A stretch of DNA of 64,000 nt from Cytophagales bacterium. GTDB lineage: Bacteria > Bacteroidota > Bacteroidia > Cytophagales > Cyclobacteriaceae. Positions within the stretch are counted from its first letter, which is position 1. The number at the start of each line of letters is the position of its first letter. This document shows, piece after piece, positions 1 through 64,000 of this stretch. The DNA lies in contig JAAFHY010000001.1 of the NCBI GenBank assembly GCA_013298505.1, positions 62,001 through 126,000 on the forward strand. Direction: 5' to 3'. The position numbers and the translations under genes were made by a program. A model generated the notes under the pieces. The model made no database searches. It had not been told where the DNA came from and was given only the letters and a program-made list of their open reading frames with translations.

Positions 1-381
1 ATTTCGGCAAGTGATACCACCAAAATTATGCGGTCGATTCAAACATTGCGCTCAGAAGGGAACACCAACATAGCCGATGGGTTGGCATTGGCCTATAAAA
101 CGGCTAACAAGAATTTTATTGAAGGTGGCAACAACAAAATTATCATGGCCACTGATGGTGAGTTTAAAACCACGGAGCCACTCTACAAATTAGCCGAAAA
201 AAACGCATCCAAAATTACGCTCAGCATTTTTGATTTCAGTCAACTGGCCGCGCCACTACAACCGCTGCAATCGCTGGCCGAAAAAGGAAATGGGAATTAT
301 GTCGAAGTAACAACCGAAAATTCGCTGGAGGTATTGGCGAAAGAGGCGCAGAAGGAAAAGCAGCAGCAAGAAGATAAATGA
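1..381 (+). CDS. C-terminal part of a von Willebrand factor A (VWA) domain protein; 5' end truncated by window
   Basis: Frame open from base 1; 'NTNIADGLALAYKTANKNFIEGGNNKIIMATDGEF' resembles the VWA core (ATDGEF as in MIDAS-type proteins). Confidence 0.75.
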   Translation: MSASDTTKIMRSIQTLRSEGNTNIADGLALAYKTANKNFIEGGNNKIIMATDGEFKTTEPLYKLAEKNASKITLSIFDFSQLAAPLQPLQSLAEKGNGNYVEVTTENSLEVLAKEAQKEKQQQEDK

Positions 382-406
382 TGTTCGACATTTATAATGT
401 CGAACA
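382..406. terminator. Perfect 11-bp inverted repeat with 3-nt loop right after the VWA stop codon
   Basis: TGTTCGACATT-TAT-AATGTCGAACA; no clear T-tract, so terminator or palindromic operator. Confidence 0.5.
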
Positions 407-478
407 GCAGATAAGGAGGATTTAAAATTCGTTTAGTCTTTGATTCGAGATTACAAATCCCGAAAAGCGTCAGGTATA

Positions 479-497
479 TCACATCATCATGCGATTT
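479..497 (+). repeat. Direct repeat copy 1 (TCACATCATCATGCGATTT)
   Basis: 19/19 identical to 1909..1927, flanking CDS 530..1861. Confidence 0.85.
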
Positions 498-529
498 TCT
501 GCTACCCAAAATAGGATGAGATTTGGTAC

Positions 530-1861
530 ATGAAAAAAATCCTATCCTTTATTATCATAGCGGTTATTGCACAGGCATGCGACAATCAGCAAACCACCAC
601 CTTCGGAATTGAACCGAACGCTGGTCAATGGAAACCGTGGGTAAGTCCATCAACTATCGAATTTAAAATTCCGCCTCCTCCGACCGGTAGTGAAGAAAAA
701 AAGGAGACCAAGGAAATAATTTCGCTTCAAAAAAATCTGGATAGCACGCTTATCGCGGAAATGCATTACTGGAATGCAGGCCCACCCTCCTACCGCTGGC
801 AAGCTGCGGCAGACGATCTGTTGGATACAACACAATACTTCCTGCGCGTTTATTCACTCCTTAATGTAGCCATCTATGATGCAACGCTTGCTGCGTGGAG
901 TGCCAAGTATGAACATAATCGAAAGCGCCCATTAGCTCAGGACGGACTCAAACACCTGGTGTCGCCACCCCAAACTCCATCCTATCCGTGCGAGCATTCT
1001 GTTACGGCTGGTGCAGCAGCCACTATGTTGGCCTATCTGTTTCCTGCCAAAGCTGATTCTATTCTAGCGGCCGCAAAGAAAATCGGACAATCGCGCGTGC
1101 TTGCGGGTGTTCAATTTCCGAGTGATGTAAAAGCTGGTTTTGATTTAGGTGTTCAAGTTGCTAACTATGTTATCGAACATCGCGCTAAGCAGGATGGAGG
1201 TGATAAACGATGGAAAGGAAAAATTCCATCAGAGGCTGGCTATTGGAAGGGAAAACCTTTACGTTTTGACATTCCCAATATGAAGCCATGGGTGCTTACT
1301 TCCACAAATCAATTCCATTCGGTTCCTCCTCCCGATGTCAAAAAAGATATGGCTGAGTTGAAAGCGTTTAAGAGAACGGATGAATCGAACTATCGGGCGT
1401 TTAAGTGGGAGTTTGAATGGCCGTGGGGGGACATCATCGATAGAAAAATAATGGAGCATGGACTTCTCAACAACGCACCAAGAGCCGCCCGCATCTATAC
1501 ATTACTAGCCGTTGCCGATTACGAAAATCAAATCGCCAACATTGAGTCTAAATATGTTTACTTCCGCATTCGACCCGATCAATATGACCCAACCTATAAA
1601 GCACTTTTTAAAACTCCACCCTCACCAGGCTATCCCGCAGGGCATGCTACTGTTGCGGCTTGTTATGGCGAAATGCTTGCATACTTGTTCCCATCTGATG
1701 CAAAAGAATTTCATGAGTTGGCCGAAGAAGAAACATTATCACGATTTGAAGCGGGCGTACACTTTCGCACGGACAACGAAGCTGGAATGAAGTTGGGGAA
1801 AGAGGTAGCGAATGAAATTATTAAACGGGCAAAAGCTGATGGGGCTGATGTAGTGAAGTAA
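530..1861 (+). CDS. PAP2-superfamily / vanadium haloperoxidase-like lipoprotein phosphatase with duplicated core
   Basis: Lipobox-like N-terminus MKKILSFIIIAVIAQAC; PAP2 signature KYVYFRIRP..PAGH..SRFEAGVHFRTD in the C-terminal half. Confidence 0.85.
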   Translation: MKKILSFIIIAVIAQACDNQQTTTFGIEPNAGQWKPWVSPSTIEFKIPPPPTGSEEKKETKEIISLQKNLDSTLIAEMHYWNAGPPSYRWQAAADDLLDTTQYFLRVYSLLNVAIYDATLAAWSAKYEHNRKRPLAQDGLKHLVSPPQTPSYPCEHSVTAGAAATMLAYLFPAKADSILAAAKKIGQSRVLAGVQFPSDVKAGFDLGVQVANYVIEHRAKQDGGDKRWKGKIPSEAGYWKGKPLRFDIPNMKPWVLTSTNQFHSVPPPDVKKDMAELKAFKRTDESNYRAFKWEFEWPWGDIIDRKIMEHGLLNNAPRAARIYTLLAVADYENQIANIESKYVYFRIRPDQYDPTYKALFKTPPSPGYPAGHATVAACYGEMLAYLFPSDAKEFHELAEEETLSRFEAGVHFRTDNEAGMKLGKEVANEIIKRAKADGADVVK

Positions 1862-1908
1862 ACGAACTATAGCGGTCAAAACACTTTAGCCATCACCCAG
1901 GTTCTTCC

Positions 1909-1927
1909 TCACATCATCATGCGATTT
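1909..1927 (+). repeat. Direct repeat copy 2 (TCACATCATCATGCGATTT)
   Basis: 19/19 identical to 479..497. Confidence 0.85.
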
Positions 1928-2046
1928 ACTCGCCCCATATCTTTCATCACCTTTGAAAGGTAAATAGCCTGCTTGGGCGTGTTCTGGTTTTTACTATCGG
2001 TTGCTAAGGGGCGTGGCGGTAACTTTAAATGAAACTATTTCTTTAA

Positions 2047-5000
2047 ATGAAAACAAACAAGATGGAAATCATTCATAGTTTACTCCTTATGAAAAAATTA
2101 GTATTCGTCATTTGCCTATTCTTTGTTTGTGCTATCAACGCAAACGCAGGCACTGGTAGCTTCCTTACGAGATGGTCCACCACAACAAGCACCATTACCA
2201 TTCCCGTTACGAATACAGGTCCAACGTATATCTATAATGTTACCTGGACTAACCTAACCAATGCCGGTGTAGGCAATGGTTCCGTTACTGGTCATGTGGG
2301 CAACTATACCATCACAGGGCTCACCAACGGAAACATTTATCAGATTGAAATTACAGGAAATTTTCCAGGGCTGTTTATAGCCAACGGAACCGAAAAGAGC
2401 AAGATACGAACCATCGAACGGTGGGGAGACCCGGTGTGGACTACCATGGCTTCCGCTTTTTATGGCTGCGATCAGCTCGTTTCAAATGCTACCGATGCGC
2501 CCGATGTTAGTCAGGTAACCAATATGTCGTACACGTTTAACGGAGCGCGCCTGTTCAATGCCGACTTAAGCGGATGGAATACAGGCAATGTTACCACTAT
2601 GAGATATATGTTTTACAATGCTGATGCTTTCAATGGCAACATCGGCACCTGGAATGTAAGTAAGGTTAATGACATGACTTGGATGTTTTGGGATGCCGCT
2701 GCCTTTAATCAGAATTTGAATAATTGGGATGTAAGCAAGGTCACCAACATGAGTTATATGTTTCAACGAACGGAGTCATTTAACGGTGATATCAGCAATT
2801 GGAACACGGTGAGTGTAACCAATATGTCTCAGATGTTTACGTTTGCCTCGGTATTCAACCAAAACATTGGCAACTGGAATGTCAGCAACGTAACAAACAT
2901 GTCTGATATGTTTACCTCGGCTAGTGTTTTTAATCAAGATTTGAATAGTTGGGATGTGAGCAAGGTGATTTCTATGGAGGGGATGTTTGACAAGGCTCGC
3001 GCATTTAACGGTAACGTAAGTAGCTGGAATGTAGGAAACGTAACAACTATGGCAGGGATGTTTTCACAGGCTGATGTATTTAACAGAGATGTAAGCGGGT
3101 GGAACGTAAGCAAAGTAACAGACATGTCGGGCATGTTTGCGCGAACTAATCTTTTTAATCAAAACCTAAACGCGTGGGATGTTAGTAAAGTGACAACAAT
3201 GACGGGTATGTTTCAACAAGCCATTGCCTTTAATGGCGATATTAGTAGTTGGAACGTGGGTAATGTACTGGTAACGGCAAGCATGTTTCAAGGAGCACCA
3301 TTTAACGGCAACATCAGCAACTGGAATGTGAGCAAGGTGACTCAGATGCAACAAATGTTTAGTGGCAGCACAGCATTCAACGGCAATCTGAGCACTTGGA
3401 ATGTAGGCAACGTAACGAATATGTCATACATGTTTGGCTACGCTAAAGCCTTTAATACCGACATAAGCATGTGGAACGTAAGTAAGGTGACCAATATGGA
3501 GGGTATGTTAGCATGTGCCGTGTTCAACCAACCGCTCAATACTTGGAACGTAGGCAACGTTACGAACATGAAGTATATGTTCGATCAGGCTTTTGTGTTT
3601 AATCAAAACCTTAGCAGTTGGAACACCTCGAAGGTTACCGACATGTCTTTTATGTTTCGCGATGCCCGTGCGATCAATCAAAATCTAAACACTTGGGATG
3701 TAAGTAAAGTAACCACGATGGATCAAATGTTTGCCGATGCATGGGCTTTCAACGGAGACATTAGCAATTGGAATGTGGAGATGGTTACTGATATGCGCTT
3801 TATGTTTAGCAAGGCCGCAGCTTTTAACGGAAACATTGGCGGTTGGAATGTGGGCAACGTTACCGACATAACCGCTATGTTTCAGGAAGCTGTTTCTTTC
3901 AATCAAAATTTGAACAGTTGGGATGTAAGCAAGGTTACTTCCATGTTCGGCACGTTTATAAATGCGGATGCGTTCAATGGAAATATAAGCAGTTGGAATG
4001 TGAGTAACGTAACAAACATGAATACTGCGTTCTCAGGCGCGCTGGCATTTAATCAAAACATCAGCGGCTGGAATGTGAGCAAGGTTACCAACATGACCAG
4101 CATGTTTAATGGAGCATCTTCCTTTAATAGTGATTTAAGTGCTTGGAACATCAGCAACGTTACTGTTATGAGTTCTATGTTTAATAACGCATCGGCATTT
4201 AATCAAGATATCACCTTGTGGAATGTAGGCAAAGCAATAAACATGGCCAACATGTTTAGCAATGCCGTTGCCTTTAACCAGAATCTGGCGTCATGGAATA
4301 TTAGCAACGTAACCAACATGACGGGCATGTTAAACGGTACAGCTATTTCTATTGCTAATTATGATGCTATACTGGAGGGCTGGGCTAGACTTGATGCAGG
4401 GGAGACAAAAATACCAACAGGGGTAACGTTAGGAGCTGGTGGACTTTTTTATACAACAACCGGACAAGTACACAGAACTTCTTTGGATATCACTCGCTCA
4501 TGGACTATCACTGGAGACGCATTGGTAGGAGCACCTCTCTTGCCTGCTATCACCAGTTTTACACCAACCAGTGGACCTGTAAATACAACAGTGACAATAA
4601 CTGGTGCCAACTTCAGCCCCACACCAGCCAACAACATTGTTAGGTTTAATGGAACAACAGCGATTGCCACAGCCAGCACAGCAACCTCCATTACTACCAC
4701 AGTGCCTGTTGGAGCTACGACAGGAGTTATCACCGTTACTGTGGCTGGTAATACTGCCACCAGTGCTACTAATTTTACAGTCACCACCCCATCCCTCACC
4801 ATCACTTCATTCACGCCAAACTCTGGCATCATAACTACAACGGTCACCATCACTGGTACTAACTTCAGCGCCACACCAGCCAACAACACCGTTGCATTCA
4901 ATGGAACCTCATCGGTTGTTACCGCAAGTACTGCTAACTCGATTACGACCACTGTTCCTGCAGGAGCGACAACAGGAAAAATTTCTGTCACCGTAGGCGC

Positions 5001-5622
5001 AAATACAGCTACGAGCACAAATGATTTTACCGTTACAACAGTTAGCAATCAACCACCAGTAATCACATCAACTACTGCAAGCGCACCCATCAATGGAATA
5101 GTAACCATAGGTTTGTTGAGTTTGCTTAGCGACCCTGACGATAACCTTGATCTGAGCACACTTACCCTGCTTAGCAGTATATCAGAGCAAGGTGCGGCTG
5201 CAACCATCAACGCTTCATCGGAATTAGAGCTTGATTATGGAAATACATTCTTCTCAGGTGTGGATCGCGTTTCAATTGAAGTATGCGATTTGTTAAACGC
5301 GTGCTCGCAACAACAGTTATCCATTGAGGTAGGAGGTGAAATTGTTGTGTACAATGGGGTGTCGCCCAATGGCGATGATAAAAATCCGTTTCTCTTCCTG
5401 CAATACATCGATGTAATCCCCGAAACAAAAACCAATCGCGTCTCCATCTTCAATCGATGGGGCGATGAGGTCTTTTCTGTTTCCGACTACGACAACAAAA
5501 CCAAGGTGTTCATCGGCCTCACCAATGATGGAAGCAAACTTCCGGCCGGCACCTACTTCTACAAAATTGAATTACCCTTGGCAGGAAAATCATTGTCCGG
5601 TTTTTTTGACTTAAAATATTGA
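2047..5622 (+). CDS. BspA-family (DUF285-type) repeat surface protein with two IPT/TIG-like domains and T9SS type-B (CHU_C) C-terminal sorting domain; likely start ATG 2089
   Basis: Signal peptide MKKLVFVICLFFVCAINANA; about 24 x 25-aa MxxMFxxAxxFNxxLSxWNVSxVTN repeats; ITSFTPTSG..TVTITG TIG-like units; C-term VSPNGDDKNPFLFLQYI..VSIFNRWGDEVF..GTYFYKI. Confidence 0.92.
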   Translation: MKTNKMEIIHSLLLMKKLVFVICLFFVCAINANAGTGSFLTRWSTTTSTITIPVTNTGPTYIYNVTWTNLTNAGVGNGSVTGHVGNYTITGLTNGNIYQIEITGNFPGLFIANGTEKSKIRTIERWGDPVWTTMASAFYGCDQLVSNATDAPDVSQVTNMSYTFNGARLFNADLSGWNTGNVTTMRYMFYNADAFNGNIGTWNVSKVNDMTWMFWDAAAFNQNLNNWDVSKVTNMSYMFQRTESFNGDISNWNTVSVTNMSQMFTFASVFNQNIGNWNVSNVTNMSDMFTSASVFNQDLNSWDVSKVISMEGMFDKARAFNGNVSSWNVGNVTTMAGMFSQADVFNRDVSGWNVSKVTDMSGMFARTNLFNQNLNAWDVSKVTTMTGMFQQAIAFNGDISSWNVGNVLVTASMFQGAPFNGNISNWNVSKVTQMQQMFSGSTAFNGNLSTWNVGNVTNMSYMFGYAKAFNTDISMWNVSKVTNMEGMLACAVFNQPLNTWNVGNVTNMKYMFDQAFVFNQNLSSWNTSKVTDMSFMFRDARAINQNLNTWDVSKVTTMDQMFADAWAFNGDISNWNVEMVTDMRFMFSKAAAFNGNIGGWNVGNVTDITAMFQEAVSFNQNLNSWDVSKVTSMFGTFINADAFNGNISSWNVSNVTNMNTAFSGALAFNQNISGWNVSKVTNMTSMFNGASSFNSDLSAWNISNVTVMSSMFNNASAFNQDITLWNVGKAINMANMFSNAVAFNQNLASWNISNVTNMTGMLNGTAISIANYDAILEGWARLDAGETKIPTGVTLGAGGLFYTTTGQVHRTSLDITRSWTITGDALVGAPLLPAITSFTPTSGPVNTTVTITGANFSPTPANNIVRFNGTTAIATASTATSITTTVPVGATTGVITVTVAGNTATSATNFTVTTPSLTITSFTPNSGIITTTVTITGTNFSATPANNTVAFNGTSSVVTASTANSITTTVPAGATTGKISVTVGANTATSTNDFTVTTVSNQPPVITSTTASAPINGIVTIGLLSLLSDPDDNLDLSTLTLLSSISEQGAAATINASSELELDYGNTFFSGVDRVSIEVCDLLNACSQQQLSIEVGGEIVVYNGVSPNGDDKNPFLFLQYIDVIPETKTNRVSIFNRWGDEVFSVSDYDNKTKVFIGLTNDGSKLPAGTYFYKIELPLAGKSLSGFFDLKY
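2524..4317 (+). repeat. Tandem coding repeat: 24 units of 75 bp (two units are 72 bp) encoding BspA-type repeats
   Basis: Counted by eye: 22 x 25 aa + 2 x 24 aa = 598 codons, matching the 1794-bp span exactly. Confidence 0.85.
4549..5046 (+). repeat. Two tandem ~84-aa (252 bp) IPT/TIG-like units
   Basis: ITSFTPTSGPVNTTVTITGANFSPTPANN... and ITSFTPNSGIITTTVTITGTNFSATPANN... Confidence 0.8.
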
Positions 5623-5628
5623 TACCCC

Positions 5629-6573
5629 ATGTCTAGTCTTACTTGTAACCCAATCCTAAAACGCAGCTCTTGGCTGTTGCTGCTGTGCATCTGCTTCGCT
5701 CAACAATTTGTCTGTGCCCAGCAAGATCCTTTATATTCGCAATACATCAACAACCCGTTCGTCATCAACCCCGCCTACGCTGGCCTCACCAACAACTTGA
5801 ATTTCTCGCTCAGCTATCGCAATCAATGGGCCGGTTTTGAAGGAAGCCCTAAAACGATCAACTTCAGCGGGCACATTTCGCTGCTTGAAAATAAAATGGG
5901 GGCCGGGCTCATGGTCATTTCCGATCAGATCGGTAACAGTAAAATCACTGAAGTATTCGGAAGCTACAGTTATCGCATCAATCTCACCGATGACAAAACT
6001 CTATCGTTTGGATTGCAAGCCGGAATGGCCAATTACCAAATCGATAATTCGAAAGTAAATCCCTTTCACAAAGACGATGATTTGTTTCTGGGAAACTTTT
6101 CTGAAACGAAACCCAGCTTTGGCTTTGGTGCCATTCTCAAAAGTGATAAATTTTTTGTCGGCCTTTCGGTGCCACGTATGCTTCGAACCACGCTGGAAAC
6201 GCAAGGGCTGCAGTCATCTCTTTACACTCAGCATTACTATCTGATGGGCTCGTACCTCTTCTTTGTGTCGGAGCACGTGCGCTTCAAACCTGCTTCGCTG
6301 ATCAAAATGGTCAGCGGTGCACCTCTTTCAATGGATCTCAATGCTTCCGTTATCCTTCATGAAAATTATCAGGCGGGAGTGCTCACGCGAAATTTTACCA
6401 CCTATGGTCTTTTTGTACAGGCACTATTCAAAGATGCCATTCGATTGGGTTATGTATTTGAAGTCCCCACCGGTTCTTCGGTCGGTGCCAACTTTTCAAC
6501 CCATGAAATTTGTATCGGGTATCGACTGAGTGCTTTTACATTTCATTCCAATACAAGTATCTACGGTTTTTGA
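5629..6573 (+). CDS. PorP/SprF family type IX secretion system membrane protein
   Basis: QQDPLYSQYINNPFVINPAYAGLTNNLNFSLSYRNQWAGFEGSPKTINFSGH motif; directly downstream of a CHU_C-tailed protein. Confidence 0.93.
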   Translation: MSSLTCNPILKRSSWLLLLCICFAQQFVCAQQDPLYSQYINNPFVINPAYAGLTNNLNFSLSYRNQWAGFEGSPKTINFSGHISLLENKMGAGLMVISDQIGNSKITEVFGSYSYRINLTDDKTLSFGLQAGMANYQIDNSKVNPFHKDDDLFLGNFSETKPSFGFGAILKSDKFFVGLSVPRMLRTTLETQGLQSSLYTQHYYLMGSYLFFVSEHVRFKPASLIKMVSGAPLSMDLNASVILHENYQAGVLTRNFTTYGLFVQALFKDAIRLGYVFEVPTGSSVGANFSTHEICIGYRLSAFTFHSNTSIYGF

Positions 6574-6654
6574 ATGCTACGCTTCCTTCAATAAAAGTTC
6601 TGCACTTTTCTTTTTGTGATTTTATTCATAAATCGGTAATCTAAACCGATTGCT

Positions 6655-8301
6655 ATGGAAACCTCTAGTCCTCTTGCCCAGTTTCTAAAGTGGGAAAAGC
6701 AAAAACCAACTGCCCTCTTTTTAAAACAACCAATTAGTGGCGGTTCCAAAACGTGGACGTATCAGGAGGCTGGCCTGGAAATCCGTAAAGTGGCTGCTGG
6801 CATTAAAGCACTTGGCTACCCCGACAAAAGTAACATCGCCATATTATCAAAAAATTGCGCTCACTGGATCATGGCCGACTTGGCTATCATGATGACAGGG
6901 CACATTTCTGTTCCACTTTATGCTACACTTACTGCTCCTTCGATTAAACAAATTTTAGATCACAGTCACTCTAAAGCGATTATCATCGGAAAACTGGATG
7001 AATATGCCGCTCAGCAAGAAGGCATCTCAAGCGGTATTGCCCGTATTGGCGTAGAATTATATGGAGTTCACGAGTCACTTTCGTGGGAAAAATTAGTGCA
7101 AGCACATGCACCGATCGAGGCGATCTATCATTGGAATAAAGATGACTTGATGACGATTATGTATACTTCCGGCACCACCGGAATGCCCAAGGGTGTAATG
7201 CATACGGCCGGAAATTTTGACGTGGTGTTGAAAGCTGCCATTGCCGAATTGCGTTTACCCCTGGAGCCAAGTCTATTCTCGTACTTGCCCATGAGTCATA
7301 TTGCCGAGCGGATGGGGATTGAAGTGTATGGATTTTATTCCGGTGCTCAATTCTCGTTTGCCGAATCGCTAGAGACTTTTCCTAAAAATCTCTTTGAAAC
7401 ACAGCCTCATTCGTTTTTTGCCGTACCGCGCATTTGGGCCAAATTCCGCGAGAAGATTTTAGAAAAAATGCCGCAGAAAAAATTGAGTCGATTGCTTTCC
7501 ATTCCGATCATCGGCAGTATTGTCAAGAAAAGCATTCGTAAAAAATTAGGGCTCAGTCGAGCCACGCACATTTACTCAGGGGCGGCACCCATTTCGGTCG
7601 ATTTATTGGAATGGTTCAATTCTATCGGTATCGAAATATTTCAAGCTATTGGTATGACGGAGGACTGCGTGTATTCGCACTTCAACCGCCATGGAAAGAA
7701 TAAAATCGGAACGGTCGGCATACCATTCAAAGATGTAAAAGTAAAAATTGCCGATAACGGTGAACTCCGGCTGAAGAGTGATGGCAACATGAAGGGGTAC
7801 TATAAAGAGCCAGCCTTAACGGCAGAATCTTTTGATGAAGAAGGGTATTTAAAGACGGGCGACAAAGGAGAAATTGATAGTGAAGGATTTTTGACAATCG
7901 TAGGGCGGATCAAAGATCAATTTAAAACGGACAAAGGAAAGTATGTAGCTCCCGCACCGATCGAGATGAAGTTGTTGGCCAATACAGATATTGAGCAAAT
8001 GTGTGTAGTTGGCATGGGCATACCACAACCCATCGGCTTGGTGGTGCTGTCGGCAGCGGGCAAAGCCAAATCAAAAGAAGCGATCATCGAAAGTTTATCT
8101 GCCTCACTCAAAGAAGTGAATGCCGAATTGGAGTCGTATGAGAAACTAGAGAAAGCAGTAATTATGCGCGATGATTGGAGCGTCAACAATGGCTTGATGA
8201 CCCCTACGATGAAAGTGAAACGAAATGAAGTCGAAAAAATACACGTACCGAAATATCCCGGCTGGTATCACACAAAAGAAGGAGTGGTGATTTGGGAGTA
8301 A
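6655..8301 (+). CDS. AMP-dependent synthetase / long-chain fatty-acid-CoA ligase
   Basis: MYTSGTTGMPKGVMHT, YLPMSHIAERM, QAIGMTED motifs. Confidence 0.93.
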   Translation: METSSPLAQFLKWEKQKPTALFLKQPISGGSKTWTYQEAGLEIRKVAAGIKALGYPDKSNIAILSKNCAHWIMADLAIMMTGHISVPLYATLTAPSIKQILDHSHSKAIIIGKLDEYAAQQEGISSGIARIGVELYGVHESLSWEKLVQAHAPIEAIYHWNKDDLMTIMYTSGTTGMPKGVMHTAGNFDVVLKAAIAELRLPLEPSLFSYLPMSHIAERMGIEVYGFYSGAQFSFAESLETFPKNLFETQPHSFFAVPRIWAKFREKILEKMPQKKLSRLLSIPIIGSIVKKSIRKKLGLSRATHIYSGAAPISVDLLEWFNSIGIEIFQAIGMTEDCVYSHFNRHGKNKIGTVGIPFKDVKVKIADNGELRLKSDGNMKGYYKEPALTAESFDEEGYLKTGDKGEIDSEGFLTIVGRIKDQFKTDKGKYVAPAPIEMKLLANTDIEQMCVVGMGIPQPIGLVVLSAAGKAKSKEAIIESLSASLKEVNAELESYEKLEKAVIMRDDWSVNNGLMTPTMKVKRNEVEKIHVPKYPGWYHTKEGVVIWE

Positions 8302-8348
8302 TTCGACAATTCGATGATTCGGCAATTCGTTAATGCCCTGTAGAAAAA

Positions 8349-8392
8349 AATTCGGTGATTCAATCATTAGCAAATTATCGAATCACCGAATT
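8349..8392. terminator. 13-bp perfect inverted repeat between convergent genes (bidirectional terminator or intergenic palindromic repeat)
   Basis: AATTCGGTGATTC ... GAATCACCGAATT with an 18-nt loop. Confidence 0.6.
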
Positions 8393-8398
8393 AACAAA

Positions 8399-9247
8399 TT
8401 ATTTCAGCCTTGCCTTAAAAAATTCCAACGAGTGCTTGTACGCATCGGCACCAAATTCTTTGTTGTATTTTGGATTGCTGGGGTTCGCAAAAGCGTGATC
8501 GGCATCATAAGACTTTACTGTCAGTTTCTTTCCGGCCTCTGCCATGTTCTTTTGAAATTTCTCAGTCAACTCCTTGCTAATCCACTTGTCTTGAGTTGGC
8601 CAGATGTCTAACACATCGCAATTCAATGTTTTCAGGCGATCTAAATTATCCTCGGGCTGACCATAATAAATGATACAAGCCGCAGCTTGTGTTCCTGCTG
8701 TGAGAGCAGCTTGCATCGATTGACCTCCACCAAAGCACCAACCGATCGTTCCAATTTTGGCGCTGGGGCCGGCAAATGCAATCGCGCTTTTTACAATCTC
8801 ATTTCCTCTGGCCTGCTTGAATTCGCCCATGAACTTGCCGGCATTTTGCGGATCAGTCGCCAGTTTTCCATCATACATGTCTAACGCAATCACGTTTACA
8901 TTGCCTAAGTCATTGTAGAAATTTTCTGCTTCACGCTTGATGTGATCATTCACTCCCCACCATTCTTGAAACACAAAAATCCAGTTGTTGGATTTTACTT
9001 TTGCTTCGATGTAATAGGCGTTCGCCTCTACACCATCGGCACATTTTAGTTTAATCATCTTTCCACCGGCTTGTGTTTCGTGCACGTAGGCCTGCGGGCT
9101 TGGATGATCGCGATTAAATTTTTTGTTGGATGCTAATACTGCAAACTTTTCAGTTGCTGAAGTATGGCAGATGGTTTCTGTCGGTTTGGTTTGCGCAATC
9201 GTGCATGCAGGCAAAACAAAAAGGAGGAAAACAATTATTTTCTTCAT
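8399..9247 (-). CDS. Dienelactone hydrolase family protein, secreted
   Basis: GTIGWCFGGGQSMQAAL nucleophile elbow; signal peptide MKKIIVFLLFVLPACTIAQ. Confidence 0.9.
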   Translation of the reverse strand: MKKIIVFLLFVLPACTIAQTKPTETICHTSATEKFAVLASNKKFNRDHPSPQAYVHETQAGGKMIKLKCADGVEANAYYIEAKVKSNNWIFVFQEWWGVNDHIKREAENFYNDLGNVNVIALDMYDGKLATDPQNAGKFMGEFKQARGNEIVKSAIAFAGPSAKIGTIGWCFGGGQSMQAALTAGTQAAACIIYYGQPEDNLDRLKTLNCDVLDIWPTQDKWISKELTEKFQKNMAEAGKKLTVKSYDADHAFANPSNPKYNKEFGADAYKHSLEFFKARLK

Positions 9248-9305
9248 GTTTATTGGGTTTAGTTGTTGTGTGCAGGTAACAGTAATATAAGTGATTTAGT
9301 TTTGA

Positions 9306-9776
9306 CTAGTCTTTCCACTGGCCGCGTTGCACCCGATCAAATGTAATCAAATCCGTATTGATCGGCTCTAGCCCGCCTTGCCGCAGCAATAGGGCAATTT
9401 GCGCACGATGGTACGATGAGTGGTTCACCAAATGCATCATGATGGTTTCCACGTTGTTGGTGTATAAGTCCCCCACATAGTTGTGATAGGTCATGTCGCG
9501 GTCAAAGTGATCCGTTTCATCCACATAAGCAATCCACTGCTCATTAGCACTAGCCACCATTTTCTGCAGCACTTCTAATGAATATTCGCCCCAAAGCTTT
9601 ACTGCCGGTGCGGGCAATCCTTTGATGCGGTGAAGCCAAAGAAACTGAGCGGCCAACACGTGGCCAAACAACGTGGTAATCTTCTCATCGCCTACGTGCT
9701 GGCGCAAGAGGCATTCCATCACTCGGTTATTGGCCCACGCATTGTATTGATATAGCTTTACAAAATACTTCTTCAT
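9306..9776 (-). CDS. DinB family protein
   Basis: YQYNAWANNRVMECL ... HLVNHSSYHRAQIALLLRQGG. Confidence 0.9.
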   Translation of the reverse strand: MKKYFVKLYQYNAWANNRVMECLLRQHVGDEKITTLFGHVLAAQFLWLHRIKGLPAPAVKLWGEYSLEVLQKMVASANEQWIAYVDETDHFDRDMTYHNYVGDLYTNNVETIMMHLVNHSSYHRAQIALLLRQGGLEPINTDLITFDRVQRGQWKD

Positions 9777-9805
9777 GCGTACATTTCAGTCTAAACAAAT
9801 TGAAA

Positions 9806-11458
9806 ATGAAAACGGCTTCAAGTTACAGAGTTTCTTTGATGGTGGCTTTATGCTGCGCGACAATCAACGCATTTTCGCAGGCCAAATACCCCACACAACC
9901 AATTGAGAGCTACTATGACTTGTCTTTTACACAAGCCGAGCGCGATTCCTTGTTATCCGGTTTGGCAGATTATCAAAAAGCGTTTCAATCCATTCATCAA
10001 TTTTCACTGGCAAACAGTGTCCCCATGTCTCTGGTGTTCGACCCGATACCAGTGGGAGCAAAAATAAACACACAGCAAAAACCGATCGACTGGGGATTGC
10101 CGAAAGAAGTCGCGCTGCCAGCCAACAAAGCAGATCTTGCCTTTTACCCGGTTTACAAATTGGCGGTTCTCATCAAAACCAAAAAGGTCACTTCCACCGA
10201 ATTGACCAAACTCTATTTAAGCCGCCTAAAAAAATATGCCGACACGCTGCAATGTGCTATTTCGATTTTAGAAGAAAGTGCCTTAAAGCAGGCAAAGCAA
10301 GCCGATGAAGAAATAGCGAAGGGAAAATACCGCGGCCCGCTGCATGGCATTCCTTATGGGATTAAGGATTTGCTAACGGTAGAAGGAACAGAGACCACCT
10401 GGGGCGCGGCACCATTCAAAGGACAAACCATTCATGAAACGGCTACTGTAGTTAAGAAACTGGAGCAAGCGGGCGCAGTGTTGGTTGTAAAGTTAACGCT
10501 CGGGGCACTGGCGATGGGCGATATCTGGTATGGTGGCGTCACTAAAAATCCTTGGAACTTAAAAGATGGATCCAGCGGCTCATCGGCCGGATCAGCTTCT
10601 GCTACTGTGGCTGGCTTGGTTGCATTCGCCATTGGCACCGAAACACTAGGCTCGATTGTTTCTCCTTCCACACGTTGCGGTGCGAGCGGCTTGCGCCCTA
10701 CCTTCGGAGCGGTAAGTCGACATGGTGCCATGGCGTTAAGCTACAGCATGGACAAAATTGGTCCGTTGTGCCGATCCGCGTTTGACTGTGCGTTGGTGTT
10801 CGATGCAATGCGCGGAGAAGACGACCAAGATCGCTCGACACGTGCAGCGGCATTTAACTACTCGTCAAAAACATCCATCAAAAAATTAAGAGTAGGATAT
10901 TTTAAAAAATGGTTTGAAGGGACCTATCCATCCAAAGCAAACGATGAAAAAACATTGGAAGATTTAAAAAAATTAGGCGTTGAATTAATTCCACTCGAGT
11001 GGGATTCTAAAATTCCGATCGCAGCCGTGCGCCTGATGCTGACTGCGGAGGCGGCTGCGTCTTTTGATGAACTGACACGATCCAACCGCGATAGCCTCAT
11101 GACTGATCAACGAAAGTGGGCTTGGCCCAATACATTTCGCGCGGCTCGCTTTATTCCGGCAGTAGAATATATCAACGCATCGCGGCTTCGGCATCAATTG
11201 ATTCAGGCGTTTTATGCGGCAACCAAAGATTTTGACGTGATCGTCACGCCCAGCTTTGGTGGCAATCAATTACTAACGACAAACCTTACGGGAAATCCTT
11301 GTGTAGTCGTGCCCAATGGTTTTAATGACAAGGGCAGCCCAACCAGCATTTCTTTTTTAGGAAGATTGTATGGAGAGGCAGAAATTATTTCACTCGTGCG
11401 CGCCTATCAGGAGGCTACTGGGTGGGAAGATAAAGTGCCGCCACTATTTAGGAATTAA
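9806..11458 (+). CDS. Amidase (amidase signature family), secreted
   Basis: GGVTKNPWNLKDGSSGSSAGSASATVAGLVAFAIGTETLGSIVSPSTRCG amidase signature. ORF track start 9800 is TTG; ATG is at 9806. Confidence 0.92.
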   Translation: MKTASSYRVSLMVALCCATINAFSQAKYPTQPIESYYDLSFTQAERDSLLSGLADYQKAFQSIHQFSLANSVPMSLVFDPIPVGAKINTQQKPIDWGLPKEVALPANKADLAFYPVYKLAVLIKTKKVTSTELTKLYLSRLKKYADTLQCAISILEESALKQAKQADEEIAKGKYRGPLHGIPYGIKDLLTVEGTETTWGAAPFKGQTIHETATVVKKLEQAGAVLVVKLTLGALAMGDIWYGGVTKNPWNLKDGSSGSSAGSASATVAGLVAFAIGTETLGSIVSPSTRCGASGLRPTFGAVSRHGAMALSYSMDKIGPLCRSAFDCALVFDAMRGEDDQDRSTRAAAFNYSSKTSIKKLRVGYFKKWFEGTYPSKANDEKTLEDLKKLGVELIPLEWDSKIPIAAVRLMLTAEAAASFDELTRSNRDSLMTDQRKWAWPNTFRAARFIPAVEYINASRLRHQLIQAFYAATKDFDVIVTPSFGGNQLLTTNLTGNPCVVVPNGFNDKGSPTSISFLGRLYGEAEIISLVRAYQEATGWEDKVPPLFRN

Positions 11459-11478
11459 TTAAGCAACGGAAACAAACA

Positions 11479-11835
11479 TCAGTTGCTTTTATAATTCATG
11501 GATAATCCGGTATCTCCAACAACCTTTAGTTGAACTGCAGCCTCTGCTTCAGAATTATTACTAATCACCAAGGCGGTATTTGATTCAACTCGCACTTGCA
11601 CAGTTTGGCCCGGGGCAACCGTTAATCCGGAATGCCTTCCGCCACCAATCGGTGCACGATGAATCTCAATCTCACTTTCAGAAACGTTTTTTAGTTTCAC
11701 ACGAAACGACCCATGTGTATTATCGCCCAACAAAAATCGTTCTTTCGATTTGATGTAGGTGGTAGAGTGAAGCGAACATGACCATAGTAGCGAAACACAA
11801 AAAATAATTGCTACGCAGTATTTTATTTTTTTCAT
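11479..11835 (-). CDS. Hypothetical lipoprotein
   Basis: Lipobox-like VSLLWSCS; no recognised domain. Confidence 0.6.
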   Translation of the reverse strand: MKKIKYCVAIIFCVSLLWSCSLHSTTYIKSKERFLLGDNTHGSFRVKLKNVSESEIEIHRAPIGGGRHSGLTVAPGQTVQVRVESNTALVISNNSEAEAAVQLKVVGDTGLSMNYKSN

Positions 11836-12052
11836 AGAATAGGGGGTTTCTTTGAATCAAATATGGAGCATTGCTATGTAACTAATTGTAAAAGGTGGTA
11901 ATAGATTGTGTGTTTCGATGTAGGTCTCAAAAGCAAACCTGAACTGATTCCACTTAACAGCGCTAAGCATAAAGCTCCGCCCCTGTTCAAAAGCTGCGCT
12001 GTTCTTTCTTGGTTAACATCTGTTTTCGCACTCGTACAAAGTAGGCACCAAA

Positions 12053-13015
12053 TTACTTTGAAACTCTCTCCAGCCCTTCTTTTGCTTCTTTTAGATTCCC
12101 ATCAAGTTTCAATGCGGTTTCAAATAATTTTTTTGCTTCGGCCTTGCTGCCTTTCTTTTCTTTGATCTGCGCCAAGCGCATATTCGCACCCGCGTGCGAT
12201 GGTTCGTTTTGTGCGGGCGTATGCGTTAAGTATTTTTTAAGACACTCTTCGCCACGCTCTAATTTTTGTCCACTCAAAGCTGAAGTTTTTCCAATTTGAT
12301 AAATGGACGTGTAGTCTTCAGGGTTTTTCTTCAGGGCTTCTTCAAAAAGCGTAAATGCCTTTTCGTATTGCTTTTGGCCTGTGTAGAAATTGGCCAACCC
12401 CGATACATAATTAGGATCCACTTTCACCATCTCTAAAAATTCTTTTTCGGCTTCTGCCGGTTTCTTTTCACGCATGAGTATGTTTCCCATTTGCAAATGT
12501 CCCTCTGCTGGTTTCAATTTCTTAATTTGCGTTGCTACCTCTTTTGCTTTTTCCATGCTGCCGCCCATAAAACCTGGTGCTTGGGTATAATAAGAAATCA
12601 ACGCTGTTCGCGACTCTATGTTTTTAGGATCAAGAGCGATGGCCGCTTCCCACGCCCGCTTCATTTTTGGGGCAAGCATCCCTTGCTTTAGCACGTTGGC
12701 ATTTTGCGCAATTGTGCCATACGTGTTTCCTAGCCAATTGTGATAATCGGCTACTTTATCGTTCGTATCAACGGCCTCTTCAAAATAGTCGGCAGCATCG
12801 TCATAATTTTTTTCGTCAAAGGCCACACGGCCTAAGTAGTAACGGGCTGCTGCATAGTCGGCCTCTTTTTCGCCAATGGGGTTCAATATTTTTTTTGCTT
12901 GCTCCAACTGGCCTTTTTCATATAAGCCTTTGGCCTGCTCTAATTTAGTTTGGGTAAAAGCAAACACGGTTGTTAGCAACAAAAAAGAAACGGTTAAATA
13001 AATCAATTTGCTCAT
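12053..13015 (-). CDS. Tetratricopeptide repeat protein
   Basis: Signal peptide plus TPR-like helices (AAARYYLGRVAFDEKNYDDAADYFEEAV; KAFTLFEEALKKNPEDYTSIYQIGK). Confidence 0.88.
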   Translation of the reverse strand: MSKLIYLTVSFLLLTTVFAFTQTKLEQAKGLYEKGQLEQAKKILNPIGEKEADYAAARYYLGRVAFDEKNYDDAADYFEEAVDTNDKVADYHNWLGNTYGTIAQNANVLKQGMLAPKMKRAWEAAIALDPKNIESRTALISYYTQAPGFMGGSMEKAKEVATQIKKLKPAEGHLQMGNILMREKKPAEAEKEFLEMVKVDPNYVSGLANFYTGQKQYEKAFTLFEEALKKNPEDYTSIYQIGKTSALSGQKLERGEECLKKYLTHTPAQNEPSHAGANMRLAQIKEKKGSKAEAKKLFETALKLDGNLKEAKEGLERVSK

Positions 13016-13178
13016 GGTAGTTTAAATTTATAATGATCTCTAGTGATAAGACTGGAAAAACAGCAAAAGGGTTGTCTGGCTAAGTAAAATTGTGCTGATT
13101 TGTTTTAATAGTAAGATAACTTGTACGGTTTCAACGATAAGTTGATAGTGGTTAGCTTGCACATTAATCGTAAAGTCT

Positions 13179-14705
13179 ATGATCAAATACCTATTCCTAA
13201 TTAGTGGCTTCTTTGTTTTTAGCTGTTCGCTGAAAAAGCAACCAAAGTCAATCAAATTCAAACAAGAAGTTTCCATTCATTTTGATTCGTTGCTGCGGCC
13301 ATTTTATCATGGCGTGGCTTCGGGCGATCCGCTTCCCGATCGCGTCATCATCTGGACGCGCATTACACCAGAAGATTCTGTCAATTCCATTTCTGTAAAA
13401 TGGGAAGTGGCCGAAGATGAAAAGTTTTCTTCCGTTTATCAATCCGATACGCTTTCCACTTACCCCTCTCGCGATTATACCGTAAAGATAGATGTTGATG
13501 CGCTAAAGCCCGATCGTATTTATTATTACCGCTTTACTTCACTAGGAAAAACTTCTATTATTGGCCGCACAAAAACAGCTCCTGTTTTGGCAAAAGATAG
13601 TTTGAAATTTGCTGTCGCCAGTTGTGCCAATTGGGAGTTTGGTTTTTTTAATCCGTACGATAAATTGGCCGATCAACCTGTGCTAGATGCAGTGCTACAC
13701 CTTGGTGATTATATATACGAATACGGTGTTGGTAAATATGGAGACACCACCATTGGAAGAATTAACATTCCCGCGCACGAAATTATCAGCCTGCAAGATT
13801 ATCGCACACGCTACTCGTTGTACCGACTCGATAAAGGTTTGCGCAGAGTGCATCAGCAGCATCCCTTCATTGCGATTTGGGACGACCACGAAATTGCCAA
13901 CAACTCTACCGTAACGGGCGCGCAAAATCACCAGCCCGATGAAGGCGATTACCAAAAAAGAAAAGCGGCAGCGCGGCAAACTTATTACGAGTGGATGCCC
14001 ATCCGCGAAAGCAACGATTTGTATCGCTCATTTTCTTTTGGCCCCTTGGCCGATGTGATTATGCTTGATGAACGCCTAGCAGGCCGCGATGTAGAAATAA
14101 CCGACATCAATAATCCCGAACTGAAAAGCAAAGAACGATCCATGCTAGGAGACACCCAATTACAATGGTTTGAAAATTCTTTAAAATCATCTACCGCCAC
14201 TTGGAAAGTGATTGGCAACCAAGTGATCTTTTCAGATGTATTTATAAAAGATATTTACCCGAAGATGGAGCGCAATCTCGATTCGTGGGATGGTTTCCCG
14301 ACCGAAAAGAAAAAAATAGTCGATTTTATCAGAGCCAATAAAATTCAAGATATCATCATCACCTCGGGCGACACACACGCTTCGTGGGCGATTGAAGCCG
14401 CTGTAGATATAACGAAAAACTATAAACCCTTTGCGGTTGAGTTTGGTGTTACCAGTATTTCATCAGGAAACTTGGACGAACGAAAATCAGCAGACACCGT
14501 AAAATTGATGGAGCAAGCGTTGCTAAAAAGAAACCCGCACATCAAGTACAACAATCACCGCGATCACGGCTATCTACTGCTCACACTCTACCCAACCAAA
14601 ACTAAAGCCGAATGGTATTTTATAGAAACATTGAAAAAACCTGAGTCGAGCGAATATCTTGGAAAACGAGTGGATGTAAAAAAGGGAGAGTCAAAATTAA
14701 AATAA
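13179..14705 (+). CDS. PhoD-like alkaline phosphatase family protein
   Basis: FYHGVASGDPLPDRVIIWTRITP, HLGDYIYEY, AIWDDHEIANN, GDTHASW. Confidence 0.93.
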   Translation: MIKYLFLISGFFVFSCSLKKQPKSIKFKQEVSIHFDSLLRPFYHGVASGDPLPDRVIIWTRITPEDSVNSISVKWEVAEDEKFSSVYQSDTLSTYPSRDYTVKIDVDALKPDRIYYYRFTSLGKTSIIGRTKTAPVLAKDSLKFAVASCANWEFGFFNPYDKLADQPVLDAVLHLGDYIYEYGVGKYGDTTIGRINIPAHEIISLQDYRTRYSLYRLDKGLRRVHQQHPFIAIWDDHEIANNSTVTGAQNHQPDEGDYQKRKAAARQTYYEWMPIRESNDLYRSFSFGPLADVIMLDERLAGRDVEITDINNPELKSKERSMLGDTQLQWFENSLKSSTATWKVIGNQVIFSDVFIKDIYPKMERNLDSWDGFPTEKKKIVDFIRANKIQDIIITSGDTHASWAIEAAVDITKNYKPFAVEFGVTSISSGNLDERKSADTVKLMEQALLKRNPHIKYNNHRDHGYLLLTLYPTKTKAEWYFIETLKKPESSEYLGKRVDVKKGESKLK

Positions 14706-14743
14706 CAGAGTACTCATTTCGTTGGCACTAAAACAAAATAAAA

Positions 14744-15286
14744 GTGAAAGCCATTTTATCATTCATCGCAGCATTGGTTATTCATCAAGCAGCCAATGCA
14801 CAAGTAGTGGGCAAGCAATTTCCTGAAATGATTGCCGAAACCGTTGAAGACAAAAAAGTGAATTTGCCATTGGATGTGGGCGGTAAGTATACGCTACTTG
14901 GCCTTGCGTACAGCAAAAAGTCAGAAGACGAACTCAACACATGGTTTAGCCCCGTCTTTAACAAATTTATTCGCAAACCAGAAGGGATGATGGCCGGCAT
15001 GGGCTATGATGTGAATGTTTACTTTGTACCGATGTTTACGGGCGTAAATGCAGCCGCTACGGGTACGGCCAAAAAGAAAGCCATCAAAAATGTAGACCCA
15101 CAGCTGTTGCCCTATATTTTATTTTACAAAGGCGAATTAAAAAAATACAAAGAGGCACTTGATTTTGAGAAGAGAGATATCCCCTATTTTTTTGTTTTAG
15201 ATCAAGCTGGAAAAATAGTGTACGCCACCTCTGGTGCTTTTTCTGAAACGAAGATGGATGCGGTGGAAGAAGCGATTCAGGATTGA
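14744..15286 (+). CDS. Conserved secreted protein, possible thioredoxin-like fold
   Basis: Signal peptide; DIPYFFVLDQAGKIVYATSG. GTG start. Confidence 0.55.
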   Translation: MKAILSFIAALVIHQAANAQVVGKQFPEMIAETVEDKKVNLPLDVGGKYTLLGLAYSKKSEDELNTWFSPVFNKFIRKPEGMMAGMGYDVNVYFVPMFTGVNAAATGTAKKKAIKNVDPQLLPYILFYKGELKKYKEALDFEKRDIPYFFVLDQAGKIVYATSGAFSETKMDAVEEAIQD

Positions 15287-15336
15287 GATTACGGTATCAA
15301 AAAGTTGTGTGTGATAGAAGTAAAAACTAAAAACAA

Positions 15337-15927
15337 ATGAAAAAGACTAAAGTGTTCCTCATTATTTTTATATCTCTATTTTTAATAGTATTGATATTCT
15401 TATTTATCAACAGAGATAAATTTGTTTACGTTGGTTCTGTGGACTACGTTGAGGTTGACTGCAATAAAAAAAGCGAAATACTAAGTGAAGTCTATATAAG
15501 TGACCAAAAGATAAGACGAGAGAATAATCTAATTAAGTATGCAAAAGAAGACCATAGGAATCAAGAATTGGTCATAAGTATAATTGAGAAATGCGGAATG
15601 CCGACCTTACATGAAGTGAACCAAGAACAAATGAATGCAATCTGGCTGGGATTGCAACATACAGAAGATAAATATAGAATAAAGTATTTTCCTCTTATTG
15701 AAAAAGCTGTCAAAAATGGCGACTTAAGCAAAGAGCAATACGCATTAATGAAAGATCGGATTCTAATGGATGAGGGTAAACCACAAATATTTGGAAGCCA
15801 AATTAAAAATGGCAAATTGTATGATTTAGAAGAACCAGAAACTGTTAATGAAAGAAGACTGGAAATGGGATTAGAACCGATAGAAGATTATCTAAAAAGA
15901 TTTGACATTACATTTAACGCTAACTAG
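15337..15927 (+). CDS. Hypothetical protein, membrane-anchored, AT-rich
   Basis: One ORF with N-terminal TM (VFLIIFISLFLIVLIFLFI); no recognised domain. Confidence 0.55.
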   Translation: MKKTKVFLIIFISLFLIVLIFLFINRDKFVYVGSVDYVEVDCNKKSEILSEVYISDQKIRRENNLIKYAKEDHRNQELVISIIEKCGMPTLHEVNQEQMNAIWLGLQHTEDKYRIKYFPLIEKAVKNGDLSKEQYALMKDRILMDEGKPQIFGSQIKNGKLYDLEEPETVNERRLEMGLEPIEDYLKRFDITFNAN

Positions 15928-16052
15928 AAAGACTACACACAACAAGCTATAAACATATGCTGTATCATAGTTTCCAATTGCATCGTACGTGATAATTGTC
16001 AACCACAAATGTGACTTTTATGGTCGAAGGATGCTTACAGGATAAACGACAT

Positions 16053-16517
16053 ATGAAAATACTAACCTTATCGGCATTCCTATTGACAGTTATTCATCTT
16101 AGCTCTTGTAAAACGTGACAAGCACAAAACGAAAAAATTTCATTTTATATCATGGTTAGCGACTTTCACGGAGCAGATGGGTATACGCTTCAATATTTAG
16201 TTACCGAGGACAGCATAAAAATGTTTTCTGATTGTGACTTTGAAGGTTGCAAAGACAGCGTAATCTATAGACAAGGACTTTCCTCGGATATTGTTTCGGG
16301 GTTTTCAAAAATGGTTTATGATATTCGACTTGATACGCTAAAAACAAGATATGTTGAGAGCGGTTTTGATGGACTTCGAAGAACTATTTCCTATCAGCGA
16401 AATTCGGACAGGTCAAAGTTCATTCTCTTGGAACGATACAACCATCCAACAGTTGACTCGTTGGTATCAGGAATAAGGGAATTAATTAGAGACAGAAAAT
16501 ATAGAGAAATGAGGTGA
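16053..16517 (+). pseudogene. Small lipoprotein gene interrupted by a single in-frame TGA (16116-16118)
   Basis: MKILTLSAFLLTVIHLSSCKT*QAQNEKISFYIMVSDFHGADG...; the lipobox segment is in the same frame as ORF 16152..16517. Confidence 0.7.
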
Positions 16518-16619
16518 ATTTGCTGCTCACGATTCGGTATCTCCCGTTGATGATATTACAGGGTTGAGTCTTCTTCTAATCAATTAACCATGTTTGAATA
16601 AATTCCATAATTTTTCCGA

Positions 16620-17582
16620 ATGAATAATCCTTCAGACATTACCAAAGAAAGCATTACCCAAGCGCAAGAGCGCATCAAGCACTACATAGAGCACACACCT
16701 GTGCTCACCAGCAACAGCTTAAATGAACTGGCCGGATGCCAACTTTTTTTTAAGTGCGAAAATTTTCAAAAGGTGGGAGCCTTTAAGGCACGTGGCGCCA
16801 TGAATGCCGCTCTCTCGCTCACAGAAGAAGAACGAAAAAAAGGATTGGCCACCCACTCATCGGGCAACCATGCGCAGGCACTGGCGAGGGCGGCAAAAAT
16901 TTTAAATACAAAATCATACATCGTTATGCCACGCACCGCACCCGAAATAAAAAAGAAAGGCGTTAGAGCTTTTGGCGGTGAGATTTTTGAGTGCGAGCCA
17001 ACGCTGCAAGCACGTGAAGAAACATTGGCCAATGTGATTGCAAAAACCGGATCAACAGAAATACATCCATTCAACAATTATAAAGTAATGGAAGGCCAGG
17101 CAACTTGCGCCAAAGAATTGTTTGAACAGGCAGGCCAACTCGATATTGTGATGGCACCAGTGGGCGGTGGAGGTTTGTTAAGTGGCACTGCCCTAGCGGC
17201 AAAGTTTTTTTCGCCTACTACAAAGGTAATTGCAGGCGAGCCTGCTGGCTCTGACGATGCTTATCGGGCGATGCAATCAGGAAAAATTGAACAAGCACAA
17301 TCCAACACAATTGCTGATGGATTGCTTACTTCGTTAGGGGATAAAACGTTTCCAATCATCTATGAAAATGTGAAAGAAATCATCACCGTAACCGATGAAG
17401 AAATCATTGCTGCTATGCGTTTGATTTGGGAGCGTTTGAAAATCATCGTTGAAACTTCGTGTGCCGTGCCTTTTGCAGCTGTGCTAAAAGATAAAGAAAA
17501 ATTTAGCGGCAAGCGTGTTGGAATTATCCTTACGGGAGGCAACGTAGACTTGGAAAAAATAGGAAAGTGGTTTGCTAGTTGA
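16620..17582 (+). CDS. Threonine/serine dehydratase (PLP fold-type II; serine racemase-like)
   Basis: FFKCENFQKVGAFKARGAMNA, SSGNHAQALA, PVGGGGLLSG. Confidence 0.92.
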   Translation: MNNPSDITKESITQAQERIKHYIEHTPVLTSNSLNELAGCQLFFKCENFQKVGAFKARGAMNAALSLTEEERKKGLATHSSGNHAQALARAAKILNTKSYIVMPRTAPEIKKKGVRAFGGEIFECEPTLQAREETLANVIAKTGSTEIHPFNNYKVMEGQATCAKELFEQAGQLDIVMAPVGGGGLLSGTALAAKFFSPTTKVIAGEPAGSDDAYRAMQSGKIEQAQSNTIADGLLTSLGDKTFPIIYENVKEIITVTDEEIIAAMRLIWERLKIIVETSCAVPFAAVLKDKEKFSGKRVGIILTGGNVDLEKIGKWFAS

Positions 17583-17937
17583 TTGTCAATCCGGCATCTT
17601 GCCAGGCAGAAATGCCACCCTCAAGTTCGTATACCTCAAAACCTTTTTCCCTAAGGATTTTTGCAGCTTTGGCGCTGCGCTTGCCACTACCGCAATAAAT
17701 AAAAATGGGTTGTTGCCTTAGCGCGTTGATTTTAGTTGAAAACGCATCATCATAAACTATATTTTGCGCTGACTCTATTTTTCCGGTGGCCACTTCAGGT
17801 TCGGTGCGCACATCGAGTAGCAAAGCATTTGGTGTAGTGGCATACTTTTGTTGAAATGTTTGTGGCGATAGCACCTGCTTTGTTTCCGTTTTACTGCACG
17901 AGATCAGAAAAAAGAAAATCAATAATAATCTATTCAT
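17575..17937 (-). CDS. Rhodanese-like domain lipoprotein
   Basis: ALLLDVRTEPEVATGKI..PIFIYCGSGKRSAKAAKILREKGF. Confidence 0.9.
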   Translation of the reverse strand: MNRLLLIFFFLISCSKTETKQVLSPQTFQQKYATTPNALLLDVRTEPEVATGKIESAQNIVYDDAFSTKINALRQQPIFIYCGSGKRSAKAAKILREKGFEVYELEGGISAWQDAGLTIN

Positions 17938-17947
17938 TTTACATTAG

Positions 17948-18922
17948 TTAAATCCCACTCAATCGCTCCAACAATTTTTTAGTTGCTTTTATTCCGTCAT
18001 CTTCTGAAAGCTTGTTGCCTTCGTACTCAATTCCGATGTGGCCTTTGTAGCTTGCAGCCTTTACAATTGGAAGCATTTTAGCATAATCTGTTTCTATGCA
18101 ATTACCGTTTTCGTCAAAGTCGTAACTCTTTGCGCTTACGCCCTTGGCAAAGGGCATCATTTCGGTAACTCCTTTATACCGATCGTAGTACTCTGCACAG
18201 GTGTCCTTTTCACGCTTCAGACAAAAATTTCCGAAGTCAGGCAACGTGCCGCAATTGAGCAAGTTTACACCGGCAATCACATTACTCAGCCATTGGCCAT
18301 TTGATGAGTGGCCTCCATGATTTTCTACAATCACATTTATGTTTAACTGGGCGGCAAACTCGCTGAGCAAACGCAATCCATCCATGCCCGCTTTTGCAAC
18401 CTCCTCTGCACTTCCTTCGCCATAGCAATTTACCCGTATTGAGTGGCAACCTAAAAACTTAGCAGCTTCTACCCACTTGTAGTGATTCTCTACTGCCGTT
18501 TTTCTTTTGTCTGCATTAAGATCCGCCATCGCACCTTCGCCATCGCACATAATCAGTACACTCGTCACGTCATTATCGTCACAACGTTTTTTCAGCTCGG
18601 CCAAATAGGTTTGGTCTTTTGCTTTGTCTTTAAAAAATTGATTGACGTACTCTACAGCCGAAATGCCAAACTCATTTTTTGCCTTGGCGGGAAAATCGAG
18701 GTTGGTCATTTTACCTTCTTGCAATGTTCTGTGCAGCGACCACTCTGCCAGCGATATTTTAAAAAACAGATCTTTTGAAGCCGCTGTTTTAACTGATGTA
18801 GAATCTGATGTAGCTTCTTGAGTTGGCTTAGCAGCGCACGAATCTAGTAAGCCTACGGTTAGGCCATAGCCGCTTATCATGCCAAGGCTTTTGATAAATT
18901 CTCTTCGGTTGGTGGCGATCAT
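17948..18922 (-). CDS. Sugar phosphate isomerase/epimerase (xylose isomerase-like TIM barrel), Tat/lipoprotein signal
   Basis: [16 protein letters not shown]...[28 protein letters not shown]. Confidence 0.88.
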
Positions 18923-18973
18923 ATTTTTATTTTAGATAGAAAGTTAACGAACTAAAAAGAATTAACAATAAAA

Positions 18974-20083
18974 CTAAAACGGTTTTCCGTGCGTGCTGCT
19001 AACTAAAAAATCAGCAACTGGCTTTACATAGCGCGCTAGGGTTACAGCCAGATTAGAAGTCCAAACGCTACCAAATAATTGTTGTATTTGCCTGCCAATC
19101 CACAGCCGATTGGCAAAGAGTGCATTCCAATTGCGGGTATAGTTTTGCTCAAGTTCCTCTCTAGAAATACTGCCGTTGCAATATTTCTCTATTTCTTCCG
19201 ATGCCACTTTTGCAGAATGAATAGCCATGGCCATTCCATTGCCACAAAGGGGCGTGATCATTCCGGCAGCATCGCCACTCATCAAAACATGATTTTCAAC
19301 AGGGCTCTTGGTAGCAAACGATATTTCGTTGATTACCTCTGGCCTTTCAAATAGAAATTCTGATTGTGTAAATATTTTTTTTAAGAACGGATTTTGAAAG
19401 AGTACTTTCTCTTCCATCTCCTTCAAGTTACCAAACTGCTTTACGTTGCTGCGATGTGTTAAGTAACACAAGGTGCTTTTGCCTTCTTCTACATTACTTA
19501 TTCCGCAATAGCCGTCTTTAAAATTATGAAGCGCTACTCGATTGCTTGGGTGGGCTGTTCGGATGTGGTACTTAACACCCATGTAGGGCGATCTTTTCTG
19601 AATAAATTCTCGCTCAAGTTGCACATCTAGCTTTGCTCTTTTTCCATACGATCCAAGAACTACATCGGCTTTGTGTATTTGTGCAGTGGTTTTAATTTCA
19701 AATTCATCTTGATTATACAAAATTGACTCTACTTCGGTGTTTATATAAAATACCACACCTATTGCCTTGCATCGTTCGTACAAAAAGTGATCGAACGAGT
19801 ATCTGCTTATTCCAAACCCGCCCAAGTCTAAATCTAAAATTGCTTCGCGGCCATTAACAGATGTAAGTTGCAATTGGTTAATGGATGGCGGATCAAAAAC
19901 GGTGGGAAATAAGTCAAGCGATTTTAAAAACGGAATTACTTCGTTTGAAATATACTCACCACAAACCCGATGGAACGGGTACTGTTTCTTTTCTATTACG
20001 CTTACCGCGATGCCTTTTTTCGCCAAGCAAAAAGCGGCAATAAGTCCCGAAAGGCCTCCTCCAACAATGATTACTTTTTTCAC
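18974..20083 (-). CDS. FAD-dependent oxidoreductase (geranylgeranyl reductase-like family)
   Basis: KKVIIVGGGLSGLIAAFCLAKKGIAVSVIEKK; VLMSGDAAGMITPLCGNGMAMAIHS. Confidence 0.9.
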   Translation of the reverse strand: MKKVIIVGGGLSGLIAAFCLAKKGIAVSVIEKKQYPFHRVCGEYISNEVIPFLKSLDLFPTVFDPPSINQLQLTSVNGREAILDLDLGGFGISRYSFDHFLYERCKAIGVVFYINTEVESILYNQDEFEIKTTAQIHKADVVLGSYGKRAKLDVQLEREFIQKRSPYMGVKYHIRTAHPSNRVALHNFKDGYCGISNVEEGKSTLCYLTHRSNVKQFGNLKEMEEKVLFQNPFLKKIFTQSEFLFERPEVINEISFATKSPVENHVLMSGDAAGMITPLCGNGMAMAIHSAKVASEEIEKYCNGSISREELEQNYTRNWNALFANRLWIGRQIQQLFGSVWTSNLAVTLARYVKPVADFLVSSTHGKPF

Positions 20084-20182
20084 CCGTCAATAATTTTTTA
20101 ACTGATGTTATGCAAAGAGATTGCTCGCAAAGACGAAGGGTTAACAATAGATATTTAAAACCATTCGATGAAAAAGCTATTT

Positions 20183-21415
20183 CTAAATCTGACTTTGCAG
20201 ATAAAACTCTTTTTTCATTTTCTTTCCATCGCGCACTATTTCCATTCTAATCCTTCGGCCTGGTTTTGAGTTAAAAAAATTATTCACGTTACTCAGTTCG
20301 TATTCTGCAACAGTAATTCCATTTACCGAAATAATTTGATCTCCTTTTAGTAGCCCTGCCTTTTCAGATGCGCTGTTCGCTCGCACATCCGAAATTTCAT
20401 ATTCGCGAAGACGTACTCCTTTGGCGCGAAGAGTAAGGCCGCTTAAGTTGTAATAGAATTCTTTTTTGAACGAAGGGTTCTTTTTGATGTACATCTTCTC
20501 CCCAGGGAAATTAAAGATAACAGTAAACCTACTTAGCAAATCACCTCCAATAGATCCGTTGCGGGGGGAAAAGCTTTTACTTCCAGCCGAGTCGCGGTAG
20601 GCATAATCATCGGGGAAACTGGTGATCAAATTTTTTAATTCATACTTGCCGATCTTCAACGACTTCGAGCGTGCTATTTTTCCGGTTATCACCCCTGCTA
20701 TACCCCTGCCAAGTATACTCGGAATATTTTGCGTTGGAAGCCTCAGCCGCTTATCCGAGTCCTCTTCGATCAGCATGCCGTGGCTGGCACCTGTATCGAC
20801 CAAAAACTTTGCCCGCATGGTAGACGAATCGCGCACGCACACATCGAGTTCGACAAACGGCTTGGTGTCTTCTATTTTAATATCCAACGCTTGATAGTTC
20901 TTTTTCGGCTTAAAATGTTCGGGCTGTATAAGCGTAAGTTTTTTAGCCTCGTAATCTATTTTTACCACAAATCGGCTAAACAATTCATAACCCAATATGC
21001 CGTGCACATCGGTACCCATCGAATTTTTTAGTTCGAGGTAATCTTCTTCCAACACTAACATCGAGTGGCCTTGCCCATGCACACCGGGCATATCAAACGT
21101 AACATTCGATGTGATGTAGGCATCTACCAATTTCTGGCCTCCTGGGCCCGAGAGTGAGTACTTTCGAGTATACGATAAATTTAAAATGTCGCTGTAAACT
21201 TTCTGTGTTAAAATGGCCGTTCTTACTCCCGTATCAATAATAAATTTTAGGGGCAATTGGTTATTTAATATTACTGGCACTACAATGAGGTTGTTGTGAA
21301 TCTCGATGGGTATGTCTACCCGGTGCACCCCTTCGGGAAATGAAAACCCGAGCGTCTGTTGCCCTCTGCAAATAATAGACGAAGAGAAAAAAAATATAAG
21401 AAATAGCTGCTTCAT
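20183..21415 (-). CDS. Retropepsin-like aspartyl protease with PDZ domain, secreted
   Basis: Two DTG motifs (LKFIIDTGVRTAIL, AKFLVDTGASHGML) and C-terminal PDZ (AGLLKGDQIISVNGITV). Confidence 0.88.
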   Translation of the reverse strand: MKQLFLIFFFSSSIICRGQQTLGFSFPEGVHRVDIPIEIHNNLIVVPVILNNQLPLKFIIDTGVRTAILTQKVYSDILNLSYTRKYSLSGPGGQKLVDAYITSNVTFDMPGVHGQGHSMLVLEEDYLELKNSMGTDVHGILGYELFSRFVVKIDYEAKKLTLIQPEHFKPKKNYQALDIKIEDTKPFVELDVCVRDSSTMRAKFLVDTGASHGMLIEEDSDKRLRLPTQNIPSILGRGIAGVITGKIARSKSLKIGKYELKNLITSFPDDYAYRDSAGSKSFSPRNGSIGGDLLSRFTVIFNFPGEKMYIKKNPSFKKEFYYNLSGLTLRAKGVRLREYEISDVRANSASEKAGLLKGDQIISVNGITVAEYELSNVNNFFNSKPGRRIRMEIVRDGKKMKKEFYLQSQI

Positions 21416-21455
21416 TAAAACCTGTTAGGTTAAAGCTATGCTTTTTTAAGCAAAC

Positions 21456-22007
21456 CTATACGGTGTGTACTGAAATTGCGCCTAATTGGGTTAGCAATTG
21501 TTTTGGCTGCTCGGCTACTTGCAAGGTTTTTAAATTAGCCTGTTGCAAAAATCCGTGGCGCATCATAACGTCCATTTGCGATAACAGGCCATCAAAAAAA
21601 GAGTTTGTATTTAATATACCAATGGTTTGGCCAACGATACCCAATTGCTTCCAAGTTAAAATTTCTGCTAGTTCATCAAGTGTGCCCCACCCACCCGGCA
21701 TGGCAATAAAAGCATCCGACAAATCGGCCATGCGTTGCTTGCGTTGGTGCATGGTATCTACCACCTCCAACTGGGTGAGCCCGTGGTGGGCAACTTCTCT
21801 ACGTAATAAAAAATCAGGAATAACACCTATTACTTGGCCTCCAGATGCAAGTACTGCATCGGCAACAATGCCCATGAGGCCTACTTTGCCACCGCCATAT
21901 ACCAACGTGTTGTTTGTTGAACCAATGAGAGAGCCCAGATCGCGGGCTGCTTCTTTATAAACGGGTTCAGACCCCAAAGAAGATCCGCAGAAAACGCAGA
22001 TATTCAT
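21456..22007 (-). CDS. LOG family (TIGR00730-type) protein
   Basis: NICVFCGSSLGS, YGGGKVGLMG, MPGGWGTLDELAEILTWKQLG. Confidence 0.95.
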   Translation of the reverse strand: MNICVFCGSSLGSEPVYKEAARDLGSLIGSTNNTLVYGGGKVGLMGIVADAVLASGGQVIGVIPDFLLRREVAHHGLTQLEVVDTMHQRKQRMADLSDAFIAMPGGWGTLDELAEILTWKQLGIVGQTIGILNTNSFFDGLLSQMDVMMRHGFLQQANLKTLQVAEQPKQLLTQLGAISVHTV

Positions 22008-22018
22008 GGTTAGTCCGC

Positions 22019-22126
22019 TTAGTGCTTTACATCGTGCTCGTTATCGCTCACCTTGCTATTGGGAAAAAGCCAGATCGATACAATTGCCAAGATGAAAAGG
22101 GCGATAACAACTCCAAAAACTGCCAT
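22019..22126 (-). CDS. Putative 35-aa single-TM small membrane protein (not in ORF track)
   Basis: ATG..TAA translation MAVFGVVIALFILAIVSIWLFPNSKVSDNEHDVKH: hydrophobic helix then polar tail, in an otherwise empty gap. Confidence 0.5.
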   Translation of the reverse strand: MAVFGVVIALFILAIVSIWLFPNSKVSDNEHDVKH

Positions 22127-22295
22127 AGTCAAAAATGTTTATAAGCCAAAAGTAAATGGATAACATTAATTATTTGCAAATTGGACGTTAAATATTAAAT
22201 AGGAATTTGTTTACTTAAAATTACGACCTCGGAATTGCCATTGTCTCGCTTTAGGTTGGCAGGCGACCTGACTTTAAAAAATAAACTATTCGCAG

Positions 22296-22850
22296 ATGAA
22301 AAGGTTTTTAATCATAGTGGGTGTGATTGTGATACTGGTAGGCGGTGTTCTTTTCTATTACATGACCGTGTATACCAAATCATTTAGCCCCGAAGCAAAT
22401 GTGGTATTCGAGAATAATGATTTGAAGGTTCTTGTTTTTTATAATCGGCCCAACAAAAAAGGCAGGGTCATCTTTGCCAAGGATGGCCTCGTGCCTTTCG
22501 GCAAAGTGTGGCGAACAGGAGCCAATGAAGCTAGCACGTTTGAAACCAATAAGGAATTAAATTTTGGCGGAAAATTATTGCCGAAGGGAAAGTATAGCCT
22601 TTGGACAATTCCCGGAGAGCAAACATGGAAGATTGTTTTCAATACTGATATTCCAGCTTGGGGCGTAGGGTTCAATGGCCGCGTGGCGCATGATGCAAAT
22701 AAAGACGCGCTTGTTATTGAAGCCCCTGTCGTTTTACAAGAAAAAGAATTTGAACAGTTTACCATTTCGCTCGAGAAAGCAGCGGAGGAAATGGAGCTAC
22801 TCTTTATCTGGGATAAAACATTGGTAGCCGCCCCTTTTACATCCAACTAA
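22296..22850 (+). CDS. DUF2911 domain-containing protein
   Basis: FYNRPNKKGRVIFAKDGLVPFGKVWRTGANEASTFETNKELNFGGKLLPKGKYSLWTIPGEQTWKIVFN. Confidence 0.9.
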   Translation: MKRFLIIVGVIVILVGGVLFYYMTVYTKSFSPEANVVFENNDLKVLVFYNRPNKKGRVIFAKDGLVPFGKVWRTGANEASTFETNKELNFGGKLLPKGKYSLWTIPGEQTWKIVFNTDIPAWGVGFNGRVAHDANKDALVIEAPVVLQEKEFEQFTISLEKAAEEMELLFIWDKTLVAAPFTSN

Positions 22851-22869
22851 TTTTTTAAATTTTTTTATA

Positions 22870-23604
22870 ATGATTCAAGTAATTCCCTCCATAGCCATTC
22901 GTAAAGGAAGAGTAGTAAAAATGCGTAAGGGCGACCCGACCAGCGAAAAAGCCTACGAAGAAAACCCAGTCGATTTAGCAAAGCGATTTGAAGACAACGG
23001 CATTCAAGTACTTCATTTGGTAGACTTAGATGGAGCCGAGACGGGCGCACCCAAAAACCTTCATGTGCTTGAGCAGATCGCTGGCTACACCGATCTTAAA
23101 CTTGATTTTACCGGAGGTATCAACACAGATGGAGATATTGGCAATGCCTATAACTATGGTGCCGACTACATCACCGCTTCGAGTATTGCCATCGCTAAGC
23201 CAGATCTTTTTGCCTCGTGGATCGTATCGTATGGACGAGAGAAAATGACCCTTGGTGCCGATGTTACCGACATCACTACTAAAAAGGTGGCCTTTCGCGG
23301 ATGGCAAAACAAATCGGATGTAAACCTCTTCGATCACTTGCAATTTTTTTACGATAAGGGCTTGAAGTATGCAAAATGTACAGACATTTCGCGCGATGGT
23401 GTGCTGGAGGGCCCAGCGTTTTCTTTTTACCAAGAGATCAAAGATCAGTTTCCCGACCTTCAAATCTTGGCCAGCGGGGGAGTGCGCGGTGTAGACGATA
23501 TCAAGAAACTAAATGACATGGGCATATTTGCGGTCATCTTTGGTAAGGCGTATTATGAAGGCATTCTTAAACTAGAAGATTTGAAACGGTTTTTGGTGAA
23601 GTAA
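22870..23604 (+). CDS. HisA/HisF-related TIM-barrel protein (HisA-like, divergent active site)
   Basis: VLHLVDLDGAETG.., LDFTGGI, GADVTD..VAFRGW, CTDISRDG, ASGGVRGVDD, VIFGKAYYEGIL. Confidence 0.85.
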   Translation: MIQVIPSIAIRKGRVVKMRKGDPTSEKAYEENPVDLAKRFEDNGIQVLHLVDLDGAETGAPKNLHVLEQIAGYTDLKLDFTGGINTDGDIGNAYNYGADYITASSIAIAKPDLFASWIVSYGREKMTLGADVTDITTKKVAFRGWQNKSDVNLFDHLQFFYDKGLKYAKCTDISRDGVLEGPAFSFYQEIKDQFPDLQILASGGVRGVDDIKKLNDMGIFAVIFGKAYYEGILKLEDLKRFLVK

Positions 23605-23646
23605 TGAGAAATACCTCTCGCTGATCGGCAAGACAATCAAAAAAGG

Positions 23647-24219
23647 TTATTTCAATTTTACGCTGGCTAAAGCCCTTTCTGCTTGCTGCGTATGCCGCAC
23701 CAAGTGCGCAATCAAAAACATAAATACATCACCTAATTTTAATTTGATAAAGGGGGCAATAGAGATGCCCACTCTGTTTTTGCCCAAATCTATTTTCTCT
23801 GCCTTCTTCAGCAGTTGCAGTAACTTCTCTTGCTGATCAATAAATTCAGCAATCACCAGATGACTTTCAATTATCGTTTTAGGTGAATGATCCTTTGGTG
23901 ATTTCATTGTTTTAGAAAACTTTCCATCAGGTGCGGGAGTCATCAGCTTAGTAAAATAATCTCCAAGCCAACCTGGTGAAAAATGATTGGATGTTTCGCT
24001 ATCTTGAGATTTACTCAAAATATTTTCAATGGCAGGTAAATAATATCGGCCGTAGCTATTCAAATGTTGCAGGCATTCATTGGCACTCCAACTTTCGGGC
24101 GATGGCCTTAGTGCAAACTTACTGTGCGGAATCAATTGCCATTCAATTGCTTTTTTCAAGATGGCCTCTGTCTGGTTCATCAGATCTTCAATTAGTGTAT
24201 TTCGATTGTAGCTACTCAT
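23647..24219 (-). CDS. DinB family protein
   Basis: LRPSPESWSANECLQHLN ... FMFLIAHLVRHTQQAERAL. Confidence 0.82.
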   Translation of the reverse strand: MSSYNRNTLIEDLMNQTEAILKKAIEWQLIPHSKFALRPSPESWSANECLQHLNSYGRYYLPAIENILSKSQDSETSNHFSPGWLGDYFTKLMTPAPDGKFSKTMKSPKDHSPKTIIESHLVIAEFIDQQEKLLQLLKKAEKIDLGKNRVGISIAPFIKLKLGDVFMFLIAHLVRHTQQAERALASVKLK

Positions 24220-24288
24220 ATTGCTTTTTGTTTTGATGGCTCAAAGGTGAGAAGTGCCAACATGAAAAATCTTTGCCTACACAAAGAT

Positions 24289-24879
24289 TTATACGCGAAC
24301 TGTGGAAAGCAATTTGCTAAAGGTGGCGGCATCCATGCCTAGGTACGAAGCCAAGTATTTATGTGGTATCTGTTTCAATACGTGTGGACTGCGAGTTAGG
24401 AGTGCCGTGAATTTTTGCTCTGCCGAAAAAGTTTGGAGTTCTACTTGCCGCTCCAAAGCGCCCTTCAAAGCAAAAGCCGTAGCCCGGCTTATGAACCTTT
24501 CAAGATTTGGGTATCGATCTAACAACTCCATCACCTTCGAATGACTCGTTTTTAAGAATGAACTTTGGGTAAGCGTTTCAAAGAAATAGAGAGAGGGGGT
24601 TTGTGTTAAAAAAGAATCGGCCACACCCGAAAAAGAAAATGGGTAGGTAAAAACAATTGTAGCCTCCTTATCGTCATCAGTTAAAAAGTAAGCCCGCTGC
24701 ACGCCTTCGATAATAAAATATAATGTCTTTTCCGTTTCGCCCTTTGCTGTTAGAATGGTTTTTCGTTTGGCTTCACCTTCCTGCCAAATGGAAGCAAAAT
24801 CGTTCCATTCGCTCTCCGCTAGTGGATGAATTAGTGTAATAAATTTCTTAAGCTCCTGAAGGGAATGAGTTAAGTCCAT
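24289..24879 (-). CDS. Crp/Fnr family transcriptional regulator
   Basis: cNMP-binding-like fold (TLYFIIEGVQRAYFLTDDDKEATIVFTYPFSF) and HTH-like C-term (IPHKYLASYLGMDAATFSKLL). Confidence 0.88.
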   Translation of the reverse strand: MDLTHSLQELKKFITLIHPLAESEWNDFASIWQEGEAKRKTILTAKGETEKTLYFIIEGVQRAYFLTDDDKEATIVFTYPFSFSGVADSFLTQTPSLYFFETLTQSSFLKTSHSKVMELLDRYPNLERFISRATAFALKGALERQVELQTFSAEQKFTALLTRSPHVLKQIPHKYLASYLGMDAATFSKLLSTVRV

Positions 24880-24934
24880 GTAAGAGTTAAGATAGCGACT
24901 TTCATTTAGAAATCAATATTCACTCTAAAAATGC

Positions 24935-24965
24935 AAAAGCTCAACACAATTGGTGCTGAGCTTTT
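24935..24965 (-). terminator. Rho-independent terminator downstream of the 24986..28051 lipoprotein/TonB genes
   Basis: AAAAGCTCA...TGAGCTTTT stem; minus-strand T-rich tail (TTTTGCATTTTT). Confidence 0.75.
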
Positions 24966-24985
24966 CTCAAAAAAGGAAGTTCTTT

Positions 24986-25588
24986 TTAATTCACATTCAA
25001 ATTAAATGTTACATCTAAGTCGCTTTCTCCATCGCTAGATGTAGTGGTTGCTGACTTTAAGCCGGGTTGGTGTTTTAACTTGACCGTAAAAGTGCCGCTA
25101 CTGCTGATGTCTATAGTAGTCCATGTTGTTTGCAACCCTAGTGGTAAATTATTAGCGTCTTTATCGCCATAATTTACTGCATCACTACGATTATCCACGT
25201 TTCCGTTTCCTGTCGGATTAAAAAACGCGTTGTTTGTCCAAGCGAAAAAAAACATATGTTCATCTCCTTCCTCTTCTACTTCTTCGGTAACATTAAACTC
25301 AGGGTCGGTTGGTTTGGCCAACTCATTGATCAACGTAATGGTGAGCGTGTAAGGCATGTTCTTCACCAAATTAATTGGGCCACTTAGTACACGATCTTTG
25401 GGGCCATCTCCATCCGAATCAATGGCTGTTACAATAACTGGTGCGCCAGTAGTTGGCGTAAAAGTAAAGGTGGCTGTTGTAATTGCCTCTGGAATATTCT
25501 CTGGTTGGGGATCATCTTTTTTACAACTGGATAAAAACAAAAGCGAGCCAGCTACCAGCATCAAACAAATCAATCGAAGGGGTTTCAT
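24986..25588 (-). CDS. Lipoprotein associated with TonB receptor
   Basis: MKPLRLICLMLVAGSLLFLSSCKKDDPQP lipobox; adjacent to the TonB receptor and a shared palindrome. Confidence 0.7.
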   Translation of the reverse strand: MKPLRLICLMLVAGSLLFLSSCKKDDPQPENIPEAITTATFTFTPTTGAPVIVTAIDSDGDGPKDRVLSGPINLVKNMPYTLTITLINELAKPTDPEFNVTEEVEEEGDEHMFFFAWTNNAFFNPTGNGNVDNRSDAVNYGDKDANNLPLGLQTTWTTIDISSSGTFTVKLKHQPGLKSATTTSSDGESDLDVTFNLNVN

Positions 25589-25603
25589 AAAAGTTAATAT
25601 TAA

Positions 25604-25618
25604 TGCAACAATGTTGCA
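25604..25618. promoter_or_regulatory. Putative Zur/Fur-type operator, perfect 7-1-7 palindrome
   Basis: TGCAACA-A-TGTTGCA, 16-30 bp upstream of the 24986..25588 start codon. Confidence 0.6.
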
Positions 25619-25648
25619 ATTATAGTTACTTCTACTGAATAATCAAAC

Positions 25649-28051
25649 CTAAAAGCTAAAATGAATGCCTAATGTGATATTTCTTCCTACATCATCGGCA
25701 AAATATCTTAACCGGTTAGTGTATTCTCGGTAGGCCTCGTTGGTCAGGTTGTCGCAACTAAGGCGAATGTCCCACTTTGATTTTTCTAGTTTCCATGTGG
25801 CGCCTAGTCCGAGCGACAACAAGAAATAATTATTTGGAGCCGCGGCAAAATCAAAATTGCCCGGTCTCTGCGCAATTATATCGATGCCTTGTTTTTGTGC
25901 TTCAATAATTTCGCGCGGTGTAATTACTTGTGGCGCGCGGTTTTGCATGCCCACCCAACGAATTTTTGTTTCGGCATTCCAACTGAATTTTTTTATGGGT
26001 TTTGAATGGTAACGCAAACCTACATCGGCTCGATTAGAGGGAATGAAAATCAGGTAATCATTTTGTGTCTCATCTGTGGCACGTAACAGCGAAGCCTTTC
26101 CCGTAAGGACTAGTTGCCGATTGAGTTGGTATACCGAGAACAGATCGAGACCAACAAAAGAAGCATCTGTTTGAGTGTATCTGAAGTACGGAAAAATTCC
26201 TCGCAGTCCTTCGGTCACACCGCGAGGGCGCAGATAAATAAAATCGAAAATGTAGTTAATGTAACCTGTTAACTCTGTGGTGAATTTCTGCTTTTCAATT
26301 TTGTAGCCGACCACCCACTTAAAGGCCTTTTCTACTTTGGCTCCAGAAGCCGCGTATTCTTTTACTTCGGATGTTTTTTCATCTAATAATAATCCATACT
26401 CAATTGCAGCCGCACTTTGATGGGTTCCTAGACTGTATAGCTCTGCCATATTGGGAGGCCTCCATGCATTACTCAATGAGGTAGTAAGTGAAGCAGAATT
26501 TCTGATCTTTCGTTTGGCGGAGAATGTGCCGCTAAAGTTCTGAAAGTCGATGTTTGATCGATAGAGCCTATTCTGAAAATTAAAACCGATCACATCATAC
26601 TTTTTGAAGTCATAGCGAAGACCAAGCTCTACCACCCAGTCATTTAGTGTTAATTTTTCAACAGCAAAAACACCAGCTGTATAGTGTTCAAAATTGGGGA
26701 TGAAAGGAATTGTTTGAGTGCCATCGATCTTACTGTTGCTTTGATAGAGAATGTTCACACCCCAGCAACTTTGAAACTTTGCAGAGTGGGAGAGCTCCCA
26801 ATCGGCATCGAGTGTGTGCGTCTGCAACTGAAAACCCAGCGCAGGTATATCCGACAATGCGGCACCTAGCCGAAAATCAAATTCTCTTCGCCTGTTATTT
26901 TGAAATCCATATTGCAACCGGAATTCATTTTTGCCTTCTGCTAAATGCGCATTCACTTTCAGCAAGTCATGCTGTACGGACTGACGCGGTTGCTTGATTT
27001 CGTAAGTAAACGCAGTTGTATATTGAGGTGGTTCTCGTTCGAGCGCATTGGCCAGGTCTTCGGCAGTAGCAACGGCAGTGCCTCGCAAAATTCCTATCGA
27101 AGTATTGAAGTGACTATAGAAAATATCGATCCCTTTTTTTTCTGTGTGATAAGCCGTGGCAATGGAAAAATTCTGCTCTTCGAACCCTGTGTTCGATAAT
27201 ACATAGTTGGCCGCGCGTGAGTCCCCAGCTTTTTTGATCGTGCCTTGGGCACGCCAACCAAATCCTGGCAACTTTTTCAGCCCACCTTCCAAATATCCAG
27301 AGAGTACGCCTGATCCATTGTTTGTTGCACCGATTACATGTATCTGTCCTCCCAATCCAGCTTCAGTGGGTAACTTAGCGGGGTTCACCAGCACCACTCC
27401 GCCCAACGCATCAGCACCATACTTGATGGCCGCTGCATCTTTAATTACGATGATGTTCGATGCAATAAACTGATCGACTTCAGGCGCATGTTCCGCTCCC
27501 CAATTCTGTCCTTCTTGTCGGATGCCATTGTTTAAAATTAACACGCGCTGGCTATGCACGCCATGAATCACTGGCTTGAAAATAGCTGGCCCTGTTTGTA
27601 TGGTATTAACCCCAGGAATTTCTCGAAGTGACTCTCCCAATGATTTACCCAATGTTTCTTCGAGTGCTTTTCCGGAGATGGAACTATATGTGGACGTAGC
27701 TGCCAGGTCAATGTGTTTTTCTGAAATGACTACTTCATTTAGCGCAGTGCTATCACTTTGAAGGGTTACGTTCCAAACTTTGTTGGCAGAGATTTTAACG
27801 CTACTTGAAATCTTTTTGAAGCCAACAAACCTGACTTCGATTTGATATTTACCGCTGCAAAGTTTATTGAATTGGAAGAAACCATTTTCGTCTGCTATTT
27901 CTCCTCTTTGCCCTTTGCCAAACGAAACCGTGGCTCCCGCCAATGGCTCACCCCTTTCATCCATTACTCTTCCTGAAAACGTATACTCACAAGGTTGACC
28001 CCATAAAGAAGTGCATTTAAAGAATAGCAGTATGATAATGATGTGTTTCAT
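25649..28051 (-). CDS. TonB-dependent receptor with CarboxypepD_reg-like N-terminal domain (candidate zinc/metal receptor)
   Basis: YTFSGRVMDERGEPLAGATVSF..., plug VIKDAAAIKYGADALGGVVLVNP, C-terminal NITLGIHFSF. Confidence 0.92.
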   Translation of the reverse strand: MKHIIIILLFFKCTSLWGQPCEYTFSGRVMDERGEPLAGATVSFGKGQRGEIADENGFFQFNKLCSGKYQIEVRFVGFKKISSSVKISANKVWNVTLQSDSTALNEVVISEKHIDLAATSTYSSISGKALEETLGKSLGESLREIPGVNTIQTGPAIFKPVIHGVHSQRVLILNNGIRQEGQNWGAEHAPEVDQFIASNIIVIKDAAAIKYGADALGGVVLVNPAKLPTEAGLGGQIHVIGATNNGSGVLSGYLEGGLKKLPGFGWRAQGTIKKAGDSRAANYVLSNTGFEEQNFSIATAYHTEKKGIDIFYSHFNTSIGILRGTAVATAEDLANALEREPPQYTTAFTYEIKQPRQSVQHDLLKVNAHLAEGKNEFRLQYGFQNNRRREFDFRLGAALSDIPALGFQLQTHTLDADWELSHSAKFQSCWGVNILYQSNSKIDGTQTIPFIPNFEHYTAGVFAVEKLTLNDWVVELGLRYDFKKYDVIGFNFQNRLYRSNIDFQNFSGTFSAKRKIRNSASLTTSLSNAWRPPNMAELYSLGTHQSAAAIEYGLLLDEKTSEVKEYAASGAKVEKAFKWVVGYKIEKQKFTTELTGYINYIFDFIYLRPRGVTEGLRGIFPYFRYTQTDASFVGLDLFSVYQLNRQLVLTGKASLLRATDETQNDYLIFIPSNRADVGLRYHSKPIKKFSWNAETKIRWVGMQNRAPQVITPREIIEAQKQGIDIIAQRPGNFDFAAAPNNYFLLSLGLGATWKLEKSKWDIRLSCDNLTNEAYREYTNRLRYFADDVGRNITLGIHFSF

Positions 28052-28053
28052 CT

Positions 28054-28068
28054 TGCAACAGAGTTGCG
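28054..28068. promoter_or_regulatory. Putative Zur/Fur-type operator upstream of the TonB receptor
   Basis: TGCAACAGAGTTGCG, 12/15 match to the 25604 palindrome. Confidence 0.5.
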
Positions 28069-28106
28069 AATATAGTTGGATTCCGTCATTCCTATCGATA
28101 AATTAA

Positions 28107-28121
28107 TGCAATGATGTTGCA
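28107..28121. promoter_or_regulatory. Putative Zur/Fur-type operator upstream of the Fur-family gene
   Basis: TGCAATGATGTTGCA, 13/15 match to the 25604 palindrome. Confidence 0.5.
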
Positions 28122-28179
28122 ATTAATAATCTTTACATTTGTCTGTTCATTGTTTGAAAAAGTTGAACCATGAAAAGTG

Positions 28180-28557
28180 ATGCGAAATACCAATGCCAAG
28201 TCTGAGATACAAAACTTGATTGCAGAATCAACAGTCGCACTATCGCATACAGAAATACAAGCAGCCACAAAAGGATTGTGTGACCGTGTTACTATTTATC
28301 GCGTGTTAGATCGGCTGGTCGATGAAGGACAGGTACACAAGATCATAAATGTTGACGGAGTGGTAAAGTATGCCAATTGCCATTCTTGCACAGACCATAC
28401 CCATACACACGCCCACGCTCATATTCATTTTAGTTGTCAAAAGTGTAAGTCGGTCACTTGCCTTACGGATGTGGAGCCCATCTTTAAGCTGCCAAAAAAA
28501 TACAAGGTGAGTGAAATGAATTTTACCCTATCGGGTTTGTGCCCTCAATGCTCGTAA
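28180..28557 (+). CDS. Fur/Zur family transcriptional regulator
   Basis: LCDRVTIYRVLDRLVDEGQVHKI; His-rich HSCTDHTHTHAHAHIHFSCQKCKSVTCL; C-terminal LCPQC. Confidence 0.92.
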   Translation: MRNTNAKSEIQNLIAESTVALSHTEIQAATKGLCDRVTIYRVLDRLVDEGQVHKIINVDGVVKYANCHSCTDHTHTHAHAHIHFSCQKCKSVTCLTDVEPIFKLPKKYKVSEMNFTLSGLCPQCS

Positions 28558-28585
28558 GGTTTTAGTTATAACTAATGATTGCTGA

Positions 28586-31123
28586 TTACTCCGTCCTCAA
28601 GGTTTCTGCGGGGTTAGTCATAGCAGTCTTGTAGGTCTGAGACGCCACCGTTGCCACGCCTATTAAAATTAAAACAAGTGTGCTGAGCAGCACATCCCAA
28701 ATATTGAGCGTAACACTGTAATATTGAATTTGAGGTAAAGCCAATTGGAATAGATAAGCAGTAATGGGTACTGCCACTACAATGGCTGAGGCCATCAACT
28801 TGATGTAATCTTTCGATAATAGTAAAGTCAGGTTAGGCACAGTGGCTCCCATCACTTTGCGAATGCTTACTTCTTTTGCCCGCGTTTCAGAGGTATAAAC
28901 TACCATGCCTAACATACCGAGCATTGAAATGGTCAACGCAAGTAATCCGAGAAAGCCAATGATTTTGAGTAGCGTCTGATACATCGAATAACCTTCATTC
29001 AAGTCATCTTCAAAAAATCGCGCTTCCATTTTCCGCTCGCTGAGATTTTTCCACCGGCCTTCGAGTTGCGTGAACAAATTATAGGGGTCATCGGGCTGTA
29101 CGGTTACATGCGCATATGCAAAACGTTGTGGTTGCATTCTGAAGAAGAACTTATTGATGGGAAACCGCAACGGAGCATAATGAAAATTCTTAACCACTCC
29201 AATTACTTCTAAGGTTGCACTATCTACCTGAAATGTGCGACCAACCGCTTCTATCGGATTATCGATTTTATAGGCTTTTAAAAATTCTTCGTTCACAATG
29301 ATAAATAGCTCTTGGTAATCACTTCCCTCTTTCTCCGCCTCTTCAGGAAAATTTTTACCAGCCAATAACTTTAATCCAAATGTGGCGAGATAATTTCTAT
29401 CAATAAATACTTGAGCCACTTCCAATGAGTCCTTTTCAGAGTCCTTCACCCACGTAGTAGAAAATCCTAAACCCAACACATCAGAAGAAACCGTGACCGA
29501 TTGCACTTGCGCGAGCTGCGAAAACTCAGATTTTACCAACTGCGGATCTACTCCTTGCAGCGGCATGTTTACAATGTTGCTCTTGGTAAACCCAAAATCG
29601 AAACCAATAGAATATTGATATTGTCGGCTAAACACTACCAGCGACAAAATAAAACCAAACGACAATGCAAATTGAAACACGGTGAGCACTTTGCGTACCC
29701 GCATGGCCGAAGATCTTCCTTGAATTTTGTTTTTGAGTGCTTGAATAGGGTTGAGTCTTCCAAAATAGAAAGCCGGGAAAATACCTGCCAGTATACCCGT
29801 GCCCAACGCAAAAAGAAAAAACCAAAGCACTGTTCGAGGGGTAAGGCTCAAATCAAGAGACGATGAAGCCACCAACATGGATTGAAACTCGGAGCGAATC
29901 AAAAAGAAAATAAGTATAGCCCCAGCCAATGAGATAAGTGTGATGACCACCGTTTCGGTTATAAACTGAAAAAAGATTTGCCCCCTCACACCACCCATCG
30001 TTTTGCGAAGGCCAATTTCTTTCGCGCGCTTCAGTGCACGTGCAATAGAGATATTGGTATAATTAAAACATGCAGGTAGTAAAATCATGGCAGCAACGAT
30101 GGCGAATACAATCATGCCCGAAGCCTCCCACTTGGGGCCAATGGCTTGTCTGTAGTCAGGCCCCACAGTAATATCGCTCAGATGTTGGGTTCTGAATTTG
30201 GCTTTAATTGGTAACTGCACGTAAGTGCTTTGCGCGATAGTGTTTAGATACTGCTGCAATTTTTCAATGCCCCTATCTTCCTTCATCAGTACATACACAT
30301 ACTCGCGACCGTAATTCATCCATTGGTCTGCCACAGAAGCCTTTGGTTGGGGTAGTGTGGAATGGGAAACCAATACTTCAAAGACAAGGTGCGAATTAAC
30401 GGGGTGGTCTTTCATCACCGCTCCTATTTCCAGCAATCCTCCACGCTCCATTTCCAATGTCTTGCCAAGCACTTCTGTGGAATTGAAAATTTTTTGCGCA
30501 GCCGATTCGGTTATAATAATGCTGTTAGGCTTTGTCAACGCTGTTGCGGAATTGCCTTGCGTGATAGAATAAGTGAATACTTCTAAGAAATTTGGCTCAA
30601 CATAATATCCCTTGATTGGCAAACTGCCATTTGCCTGTTTAATTTCTTCGTTAAAGCCAGCCTGAACTTTAACAACTTCACTCACATCGGGTAGTTGTTT
30701 CAATTTTTCGGCTAGCACTAGTGGAACGGTTGCATAATTCCGCTGCTCAACACCTTCAGTTCGCTCACTAACAATAGTGTAAATGCGATCTTGATGAACG
30801 TGGAAGGTATCATACGTTTTGACATAACTAATTAATGCAATCAACAACAAACTCACCGACATGCCAATGGCGAGGCCAAAGACATTTAGCACTGAAAAGT
30901 ATTTGTACTGATACAGATTACGTATGGCAACCTTGATGTAGTTACGAAGCATATCGATAGAAAAATTTGAACTTAAATACAATCCTGACTTTGCATCACG
31001 TTTGCGCTTACGGATGGTGTACGAAAAACTTAGTGATAGAATTTGTTTCCAATAAATCAGCCTGGCTTTGAAGTGTGATTTTGTTTTTGTGTTGAAGTAA
31101 AACCACTCATCTAAGTCGCCCAA
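28586..31123 (-). CDS. FtsX-like/MacB-like ABC transporter permease with permease-prefix-type N-terminus; native start codon apparently lost
   Basis: MLRNYIKVAIRNLYQYKYFSVLNVFGLAIGMSVSLLLI; VSIRKVMGATVPNL; frame open upstream to an in-frame TGA within a padR remnant but with no ATG/GTG. Confidence 0.85.
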   Translation of the reverse strand: MGDLDEWFYFNTKTKSHFKARLIYWKQILSLSFSYTIRKRKRDAKSGLYLSSNFSIDMLRNYIKVAIRNLYQYKYFSVLNVFGLAIGMSVSLLLIALISYVKTYDTFHVHQDRIYTIVSERTEGVEQRNYATVPLVLAEKLKQLPDVSEVVKVQAGFNEEIKQANGSLPIKGYYVEPNFLEVFTYSITQGNSATALTKPNSIIITESAAQKIFNSTEVLGKTLEMERGGLLEIGAVMKDHPVNSHLVFEVLVSHSTLPQPKASVADQWMNYGREYVYVLMKEDRGIEKLQQYLNTIAQSTYVQLPIKAKFRTQHLSDITVGPDYRQAIGPKWEASGMIVFAIVAAMILLPACFNYTNISIARALKRAKEIGLRKTMGGVRGQIFFQFITETVVITLISLAGAILIFFLIRSEFQSMLVASSSLDLSLTPRTVLWFFLFALGTGILAGIFPAFYFGRLNPIQALKNKIQGRSSAMRVRKVLTVFQFALSFGFILSLVVFSRQYQYSIGFDFGFTKSNIVNMPLQGVDPQLVKSEFSQLAQVQSVTVSSDVLGLGFSTTWVKDSEKDSLEVAQVFIDRNYLATFGLKLLAGKNFPEEAEKEGSDYQELFIIVNEEFLKAYKIDNPIEAVGRTFQVDSATLEVIGVVKNFHYAPLRFPINKFFFRMQPQRFAYAHVTVQPDDPYNLFTQLEGRWKNLSERKMEARFFEDDLNEGYSMYQTLLKIIGFLGLLALTISMLGMLGMVVYTSETRAKEVSIRKVMGATVPNLTLLLSKDYIKLMASAIVVAVPITAYLFQLALPQIQYYSVTLNIWDVLLSTLVLILIGVATVASQTYKTAMTNPAETLRTE

Positions 31124-31173
31124 TAAGTCGTCAACTTTAGCAGAGCCGCAAATCCACTCAAAAAATTTTCGTG

Positions 31174-31251
31174 CTAATCGTGGTGGTTGTTGCCGAGCGT
31201 GGCAATGGTCAGCAGCACCAGTTCTTCAAATTCGCCTAAATAGATTTTCAT
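31174..31251 (-). pseudogene. padR-family regulator 5' remnant (25 codons)
   Basis: MKIYLGEFEELVLLTIATLGNNHHD* matches the typical N-terminus of PadR regulators that precede these permeases. Confidence 0.75.
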
Positions 31252-31354
31252 GTAGTGCAGTTTTTCGTTTGTACGGATGAATGGGTTATTTGTTTCTGTT
31301 TTTAAGATGAAATAAGGAAGTTTTTTAGCCAAGTAAATTTAAGTGGCCTGAATT

Positions 31355-31468
31355 CGGCCAGGGATAGTAGTGAAAAGCCCGAAGTGTGTTGTATTTGAGC
31401 GCGGACGGACTTGCAACGAATAGCCCGGTTGAGCAGCAATGGGTAGTGTGTTGTGGCGAAAGGCCGCC
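31355..31468 (-). repeat. GC-rich dispersed intergenic element, copy 1
   Basis: Minus strand: GGCGGC...CCGGGCTATTCGTTGCAAGTC...CGGGCTTTTCACTACTATCCCTGGCCG; same cores as 51806..51881. Confidence 0.7.
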
Positions 31469-31476
31469 CGAAAAAA

Positions 31477-31833
31477 CTAATTATCTACAATATCTGAGTA
31501 CTTAAACTTTTGGATGATGTAGTAAAGGAAATTGAAGGAAAGTGCATCTTCTTCCTCTTTGTCGGATTGTACCTTATCTGTTTTTGACTTGCTCGCCTTG
31601 GTAGCAGGGCTTATTTCTTTTACTGCAGATTGCCCTGTGCTGGGTTTATGATTTTCTGGCTCGACTAAAAGCGTTTTGTCGTCATCGAGGTTTAATTCGG
31701 GATGGCTAATCAATTCTTTGATTTCCTTTTCGGGTGGATCGTTCGGAATATTTTCTTGGGCTTGCACAGAATAAACCAACAAACCCATTAGGGCAATAAC
31801 AACAACTAGGGTAAAAGTAAATTTTTGTTGCAT
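31477..31833 (-). CDS. Hypothetical secreted/anchored protein
   Basis: Signal peptide MQQKFTFTLVVVIALMGLLVYSVQAQ. Confidence 0.5.
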   Translation of the reverse strand: MQQKFTFTLVVVIALMGLLVYSVQAQENIPNDPPEKEIKELISHPELNLDDDKTLLVEPENHKPSTGQSAVKEISPATKASKSKTDKVQSDKEEEDALSFNFLYYIIQKFKYSDIVDN

Positions 31834-31901
31834 GCTGAATGAAAGTCTCTAACGAACCTTGTTACTTTGGGTTTTAGCTACGCAAAATAGAATTTTTTCT
31901 G

Positions 31902-32234
31902 ATGATAACATGGGATGACTTCATAAAAATTGACTTACGGGCTGGCACTATTGTGAAAGCCGAGCCTTTTGAAGGGGTAAAAAAGCCCGCGATCAAGGTT
32001 TGGGTTGACTTGGGGGCAGAATTAGGCATTAAAAAATCCAGTGCCCAGATCACGCATTTGTACAAACCAGAGGAGCTGATTGGCCGCCAGGTGGTGTGCG
32101 TGGTCAATTTTCCGCCCAAACAAATTGCCAATTTCATTTCGGAAGTACTTGTGACGGGTTTCCCTGATGAGGAGGGGCGGGTGGTGCTGACTGTGGTGGA
32201 TAAAAACGTGCCGAATGGGGTTAGGTTGTTTTAG
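31902..32234 (+). CDS. csaA: CsaA-like tRNA-binding domain protein
   Basis: [38 protein letters not shown]... throughout. Confidence 0.95.
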
Positions 32235-32251
32235 AACATAAAAGAAAATTA

Positions 32252-32315
32252 ACCGCTAAGACACTTAGGCACTAAGAAATTTAAAATAACCTAAGTGTCT
32301 TTGTGCCTTAGTGGT
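32252..32315. repeat. CTTAGTG-type dispersed intergenic repeat as an inverted pair
   Basis: AAGACACTTAGG (32258-32269) / CCTAAGTGTCTT (32290-32301), 12-bp perfect inverted core. Confidence 0.6.
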
Positions 32316-32327
32316 GAAAAAATAAAA

Positions 32328-34763
32328 ATGCTTTTCTCTCAACTAGAAAAAATAACAGACGGCAAAACGCTTCAGCTTGCGCTGGATAGAAAAATAACCA
32401 CACTGGTTATTGACAGTCGTAAACCGATTATATCGGAAGGTTCTGTCTTTTTTGCTTTGCGCGGAGAGCGGCACGATGGGCATAACTATATTTCTGATTT
32501 ATATACGTTAGGGATTCGGCAGTTTGTGGTAGAGAAAGAGGTTGATCTAAAATTATTTTCAGACGCAAATTTTGTAACTGTAAAATCTGCGCTCACGGCA
32601 CTTCAAGTTATCGCAGCTGCCCATCGAAAAAATTTTATCATTCCTGTTATCGGCATTACGGGCAGCAACGGAAAAACGATTATCAAAGAATGGCTCTACC
32701 AACTTCTTTCACCCGATCGAAGCATTGTAAAAAACCCCGGAAGCTATAATTCGCAAGTGGGTGTGCCTCTGTCAGTTTGGGCAATGCAGCCACATCACCA
32801 GCTGGGTATTTTTGAAGCAGGCATTTCACAGCCCAATGAAATGGAAAAGTTGGAGCATATCATCCAGCCAACCATTGGCATTTTTACCAACATTGGCACA
32901 GCACACGATGAAGGTTTTGAAAATCAAATACAAAAGATTGAAGAGAAATTAAAACTATTTAAAGGTGTAAAGACATTGGCTTACTGCGCAGATCATCGTG
33001 AACTACACGAGCTAATCAGTCAACATAAGCTACCAGCTTTGCCGTGGGGCAATTCATCGGATGCCAAGATAAAAATTCAAGTCTCGGGTTCGGGCTATCA
33101 AGTTAGTTACAACCAACTTTCATTTTCTCTTCAGCTCCCTTTCGGGGATAAGGCGTCTATCGAAAATTGTTTCCATTGTGTTGCCACGATGCTTCAGCTG
33201 GGCTATCCACCAGCTGTTATTCAAGAGCGCATCCATCAACTAAAATCGGTGCCAATGCGGCTCGAGTTGAAGCAAGGCATCAACTATTGTCAGGTGATTG
33301 ACGATACGTACAACAACGACCTGGCCGGACTAAAAATTAGTCTCGATTTTTTAAACAGTTTGCAGAAAAAGAAGAAAACGCTCATTCTTTCAGATGTGCT
33401 TCAATCAGGACTAGAGGAAAGAGAGTTGATACAAAGCATCCATGCATTGATTAGCCAAAGCGAGCTCTCTCATTTTATTGGAATAGGCACTCTCCTCTGC
33501 ACACATCAAAATGATTTTCATCTCAATGCGAAAACTGAATTTTACTTAAGCACTGAAGAATTTTTGAAACGGGTTCAATTAGAAAATTTTGAAAGTGAAT
33601 TGATTTTAATTAAGGGAGCACGCACGTTTCAATTTGAAAAAATCGTGCAGCGACTGCAGCGCAAAGTTCACGGCACCGTGATGGAGATTGACTTGAACAA
33701 AATGGTTCACAATCTCAATTTTTTTAAATCAAAGTTAAAACCTGGCGTCAAGCTAATGGCAATGGTGAAAGCATTTGCCTATGGAAGTGGAAGTGAAGAA
33801 GTGGCAAATTTGTTACAATACCATAAAGTAGATTACTTGGGTGTCGCGTACGCTGACGAAGGCGTAGAGCTACGCAAAAATAATATCGCATTGCCAATTA
33901 TGGTGATGAACCCAGCGGAAGAAAATTTTCAATCATTGCTAGCGAATTGTCTCGAACCAGTGATGTACAATTTGAAAATGCTTCGTGCTTTTTCACAATT
34001 TATTGAAGGCCAATCGGCTGTCATACACATGGAAGTAGATACCGGTATGCACCGATTAGGTTTTGATGAAGGCGATCTGCCAGAAATCATTTCAATTCTT
34101 AAAAGAAAACCATCCCTTTCAATTGCATCGGTTTTCTCGCACCTAGCTGGAGCTGATGAAGCAGGCCATGACGGGTTTTCGCAAGAACAATTTGACCGCT
34201 ACCAGCAATTTTATAAAACATTAACTGAAGCTTTAAATGTAAACCCATTACGCCACATCCTAAACTCTCCAGGGATTCTACGCTTTTCGGATTTTCAGAT
34301 GGACATGGTTAGGCTTGGTATTGGATTGTACGGTGTCAATCCCACGGACGGAAAAGTTGATGAGCTACAACCAGTGGCTACGTTGAAAACAATTATTTCA
34401 CAAATCAAAAAAATAAAAAAAGGGGAAACGATTGGCTATGGACGAAAAGGGGTTGCTGCTCATGAAATGACACTTGCCACCATTGCCATTGGCTATGCCG
34501 ATGGGTTCAGCCGAAGTTTCAGCAAAGGCAAAGGGGTTGTTTCAATCAAAGGAAAGAAAGCCTCCGTAGTAGGCAATGTGTGCATGGATATGACGATGGT
34601 GGACATTACAGACATCAATGCACACGAAGGTGATGAAGTAATCATCTTCGGAAAGGGGCTCCCGATTCACGAAGTAGCGGCAAGCATCAACACCATTCCT
34701 TACGAGATATTGACAAACACCAGTGAACGAGTGAAGAGGGTTTTCTTTGCGGAGAGCATTTAG
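32328..34763 (+). CDS. Bifunctional UDP-N-acetylmuramoyl-tripeptide:D-Ala-D-Ala ligase / alanine racemase
   Basis: MurF half (GITGSNGKTIIKEWL, VIDDTYNNDLAGLKISLDFL) fused to Alr half (MAMVKAFAYGSGSEEVA, MDMVRLGIGLYGVNP, CMDMTMVDI). Confidence 0.95.
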   Translation: MLFSQLEKITDGKTLQLALDRKITTLVIDSRKPIISEGSVFFALRGERHDGHNYISDLYTLGIRQFVVEKEVDLKLFSDANFVTVKSALTALQVIAAAHRKNFIIPVIGITGSNGKTIIKEWLYQLLSPDRSIVKNPGSYNSQVGVPLSVWAMQPHHQLGIFEAGISQPNEMEKLEHIIQPTIGIFTNIGTAHDEGFENQIQKIEEKLKLFKGVKTLAYCADHRELHELISQHKLPALPWGNSSDAKIKIQVSGSGYQVSYNQLSFSLQLPFGDKASIENCFHCVATMLQLGYPPAVIQERIHQLKSVPMRLELKQGINYCQVIDDTYNNDLAGLKISLDFLNSLQKKKKTLILSDVLQSGLEERELIQSIHALISQSELSHFIGIGTLLCTHQNDFHLNAKTEFYLSTEEFLKRVQLENFESELILIKGARTFQFEKIVQRLQRKVHGTVMEIDLNKMVHNLNFFKSKLKPGVKLMAMVKAFAYGSGSEEVANLLQYHKVDYLGVAYADEGVELRKNNIALPIMVMNPAEENFQSLLANCLEPVMYNLKMLRAFSQFIEGQSAVIHMEVDTGMHRLGFDEGDLPEIISILKRKPSLSIASVFSHLAGADEAGHDGFSQEQFDRYQQFYKTLTEALNVNPLRHILNSPGILRFSDFQMDMVRLGIGLYGVNPTDGKVDELQPVATLKTIISQIKKIKKGETIGYGRKGVAAHEMTLATIAIGYADGFSRSFSKGKGVVSIKGKKASVVGNVCMDMTMVDITDINAHEGDEVIIFGKGLPIHEVAASINTIPYEILTNTSERVKRVFFAESI

Positions 34764-34771
34764 ATTTCAGG

Positions 34772-35119
34772 TTAAAGCAAAATCTTTTTATAAGCTACCT
34801 CATCAAACCCCAACAAAATTACTTTTCCTTCTTTCTCAATCAGGGGGCGTTTAATCGAGCTTGTCTTTTCTAACATAAGCGCAATAGCCGATTTCTCGTT
34901 GATTACTTTTGCCTGATCGGCCTCTGGCAACTGCCGCCAAGTAGTGCCGCGTTTGTTAACGAGACTCTCCCAGCCCACTTGCTTACACCAATCGTTTAGT
35001 TTGGTAGCAGTAACGACCGATTTTTTGTAATCATGAAATTCATAGATCACTTTATTTTCTGCCAACCAGACAAGTGCAGCTTTTACCGTAGTGCAATTTT
35101 TGATTCCGTATACGATCAT
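34772..35119 (-). CDS. ArsC/Spx family (YffB-like) reductase
   Basis: MIVYGIKNCTTVKAALVWLAENKVIYEFHDYKK ... SIKRPLIEKEGKVILLGFDE. Confidence 0.92.
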   Translation of the reverse strand: MIVYGIKNCTTVKAALVWLAENKVIYEFHDYKKSVVTATKLNDWCKQVGWESLVNKRGTTWRQLPEADQAKVINEKSAIALMLEKTSSIKRPLIEKEGKVILLGFDEVAYKKILL

Positions 35120-35208
35120 ATTACTTTTTTATTCAATATAGAAAAATGTTGATTGTGTGTATACCAAATTGACGTAGTGCTGCAAATTCTGAGCTAAAAC
35201 TACGTAGT

Positions 35209-35262
35209 GATTTAGTGTCTTCATGGCAAAATTCGGATTCCATTAGCCATTAAGTCACTAAG
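35209..35262. repeat. CTTAGTG-type dispersed intergenic repeat, inverted pair
   Basis: GATTTAGTGTCTTCATGGC ... GCCATTAAGTCACTAAG (14/17 complementarity). Confidence 0.45.
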
Positions 35263-35378
35263 AAAAGCGTGAAAAATGTATACCCTCATAATAGGCGTGA
35301 TAATTCCTTATGCACTCTGTTGATTGAGATGCCACTCGCTAAAAAAGCTATATTTGCCTTGGCCTTAACCTACTACTA

Positions 35379-36704
35379 TTGTCGTTCGCGTCTTTCATAC
35401 GTTTTCCAGAATTTATCTTTTCCAAGGTATTGGCGCGTGTTGAAGATCCGTTAGAAAAGCAACGGGTAATTATTGCCATCAATATGGCGCTCGCTCAGAT
35501 TTCTATTTATTTGGGTCTGTTTATTTACGCGACACTAAAGGGCTACAATTCAGAAACTACCTACTACACCTTGATTTCGGCTGGCATGACCGCGCTCTTG
35601 CTGGTGCTAAGCTATTTCGGATACTATAAATTTGGAATGATTTTCGGGCTACTGCTAACCAGCGTGTGCATCATTTTTATTGTGCAGCGGGTAGGTGCCG
35701 ATTCGGGCACCGATCATTACTATGTGCTGTTGGGCTTTATGCCGTTTGTGTTTTTTGGTTATCGAGATCGACTTATCGCAGTTGGCCTTACCACTTTTTC
35801 GTTTGTTTGCTTCTTAATATCTCGAACGATAAGGCTAAACTTTATACAGCCAATGCAATTATCGACTGAGCAAGAGAATATTTTTATGATTGTGAATAGT
35901 GCTTTTACATTTATACTTTGTCTTTATGGATTATTAAAATTGCTTCAGCTAAGCCACGCTGCCGAAAAAATATTAATCGAAAAACAATTAGTTACAGAAG
36001 CACAGAATGAAGAACTAACCCGTGTAAATTCAGAGCTTGACAAATTTGTTTACTCGGCCTCTCACGATTTAAGTGCGCCATTAAAGTCGATCGATGGATT
36101 GATTCAACTTACTAAAATGGAGAGCCCCCCTGTGGGGATCAATCAGTACCTCGACCTCATGCAAAAAAGCGTTGCCAAGCTAGAAACGTTTATTAAAGAC
36201 ATCATCAATTACTCACGAAACAGCAGACTACCGATAAAACGTGAACAAATTGATGTTTCGGATTTGGTCAAGTCGATATGGGAAGATCACATTTTTTATT
36301 CGAGGCAGCATAGCCGAATTGAATTGAAAATGGAAATAGATTTGACTACGGAAATTTTTTCTGACGAAACACGCTTCCGTATTATTTTTAATAACCTGCT
36401 ATCAAACGCGATTAAATTTCATATAGAGGAAAAGCGGGAGCATCCTTTTGTGAAAGTGGTTGCGAAAGAAATCGAAGATGCTTTTCTATTTGAGGTTTCC
36501 GATAACGGTAGTGGTATAAATCCTACTATAAAAAAAGACATTTTTAAAATGTTTTTCCGCGGCAGCTCAAATGTGCCAGGCTCGGGTTTAGGGCTTTACA
36601 TTTTAAAAGAGTCGGTAGAAAAACTAAAAGGCGAAATAGAAGTTCATAGTGAAGAAGGCAAAGGCTCGACTTTTTCATTTCGAATACCTAAGCATATTGA
36701 TTAA
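35379..36704 (+). CDS. Membrane sensor histidine kinase
   Basis: Multiple TM helices; HisKA FVYSASHDLSAPLKSIDGLI; HATPase NLLSNAIKFH, GSGLGLYILKESVEKLKGEI. Confidence 0.9.
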   Translation: MSFASFIRFPEFIFSKVLARVEDPLEKQRVIIAINMALAQISIYLGLFIYATLKGYNSETTYYTLISAGMTALLLVLSYFGYYKFGMIFGLLLTSVCIIFIVQRVGADSGTDHYYVLLGFMPFVFFGYRDRLIAVGLTTFSFVCFLISRTIRLNFIQPMQLSTEQENIFMIVNSAFTFILCLYGLLKLLQLSHAAEKILIEKQLVTEAQNEELTRVNSELDKFVYSASHDLSAPLKSIDGLIQLTKMESPPVGINQYLDLMQKSVAKLETFIKDIINYSRNSRLPIKREQIDVSDLVKSIWEDHIFYSRQHSRIELKMEIDLTTEIFSDETRFRIIFNNLLSNAIKFHIEEKREHPFVKVVAKEIEDAFLFEVSDNGSGINPTIKKDIFKMFFRGSSNVPGSGLGLYILKESVEKLKGEIEVHSEEGKGSTFSFRIPKHID

Positions 36705-36798
36705 TCACAGTTAGTGCAAGTAACCGTGTCTTTGCCTTTCAAAGTAAAAAGCGAATATAGAATAGAGACTGTTCATCGTTATTTAGACTTATACATCG

Positions 36799-38439
36799 TT
36801 ATTTCTGTTCGATCAATTTGATAAGATCGTTTTCCAAAAGGCTATCGCTTGGTCTTTTTGCGTGATGAAGTGTTTCGCCATGTTGTGGCACAATTACAAA
36901 AGATGGCGTTTCGGTAATGCGTAGCGAATCGACTATTTTTGATCGACTACCAATGCGGTAGTTGACGATCCCATCGGTATACAAACTAAATCGCGCTACG
37001 GCTTCTTTCCATTTTTGTTCATCGTCTTCAAGCGAAACAAAAACGAACGTTATTTTATTCCGAAATTTTTTTTGAAGACGTTTGGCCAACTCGATATCAA
37101 CTAAGTACGACTGAAAATTTGTTTTCCAAAAAAAGAGATACAATGGGCGGGTATTTTTACTGTCAGATAAGAGCCAGTTAATCTTACCTTCACCTTCTAC
37201 GCCTCCGTTGCTCGTATTCATTTCAAATTGATGGTATCGCAAAAATTGTTTATTGAGCGATTTACCACCACCTAAATCGCGAATGATTTTGTCTTCGAGC
37301 GGAGTGGTTTTTAAAATCGTATTACTTGTCCAGAAAACAGAGTCGTAAGGAATCTTCAACAAATCTTCCCGGGTTGGCATCTTGGCTGTAAACTTTTCAC
37401 TTGCATCGGTTTTAACCTCTACCGACATCAATTCAATATGAAAATTATGAAAGTGATTATCGGTTGTACGGCTTTCGCCTGTGCGGACGAAGTGATAGGG
37501 ATAATAACGGTCGGCATATTTTCGATAGTAGCTGCTAGTGCGAATGGTGCTGCCTCCATACGATTTTACTTCTTCAGTTTTTAAAAACGCAAAACTTTCG
37601 GTGGTGATGAACAGCGTGCCCGAAACAGAGGCCAGTTGAAGATACGCACCCGATGTAGTAAGAACAGAATCTTTTTTATAGGTATAGTCTATCTCGTAAA
37701 CTTCCAGGTCGTCATAGTAAGTAATGCCTTTGCACACAAACTGATAGCTATCGAAATCGGTACGCAAATTACTTAGCTCGGTATAAAAAGAGACATGGTT
37801 CGATTTCTTTTCGGTTTGATAGCCCACTAAATCGGCCTGCAAAATGTTTCCAATCGAAATCGGTTCGTGACCTTGCGCCATTTCTGTTTTATCTAAACTT
37901 CTTCTTAGTTGCGTAACGCGAATGGCTTCTTGCTCGCCCGCAACTTTTTGAACAGATCGGTAGCCTTGATTTTTCCAAACATCCACCGAAGCTTCAATTA
38001 ACCGGCCATAGGCCTTATCGTCTTTGCAATAATGACGGTAAAAGAATTTTTGTAAAAACGGATTTGTACTGTAGTTTTTATCGATGTTGGCAAATGCTTT
38101 TTTTAAAACCCTTCGTGCATTGATTGCCTTGCTTAAAACAACAATGGCGGTGAGTTGTGTGACCATCGGTTTTAATTCTATCAAGGCCATTTCAGAAATG
38201 GAATTTATCAACATCGATTCGTAGCCGATGCAAGTTATCTTAAGCGAAAAAGGCTCGCTGATGGAAATGGAAAATTGACCGTTGAGGTTTGAACTCGTGC
38301 CTTTTGAAGAACCCACAACACCAATGGAAGCAAAAGGTACTGGTTGTTCAGTTTCTTTGTCTATAATGGTACCCTCTACCAGTTGTTGGCCTAGCGAGCT
38401 TATGCTAATGAAACAAAACAAAACAAAACAGCGAAGCAT
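36799..38439 (-). CDS. CarboxypepD_reg-like domain protein with C-terminal thioredoxin-fold-like domain lacking CXXC
   Basis: EGTIIDKETEQPVPFASIGVVGSSKGTSSNLNGQFSI; C-term RPLYLFFWKTNFQ...ITFVFVSLEDD...ITETPSFVIV. Confidence 0.75.
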   Translation of the reverse strand: MLRCFVLFCFISISSLGQQLVEGTIIDKETEQPVPFASIGVVGSSKGTSSNLNGQFSISISEPFSLKITCIGYESMLINSISEMALIELKPMVTQLTAIVVLSKAINARRVLKKAFANIDKNYSTNPFLQKFFYRHYCKDDKAYGRLIEASVDVWKNQGYRSVQKVAGEQEAIRVTQLRRSLDKTEMAQGHEPISIGNILQADLVGYQTEKKSNHVSFYTELSNLRTDFDSYQFVCKGITYYDDLEVYEIDYTYKKDSVLTTSGAYLQLASVSGTLFITTESFAFLKTEEVKSYGGSTIRTSSYYRKYADRYYPYHFVRTGESRTTDNHFHNFHIELMSVEVKTDASEKFTAKMPTREDLLKIPYDSVFWTSNTILKTTPLEDKIIRDLGGGKSLNKQFLRYHQFEMNTSNGGVEGEGKINWLLSDSKNTRPLYLFFWKTNFQSYLVDIELAKRLQKKFRNKITFVFVSLEDDEQKWKEAVARFSLYTDGIVNYRIGSRSKIVDSLRITETPSFVIVPQHGETLHHAKRPSDSLLENDLIKLIEQK

Positions 38440-38543
38440 AAGGCAGATCCAACAAGGTTAGGTAATGATCTGCAAGTTGTAAAATGTTGAGAATTTTTCA
38501 ATGAAATAGAGAAAGCATTTAGTCTACGAGGAGCACAAAAAAA

Positions 38544-38572
38544 TACACCCGAAGAAAATAACTTCGGATGTA
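38544..38572 (-). terminator. Rho-independent terminator of the 43005->38583 operon
   Basis: Minus strand TACATCCGAAG-TTATTTT-CTTCGGGTGTA followed by TTTTTTT. Confidence 0.8.
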
Positions 38573-38582
38573 CATTACAAAA

Positions 38583-39842
38583 TCAATTAAAATCAATGGT
38601 CTTTACATCTTCCCACGGTACGTAGCTAGCCTCCTCTTTTTTACCGGCAAAAATCAACACACCTTGATTTCGGTCGTTTACATCTTGCGCATCTTCCAAC
38701 CGAATTTTCTTTCCAGATTTCAATTCGATATTGCAGCGGTAATCATTGATAGGTTCAATCATTTTAATATCGCGGAAAGATGTGGTTAGTTCGAACTCAC
38801 CTTGCTTTCCCTGTAGCAATTCATAATTACTTTCTTCATCCAGATCAAAAATAATTTTGCCCGATAATGTCCTTCCATCTTTCGTTACAACGATACCATC
38901 TAGCGATTTCTGATTGGCAAATTGATCATAGCTAGCCAAAGAGCCGGCAGGTTCAGAAAATGTTACCTTATCGAATTCACGCCAAGGCACGTCAATCGCT
39001 ATCATTTCCTTGCTCATGATGATAATCCCACGATTTCCACTATCCACATCGTTGCTCCCATCCATCACTAGCTCTCTGCCAGACTTCATTTTTACTAAGC
39101 TTCGCCCACCGCGTCTTTCTATTGACGTGATCTTCGAAAATTCAAGAGAGATGTTTCCATCCTCTGCATCGCCATCCAGCTTATCTGTGCTCAGCCGCTC
39201 GTCATGATCCCACTGAATGTAGCCCGTAAATTTTTCGCCAAATGCTTCTACTGTGCCGTACAGCGGTTTGCCAAAACGGTTTGCCAAAGACTTGGGCGTT
39301 TTTAAGAATTCGATTTTGCGAATCCTTCCCCAACTCATTTCTAACTCGCCCATTTCAGGATCCATAATACGGATTTCCTCACCCACATCATTATATCCTT
39401 CGCCTTTGAGCGAAATCTTATCACCGTTTTGCATTTCTAAATCGACATACTTGCGGCCGGACGGGACGATTGTTTTGATCTCACCAAACTGACAGGCGAA
39501 CTGATGTTCATAATCATTATCATAATCGTTTCGTCTATCGCCCCAGTTGCCAAACCACCGATACCAATTTCCATTGTTCCAATTACTCCAGGTATTCTGT
39601 CGATCGTCCAACCGGTCACGATCCTTTGACGACAAGTATCGTAAGTTTTGATTTCGCTCTTTACCGGCATTGAAGATGTCGGCCCAATAGACCTCTTCTT
39701 TTCCCCAGCGTATGGGGCCTTCATACACCTTGTCATCAATGGTGTAAACCTTTCCGTAGATGAATCCTTCGTCTTGTGCGTTGGCATTGAAAAAAGCCAA
39801 AGCAACGAATACGAACGCAAGTGATTTTGTAATGGTTTGCAT
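38583..39842 (-). CDS. Secreted protein, paralog A of a three-module family flanking a LytTR two-component system
   Basis: Signal peptide MQTITKSLAFVFVALAFFNANAQ; EGFIYGKVYTIDDKVYEGPIRWGKEEVYWADIFNA; three related ~110-aa modules. ORF track start 39953 is an upstream extension. Confidence 0.8.
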   Translation of the reverse strand: MQTITKSLAFVFVALAFFNANAQDEGFIYGKVYTIDDKVYEGPIRWGKEEVYWADIFNAGKERNQNLRYLSSKDRDRLDDRQNTWSNWNNGNWYRWFGNWGDRRNDYDNDYEHQFACQFGEIKTIVPSGRKYVDLEMQNGDKISLKGEGYNDVGEEIRIMDPEMGELEMSWGRIRKIEFLKTPKSLANRFGKPLYGTVEAFGEKFTGYIQWDHDERLSTDKLDGDAEDGNISLEFSKITSIERRGGRSLVKMKSGRELVMDGSNDVDSGNRGIIIMSKEMIAIDVPWREFDKVTFSEPAGSLASYDQFANQKSLDGIVVTKDGRTLSGKIIFDLDEESNYELLQGKQGEFELTTSFRDIKMIEPINDYRCNIELKSGKKIRLEDAQDVNDRNQGVLIFAGKKEEASYVPWEDVKTIDFN

Positions 39843-39911
39843 AGCGAGTATTTTTTCTTGAATTATACTGCTAATGTCAGGCAAGGTTATAGCGTAAAGA
39901 AGCAGAAGCGG

Positions 39912-39940
39912 CCGAAGCGTATAGGGAGCTGACTGAATCG
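39912..39940. promoter_or_regulatory. Putative LytTR-type direct-repeat site upstream of paralog A
   Basis: CCGAAGCG (39912) and CTGAATCG (39933), 21-bp start-to-start. Confidence 0.5.
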
Positions 39941-39962
39941 GGATAAAAGCCAACTCAAATTT

Positions 39963-40721
39963 TTACTGGTCAATCCAACTTTTAAACTCCGGGGTGCGCT
40001 CGGAGCTGATAATTACTTCTTCCGTGGCGGGTGGTGTGAGATTGAGCTTGATGCGCCCTTTGAAATAGGGATGAATTTCTGCAATACTTTGAAAGGTAAC
40101 AATGAATTGCCGGTTAGCGCGAAAGAATGACTGCGGGTCAAGCACGTCCACGAGTTCGTCCAGTGGCTGATCGAGGGGGTAACGCTTTTGATCGGTAGTA
40201 ACAGCAAAAGAGAGTTTATTCTCGCTGAAAAAATAGGCGATTTTCTCTACAGGAACAGTCACTATTTTTTGACCTAACCGAACCATGAATCTTGATTTGT
40301 ATGTTTTCTTTGACGCCTGCAGCAGCTTGGTCAATTCGATATAGTCAATACCAGAAATTGTGGATGAAGTGCGGGTCTTTACCTTCATCAAGGCTGTCGA
40401 CAGTTTTTCAGATTGAACAGGCTTCAATAAATAATCAATACTATTTACCTCGAAGGCTTTGATGGCGTATTGATCATAGGCCGTGGTGAAAATGATTGGG
40501 GCTTCCGTTTTTACTTGCTGAAAAATTTCAAAACAAAGGCCATCCAACAAACGAATGTCAGAAAGGATTAAATCAGGATGGGGATTTGTTTTTAGCCATT
40601 CAATGGCGGCTTGTACCGATTTGAGATGCATGACAATCTCTATGGTGGGGCCGATACCAGCTAGAAGATTTTGCAATCTTTCAGCGGCTAATGTTTCGTC
40701 TTCAATGAGTAGTACTTTCAT
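39963..40721 (-). CDS. LytTR-family DNA-binding response regulator
   Basis: Receiver MKVLLIEDETLAAERL..DLILSDIRLLDG..FTTAYDQYAIKAFEVNSIDYLLKP; LytTR FFRANRQFIVTFQSI. Confidence 0.93.
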   Translation of the reverse strand: MKVLLIEDETLAAERLQNLLAGIGPTIEIVMHLKSVQAAIEWLKTNPHPDLILSDIRLLDGLCFEIFQQVKTEAPIIFTTAYDQYAIKAFEVNSIDYLLKPVQSEKLSTALMKVKTRTSSTISGIDYIELTKLLQASKKTYKSRFMVRLGQKIVTVPVEKIAYFFSENKLSFAVTTDQKRYPLDQPLDELVDVLDPQSFFRANRQFIVTFQSIAEIHPYFKGRIKLNLTPPATEEVIISSERTPEFKSWIDQ

Positions 40722-40743
40722 TTTTAAGAAAAATTTGCAGATA

Positions 40744-41766
40744 CTAATCTCCCATTTCCAATAGCGGAATGCGCACTTCAAAGTGATCTTCTGTTTGGAT
40801 GATTTCCACTTTCAAATCGGTAAAGTGCGCATAGCGTTGCTCAATGTTTTTGAGGCCGCTTCCGTTGCGTTCGTCCACAGTCGGCTTGGCAAACAAACTG
40901 TTGCGAACGATCAGATGACTGGAATTTTCCAGAACCTGAATGTGGAGCGGACGCGCTTCGGTGATGAGATTGTGTTTAATGGCATTTTCAACAAGCATTT
41001 GGAGCGTAAGCGGGGGAATCATTTTTCCCTTGCTGTTGCTGGTTAAAGTTACTTCAAAACGGATGTGATCTTCAAAGCGTATGTGGATTAAGTACATATA
41101 GCTTTGTATAAACTCCAATTCTTCGTAAAGCGGAATGAGATCATCGGATTTTGTATTGAGTAGGGCGCGGTATACTTCGGCAAACTTTTCAATAAATTTT
41201 TTTGAAGTGGACGTATCTTTGTCAATCAGCGAAGAAAGAATATTCAGGTTGTTGAAAAGGAAGTGCGGGTCGAGATGATTTTTTAATGAGTCAAGTTGCG
41301 AGCGCATCGATTCCTTTTGACTTTTGGCCACTTCCAATTCTGACTTGCGCCAATGCCGCAGAAAGTGAAGGCTGAAATACAGCGAAAATGCCGGAATAAA
41401 AATAGCAGCTCCCCACACGTTCATCACCGTAAATTGCTCGCGTGTAGGCGGATCGTCTGTTAAAAAAACTTTAATGGCGTAGTAAATGCCGTTTACCAAC
41501 AGCAGTAAATAAGAGAGGCCTAACGCCAACTGAATGAAGAAACGCCAATTTCCATATTTGTTCCAAGGCAGAATTTTATCGAGGCGCAAGGTTAACTGAC
41601 GATTGCCGAACCAGAGCAGCAAAGCAATAACAATCAGCCAGCCGGCAGTGAAATAAAAAATGGGCCCCGGTTCAATGAAATACAATAGTGCAGCAATCAA
41701 CACTAAAATGATACCGATTGCCAGCCCTATGCGTAGCGAGTTTTTTTTCACAATGAGTCCGAACAA
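40744..41766 (-). CDS. LytS/YehU-type (His_kinase family) sensor histidine kinase
   Basis: LDSLKNHLDPHFLFNNLNILSSLI; LQMLVENAIKHN; GSGLKNIEQRYAHF. Starts TTG immediately after the paralog B stop, or GTG at 41751. Confidence 0.92.
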   Translation of the reverse strand: MFGLIVKKNSLRIGLAIGIILVLIAALLYFIEPGPIFYFTAGWLIVIALLLWFGNRQLTLRLDKILPWNKYGNWRFFIQLALGLSYLLLLVNGIYYAIKVFLTDDPPTREQFTVMNVWGAAIFIPAFSLYFSLHFLRHWRKSELEVAKSQKESMRSQLDSLKNHLDPHFLFNNLNILSSLIDKDTSTSKKFIEKFAEVYRALLNTKSDDLIPLYEELEFIQSYMYLIHIRFEDHIRFEVTLTSNSKGKMIPPLTLQMLVENAIKHNLITEARPLHIQVLENSSHLIVRNSLFAKPTVDERNGSGLKNIEQRYAHFTDLKVEIIQTEDHFEVRIPLLEMGD

Positions 41767-43005
41767 TTACTTGAAGATAATCTCATTAATTTTCTTCCAA
41801 GCAATGTGCACAGGATCTTTTTTACCTTGGCGGAATAGTAATACGCCACTGTTTCCATCGGAAACATCGCGCATGCCACCCAATAGTAATCGTTGGCCGG
41901 ATTTTAACTCAATTTCCGAGTAATCGAAATTCTTTGGAGTGATGCGGGCAATCAACCGAATAGGAATCTGGTATTCAATGTCGTTTTCTTTTCCTTCAAT
42001 CATTTCAAAATCCAGCGCTTCATCCACATCGTAGATAATTCTACCCGACAACTCATCACCATCCACCAAAGAGACGGTCGCTTCCATGGGTTTTGGCGCT
42101 GTAAAACTGTTATAGGATTGTCCGGTACCCGGTGCAGGCGAAAAGGAAATCTTCCGAAACGCCTTCCACGAAAATTTAATAACACCAAATTCCGGATTAA
42201 CTACCCAAACGCCCCGGTTGCCACTGTCTACATCATTGGAATCATCCAGATACTGTGTGCGTCCGGATCGTAAAGTTACATCACAGCCATCGTCTCGCTT
42301 TTCGATCATTGTTATTTCCGAGAATTTAATTGAGACATCTCCATCTCGCGTATCTCCATCCAGTTTGTCTGATGAAAGCCGCTCGTCATTATCCCAAACA
42401 ATATAGCCGGTGTAGCTTTCTCTGCGGCCGCCTTGCACCGTGCCATACAGGGGTTGGCCAAACACTTGATCCAATTTGGTTGGCGTGTTTTGAAATTCAA
42501 TGCGCTGAATGCGATCCCAATTGATATTGATAGTGCCCAGCTCTTCATCGAGAATCTGTACTTTGCTTCCCAGGTCATTATAGCCCTCACCGTCAACACG
42601 AAGCTCGCCTCCATTTTTTAATTTCAAGGTTACATCATCTTCATCGCGGACTATGATTTCTTTTAAGTTTCCAAACTGGCAGGTAAACTGGTGTACGGTT
42701 CCTTTGTTTTCCCAAATGCTTTCAAACGACCAATCGTAGTTTGACCACCAGTCTTTATCTTCTTTTTGTTTGGGTACTAACTTAGCATAATCGTTATTGC
42801 GTTTGGCGGCATTGAAGATATCTGTCCAGAAAACTTCTTCAGCCCCCCAGCGGATCGGACCTACATAAGTGGCGCGGTCGGTGTACACCTTTGCATACAT
42901 GTAGCCCTCATGCGACTGCGCTGGCGCAACGGTAGCCAATGCCAGAAAAGCAACGATCAATCCGATCACTACTACTACCGTTTTAAAAATACTTTTGGAT
43001 TCCAT
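41767..43005 (-). CDS. Secreted protein, paralog B of the three-module family
   Basis: HEGYMYAKVYTDRATYVGPIRWGAEEVFWTDIFNAAKRNND; DERLSSDKLDGDTRDGDVSIKFSEITMIEKRDDG; clear homology to 38583..39842. Confidence 0.8.
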   Translation of the reverse strand: MESKSIFKTVVVVIGLIVAFLALATVAPAQSHEGYMYAKVYTDRATYVGPIRWGAEEVFWTDIFNAAKRNNDYAKLVPKQKEDKDWWSNYDWSFESIWENKGTVHQFTCQFGNLKEIIVRDEDDVTLKLKNGGELRVDGEGYNDLGSKVQILDEELGTININWDRIQRIEFQNTPTKLDQVFGQPLYGTVQGGRRESYTGYIVWDNDERLSSDKLDGDTRDGDVSIKFSEITMIEKRDDGCDVTLRSGRTQYLDDSNDVDSGNRGVWVVNPEFGVIKFSWKAFRKISFSPAPGTGQSYNSFTAPKPMEATVSLVDGDELSGRIIYDVDEALDFEMIEGKENDIEYQIPIRLIARITPKNFDYSEIELKSGQRLLLGGMRDVSDGNSGVLLFRQGKKDPVHIAWKKINEIIFK

Positions 43006-43057
43006 GCCACCGTATACGAGTTCGAGTACCAAAGTTGATAAAGATTGAGGCTATGGC

Positions 43058-43065
43058 CAAAGATA
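43058..43065 (-). promoter_or_regulatory. Bacteroidetes-type -7 promoter element TAnnTTTG
   Basis: Minus strand TATCTTTG, 53 bp upstream of the 43005 start codon. Confidence 0.4.
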
Positions 43066-43071
43066 CATGAA

Positions 43072-43104
43072 CTGAATCGGGCGATTAGTGCGCTGAATCG
43101 GGCG
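43072..43104. promoter_or_regulatory. Putative LytTR response-regulator site: two identical 12-mers, 21-bp period
   Basis: CTGAATCGGGCG at 43072-43083 and 43093-43104. Confidence 0.65.
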
Positions 43105-43112
43105 GGAAGTAG

Positions 43113-43994
43113 TTATTCCACCTTTCTCCACAGAGGCCGCGTCAGGCAGGTGGGACCACCGCCTCCTTTGTAACTGATTTCGATGCCATCGTATTCAAGC
43201 ACTATGCAGCCGGCCTCTTGCAATCTCTCTTTGGTAACGTTGTTACCCTTCACGATCATGCAAGTGCGTGGTGCAATGGCCAACACGTTGCAGCCCATGG
43301 ATTCAAACTCGGCATCGGGCACTTCAATTAACTGATAGCCGCGTTGAATCAACTCTTCCCGAAACACAATCGGCATGAGAGGAGAGTAAACTACCGCTAG
43401 ATTTTTATCTACCGGACTGAAGATGGACATGAGGTGAAAAACATCGGATGCACCTTTGTAGTGTGGCAGTTGAACTTCTACCACTTCTACTCCGCAAGGC
43501 GAGAGTAAGGCTCGCATTTGGCGAATGCCCTCTGCATTGGTGCGATACGTTCTCCCGATGGCCAAGGTATTTTGGTCTAACCATGCCACATCGCCACCCT
43601 CTACCGTGCCGGGCGACTCTATTTTTCCCAGAATAGCGATACCGGTTTTTTCGTAGACTTTTAATGCGGCCGATGGTTCGTTCATACGGCCGGCTTTTCC
43701 CATCCGGCAAATGATGATTCCCTTGTCGGTAGCAATACTCGCATCGCGACAATACATGCTGTCCATCGTTACTGAAGCATCCGCTTCAAAATGATGAATC
43801 TGAGCATTGGTAGTGCGCAACAACTTTTCGAAATGATGGTATTCATTTTGCGCCTGCTGAAAATCAGGTTCGCTTACGAAGTTGAGCTCTTGCCATTGCT
43901 GGCGAATGGTGGAGGCATCGACAAAAGCATCGGCTGCTTTTTTGATAAACACACTTTGCAGTGTGCCGTATTCGGATTGACAGGTGAGGTTCAT
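43113..43994 (-). CDS. Amidinotransferase / dimethylarginine dimethylaminohydrolase-like protein
   Basis: CRDASIATDKGIIICRMGKAGRMNE, EGGDVAWLD, C-terminal GGGGPTCLTRPLWR catalytic Cys. Confidence 0.85.
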   Translation of the reverse strand: MNLTCQSEYGTLQSVFIKKAADAFVDASTIRQQWQELNFVSEPDFQQAQNEYHHFEKLLRTTNAQIHHFEADASVTMDSMYCRDASIATDKGIIICRMGKAGRMNEPSAALKVYEKTGIAILGKIESPGTVEGGDVAWLDQNTLAIGRTYRTNAEGIRQMRALLSPCGVEVVEVQLPHYKGASDVFHLMSIFSPVDKNLAVVYSPLMPIVFREELIQRGYQLIEVPDAEFESMGCNVLAIAPRTCMIVKGNNVTKERLQEAGCIVLEYDGIEISYKGGGGPTCLTRPLWRKVE

Positions 43995-44031
43995 GTGTTG
44001 AGTTTTGATTCCAAATCGTGGCAAGAGATCG

Positions 44032-44670
44032 TCAGCTATGCTTAAAGAAATCGGAACGCAGGTAAAAAACGGTATCTATAAAAAACAATGCTCCGTGGTT
44101 GGTCAGTACATTTTCTTCATGTAAATCCTCGAGTATAAGCCCGATATCCCGATGAAAGTAGTCATTTTCTTTTTTTAATTCGAATCCATTACTAAAAAGA
44201 AAGTCTTTCACTAGAGACAGACGGGTCGGCTCTGTGATTTCAATATAAGGCTGCCGAACGACAGATTTTAATTGATGATTATCGAAGTAAAATCCTATCA
44301 AAGAATATGCCGTTGGTTCAAAAAAGAAATTGTGAATTAGCAGGCTATGAAAGTAATCTTCCCAATAGCTGTAAAAAATGCAACTATTTAATTTGATCAC
44401 ATGCCTCCCATCATTTTCCAGATATACTTTTTGTTCAGCACCCTCAGCTAAAAATCGAGTTTCGTCAATACCAGTGTACCAGAGATGCTCTTGCTCAATC
44501 CAACGGATTAACCGTTCTGTTTCTTGACCTTTTGTGAGCTGGATTGTTGAAGCTTCTGAACTTGCTTCTTTGCTTTTTCTAAGGTAGTTGGCTCCTGCTT
44601 GGATAGTATCTCCTTTTGGATTTTTGCCAACTCCTGAAATGATATGTTGTAGCTCATCTTTCAACGACAT
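44032..44670 (-). CDS. Kinase-fold protein resembling the polyvalent-protein kinase family
   Basis: FLAEGAEQKVYLENDGRHVIKLN; LLIHNFFFEPTAYSLIGFY; LEDLHEENVLTNHGALFFID. Confidence 0.55.
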   Translation of the reverse strand: MSLKDELQHIISGVGKNPKGDTIQAGANYLRKSKEASSEASTIQLTKGQETERLIRWIEQEHLWYTGIDETRFLAEGAEQKVYLENDGRHVIKLNSCIFYSYWEDYFHSLLIHNFFFEPTAYSLIGFYFDNHQLKSVVRQPYIEITEPTRLSLVKDFLFSNGFELKKENDYFHRDIGLILEDLHEENVLTNHGALFFIDTVFYLRSDFFKHS

Positions 44671-44696
44671 TTTTACAAAGATAAAAATAAATCACC

Positions 44697-46001
44697 TCAC
44701 CCTCGATTCGCCTTCACCTTGCTCCACCCATACAATGGCACCCCAATCATCAGCAAAATAAAGCCCCAATAAACAGACTCTTGTCCGGAGCCCGCTAATG
44801 CCCATATCGAGTAGATAAATGCAATCATAGCGATGGTTAGTTTTACCCCGCTGCTCCATTTCAGTTCTTTGGATTTGACCGCAATGATTACATAGGATAC
44901 AGCCGAGAACAAGTAGGGCACCAAAACGGTCATCGTGGAAAGCAGGATTATAAATTGATAGGTGTTCGCCAGACTGTGATTAAAATTCATCAGCATCAGT
45001 GCCGATACAAATACACTCGATAGCAGGATGCTGACAAATGGCGACCCGAATTTATTTTCTCTCTTAAAAATGGAGGGGAAAAGTTTATCGGCAGCTGCGG
45101 CAGCCGGAATTTGTCCTTGCATCAGTATCCATCCATTTAACGCACCAAATGTTGACATCACCGCACCGCCTGCAACCAGATAGCGCGCCCAGTTGCCCCA
45201 CATACTCGCAGCCGCATCGGCAAAAGGAGCTTGGGATGTTTTGAGGACAGAAGGAGGAAGAACTCCCATGATGACGACCGTTCCTAATATGTAAAGAGCT
45301 GTCACGGCCAAGGTTCCGTAAAGCGTTGCCCGTGAAATGGTCTTCTCTGGGTTTTCTACCTGGCCGGATGGAATCGTAGCGCATTCCAATCCAAGAAATG
45401 CGAAGAGTGTAAGCGTGGCCGTGGATGTGATCGCACTCAGATTTGAACTGCCACTGCTGTTGAATGGCAAATAGTTTTCGAAGTGAATAAAAAATATCCC
45501 TCCGATTGTTACCAACGCCAGCGGAGCAATTTTTAAAATGGTAGTAGTCACTTGAACGATGCCGGCATCGCGAATTCCTCTCGTGTTGATCCACGTCAAA
45601 AGCCAAATAGCAGATAAACCGATGCTTATTGCCAGCAAGGAATTGTGTTCTAAAGCAGGGATGAATACGGAGAGATAGCTAATAAACGCGACAGCAATCG
45701 CAGCATTCGTGCTCCACACCGAAATCCAGTAACCCCAGGCAACCAGAAAAGCAGCGAAGTCCCCTAAACCCTCGCGGGTATACGCGTAAGGTCCTCCATT
45801 CGCCAAGGGCATCAGTTGGCTGAGCCAACTATACACCAAAGCCAAACAAATGGCACCAAATCCGGAGAAGACCCACCCGATCAAACTGATGCTGCCATAG
45901 GAAGAAAGAGTAGCCGGCAACATAAACATGGCCGAGGCGATCATGTTGCCCATCACTAGCGATGTGCTTGTCCAAATACCAATTTTTTTTGGTTCGCTCA
46001 T
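44697..46001 (-). CDS. APC family amino acid permease
   Basis: GIWTSTSLVMGNMIASAMFMLPATLSSYGSISLIGWVFSG; SQLMPLANGGPYAYTREGLGDFAAFLVAWGYW. Confidence 0.92.
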   Translation of the reverse strand: MSEPKKIGIWTSTSLVMGNMIASAMFMLPATLSSYGSISLIGWVFSGFGAICLALVYSWLSQLMPLANGGPYAYTREGLGDFAAFLVAWGYWISVWSTNAAIAVAFISYLSVFIPALEHNSLLAISIGLSAIWLLTWINTRGIRDAGIVQVTTTILKIAPLALVTIGGIFFIHFENYLPFNSSGSSNLSAITSTATLTLFAFLGLECATIPSGQVENPEKTISRATLYGTLAVTALYILGTVVIMGVLPPSVLKTSQAPFADAAASMWGNWARYLVAGGAVMSTFGALNGWILMQGQIPAAAAADKLFPSIFKRENKFGSPFVSILLSSVFVSALMLMNFNHSLANTYQFIILLSTMTVLVPYLFSAVSYVIIAVKSKELKWSSGVKLTIAMIAFIYSIWALAGSGQESVYWGFILLMIGVPLYGWSKVKANRG

Positions 46002-46137
46002 TTGGTCAAGCAACGAAATTGAGTGGGTAAATGCAAATGACCATTTTTACGATTCATAAGCTCAAAACACAAAAACTTTCAAAATCCCAACCTTTTTACT
46101 TGTTTAGCGTATTAGTTTAACAATTTAGTTAAATCAA

Positions 46138-46761
46138 GTGGTTAACAAAAAAGACGATAATCAGACCGAAAAGGCCATTTTGGAGGCTGCCGATAAGGTT
46201 TTTACTCAAAAAGGCTTTGCCGCAGCCCGTATGGAAGACATCGCCAACGAGGCCGGCATCAACCGGGCTTTGCTTCACTATTACTTCCGAAGCAAAGACA
46301 AAATGTTCGATCTCATATTTCAACAGCGCGTGGCCATCTTCTTTTCTGGCTTGGGTCAGATTATGCAATCAGAGAAACGGCTGCTCGAAAAAATTCAAGC
46401 TATTGTAGAGCATGAAATCACCATACTGTTGGCGCACCCCTATTTGCCCATTTTTGTTTTGCAGGAACTGAATCAAAATCCACAGCGCATGTTAGCCATT
46501 GCAGAAAATGCAGGAGCACATCCCAGCTTATTGTTAAAAAAGTTTTCTGTGGAGGTGCGAGCCGAAATAAAAGCGGGCACGATTCGCGAGACAGATCCGG
46601 CTCAACTGTTTATGAGCATCATGGGAATGACCATTTATCCGTTTGTAGCACGACCTGTAGTGAAAATCATTTTAGAAAAAGACGATGCAGGTTTTGAAAA
46701 CGTGATGCGCCAACGCAAAAAAGGAATAACCGACTTTATCATCCATGCCTTAAAGCCGTAA
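46138..46761 (+). CDS. TetR/AcrR family transcriptional regulator
   Basis: ILEAADKVFTQKGFAAARMEDIANEAGINRALLHYYFRSKDKMFDLIF. Confidence 0.95.
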   Translation: MVNKKDDNQTEKAILEAADKVFTQKGFAAARMEDIANEAGINRALLHYYFRSKDKMFDLIFQQRVAIFFSGLGQIMQSEKRLLEKIQAIVEHEITILLAHPYLPIFVLQELNQNPQRMLAIAENAGAHPSLLLKKFSVEVRAEIKAGTIRETDPAQLFMSIMGMTIYPFVARPVVKIILEKDDAGFENVMRQRKKGITDFIIHALKP

Positions 46762-46767
46762 AGAAAT

Positions 46768-48042
46768 ATGTATACAAAATTTACATCCCTAATTTTACTT
46801 TTTTTACTCGCTGCGGTTACTCAGTCTGCATTTGCACAGAACAAACTGCGACTGGAAGATTGTTACGAAAAAGCCAAGCAAAACTATCCGCTGATCAAAC
46901 AGAAAGAATTAATCAGCAAAAGCACCGAGTACACCATTGCCAATGCACAGTCGGCACACCTGCCACAGTTTACATTGAGCGCACAGGCTACGTACCAGTC
47001 CGATGTAACGCAAATACCCATTGCATTTCCGGGTGTTGATATCAAACCGCTTTCAAAGGATCAATACAAAATTACAGCCGAGGCCAATCAAACCATTTAC
47101 GATGGAGGTGCAGTGAAATCACAAGTGAAAATTCAAGAAGCCAACGCACAAATTGAACAGCAAAAGCTGGAGATCGATTTATACAAAATCAAAGATCGCA
47201 TCAACCAACTCTTCTTTGGCATTTTGCTGATGGATGCGCAGTTACAACAAATTGAGTTACTCAAAAAAGATTTGCAAACTTCCCTCGCCAAAACTGAATC
47301 AGCCATTCGCAATGGCATTGCTTTCAAATCCAATGCGGATGTATTGCAGGCAGAGTTGCTGAAAGCCGACCAAAGAACCATTGAAATGAATTCCGCCCGT
47401 GCTGCCTATGTCGATATGCTCGGGTACTTTATTCGCGAACCGTTGAATGAAAATACCCAACTCGAACGTCCCGCTTCAATAGCCGCACCTACCGAAATAA
47501 CCATCCAGCGACCAGAACTAACACTCTATCAATTTCAAAATGATTTGCTAAGTGCACAATACCGCTCAACTACTACCCGCAATACACCCAAGCTGGGCGC
47601 CTTTCTACAAGGTGGCTATGGCCGCCCCGCATTGAATGCATTAAAAAATGAATTCGACTTTTTCTACATCGGTGGATTACGCGTGAATTGGTCGCTTTCC
47701 GGATTCTACAATTCGAAGCGCGACAAGCAACTGCTAGAAATCAATACGCAATCAGTAAACACACAAAAAGAAACTTTTTTATTTAACACCGAGCTATCTG
47801 TTCGCCAACAAAGCAAAGAAGTTCAAAAACTGCAATCGCTTATAAAGGTGGATGATCAAATCATCGCATTGCGGTCAAAGATTAAAACAACAGCACAATC
47901 GCAGCACGAGAACGGTGTTATCTCTACCAACGATTTACTGCGCGAAATCAATGCAGAAGATACCGCCAAACAAAATCTGTTGCTGCACGAAATTCAATTG
48001 CTCTTAGCACAATACAACTACCAAACTACCATTGGAAATTAA
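46768..48042 (+). CDS. TolC family outer membrane efflux protein
   Basis: Signal peptide; LRLEDCYEKAKQNYPLIKQKELISKS...; coiled-coil composition; operon context. Confidence 0.92.
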   Translation: MYTKFTSLILLFLLAAVTQSAFAQNKLRLEDCYEKAKQNYPLIKQKELISKSTEYTIANAQSAHLPQFTLSAQATYQSDVTQIPIAFPGVDIKPLSKDQYKITAEANQTIYDGGAVKSQVKIQEANAQIEQQKLEIDLYKIKDRINQLFFGILLMDAQLQQIELLKKDLQTSLAKTESAIRNGIAFKSNADVLQAELLKADQRTIEMNSARAAYVDMLGYFIREPLNENTQLERPASIAAPTEITIQRPELTLYQFQNDLLSAQYRSTTTRNTPKLGAFLQGGYGRPALNALKNEFDFFYIGGLRVNWSLSGFYNSKRDKQLLEINTQSVNTQKETFLFNTELSVRQQSKEVQKLQSLIKVDDQIIALRSKIKTTAQSQHENGVISTNDLLREINAEDTAKQNLLLHEIQLLLAQYNYQTTIGN

Positions 48043-48046
48043 TACT

Positions 48047-48934
48047 ATGAACCACAAACTAATTTTCGTTCTATTTCTGGCGCTCGCAGCCTGTGGAAAA
48101 GGAAAAAATGCATATGATGCCTCCGGCAACTTTGAGGCAGATGAAGTAATCGTATCGGCCGAGGCCAGTGGAAAAATTTTGCGACTCAATCTGCAAGAAG
48201 GTGAAACGCTCAAGGCCGGTGATGTGATCGGTTATATCGACAGCACCCAATTGAGTTTGCGCAAAAAGCAACTGGTGTATTCCATTCGCGCACTCATGGC
48301 CAAGCAACCCGATGCAGCCAGCCAGTTGGCGACCATCCAAAAACAAATTGAAACGGCTGAGTTTGAAAAAAAGCGTATCGAAAACTTATTGAAAGACGAT
48401 GCCGCTACCGAAAAACAACTGGATGATTTGAACGCCCAAGTTGATTTGCTGAAAAAGCAATACCAATCGCTGCAATCTTCGCTGGCCATCACCGATCATT
48501 CATTAAAGACAGAAACCCTTCCGCTCAAAGCGCAAATCGAACAACTCGATGACCAGATAAAAAAATCAGTAATCATTAATCCTATCGATGGAACGGTGCT
48601 CACCAAGTACGCACAGCAAGATGAAATCATTGGCAGCGGCAAAGCGATTTATAAAATTGCCAACCTCTCCACCATTTTATTCCGCGCCTACATTACGGGA
48701 GATCAGTTAGCTGCCGTAAAGCTCGGACAAAAAGTAAAAGTATTGGTAGACGATGTGAACGGAGGAACCAAAACCTATGAAGGCACACTCGAGTGGGTAT
48801 CCGACCGGGCAGAGTTTACGCCCAAGACGATTCAAACCAAAGATGAACGCGCCAATCTGGTTTACGCCATCAAGCTAAAAGTGAAAAACGATGGCTTCTT
48901 AAAAATTGGCATGTTTGGCGAGGTCGCTTTTTAA
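48047..48934 (+). CDS. HlyD family periplasmic adaptor
   Basis: SGNFEADEVIVSAEASGKILRLNLQEGETLKAGDVIGYID ... INPIDGTVLTKYAQQDEIIGSG. Confidence 0.93.
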   Translation: MNHKLIFVLFLALAACGKGKNAYDASGNFEADEVIVSAEASGKILRLNLQEGETLKAGDVIGYIDSTQLSLRKKQLVYSIRALMAKQPDAASQLATIQKQIETAEFEKKRIENLLKDDAATEKQLDDLNAQVDLLKKQYQSLQSSLAITDHSLKTETLPLKAQIEQLDDQIKKSVIINPIDGTVLTKYAQQDEIIGSGKAIYKIANLSTILFRAYITGDQLAAVKLGQKVKVLVDDVNGGTKTYEGTLEWVSDRAEFTPKTIQTKDERANLVYAIKLKVKNDGFLKIGMFGEVAF

Positions 48935-48960
48935 TTTTGACACAACCGATAACCATTGCA

Positions 48961-49874
48961 TGATTGCAGTTAAAGTCGATAGCGTAAAAAAAACTTTCAA
49001 AGCCGAGAAGTCGGTGGTCACTGCTTTGCAGAAAATCACTTTTGATGTAAGTAAAGGTGAGCTGTTTGGTTTGATTGGGCCTGATGGTGCCGGCAAGACT
49101 ACGCTGTTTCGAATTTTAACTACACTCATGTTGGCCGATGAAGGTACTGCAACCGTAGACGGATTTGATGTGGTTCGCGATTACAAAGAAATTCGCAAAC
49201 GTGTAGGTTACATGCCCGGTCGCTTTTCTCTGTATCAGGATTTAACCGTGGAGGAAAATCTTTCTTTCTTCGCCACACTCTTTAATACCTCGCTGGAAGA
49301 AAACTACGATTTGGTGAAAGCCATCTACCAGCAAATTGAGCCCTTCAAAAAGCGCAGAGCGGGTGCCCTCTCAGGAGGCATGAAACAAAAGCTCGCGCTG
49401 AGTTGTGCGCTCATCCATCGGCCAAGTGTTTTGTTTTTAGATGAACCCACCACGGGTGTAGACGCGGTGTCGCGCAAAGAGTTTTGGGAACTGCTCCGCG
49501 ATTTACAAAAGCATCAAATCACCATTATCGTGTCAACGCCCTACATGGACGAAGCCAGTTTGTGCGATCGCGTGGCGCTGATGCAAAACGGAAAAATCAT
49601 GGAGATCAATTCCCCGAAAGGGATTACTGAGAATTTTAAAAAGCCGTTGTGGGCCGTGCGCGGAGAAAATATGTATCAATTGATGCAGACGCTGCAGGCA
49701 AGTGAGGCCATCGACAGTTGCTATCCGTTCGGTCAATATCATCACGTGACTTTCACTCATGCTATTCCTGACTCGCAAGCAACAAGCGAGTTAGCAAAAA
49801 TTGCCCCTGTTCTTGAAGTACAGAAGATTTCGGCCACCATCGAAGATTGTTTCATGGAACTGATGCGCCAATGA
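48961..49874 (+). CDS. ABC transporter ATP-binding protein (YbhF N-half-like)
   Basis: GPDGAGKTTLFRIL, LSGGMKQKLALSCALIHRPSVLFLDEPTTGVD. Confidence 0.95.
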
Positions 49875-50614
49875 AAGAAGACTTTGCCATTTCCGTACGC
49901 GAGCTCACCAAACGCTTCAACGACTTCACAGCGGTGAATGCGATTACGTTTGATGTGAAGCAAGGCGAGATCTTTGGATTTTTAGGTGCCAATGGTGCAG
50001 GCAAAACCACAGCCATGCGCATGCTCTGCGGACTTTCTTTCCCTACCAGCGGACAGGCCATGGTGGCGGGCTACGATTTGTATCAAGATGCGGAGAAAAT
50101 AAAAAAGAGTATCGGCTACATGAGTCAGAAGTTTTCATTGTACGAGGACTTAACGATTCGCGAAAACATTCGGTTCTATGGAGGGATATACGGGTTGAAT
50201 GATCACGAAATCAAATCAAAAACCGAAACACTCGTTCATCAACTTCACTTAGAAGAACAAGTGAATAAGTTAGTGAAGTCGTTACCACTGGGATGGAAAC
50301 AAAAACTTTCATTTTCGGTGGCCATGATTCATCAGCCTAAAATTGTTTTTCTTGATGAACCCACAGGAGGCGTAGACCCTATTACAAGGCGCGAATTCTG
50401 GACATTGATTTACCAGGCTGCCAGCAAGGGCACAACCGTGTTTGTCACCACCCACTACATGGACGAAGCCGAGTATTGCGATCGTGTTTCAATTATGGTA
50501 GATGGCCGGATTGACGCGCTCGATACGCCATTGGAGCTGAAGCGAAAGTTTAACGCCCCCAGCATGGAAGAAGTATTTGTGCAACTGGCCCGAAAAGCAA
50601 AAAGAGGAGATTAA
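49871..50614 (+). CDS. ABC transporter ATP-binding protein (YbhF C-half-like)
   Basis: GANGAGKTTAMRML; atypical signature SLPLGWKQKLS; VFLDEPTGGVDP. ATGA overlap with the previous gene. Confidence 0.95.
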   Translation: MKEDFAISVRELTKRFNDFTAVNAITFDVKQGEIFGFLGANGAGKTTAMRMLCGLSFPTSGQAMVAGYDLYQDAEKIKKSIGYMSQKFSLYEDLTIRENIRFYGGIYGLNDHEIKSKTETLVHQLHLEEQVNKLVKSLPLGWKQKLSFSVAMIHQPKIVFLDEPTGGVDPITRREFWTLIYQAASKGTTVFVTTHYMDEAEYCDRVSIMVDGRIDALDTPLELKRKFNAPSMEEVFVQLARKAKRGD

Positions 50615-50678
50615 TAGGAACCTTTGTTGATATAACAACAGCCCAACAACCATCAACGAATAACCATTAACGATATTC

Positions 50679-51785
50679 ATGAAGCAGTTTTTATTTTTCA
50701 TACAAAAAGAATTTTATCATTTGCTCCGCGACAAGCGCACGCTATTCATTTTGTTTGGCATGCCCGTGGTGCAAATCGTTATCTTCGGCTTTGCGCTCAC
50801 TAACGAAGTAAAAAATTCGCGCATTGCCATTCTCGATCAATCCAAAGATGAAGTCACCGCATCCATCACGCAGCAGTTAGAAGCTAGCCAATACTTCGAC
50901 ATTGAAAAAAATCTGCAAAGCGAAGCCGATATCGAGCCTGCATTCCGCGAAGGAAAAATCAAACTTGTCATTGTTTTCCCCTCGCAGTTTCAAAGCACAC
51001 TTTTACATACCAACACCGCCCCTATCCAACTCATAGCCGATGCCACAGATCCTAACGTGGCCAATACACTTACTAACTATGCATCCGCCATCATCCTAGA
51101 TTATCAAAACAACATTCGCGGCAATCAGGATTTCCCATACATGATCCAAACCGAAATGCGAATGCTCTACAACCCGCAAATGAAAGGCTCGTACAATTTT
51201 GTGCCCGGTGTGATGGCCATGGTACTCATGCTCGTCTGCGCTATGATGACCTCTATTTCCATTGTGCGCGAAAAAGAAATCGGAACCATGGAAGTGATTC
51301 TCGTTTCGCCTATGGTGCCGCTGCGTGTAGTCATTGCCAAAATGGTTCCGTATCTGTTGCTTTCCATGATCAACATCGGAAGCATTTTAGTTCTCAGCGT
51401 CTTCGCACTCGATGTGCCCATCCAGGGCAGCTTGCTCTTGTTGGTGTTTGAATGTTTTCTGTTTACCATTACTTCACTGGCACTCGGACTTTTCATTTCG
51501 TCCATTACCAACTCGCAGCAAACCGCCATGCTCATTTCACTCATGGGCATGTTTCTGCCTACCATCATGTTCAGCGGCTTCATGTTTCCTGTCGAGAATA
51601 TGCCACTGCCCTTGCAGATCATTTCAAATGTGGTTCCTGCCAAATGGTTTTACTACATCGTCAAAGCGGTGATGATCAAAGGCCTTGGCTTCTTCAGCAT
51701 TTGGAAAGAGACAATGATTCTAGCAGGCATGACTACGGTGCTCATGTTGATCAGCATTAAAAAATTTAAAACGCGGCTCGAATGA
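50679..51785 (+). CDS. ABC-2 type permease
   Basis: FIQKEFYHLLRDKRTLFILFGMPVVQIVIFGFALTNEVKN; KEIGTMEVILVSPM. Confidence 0.95.
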   Translation: MKQFLFFIQKEFYHLLRDKRTLFILFGMPVVQIVIFGFALTNEVKNSRIAILDQSKDEVTASITQQLEASQYFDIEKNLQSEADIEPAFREGKIKLVIVFPSQFQSTLLHTNTAPIQLIADATDPNVANTLTNYASAIILDYQNNIRGNQDFPYMIQTEMRMLYNPQMKGSYNFVPGVMAMVLMLVCAMMTSISIVREKEIGTMEVILVSPMVPLRVVIAKMVPYLLLSMINIGSILVLSVFALDVPIQGSLLLLVFECFLFTITSLALGLFISSITNSQQTAMLISLMGMFLPTIMFSGFMFPVENMPLPLQIISNVVPAKWFYYIVKAVMIKGLGFFSIWKETMILAGMTTVLMLISIKKFKTRLE

Positions 51786-51805
51786 TACACGATGAGAAAT
51801 TATTT

Positions 51806-51881
51806 GGCGGCACCCTGCGGGCCGGGCTATTCGCTGCAAGCCATGCGAGGCGCATGGGCTTTCGGCTGCAATCCCTTGCCG
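51806..51881 (+). repeat. GC-rich dispersed intergenic element, copy 2, inside the ABC export operon
   Basis: GGCGGC...CCGGGCTATTCGCTGCAAGCC-ATGCGAGGCGCAT-GGGCTTTCGGCTGCAATCCCTTGCCG. Confidence 0.7.
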
Positions 51882-51909
51882 TAGCGGTTTCATTAAACGA
51901 TTGGAGTGT

Positions 51910-53028
51910 ATGAGAATACTGCGGATTTTACTAGAAAAAGAATTTCGGCAAATATTCCGAGACCCTGCCATCCTTCGAATCATCTTCATGATGCCCATGA
52001 TTCAGTTGCTTGTGTTGCCGCTGGCTGCCGACTACGAAATTAAAAACGTGAATGTGGCGGTGGTCGATTTAGACCACTCTACCTACTCCATGCAACTCGT
52101 CAACAAAGTAAAAGCATCCGGTTATTTCAATCTGGTCGATTACAACGAGTCGTTTGAGAAATCTTTGGAATACGTTGAACACGATCAGGCAGATATCGTT
52201 TTGCAAATTCCAGCCTCCTTCGAAAAAGATTTAGTGCGCGAAGACAAAGCCACATTGTTCATGGCACTCAATGCCATCAACGGAGTGAAAGCAAACCTAG
52301 GTGGCGCCTACCTGCGTAGCATCATCAACGACTTTAATCGCGAGGTGCGCCTCGATTGGGTGCAACTTCCGCGTGTCAATCCACAGCCTACTTTTCAGAT
52401 TTCATCCATTAATTGGTTCAACCCGCTGATGAATTATAAAATATTCATGGTGCCCGGCATTTTAGTGGTGCTTGTAACTATGGTGGGTTCGTTTCTCACG
52501 GCACTCAACATCGTCAAAGAAAAAGAAGTGGGCACCATCGAGCAAATCAATGTCACTCCCATTCACAAGTATCAATTTATTCTCGGCAAACTCATTCCGT
52601 TTTGGGTGTTGGGTTTAACCACACTTAGCATCGGCTTAACATTGGAATGGATTTTTTACGGCATTGTTCCGGTAGGCAACCTTTCTACCATTTATATTTT
52701 CGCTGCTGTTTATTTGCTGGGCGTGTTGGGTTTGGGATTGTTAATTTCCACGTACGCACAAACACAACAGCAAGCGATGCTCATTTCGTTTTTCCTCATC
52801 ATGATTTTTATCTTGCTGGGCGGGTTGTATACTTCCATTGAGAGCATGCCTGTGTGGGCGCAAGTGTTTACCAAATTCAATCCGGTATCGTATTTTATCG
52901 AAGTCATCCGCATGGTGGTGTTGAAGGGCAGCACCCTTTTTGATATCCGCTATCACCTGATGGCAGCTGCAATTTTTGCAGTGATTTTGAATTCATGGGC
53001 CATTGTGAACTACAAGAAGAGGAGCTGA
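51910..53028 (+). CDS. ABC-2 type permease
   Basis: LLEKEFRQIFRDPAILRIIFMMPMIQLLVLPLAADYEIKNVNVAVVDLDHS; KEVGTIEQINVTPI. Confidence 0.95.
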   Translation: MRILRILLEKEFRQIFRDPAILRIIFMMPMIQLLVLPLAADYEIKNVNVAVVDLDHSTYSMQLVNKVKASGYFNLVDYNESFEKSLEYVEHDQADIVLQIPASFEKDLVREDKATLFMALNAINGVKANLGGAYLRSIINDFNREVRLDWVQLPRVNPQPTFQISSINWFNPLMNYKIFMVPGILVVLVTMVGSFLTALNIVKEKEVGTIEQINVTPIHKYQFILGKLIPFWVLGLTTLSIGLTLEWIFYGIVPVGNLSTIYIFAAVYLLGVLGLGLLISTYAQTQQQAMLISFFLIMIFILLGGLYTSIESMPVWAQVFTKFNPVSYFIEVIRMVVLKGSTLFDIRYHLMAAAIFAVILNSWAIVNYKKRS

Positions 53029-53161
53029 GCGATGTTCACTTTCGTCCAGTAAATCTGTTCATTATCATACAATTGCTCCACAGTCGAACGCTAAATTAAA
53101 GCGATTTGGGGCCTTTATAGTTGAGAATGATTTTTGAGGAGTGAGGTGTAAAGATTCTATT

Positions 53162-53494
53162 ATGAGCCGCTCCACATCAACCTCTACTTCGTTAGCCACC
53201 ATCATTTTATTAGTCATCACCTTTCCTATTTGGTTTTCCATAGGTGCTGGACTGTTTGGCGTGGCAGTTGGAATCTTAGGTGCATTGTTTGGAGTGATGG
53301 TAGCCATTCTTGGAATTTGTTTTGCGATCATAACATTTCCTTTCAAAATACTTTTTGGCTCGGGAGATGATTGGGGTTGGCACTTCGATATTGATTTACC
53401 ATTCTTTCATACCAACAATGGCTTTTTGGTTTTAATTCTGGTGGCCATTGTGATCGTGTTAATACAAAAGCGAAAATCTCCTGCGAGAAGATAG
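53162..53494 (+). CDS. Small membrane protein of unknown function
   Basis: Several glycine-rich hydrophobic TM stretches (SIGAGLFGVAVGILGALFGVMVAILGICFAIITFPF). Confidence 0.65.
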   Translation: MSRSTSTSTSLATIILLVITFPIWFSIGAGLFGVAVGILGALFGVMVAILGICFAIITFPFKILFGSGDDWGWHFDIDLPFFHTNNGFLVLILVAIVIVLIQKRKSPARR

Positions 53495-53514
53495 TCAGAT
53501 TTTGTTTCTGACTA

Positions 53515-53546
53515 CTTTGTGATTTAGTGCCTTCGTGGCGCAAAAG
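53515..53546. repeat. CTTAGTG-type dispersed intergenic repeat
   Basis: CTTTGTGATTTAGTGCCTTCGTGGCGCAAAAG. Confidence 0.45.
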
Positions 53547-53556
53547 AATCTACAAC

Positions 53557-54546
53557 TCAATTAATCTTCTGATTGACTTTATACGCCTGAATATGATTGC
53601 GCAGCGCGTCTTGCCAGGTAAGGTCAGCATCCCACTTAGTTCCTAGAAAAATATTCCCATACTCGATGTTCTTAAAGTAGAATTTATATACCGCTTGATC
53701 GGCCGGAATGGTTTTAATCTGAAAATCGGTTTCTACAAACATGGCCGTAGAAATTGAGCGGGCAACTTGTGTTACATCATATCCCAGAATCTCTTTGGCT
53801 ACAATGCCTCGTGCATGTATAAACCGCAAGATGGTGCGAAAGCCTTTGGTATAGAGCGATTCTTCGGTAGCATCGACATCAACCAATTCATACTTTAGCG
53901 GAAAATTCGCTTTCAGGTAAGCTTCCAACTCTGCATCATCGGCAGCATTGCCAAACTTTGGAATTGCTGTTTTAAATGATTTAACTTCTATTGGAAAACT
54001 TTCGTTGATACGCCCAATAAACGGATTAATGATAATATCCATTTCGGGCAAATCGTTGATTAGAAAATTTTGCTTTCTTAAATTACTAACCGCAAACCGA
54101 TAGACTGTTCGGAGCAATTCATTCAACGAAACATTTTCTTGTTTCCATGCGGGCGCGTTGTTATCAACCAAATCTTTCTTTCCGTTAAAATTGCAGAAGA
54201 TGAGTCTGTAACCTTTCTCATCTTTTTGAAATAGAATTAAAAATTTGATGCTACGGTTAGCCATGTACGATGCGTAAGCTTTACGCACATCTTGACCAGC
54301 CAACATACGGTGAATATCAAAATACGCAACGGCATCAATGCCTGTTTGTTGAAAAAAGCGCTGGCACTCTTCTAACTCTTTTTGTGGTATGGAGCTTTGA
54401 AACAACACGACCGAGCGCGTTGCAAGAAGCTCGGTAGGTATGGTAGGGGAAAAACTGAGCCTCGCCATCAGTTCAGATTCTTCGGCTGGCTGTGCCCATG
54501 TGGGGCAGCAACAAAACAAAACAAAAAGTATAGAGAGGTATCGCAC
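53557..54546 (-). CDS. Secreted hypothetical protein
   Basis: Signal peptide MRYLSILFVLFCCCPTWAQP; one long ORF. Confidence 0.6.
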   Translation of the reverse strand: MRYLSILFVLFCCCPTWAQPAEESELMARLSFSPTIPTELLATRSVVLFQSSIPQKELEECQRFFQQTGIDAVAYFDIHRMLAGQDVRKAYASYMANRSIKFLILFQKDEKGYRLIFCNFNGKKDLVDNNAPAWKQENVSLNELLRTVYRFAVSNLRKQNFLINDLPEMDIIINPFIGRINESFPIEVKSFKTAIPKFGNAADDAELEAYLKANFPLKYELVDVDATEESLYTKGFRTILRFIHARGIVAKEILGYDVTQVARSISTAMFVETDFQIKTIPADQAVYKFYFKNIEYGNIFLGTKWDADLTWQDALRNHIQAYKVNQKIN

Positions 54547-54623
54547 AGAAACTTAATAACAATGTAATTGAACGCAATATAACAACTACTATTGTGCCAT
54601 GCGCATGTCATAGTCAAAGAAGG

Positions 54624-54947
54624 TTAGACCACAGCGATAAAAACACCATCGCTATTTTGTTTGACAGGAAACGTTTCTAAATCTCTACATCGCTCGGCAC
54701 ACTCTCTTCCTGTCTTGATATTGAACCGATAGCCGTGCCAAGGGCAAACCACTTCACCCATATAATTGATCGCCCCGTTGCTCAAACTCTCTCCATTGTG
54801 TGGGCATTTGTTTTCAAAAGCATAGAGTTCGTTTTCGCGTAGCACTAAACAAACCGTTTTGCCCTTTACAACAAATCGCTGAGGCACATTTTCGCGCAAA
54901 GTATGCTGTGCCTCAACGGCCGATTCAAAAATCTTAATCCACTCCAT
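54624..54947 (-). CDS. Rieske [2Fe-2S] domain protein
   Basis: CPHNGESLSNG ... CPWHGYRFNIKTG. Confidence 0.93.
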   Translation of the reverse strand: MEWIKIFESAVEAQHTLRENVPQRFVVKGKTVCLVLRENELYAFENKCPHNGESLSNGAINYMGEVVCPWHGYRFNIKTGRECAERCRDLETFPVKQNSDGVFIAVV

Positions 54948-55012
54948 TAAAATTAAGTTTGGCGGGGTGCTACTTTTCTTTACCTTCAAGTCAATAACTC
55001 CGTAAAATTACA

Positions 55013-56320
55013 ATGAAGTACACTTACTTTTTACTGCTGGCATTGTGTTCAACACTTGCCGCCCAAGCGCAAGTAAATCTTAAATTACAAGCCAAGCTTG
55101 AACTACAAGCAAAAGAAATCGAAGCTAAAATGATAGAGTGGCGCAGGCACCTCCATCAATATCCCGAGCTTTCAAATCGCGAAACAAAGACAGGTGCTTA
55201 CATAGTAGCACATTTAAAGTCGCTGGGTATTGAAGTGCAATATCCAATAGCAAAAACAGGGGTTGTTGGTTTATTGAAAGGAGACAAACCCGGGCCGGTA
55301 ATTGCACTGCGTGCCGACATGGACGGGCTGCCCGTAACGGAGCGAAGTTCGCTGCCGTTTGCCTCAAAAGAGAAAACTATTTTCAACGGACAAGAAGCCG
55401 GAGTGATGCACGCCTGTGGTCACGATGCACACATGGCTATGTTAATGGCTGTGGCCGAAATATTATCTAAGAATAAAAACGAACTGAAAGGCACCATTAA
55501 ATTTTTCTTTCAGCCTGCAGAAGAAGGGGGTTTGCCCAGCGATGGAACTTCTGGAGCGGAACTGATGATAAAGGAGGGCGTGATGGAAAATCCCAAGGTA
55601 GATGTAGTGTTTGGATTACACATACAATCTTTGAGACCCAGTGGCAAAATTACTTTGAAGCCCGAAGGATTGATGGCAGCCGTTGATGGCCTCACTATTA
55701 AAGTGACGGGAAAGGGCGCGCACGGTGCAACACCATGGGACGGTGTAGACCCCATTATGGTATCGAGCCAAATAATGACAGGGCTACAAACCATTGTAAG
55801 CCGACAATCAGAACTAACGAAAGCGGGAGTGGTAATTACGATTGGAAGTATCCATTCGGGCAATAGAGGTAACATCATTCCTGAAATCGCATTGATGGAA
55901 GGCACTATCCGCACGTTTGATGTTTCGATGCAAACCAACGTGCATGAGAAAATAAAACAGACTGTAACAAAAATTGCTGAGTCGGCAGGGGCCACCGCAG
56001 AAGCTATCATAAGCACTGGGTATCCTGTAACATACAACGATCCAGCATTGACTGCCCTGATGATACCCAGCTTGCAACGGGCCGCAGGTAAAGAAAATGT
56101 AATACAAATACCAGCCGTTACCATGGCCGAAGATTTTTCTTTCTTTCAACAAAAAGCACCAGGCGTTTTCTTTTTTCTAGGAGCCTACCCTACCGATGAA
56201 AAATTAGAAAAGCAACCCGTACACCACACAGCCGATTTTATGATCGATGAAAAATCATTTGTTACTGGTGTGAAGGCACTGTTGGCGTTGACTACCGATT
56301 ACATGTTTATTAAAAAATAA
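55013..56320 (+). CDS. M20 family amidohydrolase/metallopeptidase, secreted
   Basis: RRHLHQYPELSNRETKTG, ALRADMDGLPV, MHACGHDAHMAML, FFFQPAEEGG. Confidence 0.95.
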   Translation: MKYTYFLLLALCSTLAAQAQVNLKLQAKLELQAKEIEAKMIEWRRHLHQYPELSNRETKTGAYIVAHLKSLGIEVQYPIAKTGVVGLLKGDKPGPVIALRADMDGLPVTERSSLPFASKEKTIFNGQEAGVMHACGHDAHMAMLMAVAEILSKNKNELKGTIKFFFQPAEEGGLPSDGTSGAELMIKEGVMENPKVDVVFGLHIQSLRPSGKITLKPEGLMAAVDGLTIKVTGKGAHGATPWDGVDPIMVSSQIMTGLQTIVSRQSELTKAGVVITIGSIHSGNRGNIIPEIALMEGTIRTFDVSMQTNVHEKIKQTVTKIAESAGATAEAIISTGYPVTYNDPALTALMIPSLQRAAGKENVIQIPAVTMAEDFSFFQQKAPGVFFFLGAYPTDEKLEKQPVHHTADFMIDEKSFVTGVKALLALTTDYMFIKK

Positions 56321-56328
56321 TCAACATC

Positions 56329-57189
56329 ATGAAATTGATAATTGTTATTCTTTTTATTGCTGGATCAAGTTTGTACGCGCAAACGGGGTCAGAAATTTTT
56401 CTTTTTGATTTACACCAAAAGAAGAATTCACTTACTCTTTCTAATCCAAAGAATATTACCAACCATACAGGTTACGACAATCAGCCTTCATTTCATTCTG
56501 ATAAGCCGCTGGTTTACTATTCGTCATTCAATGAGGATGGTCGATCAGATATAAAAATTTACAATTTTAAAACAGACGAGACCAAGTCTCTTACTAAAAC
56601 GACCGAACGAGAATACTCCCCCACCCTCACGCCAGATAAAAAATTTATTTCGTGCATCATTCAACGTGATAATAATGCACAGGATTTAGGAAAGTACCCA
56701 GTGCAAGGCGGACAACCATCCGTAATCATCGACAACTTAATTGTTGGCTACCATGCGTGGATAGATGATTCTCGATTACTGCTCTTTGTTTTAGGCGAAC
56801 CGCAAACCTTGAGACTGTATGATACGAAGACGAGAACAGATAAAATCTTAGCAGAGAAGATTGGCAGATCACTGCATTCAATTCCGGGTCAGAATGCGAT
56901 GAGCTTTGTGCATAAAGTTTCGGAGAGCGAATGGATTATCAAACGATTAGATAAAATGACTGGAACGATCACCGATATTGCCACAACGTTGCCCAGCCGC
57001 GAGGATTTGTGTTGGACATCCGATGGGAAAATTATTATGAGCGATGGTACTAAGATTTACTACCTCGATCCGGCCAATGAAAAAAAATGGATAGAAATAT
57101 CCATGGCCGCTAATGAAAAGATAAAAGGCATTACGCGATTAGCCATCAACAAAAAAGGAAACAAGCTGGCGATGGTAGTAGTTGAGTAA
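56329..57189 (+). CDS. TolB/PD40-like beta-propeller protein, secreted
   Basis: GYDNQPSFHSDKPLVYYSSFNEDGRSDIKIYNFKT; REYSPTLTPDKKFISCI. Confidence 0.75.
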   Translation: MKLIIVILFIAGSSLYAQTGSEIFLFDLHQKKNSLTLSNPKNITNHTGYDNQPSFHSDKPLVYYSSFNEDGRSDIKIYNFKTDETKSLTKTTEREYSPTLTPDKKFISCIIQRDNNAQDLGKYPVQGGQPSVIIDNLIVGYHAWIDDSRLLLFVLGEPQTLRLYDTKTRTDKILAEKIGRSLHSIPGQNAMSFVHKVSESEWIIKRLDKMTGTITDIATTLPSREDLCWTSDGKIIMSDGTKIYYLDPANEKKWIEISMAANEKIKGITRLAINKKGNKLAMVVVE

Positions 57190-57221
57190 TTGGGAAATGA
57201 GGGCAGACTGTATAAGCGATT

Positions 57222-57878
57222 TTACTTCTCGCAAAAAGAACCTTTGGCAATATATAGTTTTTTGATGTCGAGTTCTATGAAGCCTTCGCGCACGGCAGGA
57301 TCTTTTTCGATGGTTTCTTTATCTAATTCGCCTTTTACAATCCAAATACCCCCCTCACTGTCACCAAAACTCCCTTCGGCAATGGTGTTGCCATCTTTCA
57401 TCATATCTTTTACATAGCGGTCGTGTTTTCCAAAAAGCTCGGGCGCATCTTGCACGTTGAACTTAGCAATGTTTGGTATAAAGCGAATGAACGAATAAGT
57501 AACCATTTCGTATTTCTCGCCTACAGCGCAAACACCGCCAACTTGCGGTGTGTAGGTGAGTATTTCTAATCTCCACCGATTGGCCTGAATGCCAGGATCC
57601 GCTTTCAACCACTCGACAACATCAGTTTGTAATTTGGTATTAAAAATAAAAATGCCTCCGCCTCCTTCAAATGGGCCTGCCACTAGTAGCTTACCTTCTT
57701 TTGCCATTTTGTTGATGTTCTCGAGGTGTCCCTCCATCAGCTTATCAAGTTCTCCTTTTGGCAGTTCGGGCAAATCAACTCGCTTGTGTAAAAAGACAAA
57801 AACATAGCTCGAATTTTTCTGCGCCAATAAATGGCTCTCACTTGTAAAAAGAAAAAGCAGGAATAGAAATTTCTTCAT
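57222..57878 (-). CDS. Secreted protein with tandem YCII-like domains
   Basis: LVAGPFEGGGGIFIFNTK..VVEWLKADPGIQANRWRLEI and IAEGSFGDSEGGIWIVKGELDKETIEKDPAVREGFIELDI. Confidence 0.75.
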   Translation of the reverse strand: MKKFLFLLFLFTSESHLLAQKNSSYVFVFLHKRVDLPELPKGELDKLMEGHLENINKMAKEGKLLVAGPFEGGGGIFIFNTKLQTDVVEWLKADPGIQANRWRLEILTYTPQVGGVCAVGEKYEMVTYSFIRFIPNIAKFNVQDAPELFGKHDRYVKDMMKDGNTIAEGSFGDSEGGIWIVKGELDKETIEKDPAVREGFIELDIKKLYIAKGSFCEK

Positions 57879-57879
57879 A

Positions 57880-58800
57880 TCATTTCTGTTTACTGATAAT
57901 CCATACGCCCACTAAGATTAACAATGTGCCAATCAATTGCCAGAAGGTAACGGCTTCGCTTAAAAAAACATTAGCCAATACGATTGTAGATACCGGCCCT
58001 ACGCTTCCCACGATAGCCGTATTGTCTGAGCCCATTCGGTTAATGGCTGCGGTTACTAAATAGGAAGGAATGACAGTAGAAAAAACAGCCATCAAAAAAC
58101 TGTAAACATAAACCAGCGCAGGCAAATGAAATAATGACACTTGACTGAACGCGGCAAAGTGCAACAGTACACCCACCGAGGCAAAACTCATCGCATAACT
58201 GTTAAACTTTGAAGCTCCCACTTGTGGAATAAGTTGACCACTGCCAACGATATAGGCTGCATAGGTAAAGGCACAAATAAAAATATAAACAGACCCCAAC
58301 AGAAAATTCTTGCTTTGCTCAGCGCCCCAATCTATTTCGCTAGTAAAAGCGATAGCCAGTCCAACATAAGTAATAACAACCGCCAACCATTGTAGTGGTT
58401 TTATTTTTACTTTAAAGATGAGGGCAGACATTAGTAAAACCAACGTAGGGTAAACAAACAAAATAAGGCGTTCGATACTGGCCGAAACATAAGCGAGTCC
58501 TAAAAAATCGAGTAAGCTGCTGATGTAATAACCCAAGCAACCAACTACAGCAATATATGCCCACTGACGTGGAGTGAATTTTGTGTTCGTTGCTTTACTC
58601 GAAGAAATAAGAGCGGCCCCAACAAAAAAAGGCACAGAAAAAATCATTCGCCACGCAAGTAGAGTCAAGGCGTCTACATGCGTATCGCGATAAGCAAGTT
58701 TTACAAAGATGGCTTTGGTAGAAAAGCAGATTGCACCCAGCAACGCCAGCACGATGCCTTTTAGAATACGCTGATTATTATTGGTTAGAGAAGGGGTCAC
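57880..58800 (-). CDS. DMT/EamA family transporter
   Basis: About 10 TM helices; GIVLALLGAICFSTKAIFVKLAYR; ALIFKVKIKPLQWLAVVITYVGLAIAF. Confidence 0.93.
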   Translation of the reverse strand: MTPSLTNNNQRILKGIVLALLGAICFSTKAIFVKLAYRDTHVDALTLLAWRMIFSVPFFVGAALISSSKATNTKFTPRQWAYIAVVGCLGYYISSLLDFLGLAYVSASIERLILFVYPTLVLLMSALIFKVKIKPLQWLAVVITYVGLAIAFTSEIDWGAEQSKNFLLGSVYIFICAFTYAAYIVGSGQLIPQVGASKFNSYAMSFASVGVLLHFAAFSQVSLFHLPALVYVYSFLMAVFSTVIPSYLVTAAINRMGSDNTAIVGSVGPVSTIVLANVFLSEAVTFWQLIGTLLILVGVWIISKQK

Positions 58801-58845
58801 TTATCAAAGCAGCAAAGGCAATTCGCAAAAGTAAATAGGAAGCCA

Positions 58846-61794
58846 CTAGCTCATCAACATCTCTATATCTTCTCGAGTAAGCGCCTTCACTACATTCTCT
58901 TCGTTTTGAATGAGGTTTTCTGAAAGCTTCAATTTGTGTTTCTGCAGCGTAAGTATTTTTTCTTCTACCGTATTGCGGGTAATGAATTTATAGGTAAACA
59001 CTTTTTTCTTTTGTCCAATACGATGGGCGCGATCGGCCGCTTGTGCTTCAACGGCTGGGTTCCACCATGGATCTAAAATAAACACGTAGTCTGCCTCCGT
59101 TAAGTTAAGCCCAAGGCCGCCCGCTTTAATGGAAATCAAAAAAACTTTTAAGTCGGGGTTCTTATTAAATTTCTCTACTTGCTCTTTGCGATCGGTACTC
59201 GATCCATCTAAATAGGCGAAAGGGATTTTTCTGTCCTTCAGCATTTCTTTTACGATCTCCAAGTGTTTTACAAATTGACTAAACACTAGCAGCTTGTGGC
59301 CTTCTAGCAATGCGTTTTCGATCATGTGCGAAACATCTTCCAACTTTCCTGATTTGCCGGTATAATGGGCATCAATCATTTTTGGATGGTTAGAAATCTG
59401 CCGCAACTTGGTAAGCCCTTCTAAAATTTGAATGCGCGAACTGCCGATGCCCTCTTTGTCAATTAACTCAAGAAGTTTGTGGCGATAGAAGGATTTTACT
59501 TCTTCGTATTTTTCTTCTTGCTCTGGCGTCATATTGGTGTAGTACACGTTCTCTACCTTTTCGGGAAGATCAGTAGCCACCTGAGATTTTAACCTGCGCA
59601 ACATGAACGGCCTGATGATGCCATTGAGTTTCTTTGTTTTCGCCTCGTCTGCTTTTTTCTCAATGGGCAACTGATATTCTTTTTTGAAGAAAGTTTGTCC
59701 GCCCAAAAGCCCTGGGTTTATGAATGTCATTTGCGACCACAAATCAAGAGTCGTATTTTCTAGAGGAGTTCCTGTTAGTGTCAGTTTATATCTCGACTTT
59801 AACTGCATTACGGCTTTAGCAATATTTGCTGTGGGATTTTTTATTACCTGCGATTCGTCTAGAATTATATAGTTAAAATAAAATTTATCGAGCACGTCAA
59901 TATCTAGCCGAGTAATTCCATAAGAGGTAAGTACTAAATCATACTTGCTAAATCTACTTACATCTTTATTTCGGAGCGTACCAGTATAGGTTAAAATTTT
60001 TAGATCCGGAGTAAATTTGGCCGCTTCCATTTCCCAGTTGTATATCAGTGAAGTGGGCATCACCAGCAACGAAGTGCCTGCATTTCCCTTTTCTTTTTCG
60101 GACTGAAGCAGCGCTAATGTTTGCACCGTTTTTCCAAGGCCCATGTCATCGGCCAAGCAGCCGCCTAAATGAAATTCGTTTAGAAAACGCAACCAGTTAT
60201 ATCCCGCTTTTTGATATGGACGAAGTGTGCCATTGAATTGTGCGGGCAAGGCGTAATCTTTAATGCCAGTAAAAGATTGAAGATTGCGCAAGCGATCGCT
60301 CATGTGAACTTTTGCCAAGTTTCCCTCTTCCAGTTCGCTCACCAAATTAATGTGGTGCTTCTTAAGCATCGGCTTTTCATTTTCGCCATGCGTTTCGCTA
60401 AGAGCAAATAAATCGCCATACTTGATTAGCCAAGCATCGGGTATAATAGCGATTTCGCCATTGGGCAATTTGAATTCTACTTTCTTTTTGAGAATAAGCT
60501 TACGAAGTTCTTTGAACGAAATTTCGTATTCGCCAAATCGAATTTTTGCATGAATATCAAACCAATCGATGTTTTCTTTTACCTCTAATTCAATAACCGC
60601 CTTACCAACAAAATATTTCTTGTCGCGGTTTTCAGGTTGGTTAACTTCAAAACCTAAATTGAGCAAGTTTACCCGATTCTCGTTTATCCACGAGAAGGCG
60701 TGCGTTTTTTCGATGGCACACCGAAAGCCACGCAATGGCAACCCTAACTTAATTAATGTTTGTGCTGATTTTTTTTCGGAATCTATGTTTCGCTTTATGC
60801 GGTGGAAAACGTAATCGTCTTCTTTCTTTTCTACCGTAACGCTTATCGACCCAAAGGCATCACCACGGAATTTATATTTTCCATAGCGGAACGATAAATC
60901 GAAAACAATTTTTCCGGCCTCGTCATCACCATGCTCACCAGCATCTTGATTTGATCCAAAAAGAGAAGGAGAATTTTTTTCGGCAGCCGTTGGCAGTTCT
61001 GAAATAGTAAGCAGCGGGTGCGGGTCGTACTCGTGCTTTGCAATTTCAAAACCATTTGCCTCTATTTCATCAAAGGAAGCGATAAGCGGAGCCACAAAAC
61101 GGTTGTAGTAAGTCTCTTCTAAATTTTTAGGTATCACTACGTGCTTCTTGTTTAAGAAAGGCTGTAGCTTTTTACCATCAACAAATTTTTCAAATCCATA
61201 GAGTCTCCCGTTGAAAACCATCCAGGCGGGTTGCTTGCAAATCAAGTAGGCACTCGGGTTTGGTATATCAACGCGTTTGCCGCCATGCGAAATAGTAGGG
61301 TAGTAGTTGGTGTTTTCTTGGCTGCGTTGAAAATGAAATTGAATGGAAGCTCGTGTCTCCAACACTTCTAATTTTCGCCAAGTGGGCTCGCCATCGTTAC
61401 CCATTTCAAAAAGCATTTTGCCTTTTAGTTTTTCGAGCACTTGCGCCCTGCGCTTTTCCATATAGGCTTCAATCTGTTCTTGCAACAGTTCATCGCCCTT
61501 CTCTTTATGAAAGACTTTGCTGAAAAACTCATCTGGCTTCATTACTTTTTTTGAGAAGTGCTTAAGAACAGCATCTTGGTTCATGCTGTCCATCATATCG
61601 ATCAACTCAAAATCTCTTGTATCTAAACCTTTAGAAAATTCACGTGCATTTTTGGCCGAAATATTTTGATGTTGGTAAGTAAGCTTACCTTTTTCGTCTA
61701 AGTGCACGATGTACGACTCAAAAATATAGCCGAGGTACTCGTGCTGATATAGCGAGTAAATAATTTGAAAAGGTTGTGCCGCAGATACTTTCAT
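58846..61794 (-). CDS. SNF2-family DEAD/DEAH-box helicase
   Basis: LADDMGLGKTVQTLALL, LDESQVIKNP, LTGTPLENTTLDLWSQMTFINPG, SIKAGGLGLNLTEADYVFILDPWWNPAVEAQAADRAHRIGQ. Confidence 0.96.
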   Translation of the reverse strand: MKVSAAQPFQIIYSLYQHEYLGYIFESYIVHLDEKGKLTYQHQNISAKNAREFSKGLDTRDFELIDMMDSMNQDAVLKHFSKKVMKPDEFFSKVFHKEKGDELLQEQIEAYMEKRRAQVLEKLKGKMLFEMGNDGEPTWRKLEVLETRASIQFHFQRSQENTNYYPTISHGGKRVDIPNPSAYLICKQPAWMVFNGRLYGFEKFVDGKKLQPFLNKKHVVIPKNLEETYYNRFVAPLIASFDEIEANGFEIAKHEYDPHPLLTISELPTAAEKNSPSLFGSNQDAGEHGDDEAGKIVFDLSFRYGKYKFRGDAFGSISVTVEKKEDDYVFHRIKRNIDSEKKSAQTLIKLGLPLRGFRCAIEKTHAFSWINENRVNLLNLGFEVNQPENRDKKYFVGKAVIELEVKENIDWFDIHAKIRFGEYEISFKELRKLILKKKVEFKLPNGEIAIIPDAWLIKYGDLFALSETHGENEKPMLKKHHINLVSELEEGNLAKVHMSDRLRNLQSFTGIKDYALPAQFNGTLRPYQKAGYNWLRFLNEFHLGGCLADDMGLGKTVQTLALLQSEKEKGNAGTSLLVMPTSLIYNWEMEAAKFTPDLKILTYTGTLRNKDVSRFSKYDLVLTSYGITRLDIDVLDKFYFNYIILDESQVIKNPTANIAKAVMQLKSRYKLTLTGTPLENTTLDLWSQMTFINPGLLGGQTFFKKEYQLPIEKKADEAKTKKLNGIIRPFMLRRLKSQVATDLPEKVENVYYTNMTPEQEEKYEEVKSFYRHKLLELIDKEGIGSSRIQILEGLTKLRQISNHPKMIDAHYTGKSGKLEDVSHMIENALLEGHKLLVFSQFVKHLEIVKEMLKDRKIPFAYLDGSSTDRKEQVEKFNKNPDLKVFLISIKAGGLGLNLTEADYVFILDPWWNPAVEAQAADRAHRIGQKKKVFTYKFITRNTVEEKILTLQKHKLKLSENLIQNEENVVKALTREDIEMLMS

Positions 61795-61955
61795 GCTACA
61801 TAAGCCCGCTCGAATTGGATTAAACCACAAACGCTGAAAAAGTAGCGCAAACCTCTATTTTTCCAACATTTTACACTAAGCGGACTCGAAATTTAGCTAT
61901 TTTCAGCATACCAATTTTATGCATTTTGGTTAAGAACCTACACGTTCATTACATG

Positions 61956-63179
61956 CTAAAGCTCTTGAGTTGTAAATGATTTGGCGGCAAGCGCAGCTGG
62001 GTAGAAGGAGATAAGAAATGTAATGGCAATAATCACTGAAGAAGTGGTTACGAAATCGAACGGGTTGAGCTTTACTGGATAATTGGTGACGATGGAATTT
62101 TCCATGCCCATGCCAACCAGCCCGAAATGATCTTGCAACCAGCAAATACCTCCCCCAACAAACAACCCAATGGCAGCACCTATAAAAGCTATCAGCGCAC
62201 CTTCGCTTAAAAAAATGCGCTTGATCAATGAAGGGCTCGCACCAACTGCCGATAAGATTGCAATGTCTTTTTTCTTATCAATGGCCAGCATCATCAATGA
62301 AAAGAAAATATTTATGGAGGCAACCACGATCAGTAGTGTAAGCGATAAGAAGGTAAATAGTTTCTCCATGTTCAACAGCTTGTAAATGTCTTTGTGCTGC
62401 TCTTCGTTAGTGAGCACCTGAAAACCTGATCCCAATAATTTTTTTAACTCAGATTGAACTGCTGAAACAGTTGATGCGGCATTGGTTTTTACTTCGAGCG
62501 AGGTTCGTTTGTTACCATAGTCCAGCAGGTCTTTAGCAAAGTCAAGGGGTAGGAATATAAAATTATCGTCATAGTTTTTTTCAATCGAAAAAACAGAACC
62601 CGGTTCTATGTCGCGCCTCGAATAAAGTTTAGACACATCAAGGGTTGGCCCTTTTGTATTTTTAATATAGAAAACCTGCAACGGATAAATATTGTTTTCT
62701 ACTGTAATGCTCAGCGCATATTTTAAACCCCTGCCAATAATGGCGTAGTTAATACCGTTTTCACGAAGGCGTAGCTTGCCTTCTACAATATTGCCATCGA
62801 GCCGATGCTGATCGATAAAATTATCGCTCACGCCTTTTATAGTTACAACCATATCGGCATCGCGATAGCGCACGAGCGCGTAATCTTCAATTACTTCGGT
62901 TACTGTTTCAACACCTGCTATACTTTTGATTTTTAAAAGTAATAGCGAGTCTACCTCAAACGATTTTCCCTTTGTAGCTTCTATTTTTAGCTCTGGATCA
63001 AACGAATTGTTTAATGAGCGTAGCAAGTCTTCAAGTCCATTAAAAACCGACAAAACAATAATGAGTGCAGCGGTGGCAAACGCAACCCCCACCATCGATA
63101 GCATAGAGATGATATTGATGAAGCTCTTTTTGCGCTTAGAAAGAAAATACCGTTTGGCTATGAAGAGAGGGAAGTTCAA
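61956..63179 (-). CDS. LolC/E-like ABC transporter permease (FtsX family)
   Basis: FPLFIAKRYFLSKRKKSFINIISMLSMVGVAFATAALIIVLSVFNGLEDLL; KKKDIAILSAVGASPSLIKRIFLSEG. Confidence 0.93.
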   Translation of the reverse strand: MNFPLFIAKRYFLSKRKKSFINIISMLSMVGVAFATAALIIVLSVFNGLEDLLRSLNNSFDPELKIEATKGKSFEVDSLLLLKIKSIAGVETVTEVIEDYALVRYRDADMVVTIKGVSDNFIDQHRLDGNIVEGKLRLRENGINYAIIGRGLKYALSITVENNIYPLQVFYIKNTKGPTLDVSKLYSRRDIEPGSVFSIEKNYDDNFIFLPLDFAKDLLDYGNKRTSLEVKTNAASTVSAVQSELKKLLGSGFQVLTNEEQHKDIYKLLNMEKLFTFLSLTLLIVVASINIFFSLMMLAIDKKKDIAILSAVGASPSLIKRIFLSEGALIAFIGAAIGLFVGGGICWLQDHFGLVGMGMENSIVTNYPVKLNPFDFVTTSSVIIAITFLISFYPAALAAKSFTTQEL

Positions 63180-63269
63180 GTTGCTGCTGGTCTGTTAGTT
63201 GACAAATAGGCAATCGACAAGATTAGACTTAGGCCAGCCAACACTTTGTCAACTGCCATTTTGGTATTG

Positions 63270-63635
63270 TCAATTTTCTTCATTTGGTATATTCAAATTT
63301 TTGATAATGTCTTCGATGCGCTGCGCGCCTTCTTCTATCTCGTCAATAAAAAAAGAAAGCTGCGGAACGATGCGTGCTTGGTTTCGTATTTTATTGCCAA
63401 GCGCTTTTCGTATTTCACTTTTCTTCAAGTTGATTTTGTCGAGGATAGCCGCCTTATTGGCCGCCAACGTCATGCTGAGGTAGACACGGGCAATGCTCAA
63501 ATCGGGGCTCATTTTTACATCGGCAATGGTAATAAAAGCATTGTCGAGAATGTTGGTTTTTTCTTTTAAGAAGATGGCGCTGAGTTCTTTCAAAATCAGC
63601 TTGCTGTATTTTTGTTGCCGTACGGTTCCGCTCAT
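63270..63635 (-). CDS. rbfA: Ribosome-binding factor A
   Basis: MSGTVRQQKYSKLILKELSAIFLKE...ITIADVKMSPDLSIARVYLS; C-term PQLSFFIDEIEEGAQRIEDII. Confidence 0.94.
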   Translation of the reverse strand: MSGTVRQQKYSKLILKELSAIFLKEKTNILDNAFITIADVKMSPDLSIARVYLSMTLAANKAAILDKINLKKSEIRKALGNKIRNQARIVPQLSFFIDEIEEGAQRIEDIIKNLNIPNEEN

Positions 63636-63700
63636 AAAGTAAAAGTACTCAATGTCAATCACACTATTTTTGATTTATTTGCAGCCTGAATATTTTTTCT

Positions 63701-64000
63701 GTGCTCCGATTTTTTAGAATAAACGATCCTTATCGGCTTTTTGCGGTTTTACTCATCTTGATAATAATCAGTTTGCCGCTGTTTATCGCACCGATGCCAG
63801 TTACTTGGCAAGAACTAAAGGCAATGGTAATTGGCGAATCGCTCAATCAAGGGAATGCGCTTTATACAACATTGGTAGACGACACAGCACCGCTATTTGG
63901 GTGGATGCAAGGTTGGATGGATTTTGCTTTTAGCCGATCGAATACCGCCCGCCATATCATTGCTCTTGTATTGATATTTTTTCAGGCTTCTTTTTTTTCG
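63701..64000 (+). CDS. N-terminal part of a polytopic membrane protein, truncated by window end
   Basis: Frame open from GTG 63701 to window end: VLRFFRINDPYRLFAVLLILIIISLPLFIAPMPVTWQELKAMVIGESLNQGNALYTTLVDDTAPLFGW... Not in the ORF track because it has no stop. Confidence 0.7.
   Translation, partial: MLRFFRINDPYRLFAVLLILIIISLPLFIAPMPVTWQELKAMVIGESLNQGNALYTTLVDDTAPLFGWMQGWMDFAFSRSNTARHIIALVLIFFQASFFS

Follow-up and report, generated by a model that had tools for sequence, protein, structure and literature searches.

A conserved LytS/LytTR signalling cassette of Bacteroidota with two exported paralogues and a probably autoregulatory operator

The window, i.e., the whole stretch of 64,000 nucleotides of a Cytophagales contig that we analysed, carries on its minus strand four genes that run, 5' to 3', in the order PB, LytS-type kinase (K), LytTR regulator (R), and PA, where PB and PA are paralogues. 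This order and its coordinates, first proposed in a sequence-only reading of the window, were confirmed, as was the contact between the first two genes, with the stop codon of PB directly abutted by the kinase TTG (the alternative kinase start is the GTG at 41751-41749). The terminator placed 3' of PA by the same reading is present as a hairpin with a T run, although in the terminator scan overall such sites were no commoner than in shuffles. The genes and this terminator are as follows:

41767-43005, minus strand: PB, exported three-module protein, the position-1 paralogue, which always adjoins the kinase
40744-41766, minus strand: LytS-type histidine kinase (PF06580), start at TTG 41766 or GTG 41751
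39963-40721, minus strand: response regulator with receiver and LytTR DNA-binding domain, ATG start
38583-39842, minus strand: PA, exported three-module protein, the position-4 paralogue
38543-38573, minus strand: intrinsic-terminator-like hairpin (12 pairs) and T run, 3' of PA

That a LytS/LytTR two-component system lies between the paralogues was borne out by profile searches, in which the kinase matched His_kinase (PF06580, E = 2.9e-21) and the regulator matched both Response_reg (1.1e-14) and LytTR (PF04397, 1.3e-18), all above cut-off. The H, N, and G boxes are present in the window's kinase (HLDPHFLFNN, ENAIKHN, and GSGLKNI), with H168, N261, and their flanks invariant among the 12 kinases compared; T103, P107, and Q111, which lie in short loops of the membrane domain, are invariant as well. 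Hydropathy gives about four transmembrane segments with short loops, and we detected no 5TMR_LYT domain by Pfam and no extracytoplasmic sensor domain. Because of the missing 5TMR_LYT match and the count of about four hydrophobic segments, the label "LytS-type" is valid for the kinase core only. So few membrane segments, joined by short loops, would suit a kinase that is informed by partners.

The two exported proteins are related over their full length, as the sequence-only reading had noted, with 41% identity and 61% positives between PA and PB (E = 1e-111). Each comprises three modules that are homologous to each other (hhalign 98-99.7%). Every module is predicted as a 10-strand unit, and the AlphaFold model of PA, which is of good confidence (mean pLDDT 88.8, pTM 0.85), consists of three such units in succession, of which the first contains an insert (residues 87-108) modelled with low confidence. 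Among the conserved motifs of the family are an acidic W-x-x-(D/E)E and NDV-x(3)-NRG, which might bind a metal or other ligand. At the start of each paralogue is a hydrophobic segment that closes with a signal-peptidase-like A-x-A-Q. Hardly any lipobox-like motifs occur (0 of 39 PB and 2 of 39 PA), which speaks against lipoprotein export and makes a cleaved signal peptide the likely route; both proteins are presumably periplasmic. Past residue 60, the median isoelectric point of the paralogues is 4.7-4.9.

Neither paralogue had a Pfam or NCBIfam match above curated cut-off or a meaningful PADLOC match, and a role in anti-phage defence was dropped on the latter ground. When 44 family members were scanned singly against Pfam, only scattered weak matches were returned, with no LiaF, Toastrack, or PspC domain among them; BapA_N, FERM_C, and Lepto_7 were set aside as identities since their matches were sub-threshold and inconsistent. 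Foldseek against the PDB, with the whole protein and with module 2 alone (as its own model), gave nothing at E < 0.001, and a profile search of PDB sequences with the family gave no match. The best sub-threshold fold matches of a single module were HsiE1 (4uqx-z) and LytTR DNA-binding domains. The latter, together with 3 of 44 weak Pfam hits, hinted at a LytTR ancestry of the exported modules, but profile-profile comparison did not support it (probability below 10%). A literature search likewise found nothing specific on the exported family or the four-gene set. A match to a characterised family, which would have counted against the sequence-only reading, did not emerge from these searches of Pfam, NCBIfam, PADLOC, and the PDB, and PA and PB form an exported protein family absent from Pfam and NCBIfam.

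The gene set itself is conserved. The sequence-only reading would have been undermined by an unconserved order; instead, the complete PB-K-R-PA order recurs at 39 loci across Cytophagales and Saprospirales (a count that takes in the window and two same-genus genomes), which is far from chance. A one-genome-per-species scan gave 108 relatives, of which 75 loci were read, and the set of four turns up in many aquatic members of the Bacteroidota. Within the window's own genus the order is patchy (besides the window's genome, 2 of 36 have it), and an even draw of the phylum gave any relative in 6 of 396 genomes. On the protein tree, the position-1 (PB-type) proteins have a branch to themselves, free of solitary genes, while the other branch holds the position-4 proteins, the solitary proteins, and two single-paralogue P-K-R loci (L008 and L080). 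This separation indicates that the duplication is old and that gene position has maintained the distinction between the two roles. PB was never found without the kinase in our sample. PA-type relatives occur alone in Marinifilaceae, Calditrichota, and others.

Comparison of upstream regions among near relatives uncovered a tandem repeat, CCCGATTCAG-N11-CCCGATTCAG with a period of 21 bp, that precedes PB, with a related copy before PA. The elements in the window are:

43093-43102, minus strand: PB operator, distal half-site CCCGATTCAG, a perfect copy conserved in L011-L013
43072-43081, minus strand: PB operator, proximal half-site CCCGATTCAG, completing the sole 0-mismatch pair in the genome
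43030-43037, minus strand: candidate -7 element of PB, CAACTTTG, 34 bp after the operator, its position conserved across loci
43058-43065: second TAnnTTTG near PB, TATCTTTG, which leaves the exact -7 element in the window's genome ambiguous
39933-39942, minus strand: PA operator, distal half-site CCCGATTCAG
39912-39921, minus strand: PA operator, proximal degenerate half-site TACGCTTCGG (4 mismatches), the same in L011-L013

With a half-site pair of at most 6 mismatches in 20 as the criterion across loci, the operator lies upstream of 42 of 45 position-1 and 36 of 39 position-4 genes (about 93%), compared with about 1.3% of shuffled regions. In both promoter sets, a -33-like TT lies at offset 10 downstream of the repeat and a TAnnTTTG-type -7 box at offset about 33, whose TTT falls at offset 37; the consensus is information-rich and its distance to the -33-like TT and to TAnnTTT is fixed. 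By these positions, the repeat sits immediately upstream of what appears to be a Bacteroidota-type -33/-7 pair. Characterised LytTR autoregulation uses 9-bp repeats, mostly with a 12-bp spacer, about 10 bp upstream of -35 (PMC6193735), and because the operator here has this layout, activation rather than repression is the likely sense of regulation.

The second operator changes how the locus is to be described. The gap between R and PA is 120 bp and contains PA's own operator and a promoter-like region, and an unlinked PA keeps its operator in 10 of 33 solitary-P genomes, where PB-K-R lies elsewhere in the genome. Since PA can leave the locus yet stay in the regulon, it is best seen as its own transcription unit, and the single four-gene operon of the sequence-only reading gives way to two apparently LytTR-controlled promoters, for which PB-K-R plus a co-regulated PA is the better description. 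Apart from the single operon, the outcomes that would have spoken against that reading mostly did not materialise.

The solitary genes also allow the operator to be related to gene content, as the operator was called on them first and the gene content of their genomes consulted only afterwards. Among the 33 solitary-P genomes, 10 were operator-positive and 23 operator-negative. A second paralogue was present in 10/10 of the former, followed within 0.1-0.3 kb by the system kinase (261-355 bits against the window kinase), whereas 23/23 of the latter had exactly one paralogue and only unrelated LytS kinases (at most about 175 bits). We acknowledge that the operator-positive solitary genes share phylogenetic history with the four-gene loci and with each other, and so are not independent cases, and that one call was borderline (L063, with 8 mismatches by fixed scoring, grouped by eye with its sister L066 before the look-up). 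The pattern argues that the operator is co-inherited with the PB-K-R cassette. With operators before both PB and PA and this co-inheritance, the earlier suggestion of autoregulation with the paralogues as output gains strong backing from sequence.

How far the regulon extends was judged from pairs with at most 3 mismatches in the window's genome, among which the PB operator is the only intergenic one. A wider regulon there was considered and rejected, given that the only other such site falls within coding sequence; the regulon in this genome would essentially consist of the PB-K-R and PA units. Across 25 related genomes, sites outside P genes were only modestly above the reversed-pattern control. 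Three intergenic sites in these relatives are leads only: an operator-like site before a small-protein gene that itself follows a permease-like gene (L148), one before an ECF sigma factor and after a PspC-Toastrack-DUF2807 gene (L145), and one before a secreted-protein gene (L142).

Relatives that stand without the cassette offer hints on function. In 15 of 23 loci, drawn from about five clades (Marinifilaceae; Ekhidna and allies; L056/L058; L069; L073), they neighbour MacB_PCD/FtsX permease genes of the same orientation. Because MacB-type genes are abundant in the genomes concerned (5 to over 80 each), single adjacencies mean little, and it is the recurrence over clades that carries the argument; the four-gene loci themselves mostly have no permease neighbour. 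In addition, one solitary P gene (L067) overlaps two Toastrack (DUF4097/LiaF_C) genes, and Toastrack proteins are members of envelope-stress systems (PMC11237479). The permease adjacency across clades and this overlap favour an envelope-stress role. The envelope assignment of the sequence-only reading is thus made plausible, by export without a lipobox as well as by these neighbours, and stays interpretive.

Building on the gene identities, the exported family, the conserved order, the operator, its co-inheritance with PB-K-R, and the small regulon, all established from sequence, we consider it probable, though well short of assured, that these genes encode a self-contained autoregulated envelope two-component system whose regulon is itself plus the two exported paralogues. 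The LytS-type kinase, which has some four membrane helices but lacks a large sensor domain, would phosphorylate the LytTR regulator, which would bind the CCCGATTCAG tandem repeat directly upstream of the -33 region at two promoters and activate both, i.e., the PB-K-R promoter (positive autoregulation) and the PA promoter. PA and PB may jointly detect a cationic ligand or an insult to the envelope, one paralogue possibly acting back on the sensor-poor kinase, through feedback or as co-sensor, while the other supplies a protective or binding output. As to the co-sensor, mirror-tree analysis puts PA, not PB, closer to the kinase membrane domain, with a partial r of 0.41 for PA once kinase core and regulator are accounted for (a value reached in 0 of 500 permutations) and 0.08 for PB, and this moderate covariation hints that PA may touch the kinase. 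A bolder version, which we regard as quite unlikely, would make PA and PB a novel kind of exported beta-module co-receptor pair, encoded in a closed loop, through which sensor-less LytS kinases gain the ability to sense, and would derive the pair from an older envelope-defence family associated with MacB/FtsX-type permeases.

It is also quite conceivable, if somewhat improbable, that PA and PB are purely effectors (e.g., an envelope-protective or ligand-sequestering pair) and that the kinase senses through its own membrane domain with no back-signalling. Sensing through the membrane domain is known from other LytS-type kinases, such as BtsS (PMC10653868). The invariant T103, P107, and Q111 in short loops of the membrane domain fit the same picture, and solitary paralogues without any system kinase imply a family function independent of the kinase. 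However, PB never occurs without the kinase in the sample, and systems whose output acts on the sensor typically have small, closed regulons with feedback. Were PA and PB instead a lock, exerting CpxP- or LiaF-like negative feedback on the kinase until titrated by damaged envelope or ligand, one could accommodate their export and autoregulation by the system, a kinase that has no sensor domain, and a PA that covaries with the kinase membrane domain even after core and regulator are accounted for; yet neither protein has a significant sequence or fold match to CpxP, LiaF, or RseB, and the mirror-tree signal, itself modest, is not the same for the two paralogues, so that we hold such a lock to be rather unlikely. 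Finally, PA-type relatives living alone in Marinifilaceae, Calditrichota, and others might suggest a conserved neighbourhood without regulatory linkage, with PA and PB as housekeeping secreted proteins, but the occurrence of the operator, which tracks PB-K-R perfectly even where PA is unlinked, makes this very improbable.

Whichever way PA and PB relate to the kinase, these results define an exported family missing from Pfam and NCBIfam, a conserved four-gene signalling cassette of Bacteroidota, and its operator. For the autoregulated envelope system that we favour, function is directly testable through a two-promoter regulon, one binding motif, and cultured hosts (Fulvivirga, Roseivirga, and Chryseotalea), while solitary PA-type genes with and without the cassette represent a natural experiment in the capture of an envelope protein into a two-component system.

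Among known systems, Cpx with CpxP is a works-like analogy only: the parallel lies in an exported product of the regulon that may act back on the kinase, and there is no homology to the proteins described here. The LiaFSR/VraTSR and PSP-linked Toastrack systems (PMC11237479) likewise autoregulate envelope protein genes together with a kinase that has no large sensor domain, and the solitary relative that overlaps Toastrack/LiaF_C genes (L067) is a further point in common; PA and PB, however, have no Toastrack, PspC, or LiaF domain, and a LytS kinase and LytTR regulator replace LiaS and LiaR. The HdrRM/BrsRM LytTR Regulatory Systems (PMC6193735) share positive autoregulation, which is inferred here, and tandem repeats about 10 bp upstream of -35, but pair a receiver-less LytTR protein with a membrane inhibitor, in contrast to the true kinase and receiver domain of the window. 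The LytS/LytTR systems (BtsS/BtsR, YpdA/YpdB, and LytS/LytR) have in common with the window the PF06580 core, a receiver-LytTR regulator, a small adjacent regulon, and a direct-repeat operator of about 9-10 bp with a 21-bp period just upstream of the promoter. The window differs from these in a kinase without a detected 5TMR_LYT domain of classical LytS, in an operator sequence of its own, and in its output, which is neither a transporter nor a holin-like protein but a pair of exported paralogues whose family is undescribed. The system is a variant of the LytS/LytTR kind, and what is new in it is the exported family and the closed two-promoter regulon.

Two loci hold a single paralogue, the exported three-module protein P, followed by the LytS-type kinase (K) and the LytTR regulator (R), at 6081-9168 of L008 and 6529-9665 of L080 (coordinates run within each locus). 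In the tree, both P proteins fall on the PA side, and the operator, a tandem repeat of 21-bp period, is present at both genes; this P-K-R arrangement may represent a minimal or ancestral form. Another P-K-R locus, L057, is followed by a second paralogue reduced to a 60-aa fragment (11285-11464), probably a decayed PA. Separately, a locus almost identical to that of Marinoscillum (L060, 4243-9236) was found in a MAG labelled Rickettsiales, which is likely mislabelled or mis-binned.

Solitary P genes, in several unrelated clades, are directly adjoined by MacB_PCD/FtsX permease genes. In L067 the solitary P gene is preceded by an Omp85-superfamily gene and overlaps with a downstream Toastrack pair. 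Fulvivirga-type genomes carry another LytTR system directly downstream of PA, including two LytS-type kinases in tandem and followed by one more conserved gene with an exported-looking product.

Gene neighbourhoods of P genes
L035 7977-11724, same strand, solitary P and MacB_PCD/FtsX permease
L032 3418-7212, same strand, as L035
L058 5502-9236, same strand, as L035
L085 5114-9248, same strand, as L035
L067 7953-11174, all same strand, solitary P and two Toastrack genes (DUF4097, LiaF_C)
L018 9384-12328, convergent, second LytTR system after PA
L022 9308-12237, convergent, as L018
L071 9410-12324, convergent, as L018

Candidate operator copies also occur away from P genes. In a Roseivirga MAG (L145, 1501-2263), a good copy (2 mismatches over 20 positions) is flanked by a PspC-TM/Toastrack/DUF2807 gene on one side and the gene for an ECF sigma factor on the other. 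In L148 (1501-2086), where an FtsX permease gene is followed by one for a small exported protein of 142 aa, a copy with one mismatch stands upstream of the latter; in that genome the small protein may belong to the regulon as its third member. In the window itself, a stand-alone gene at 44035-44670 matches Kinase-PolyVal (PF18762, 2.8e-59), a domain named after the polyvalent proteins of mobile elements.
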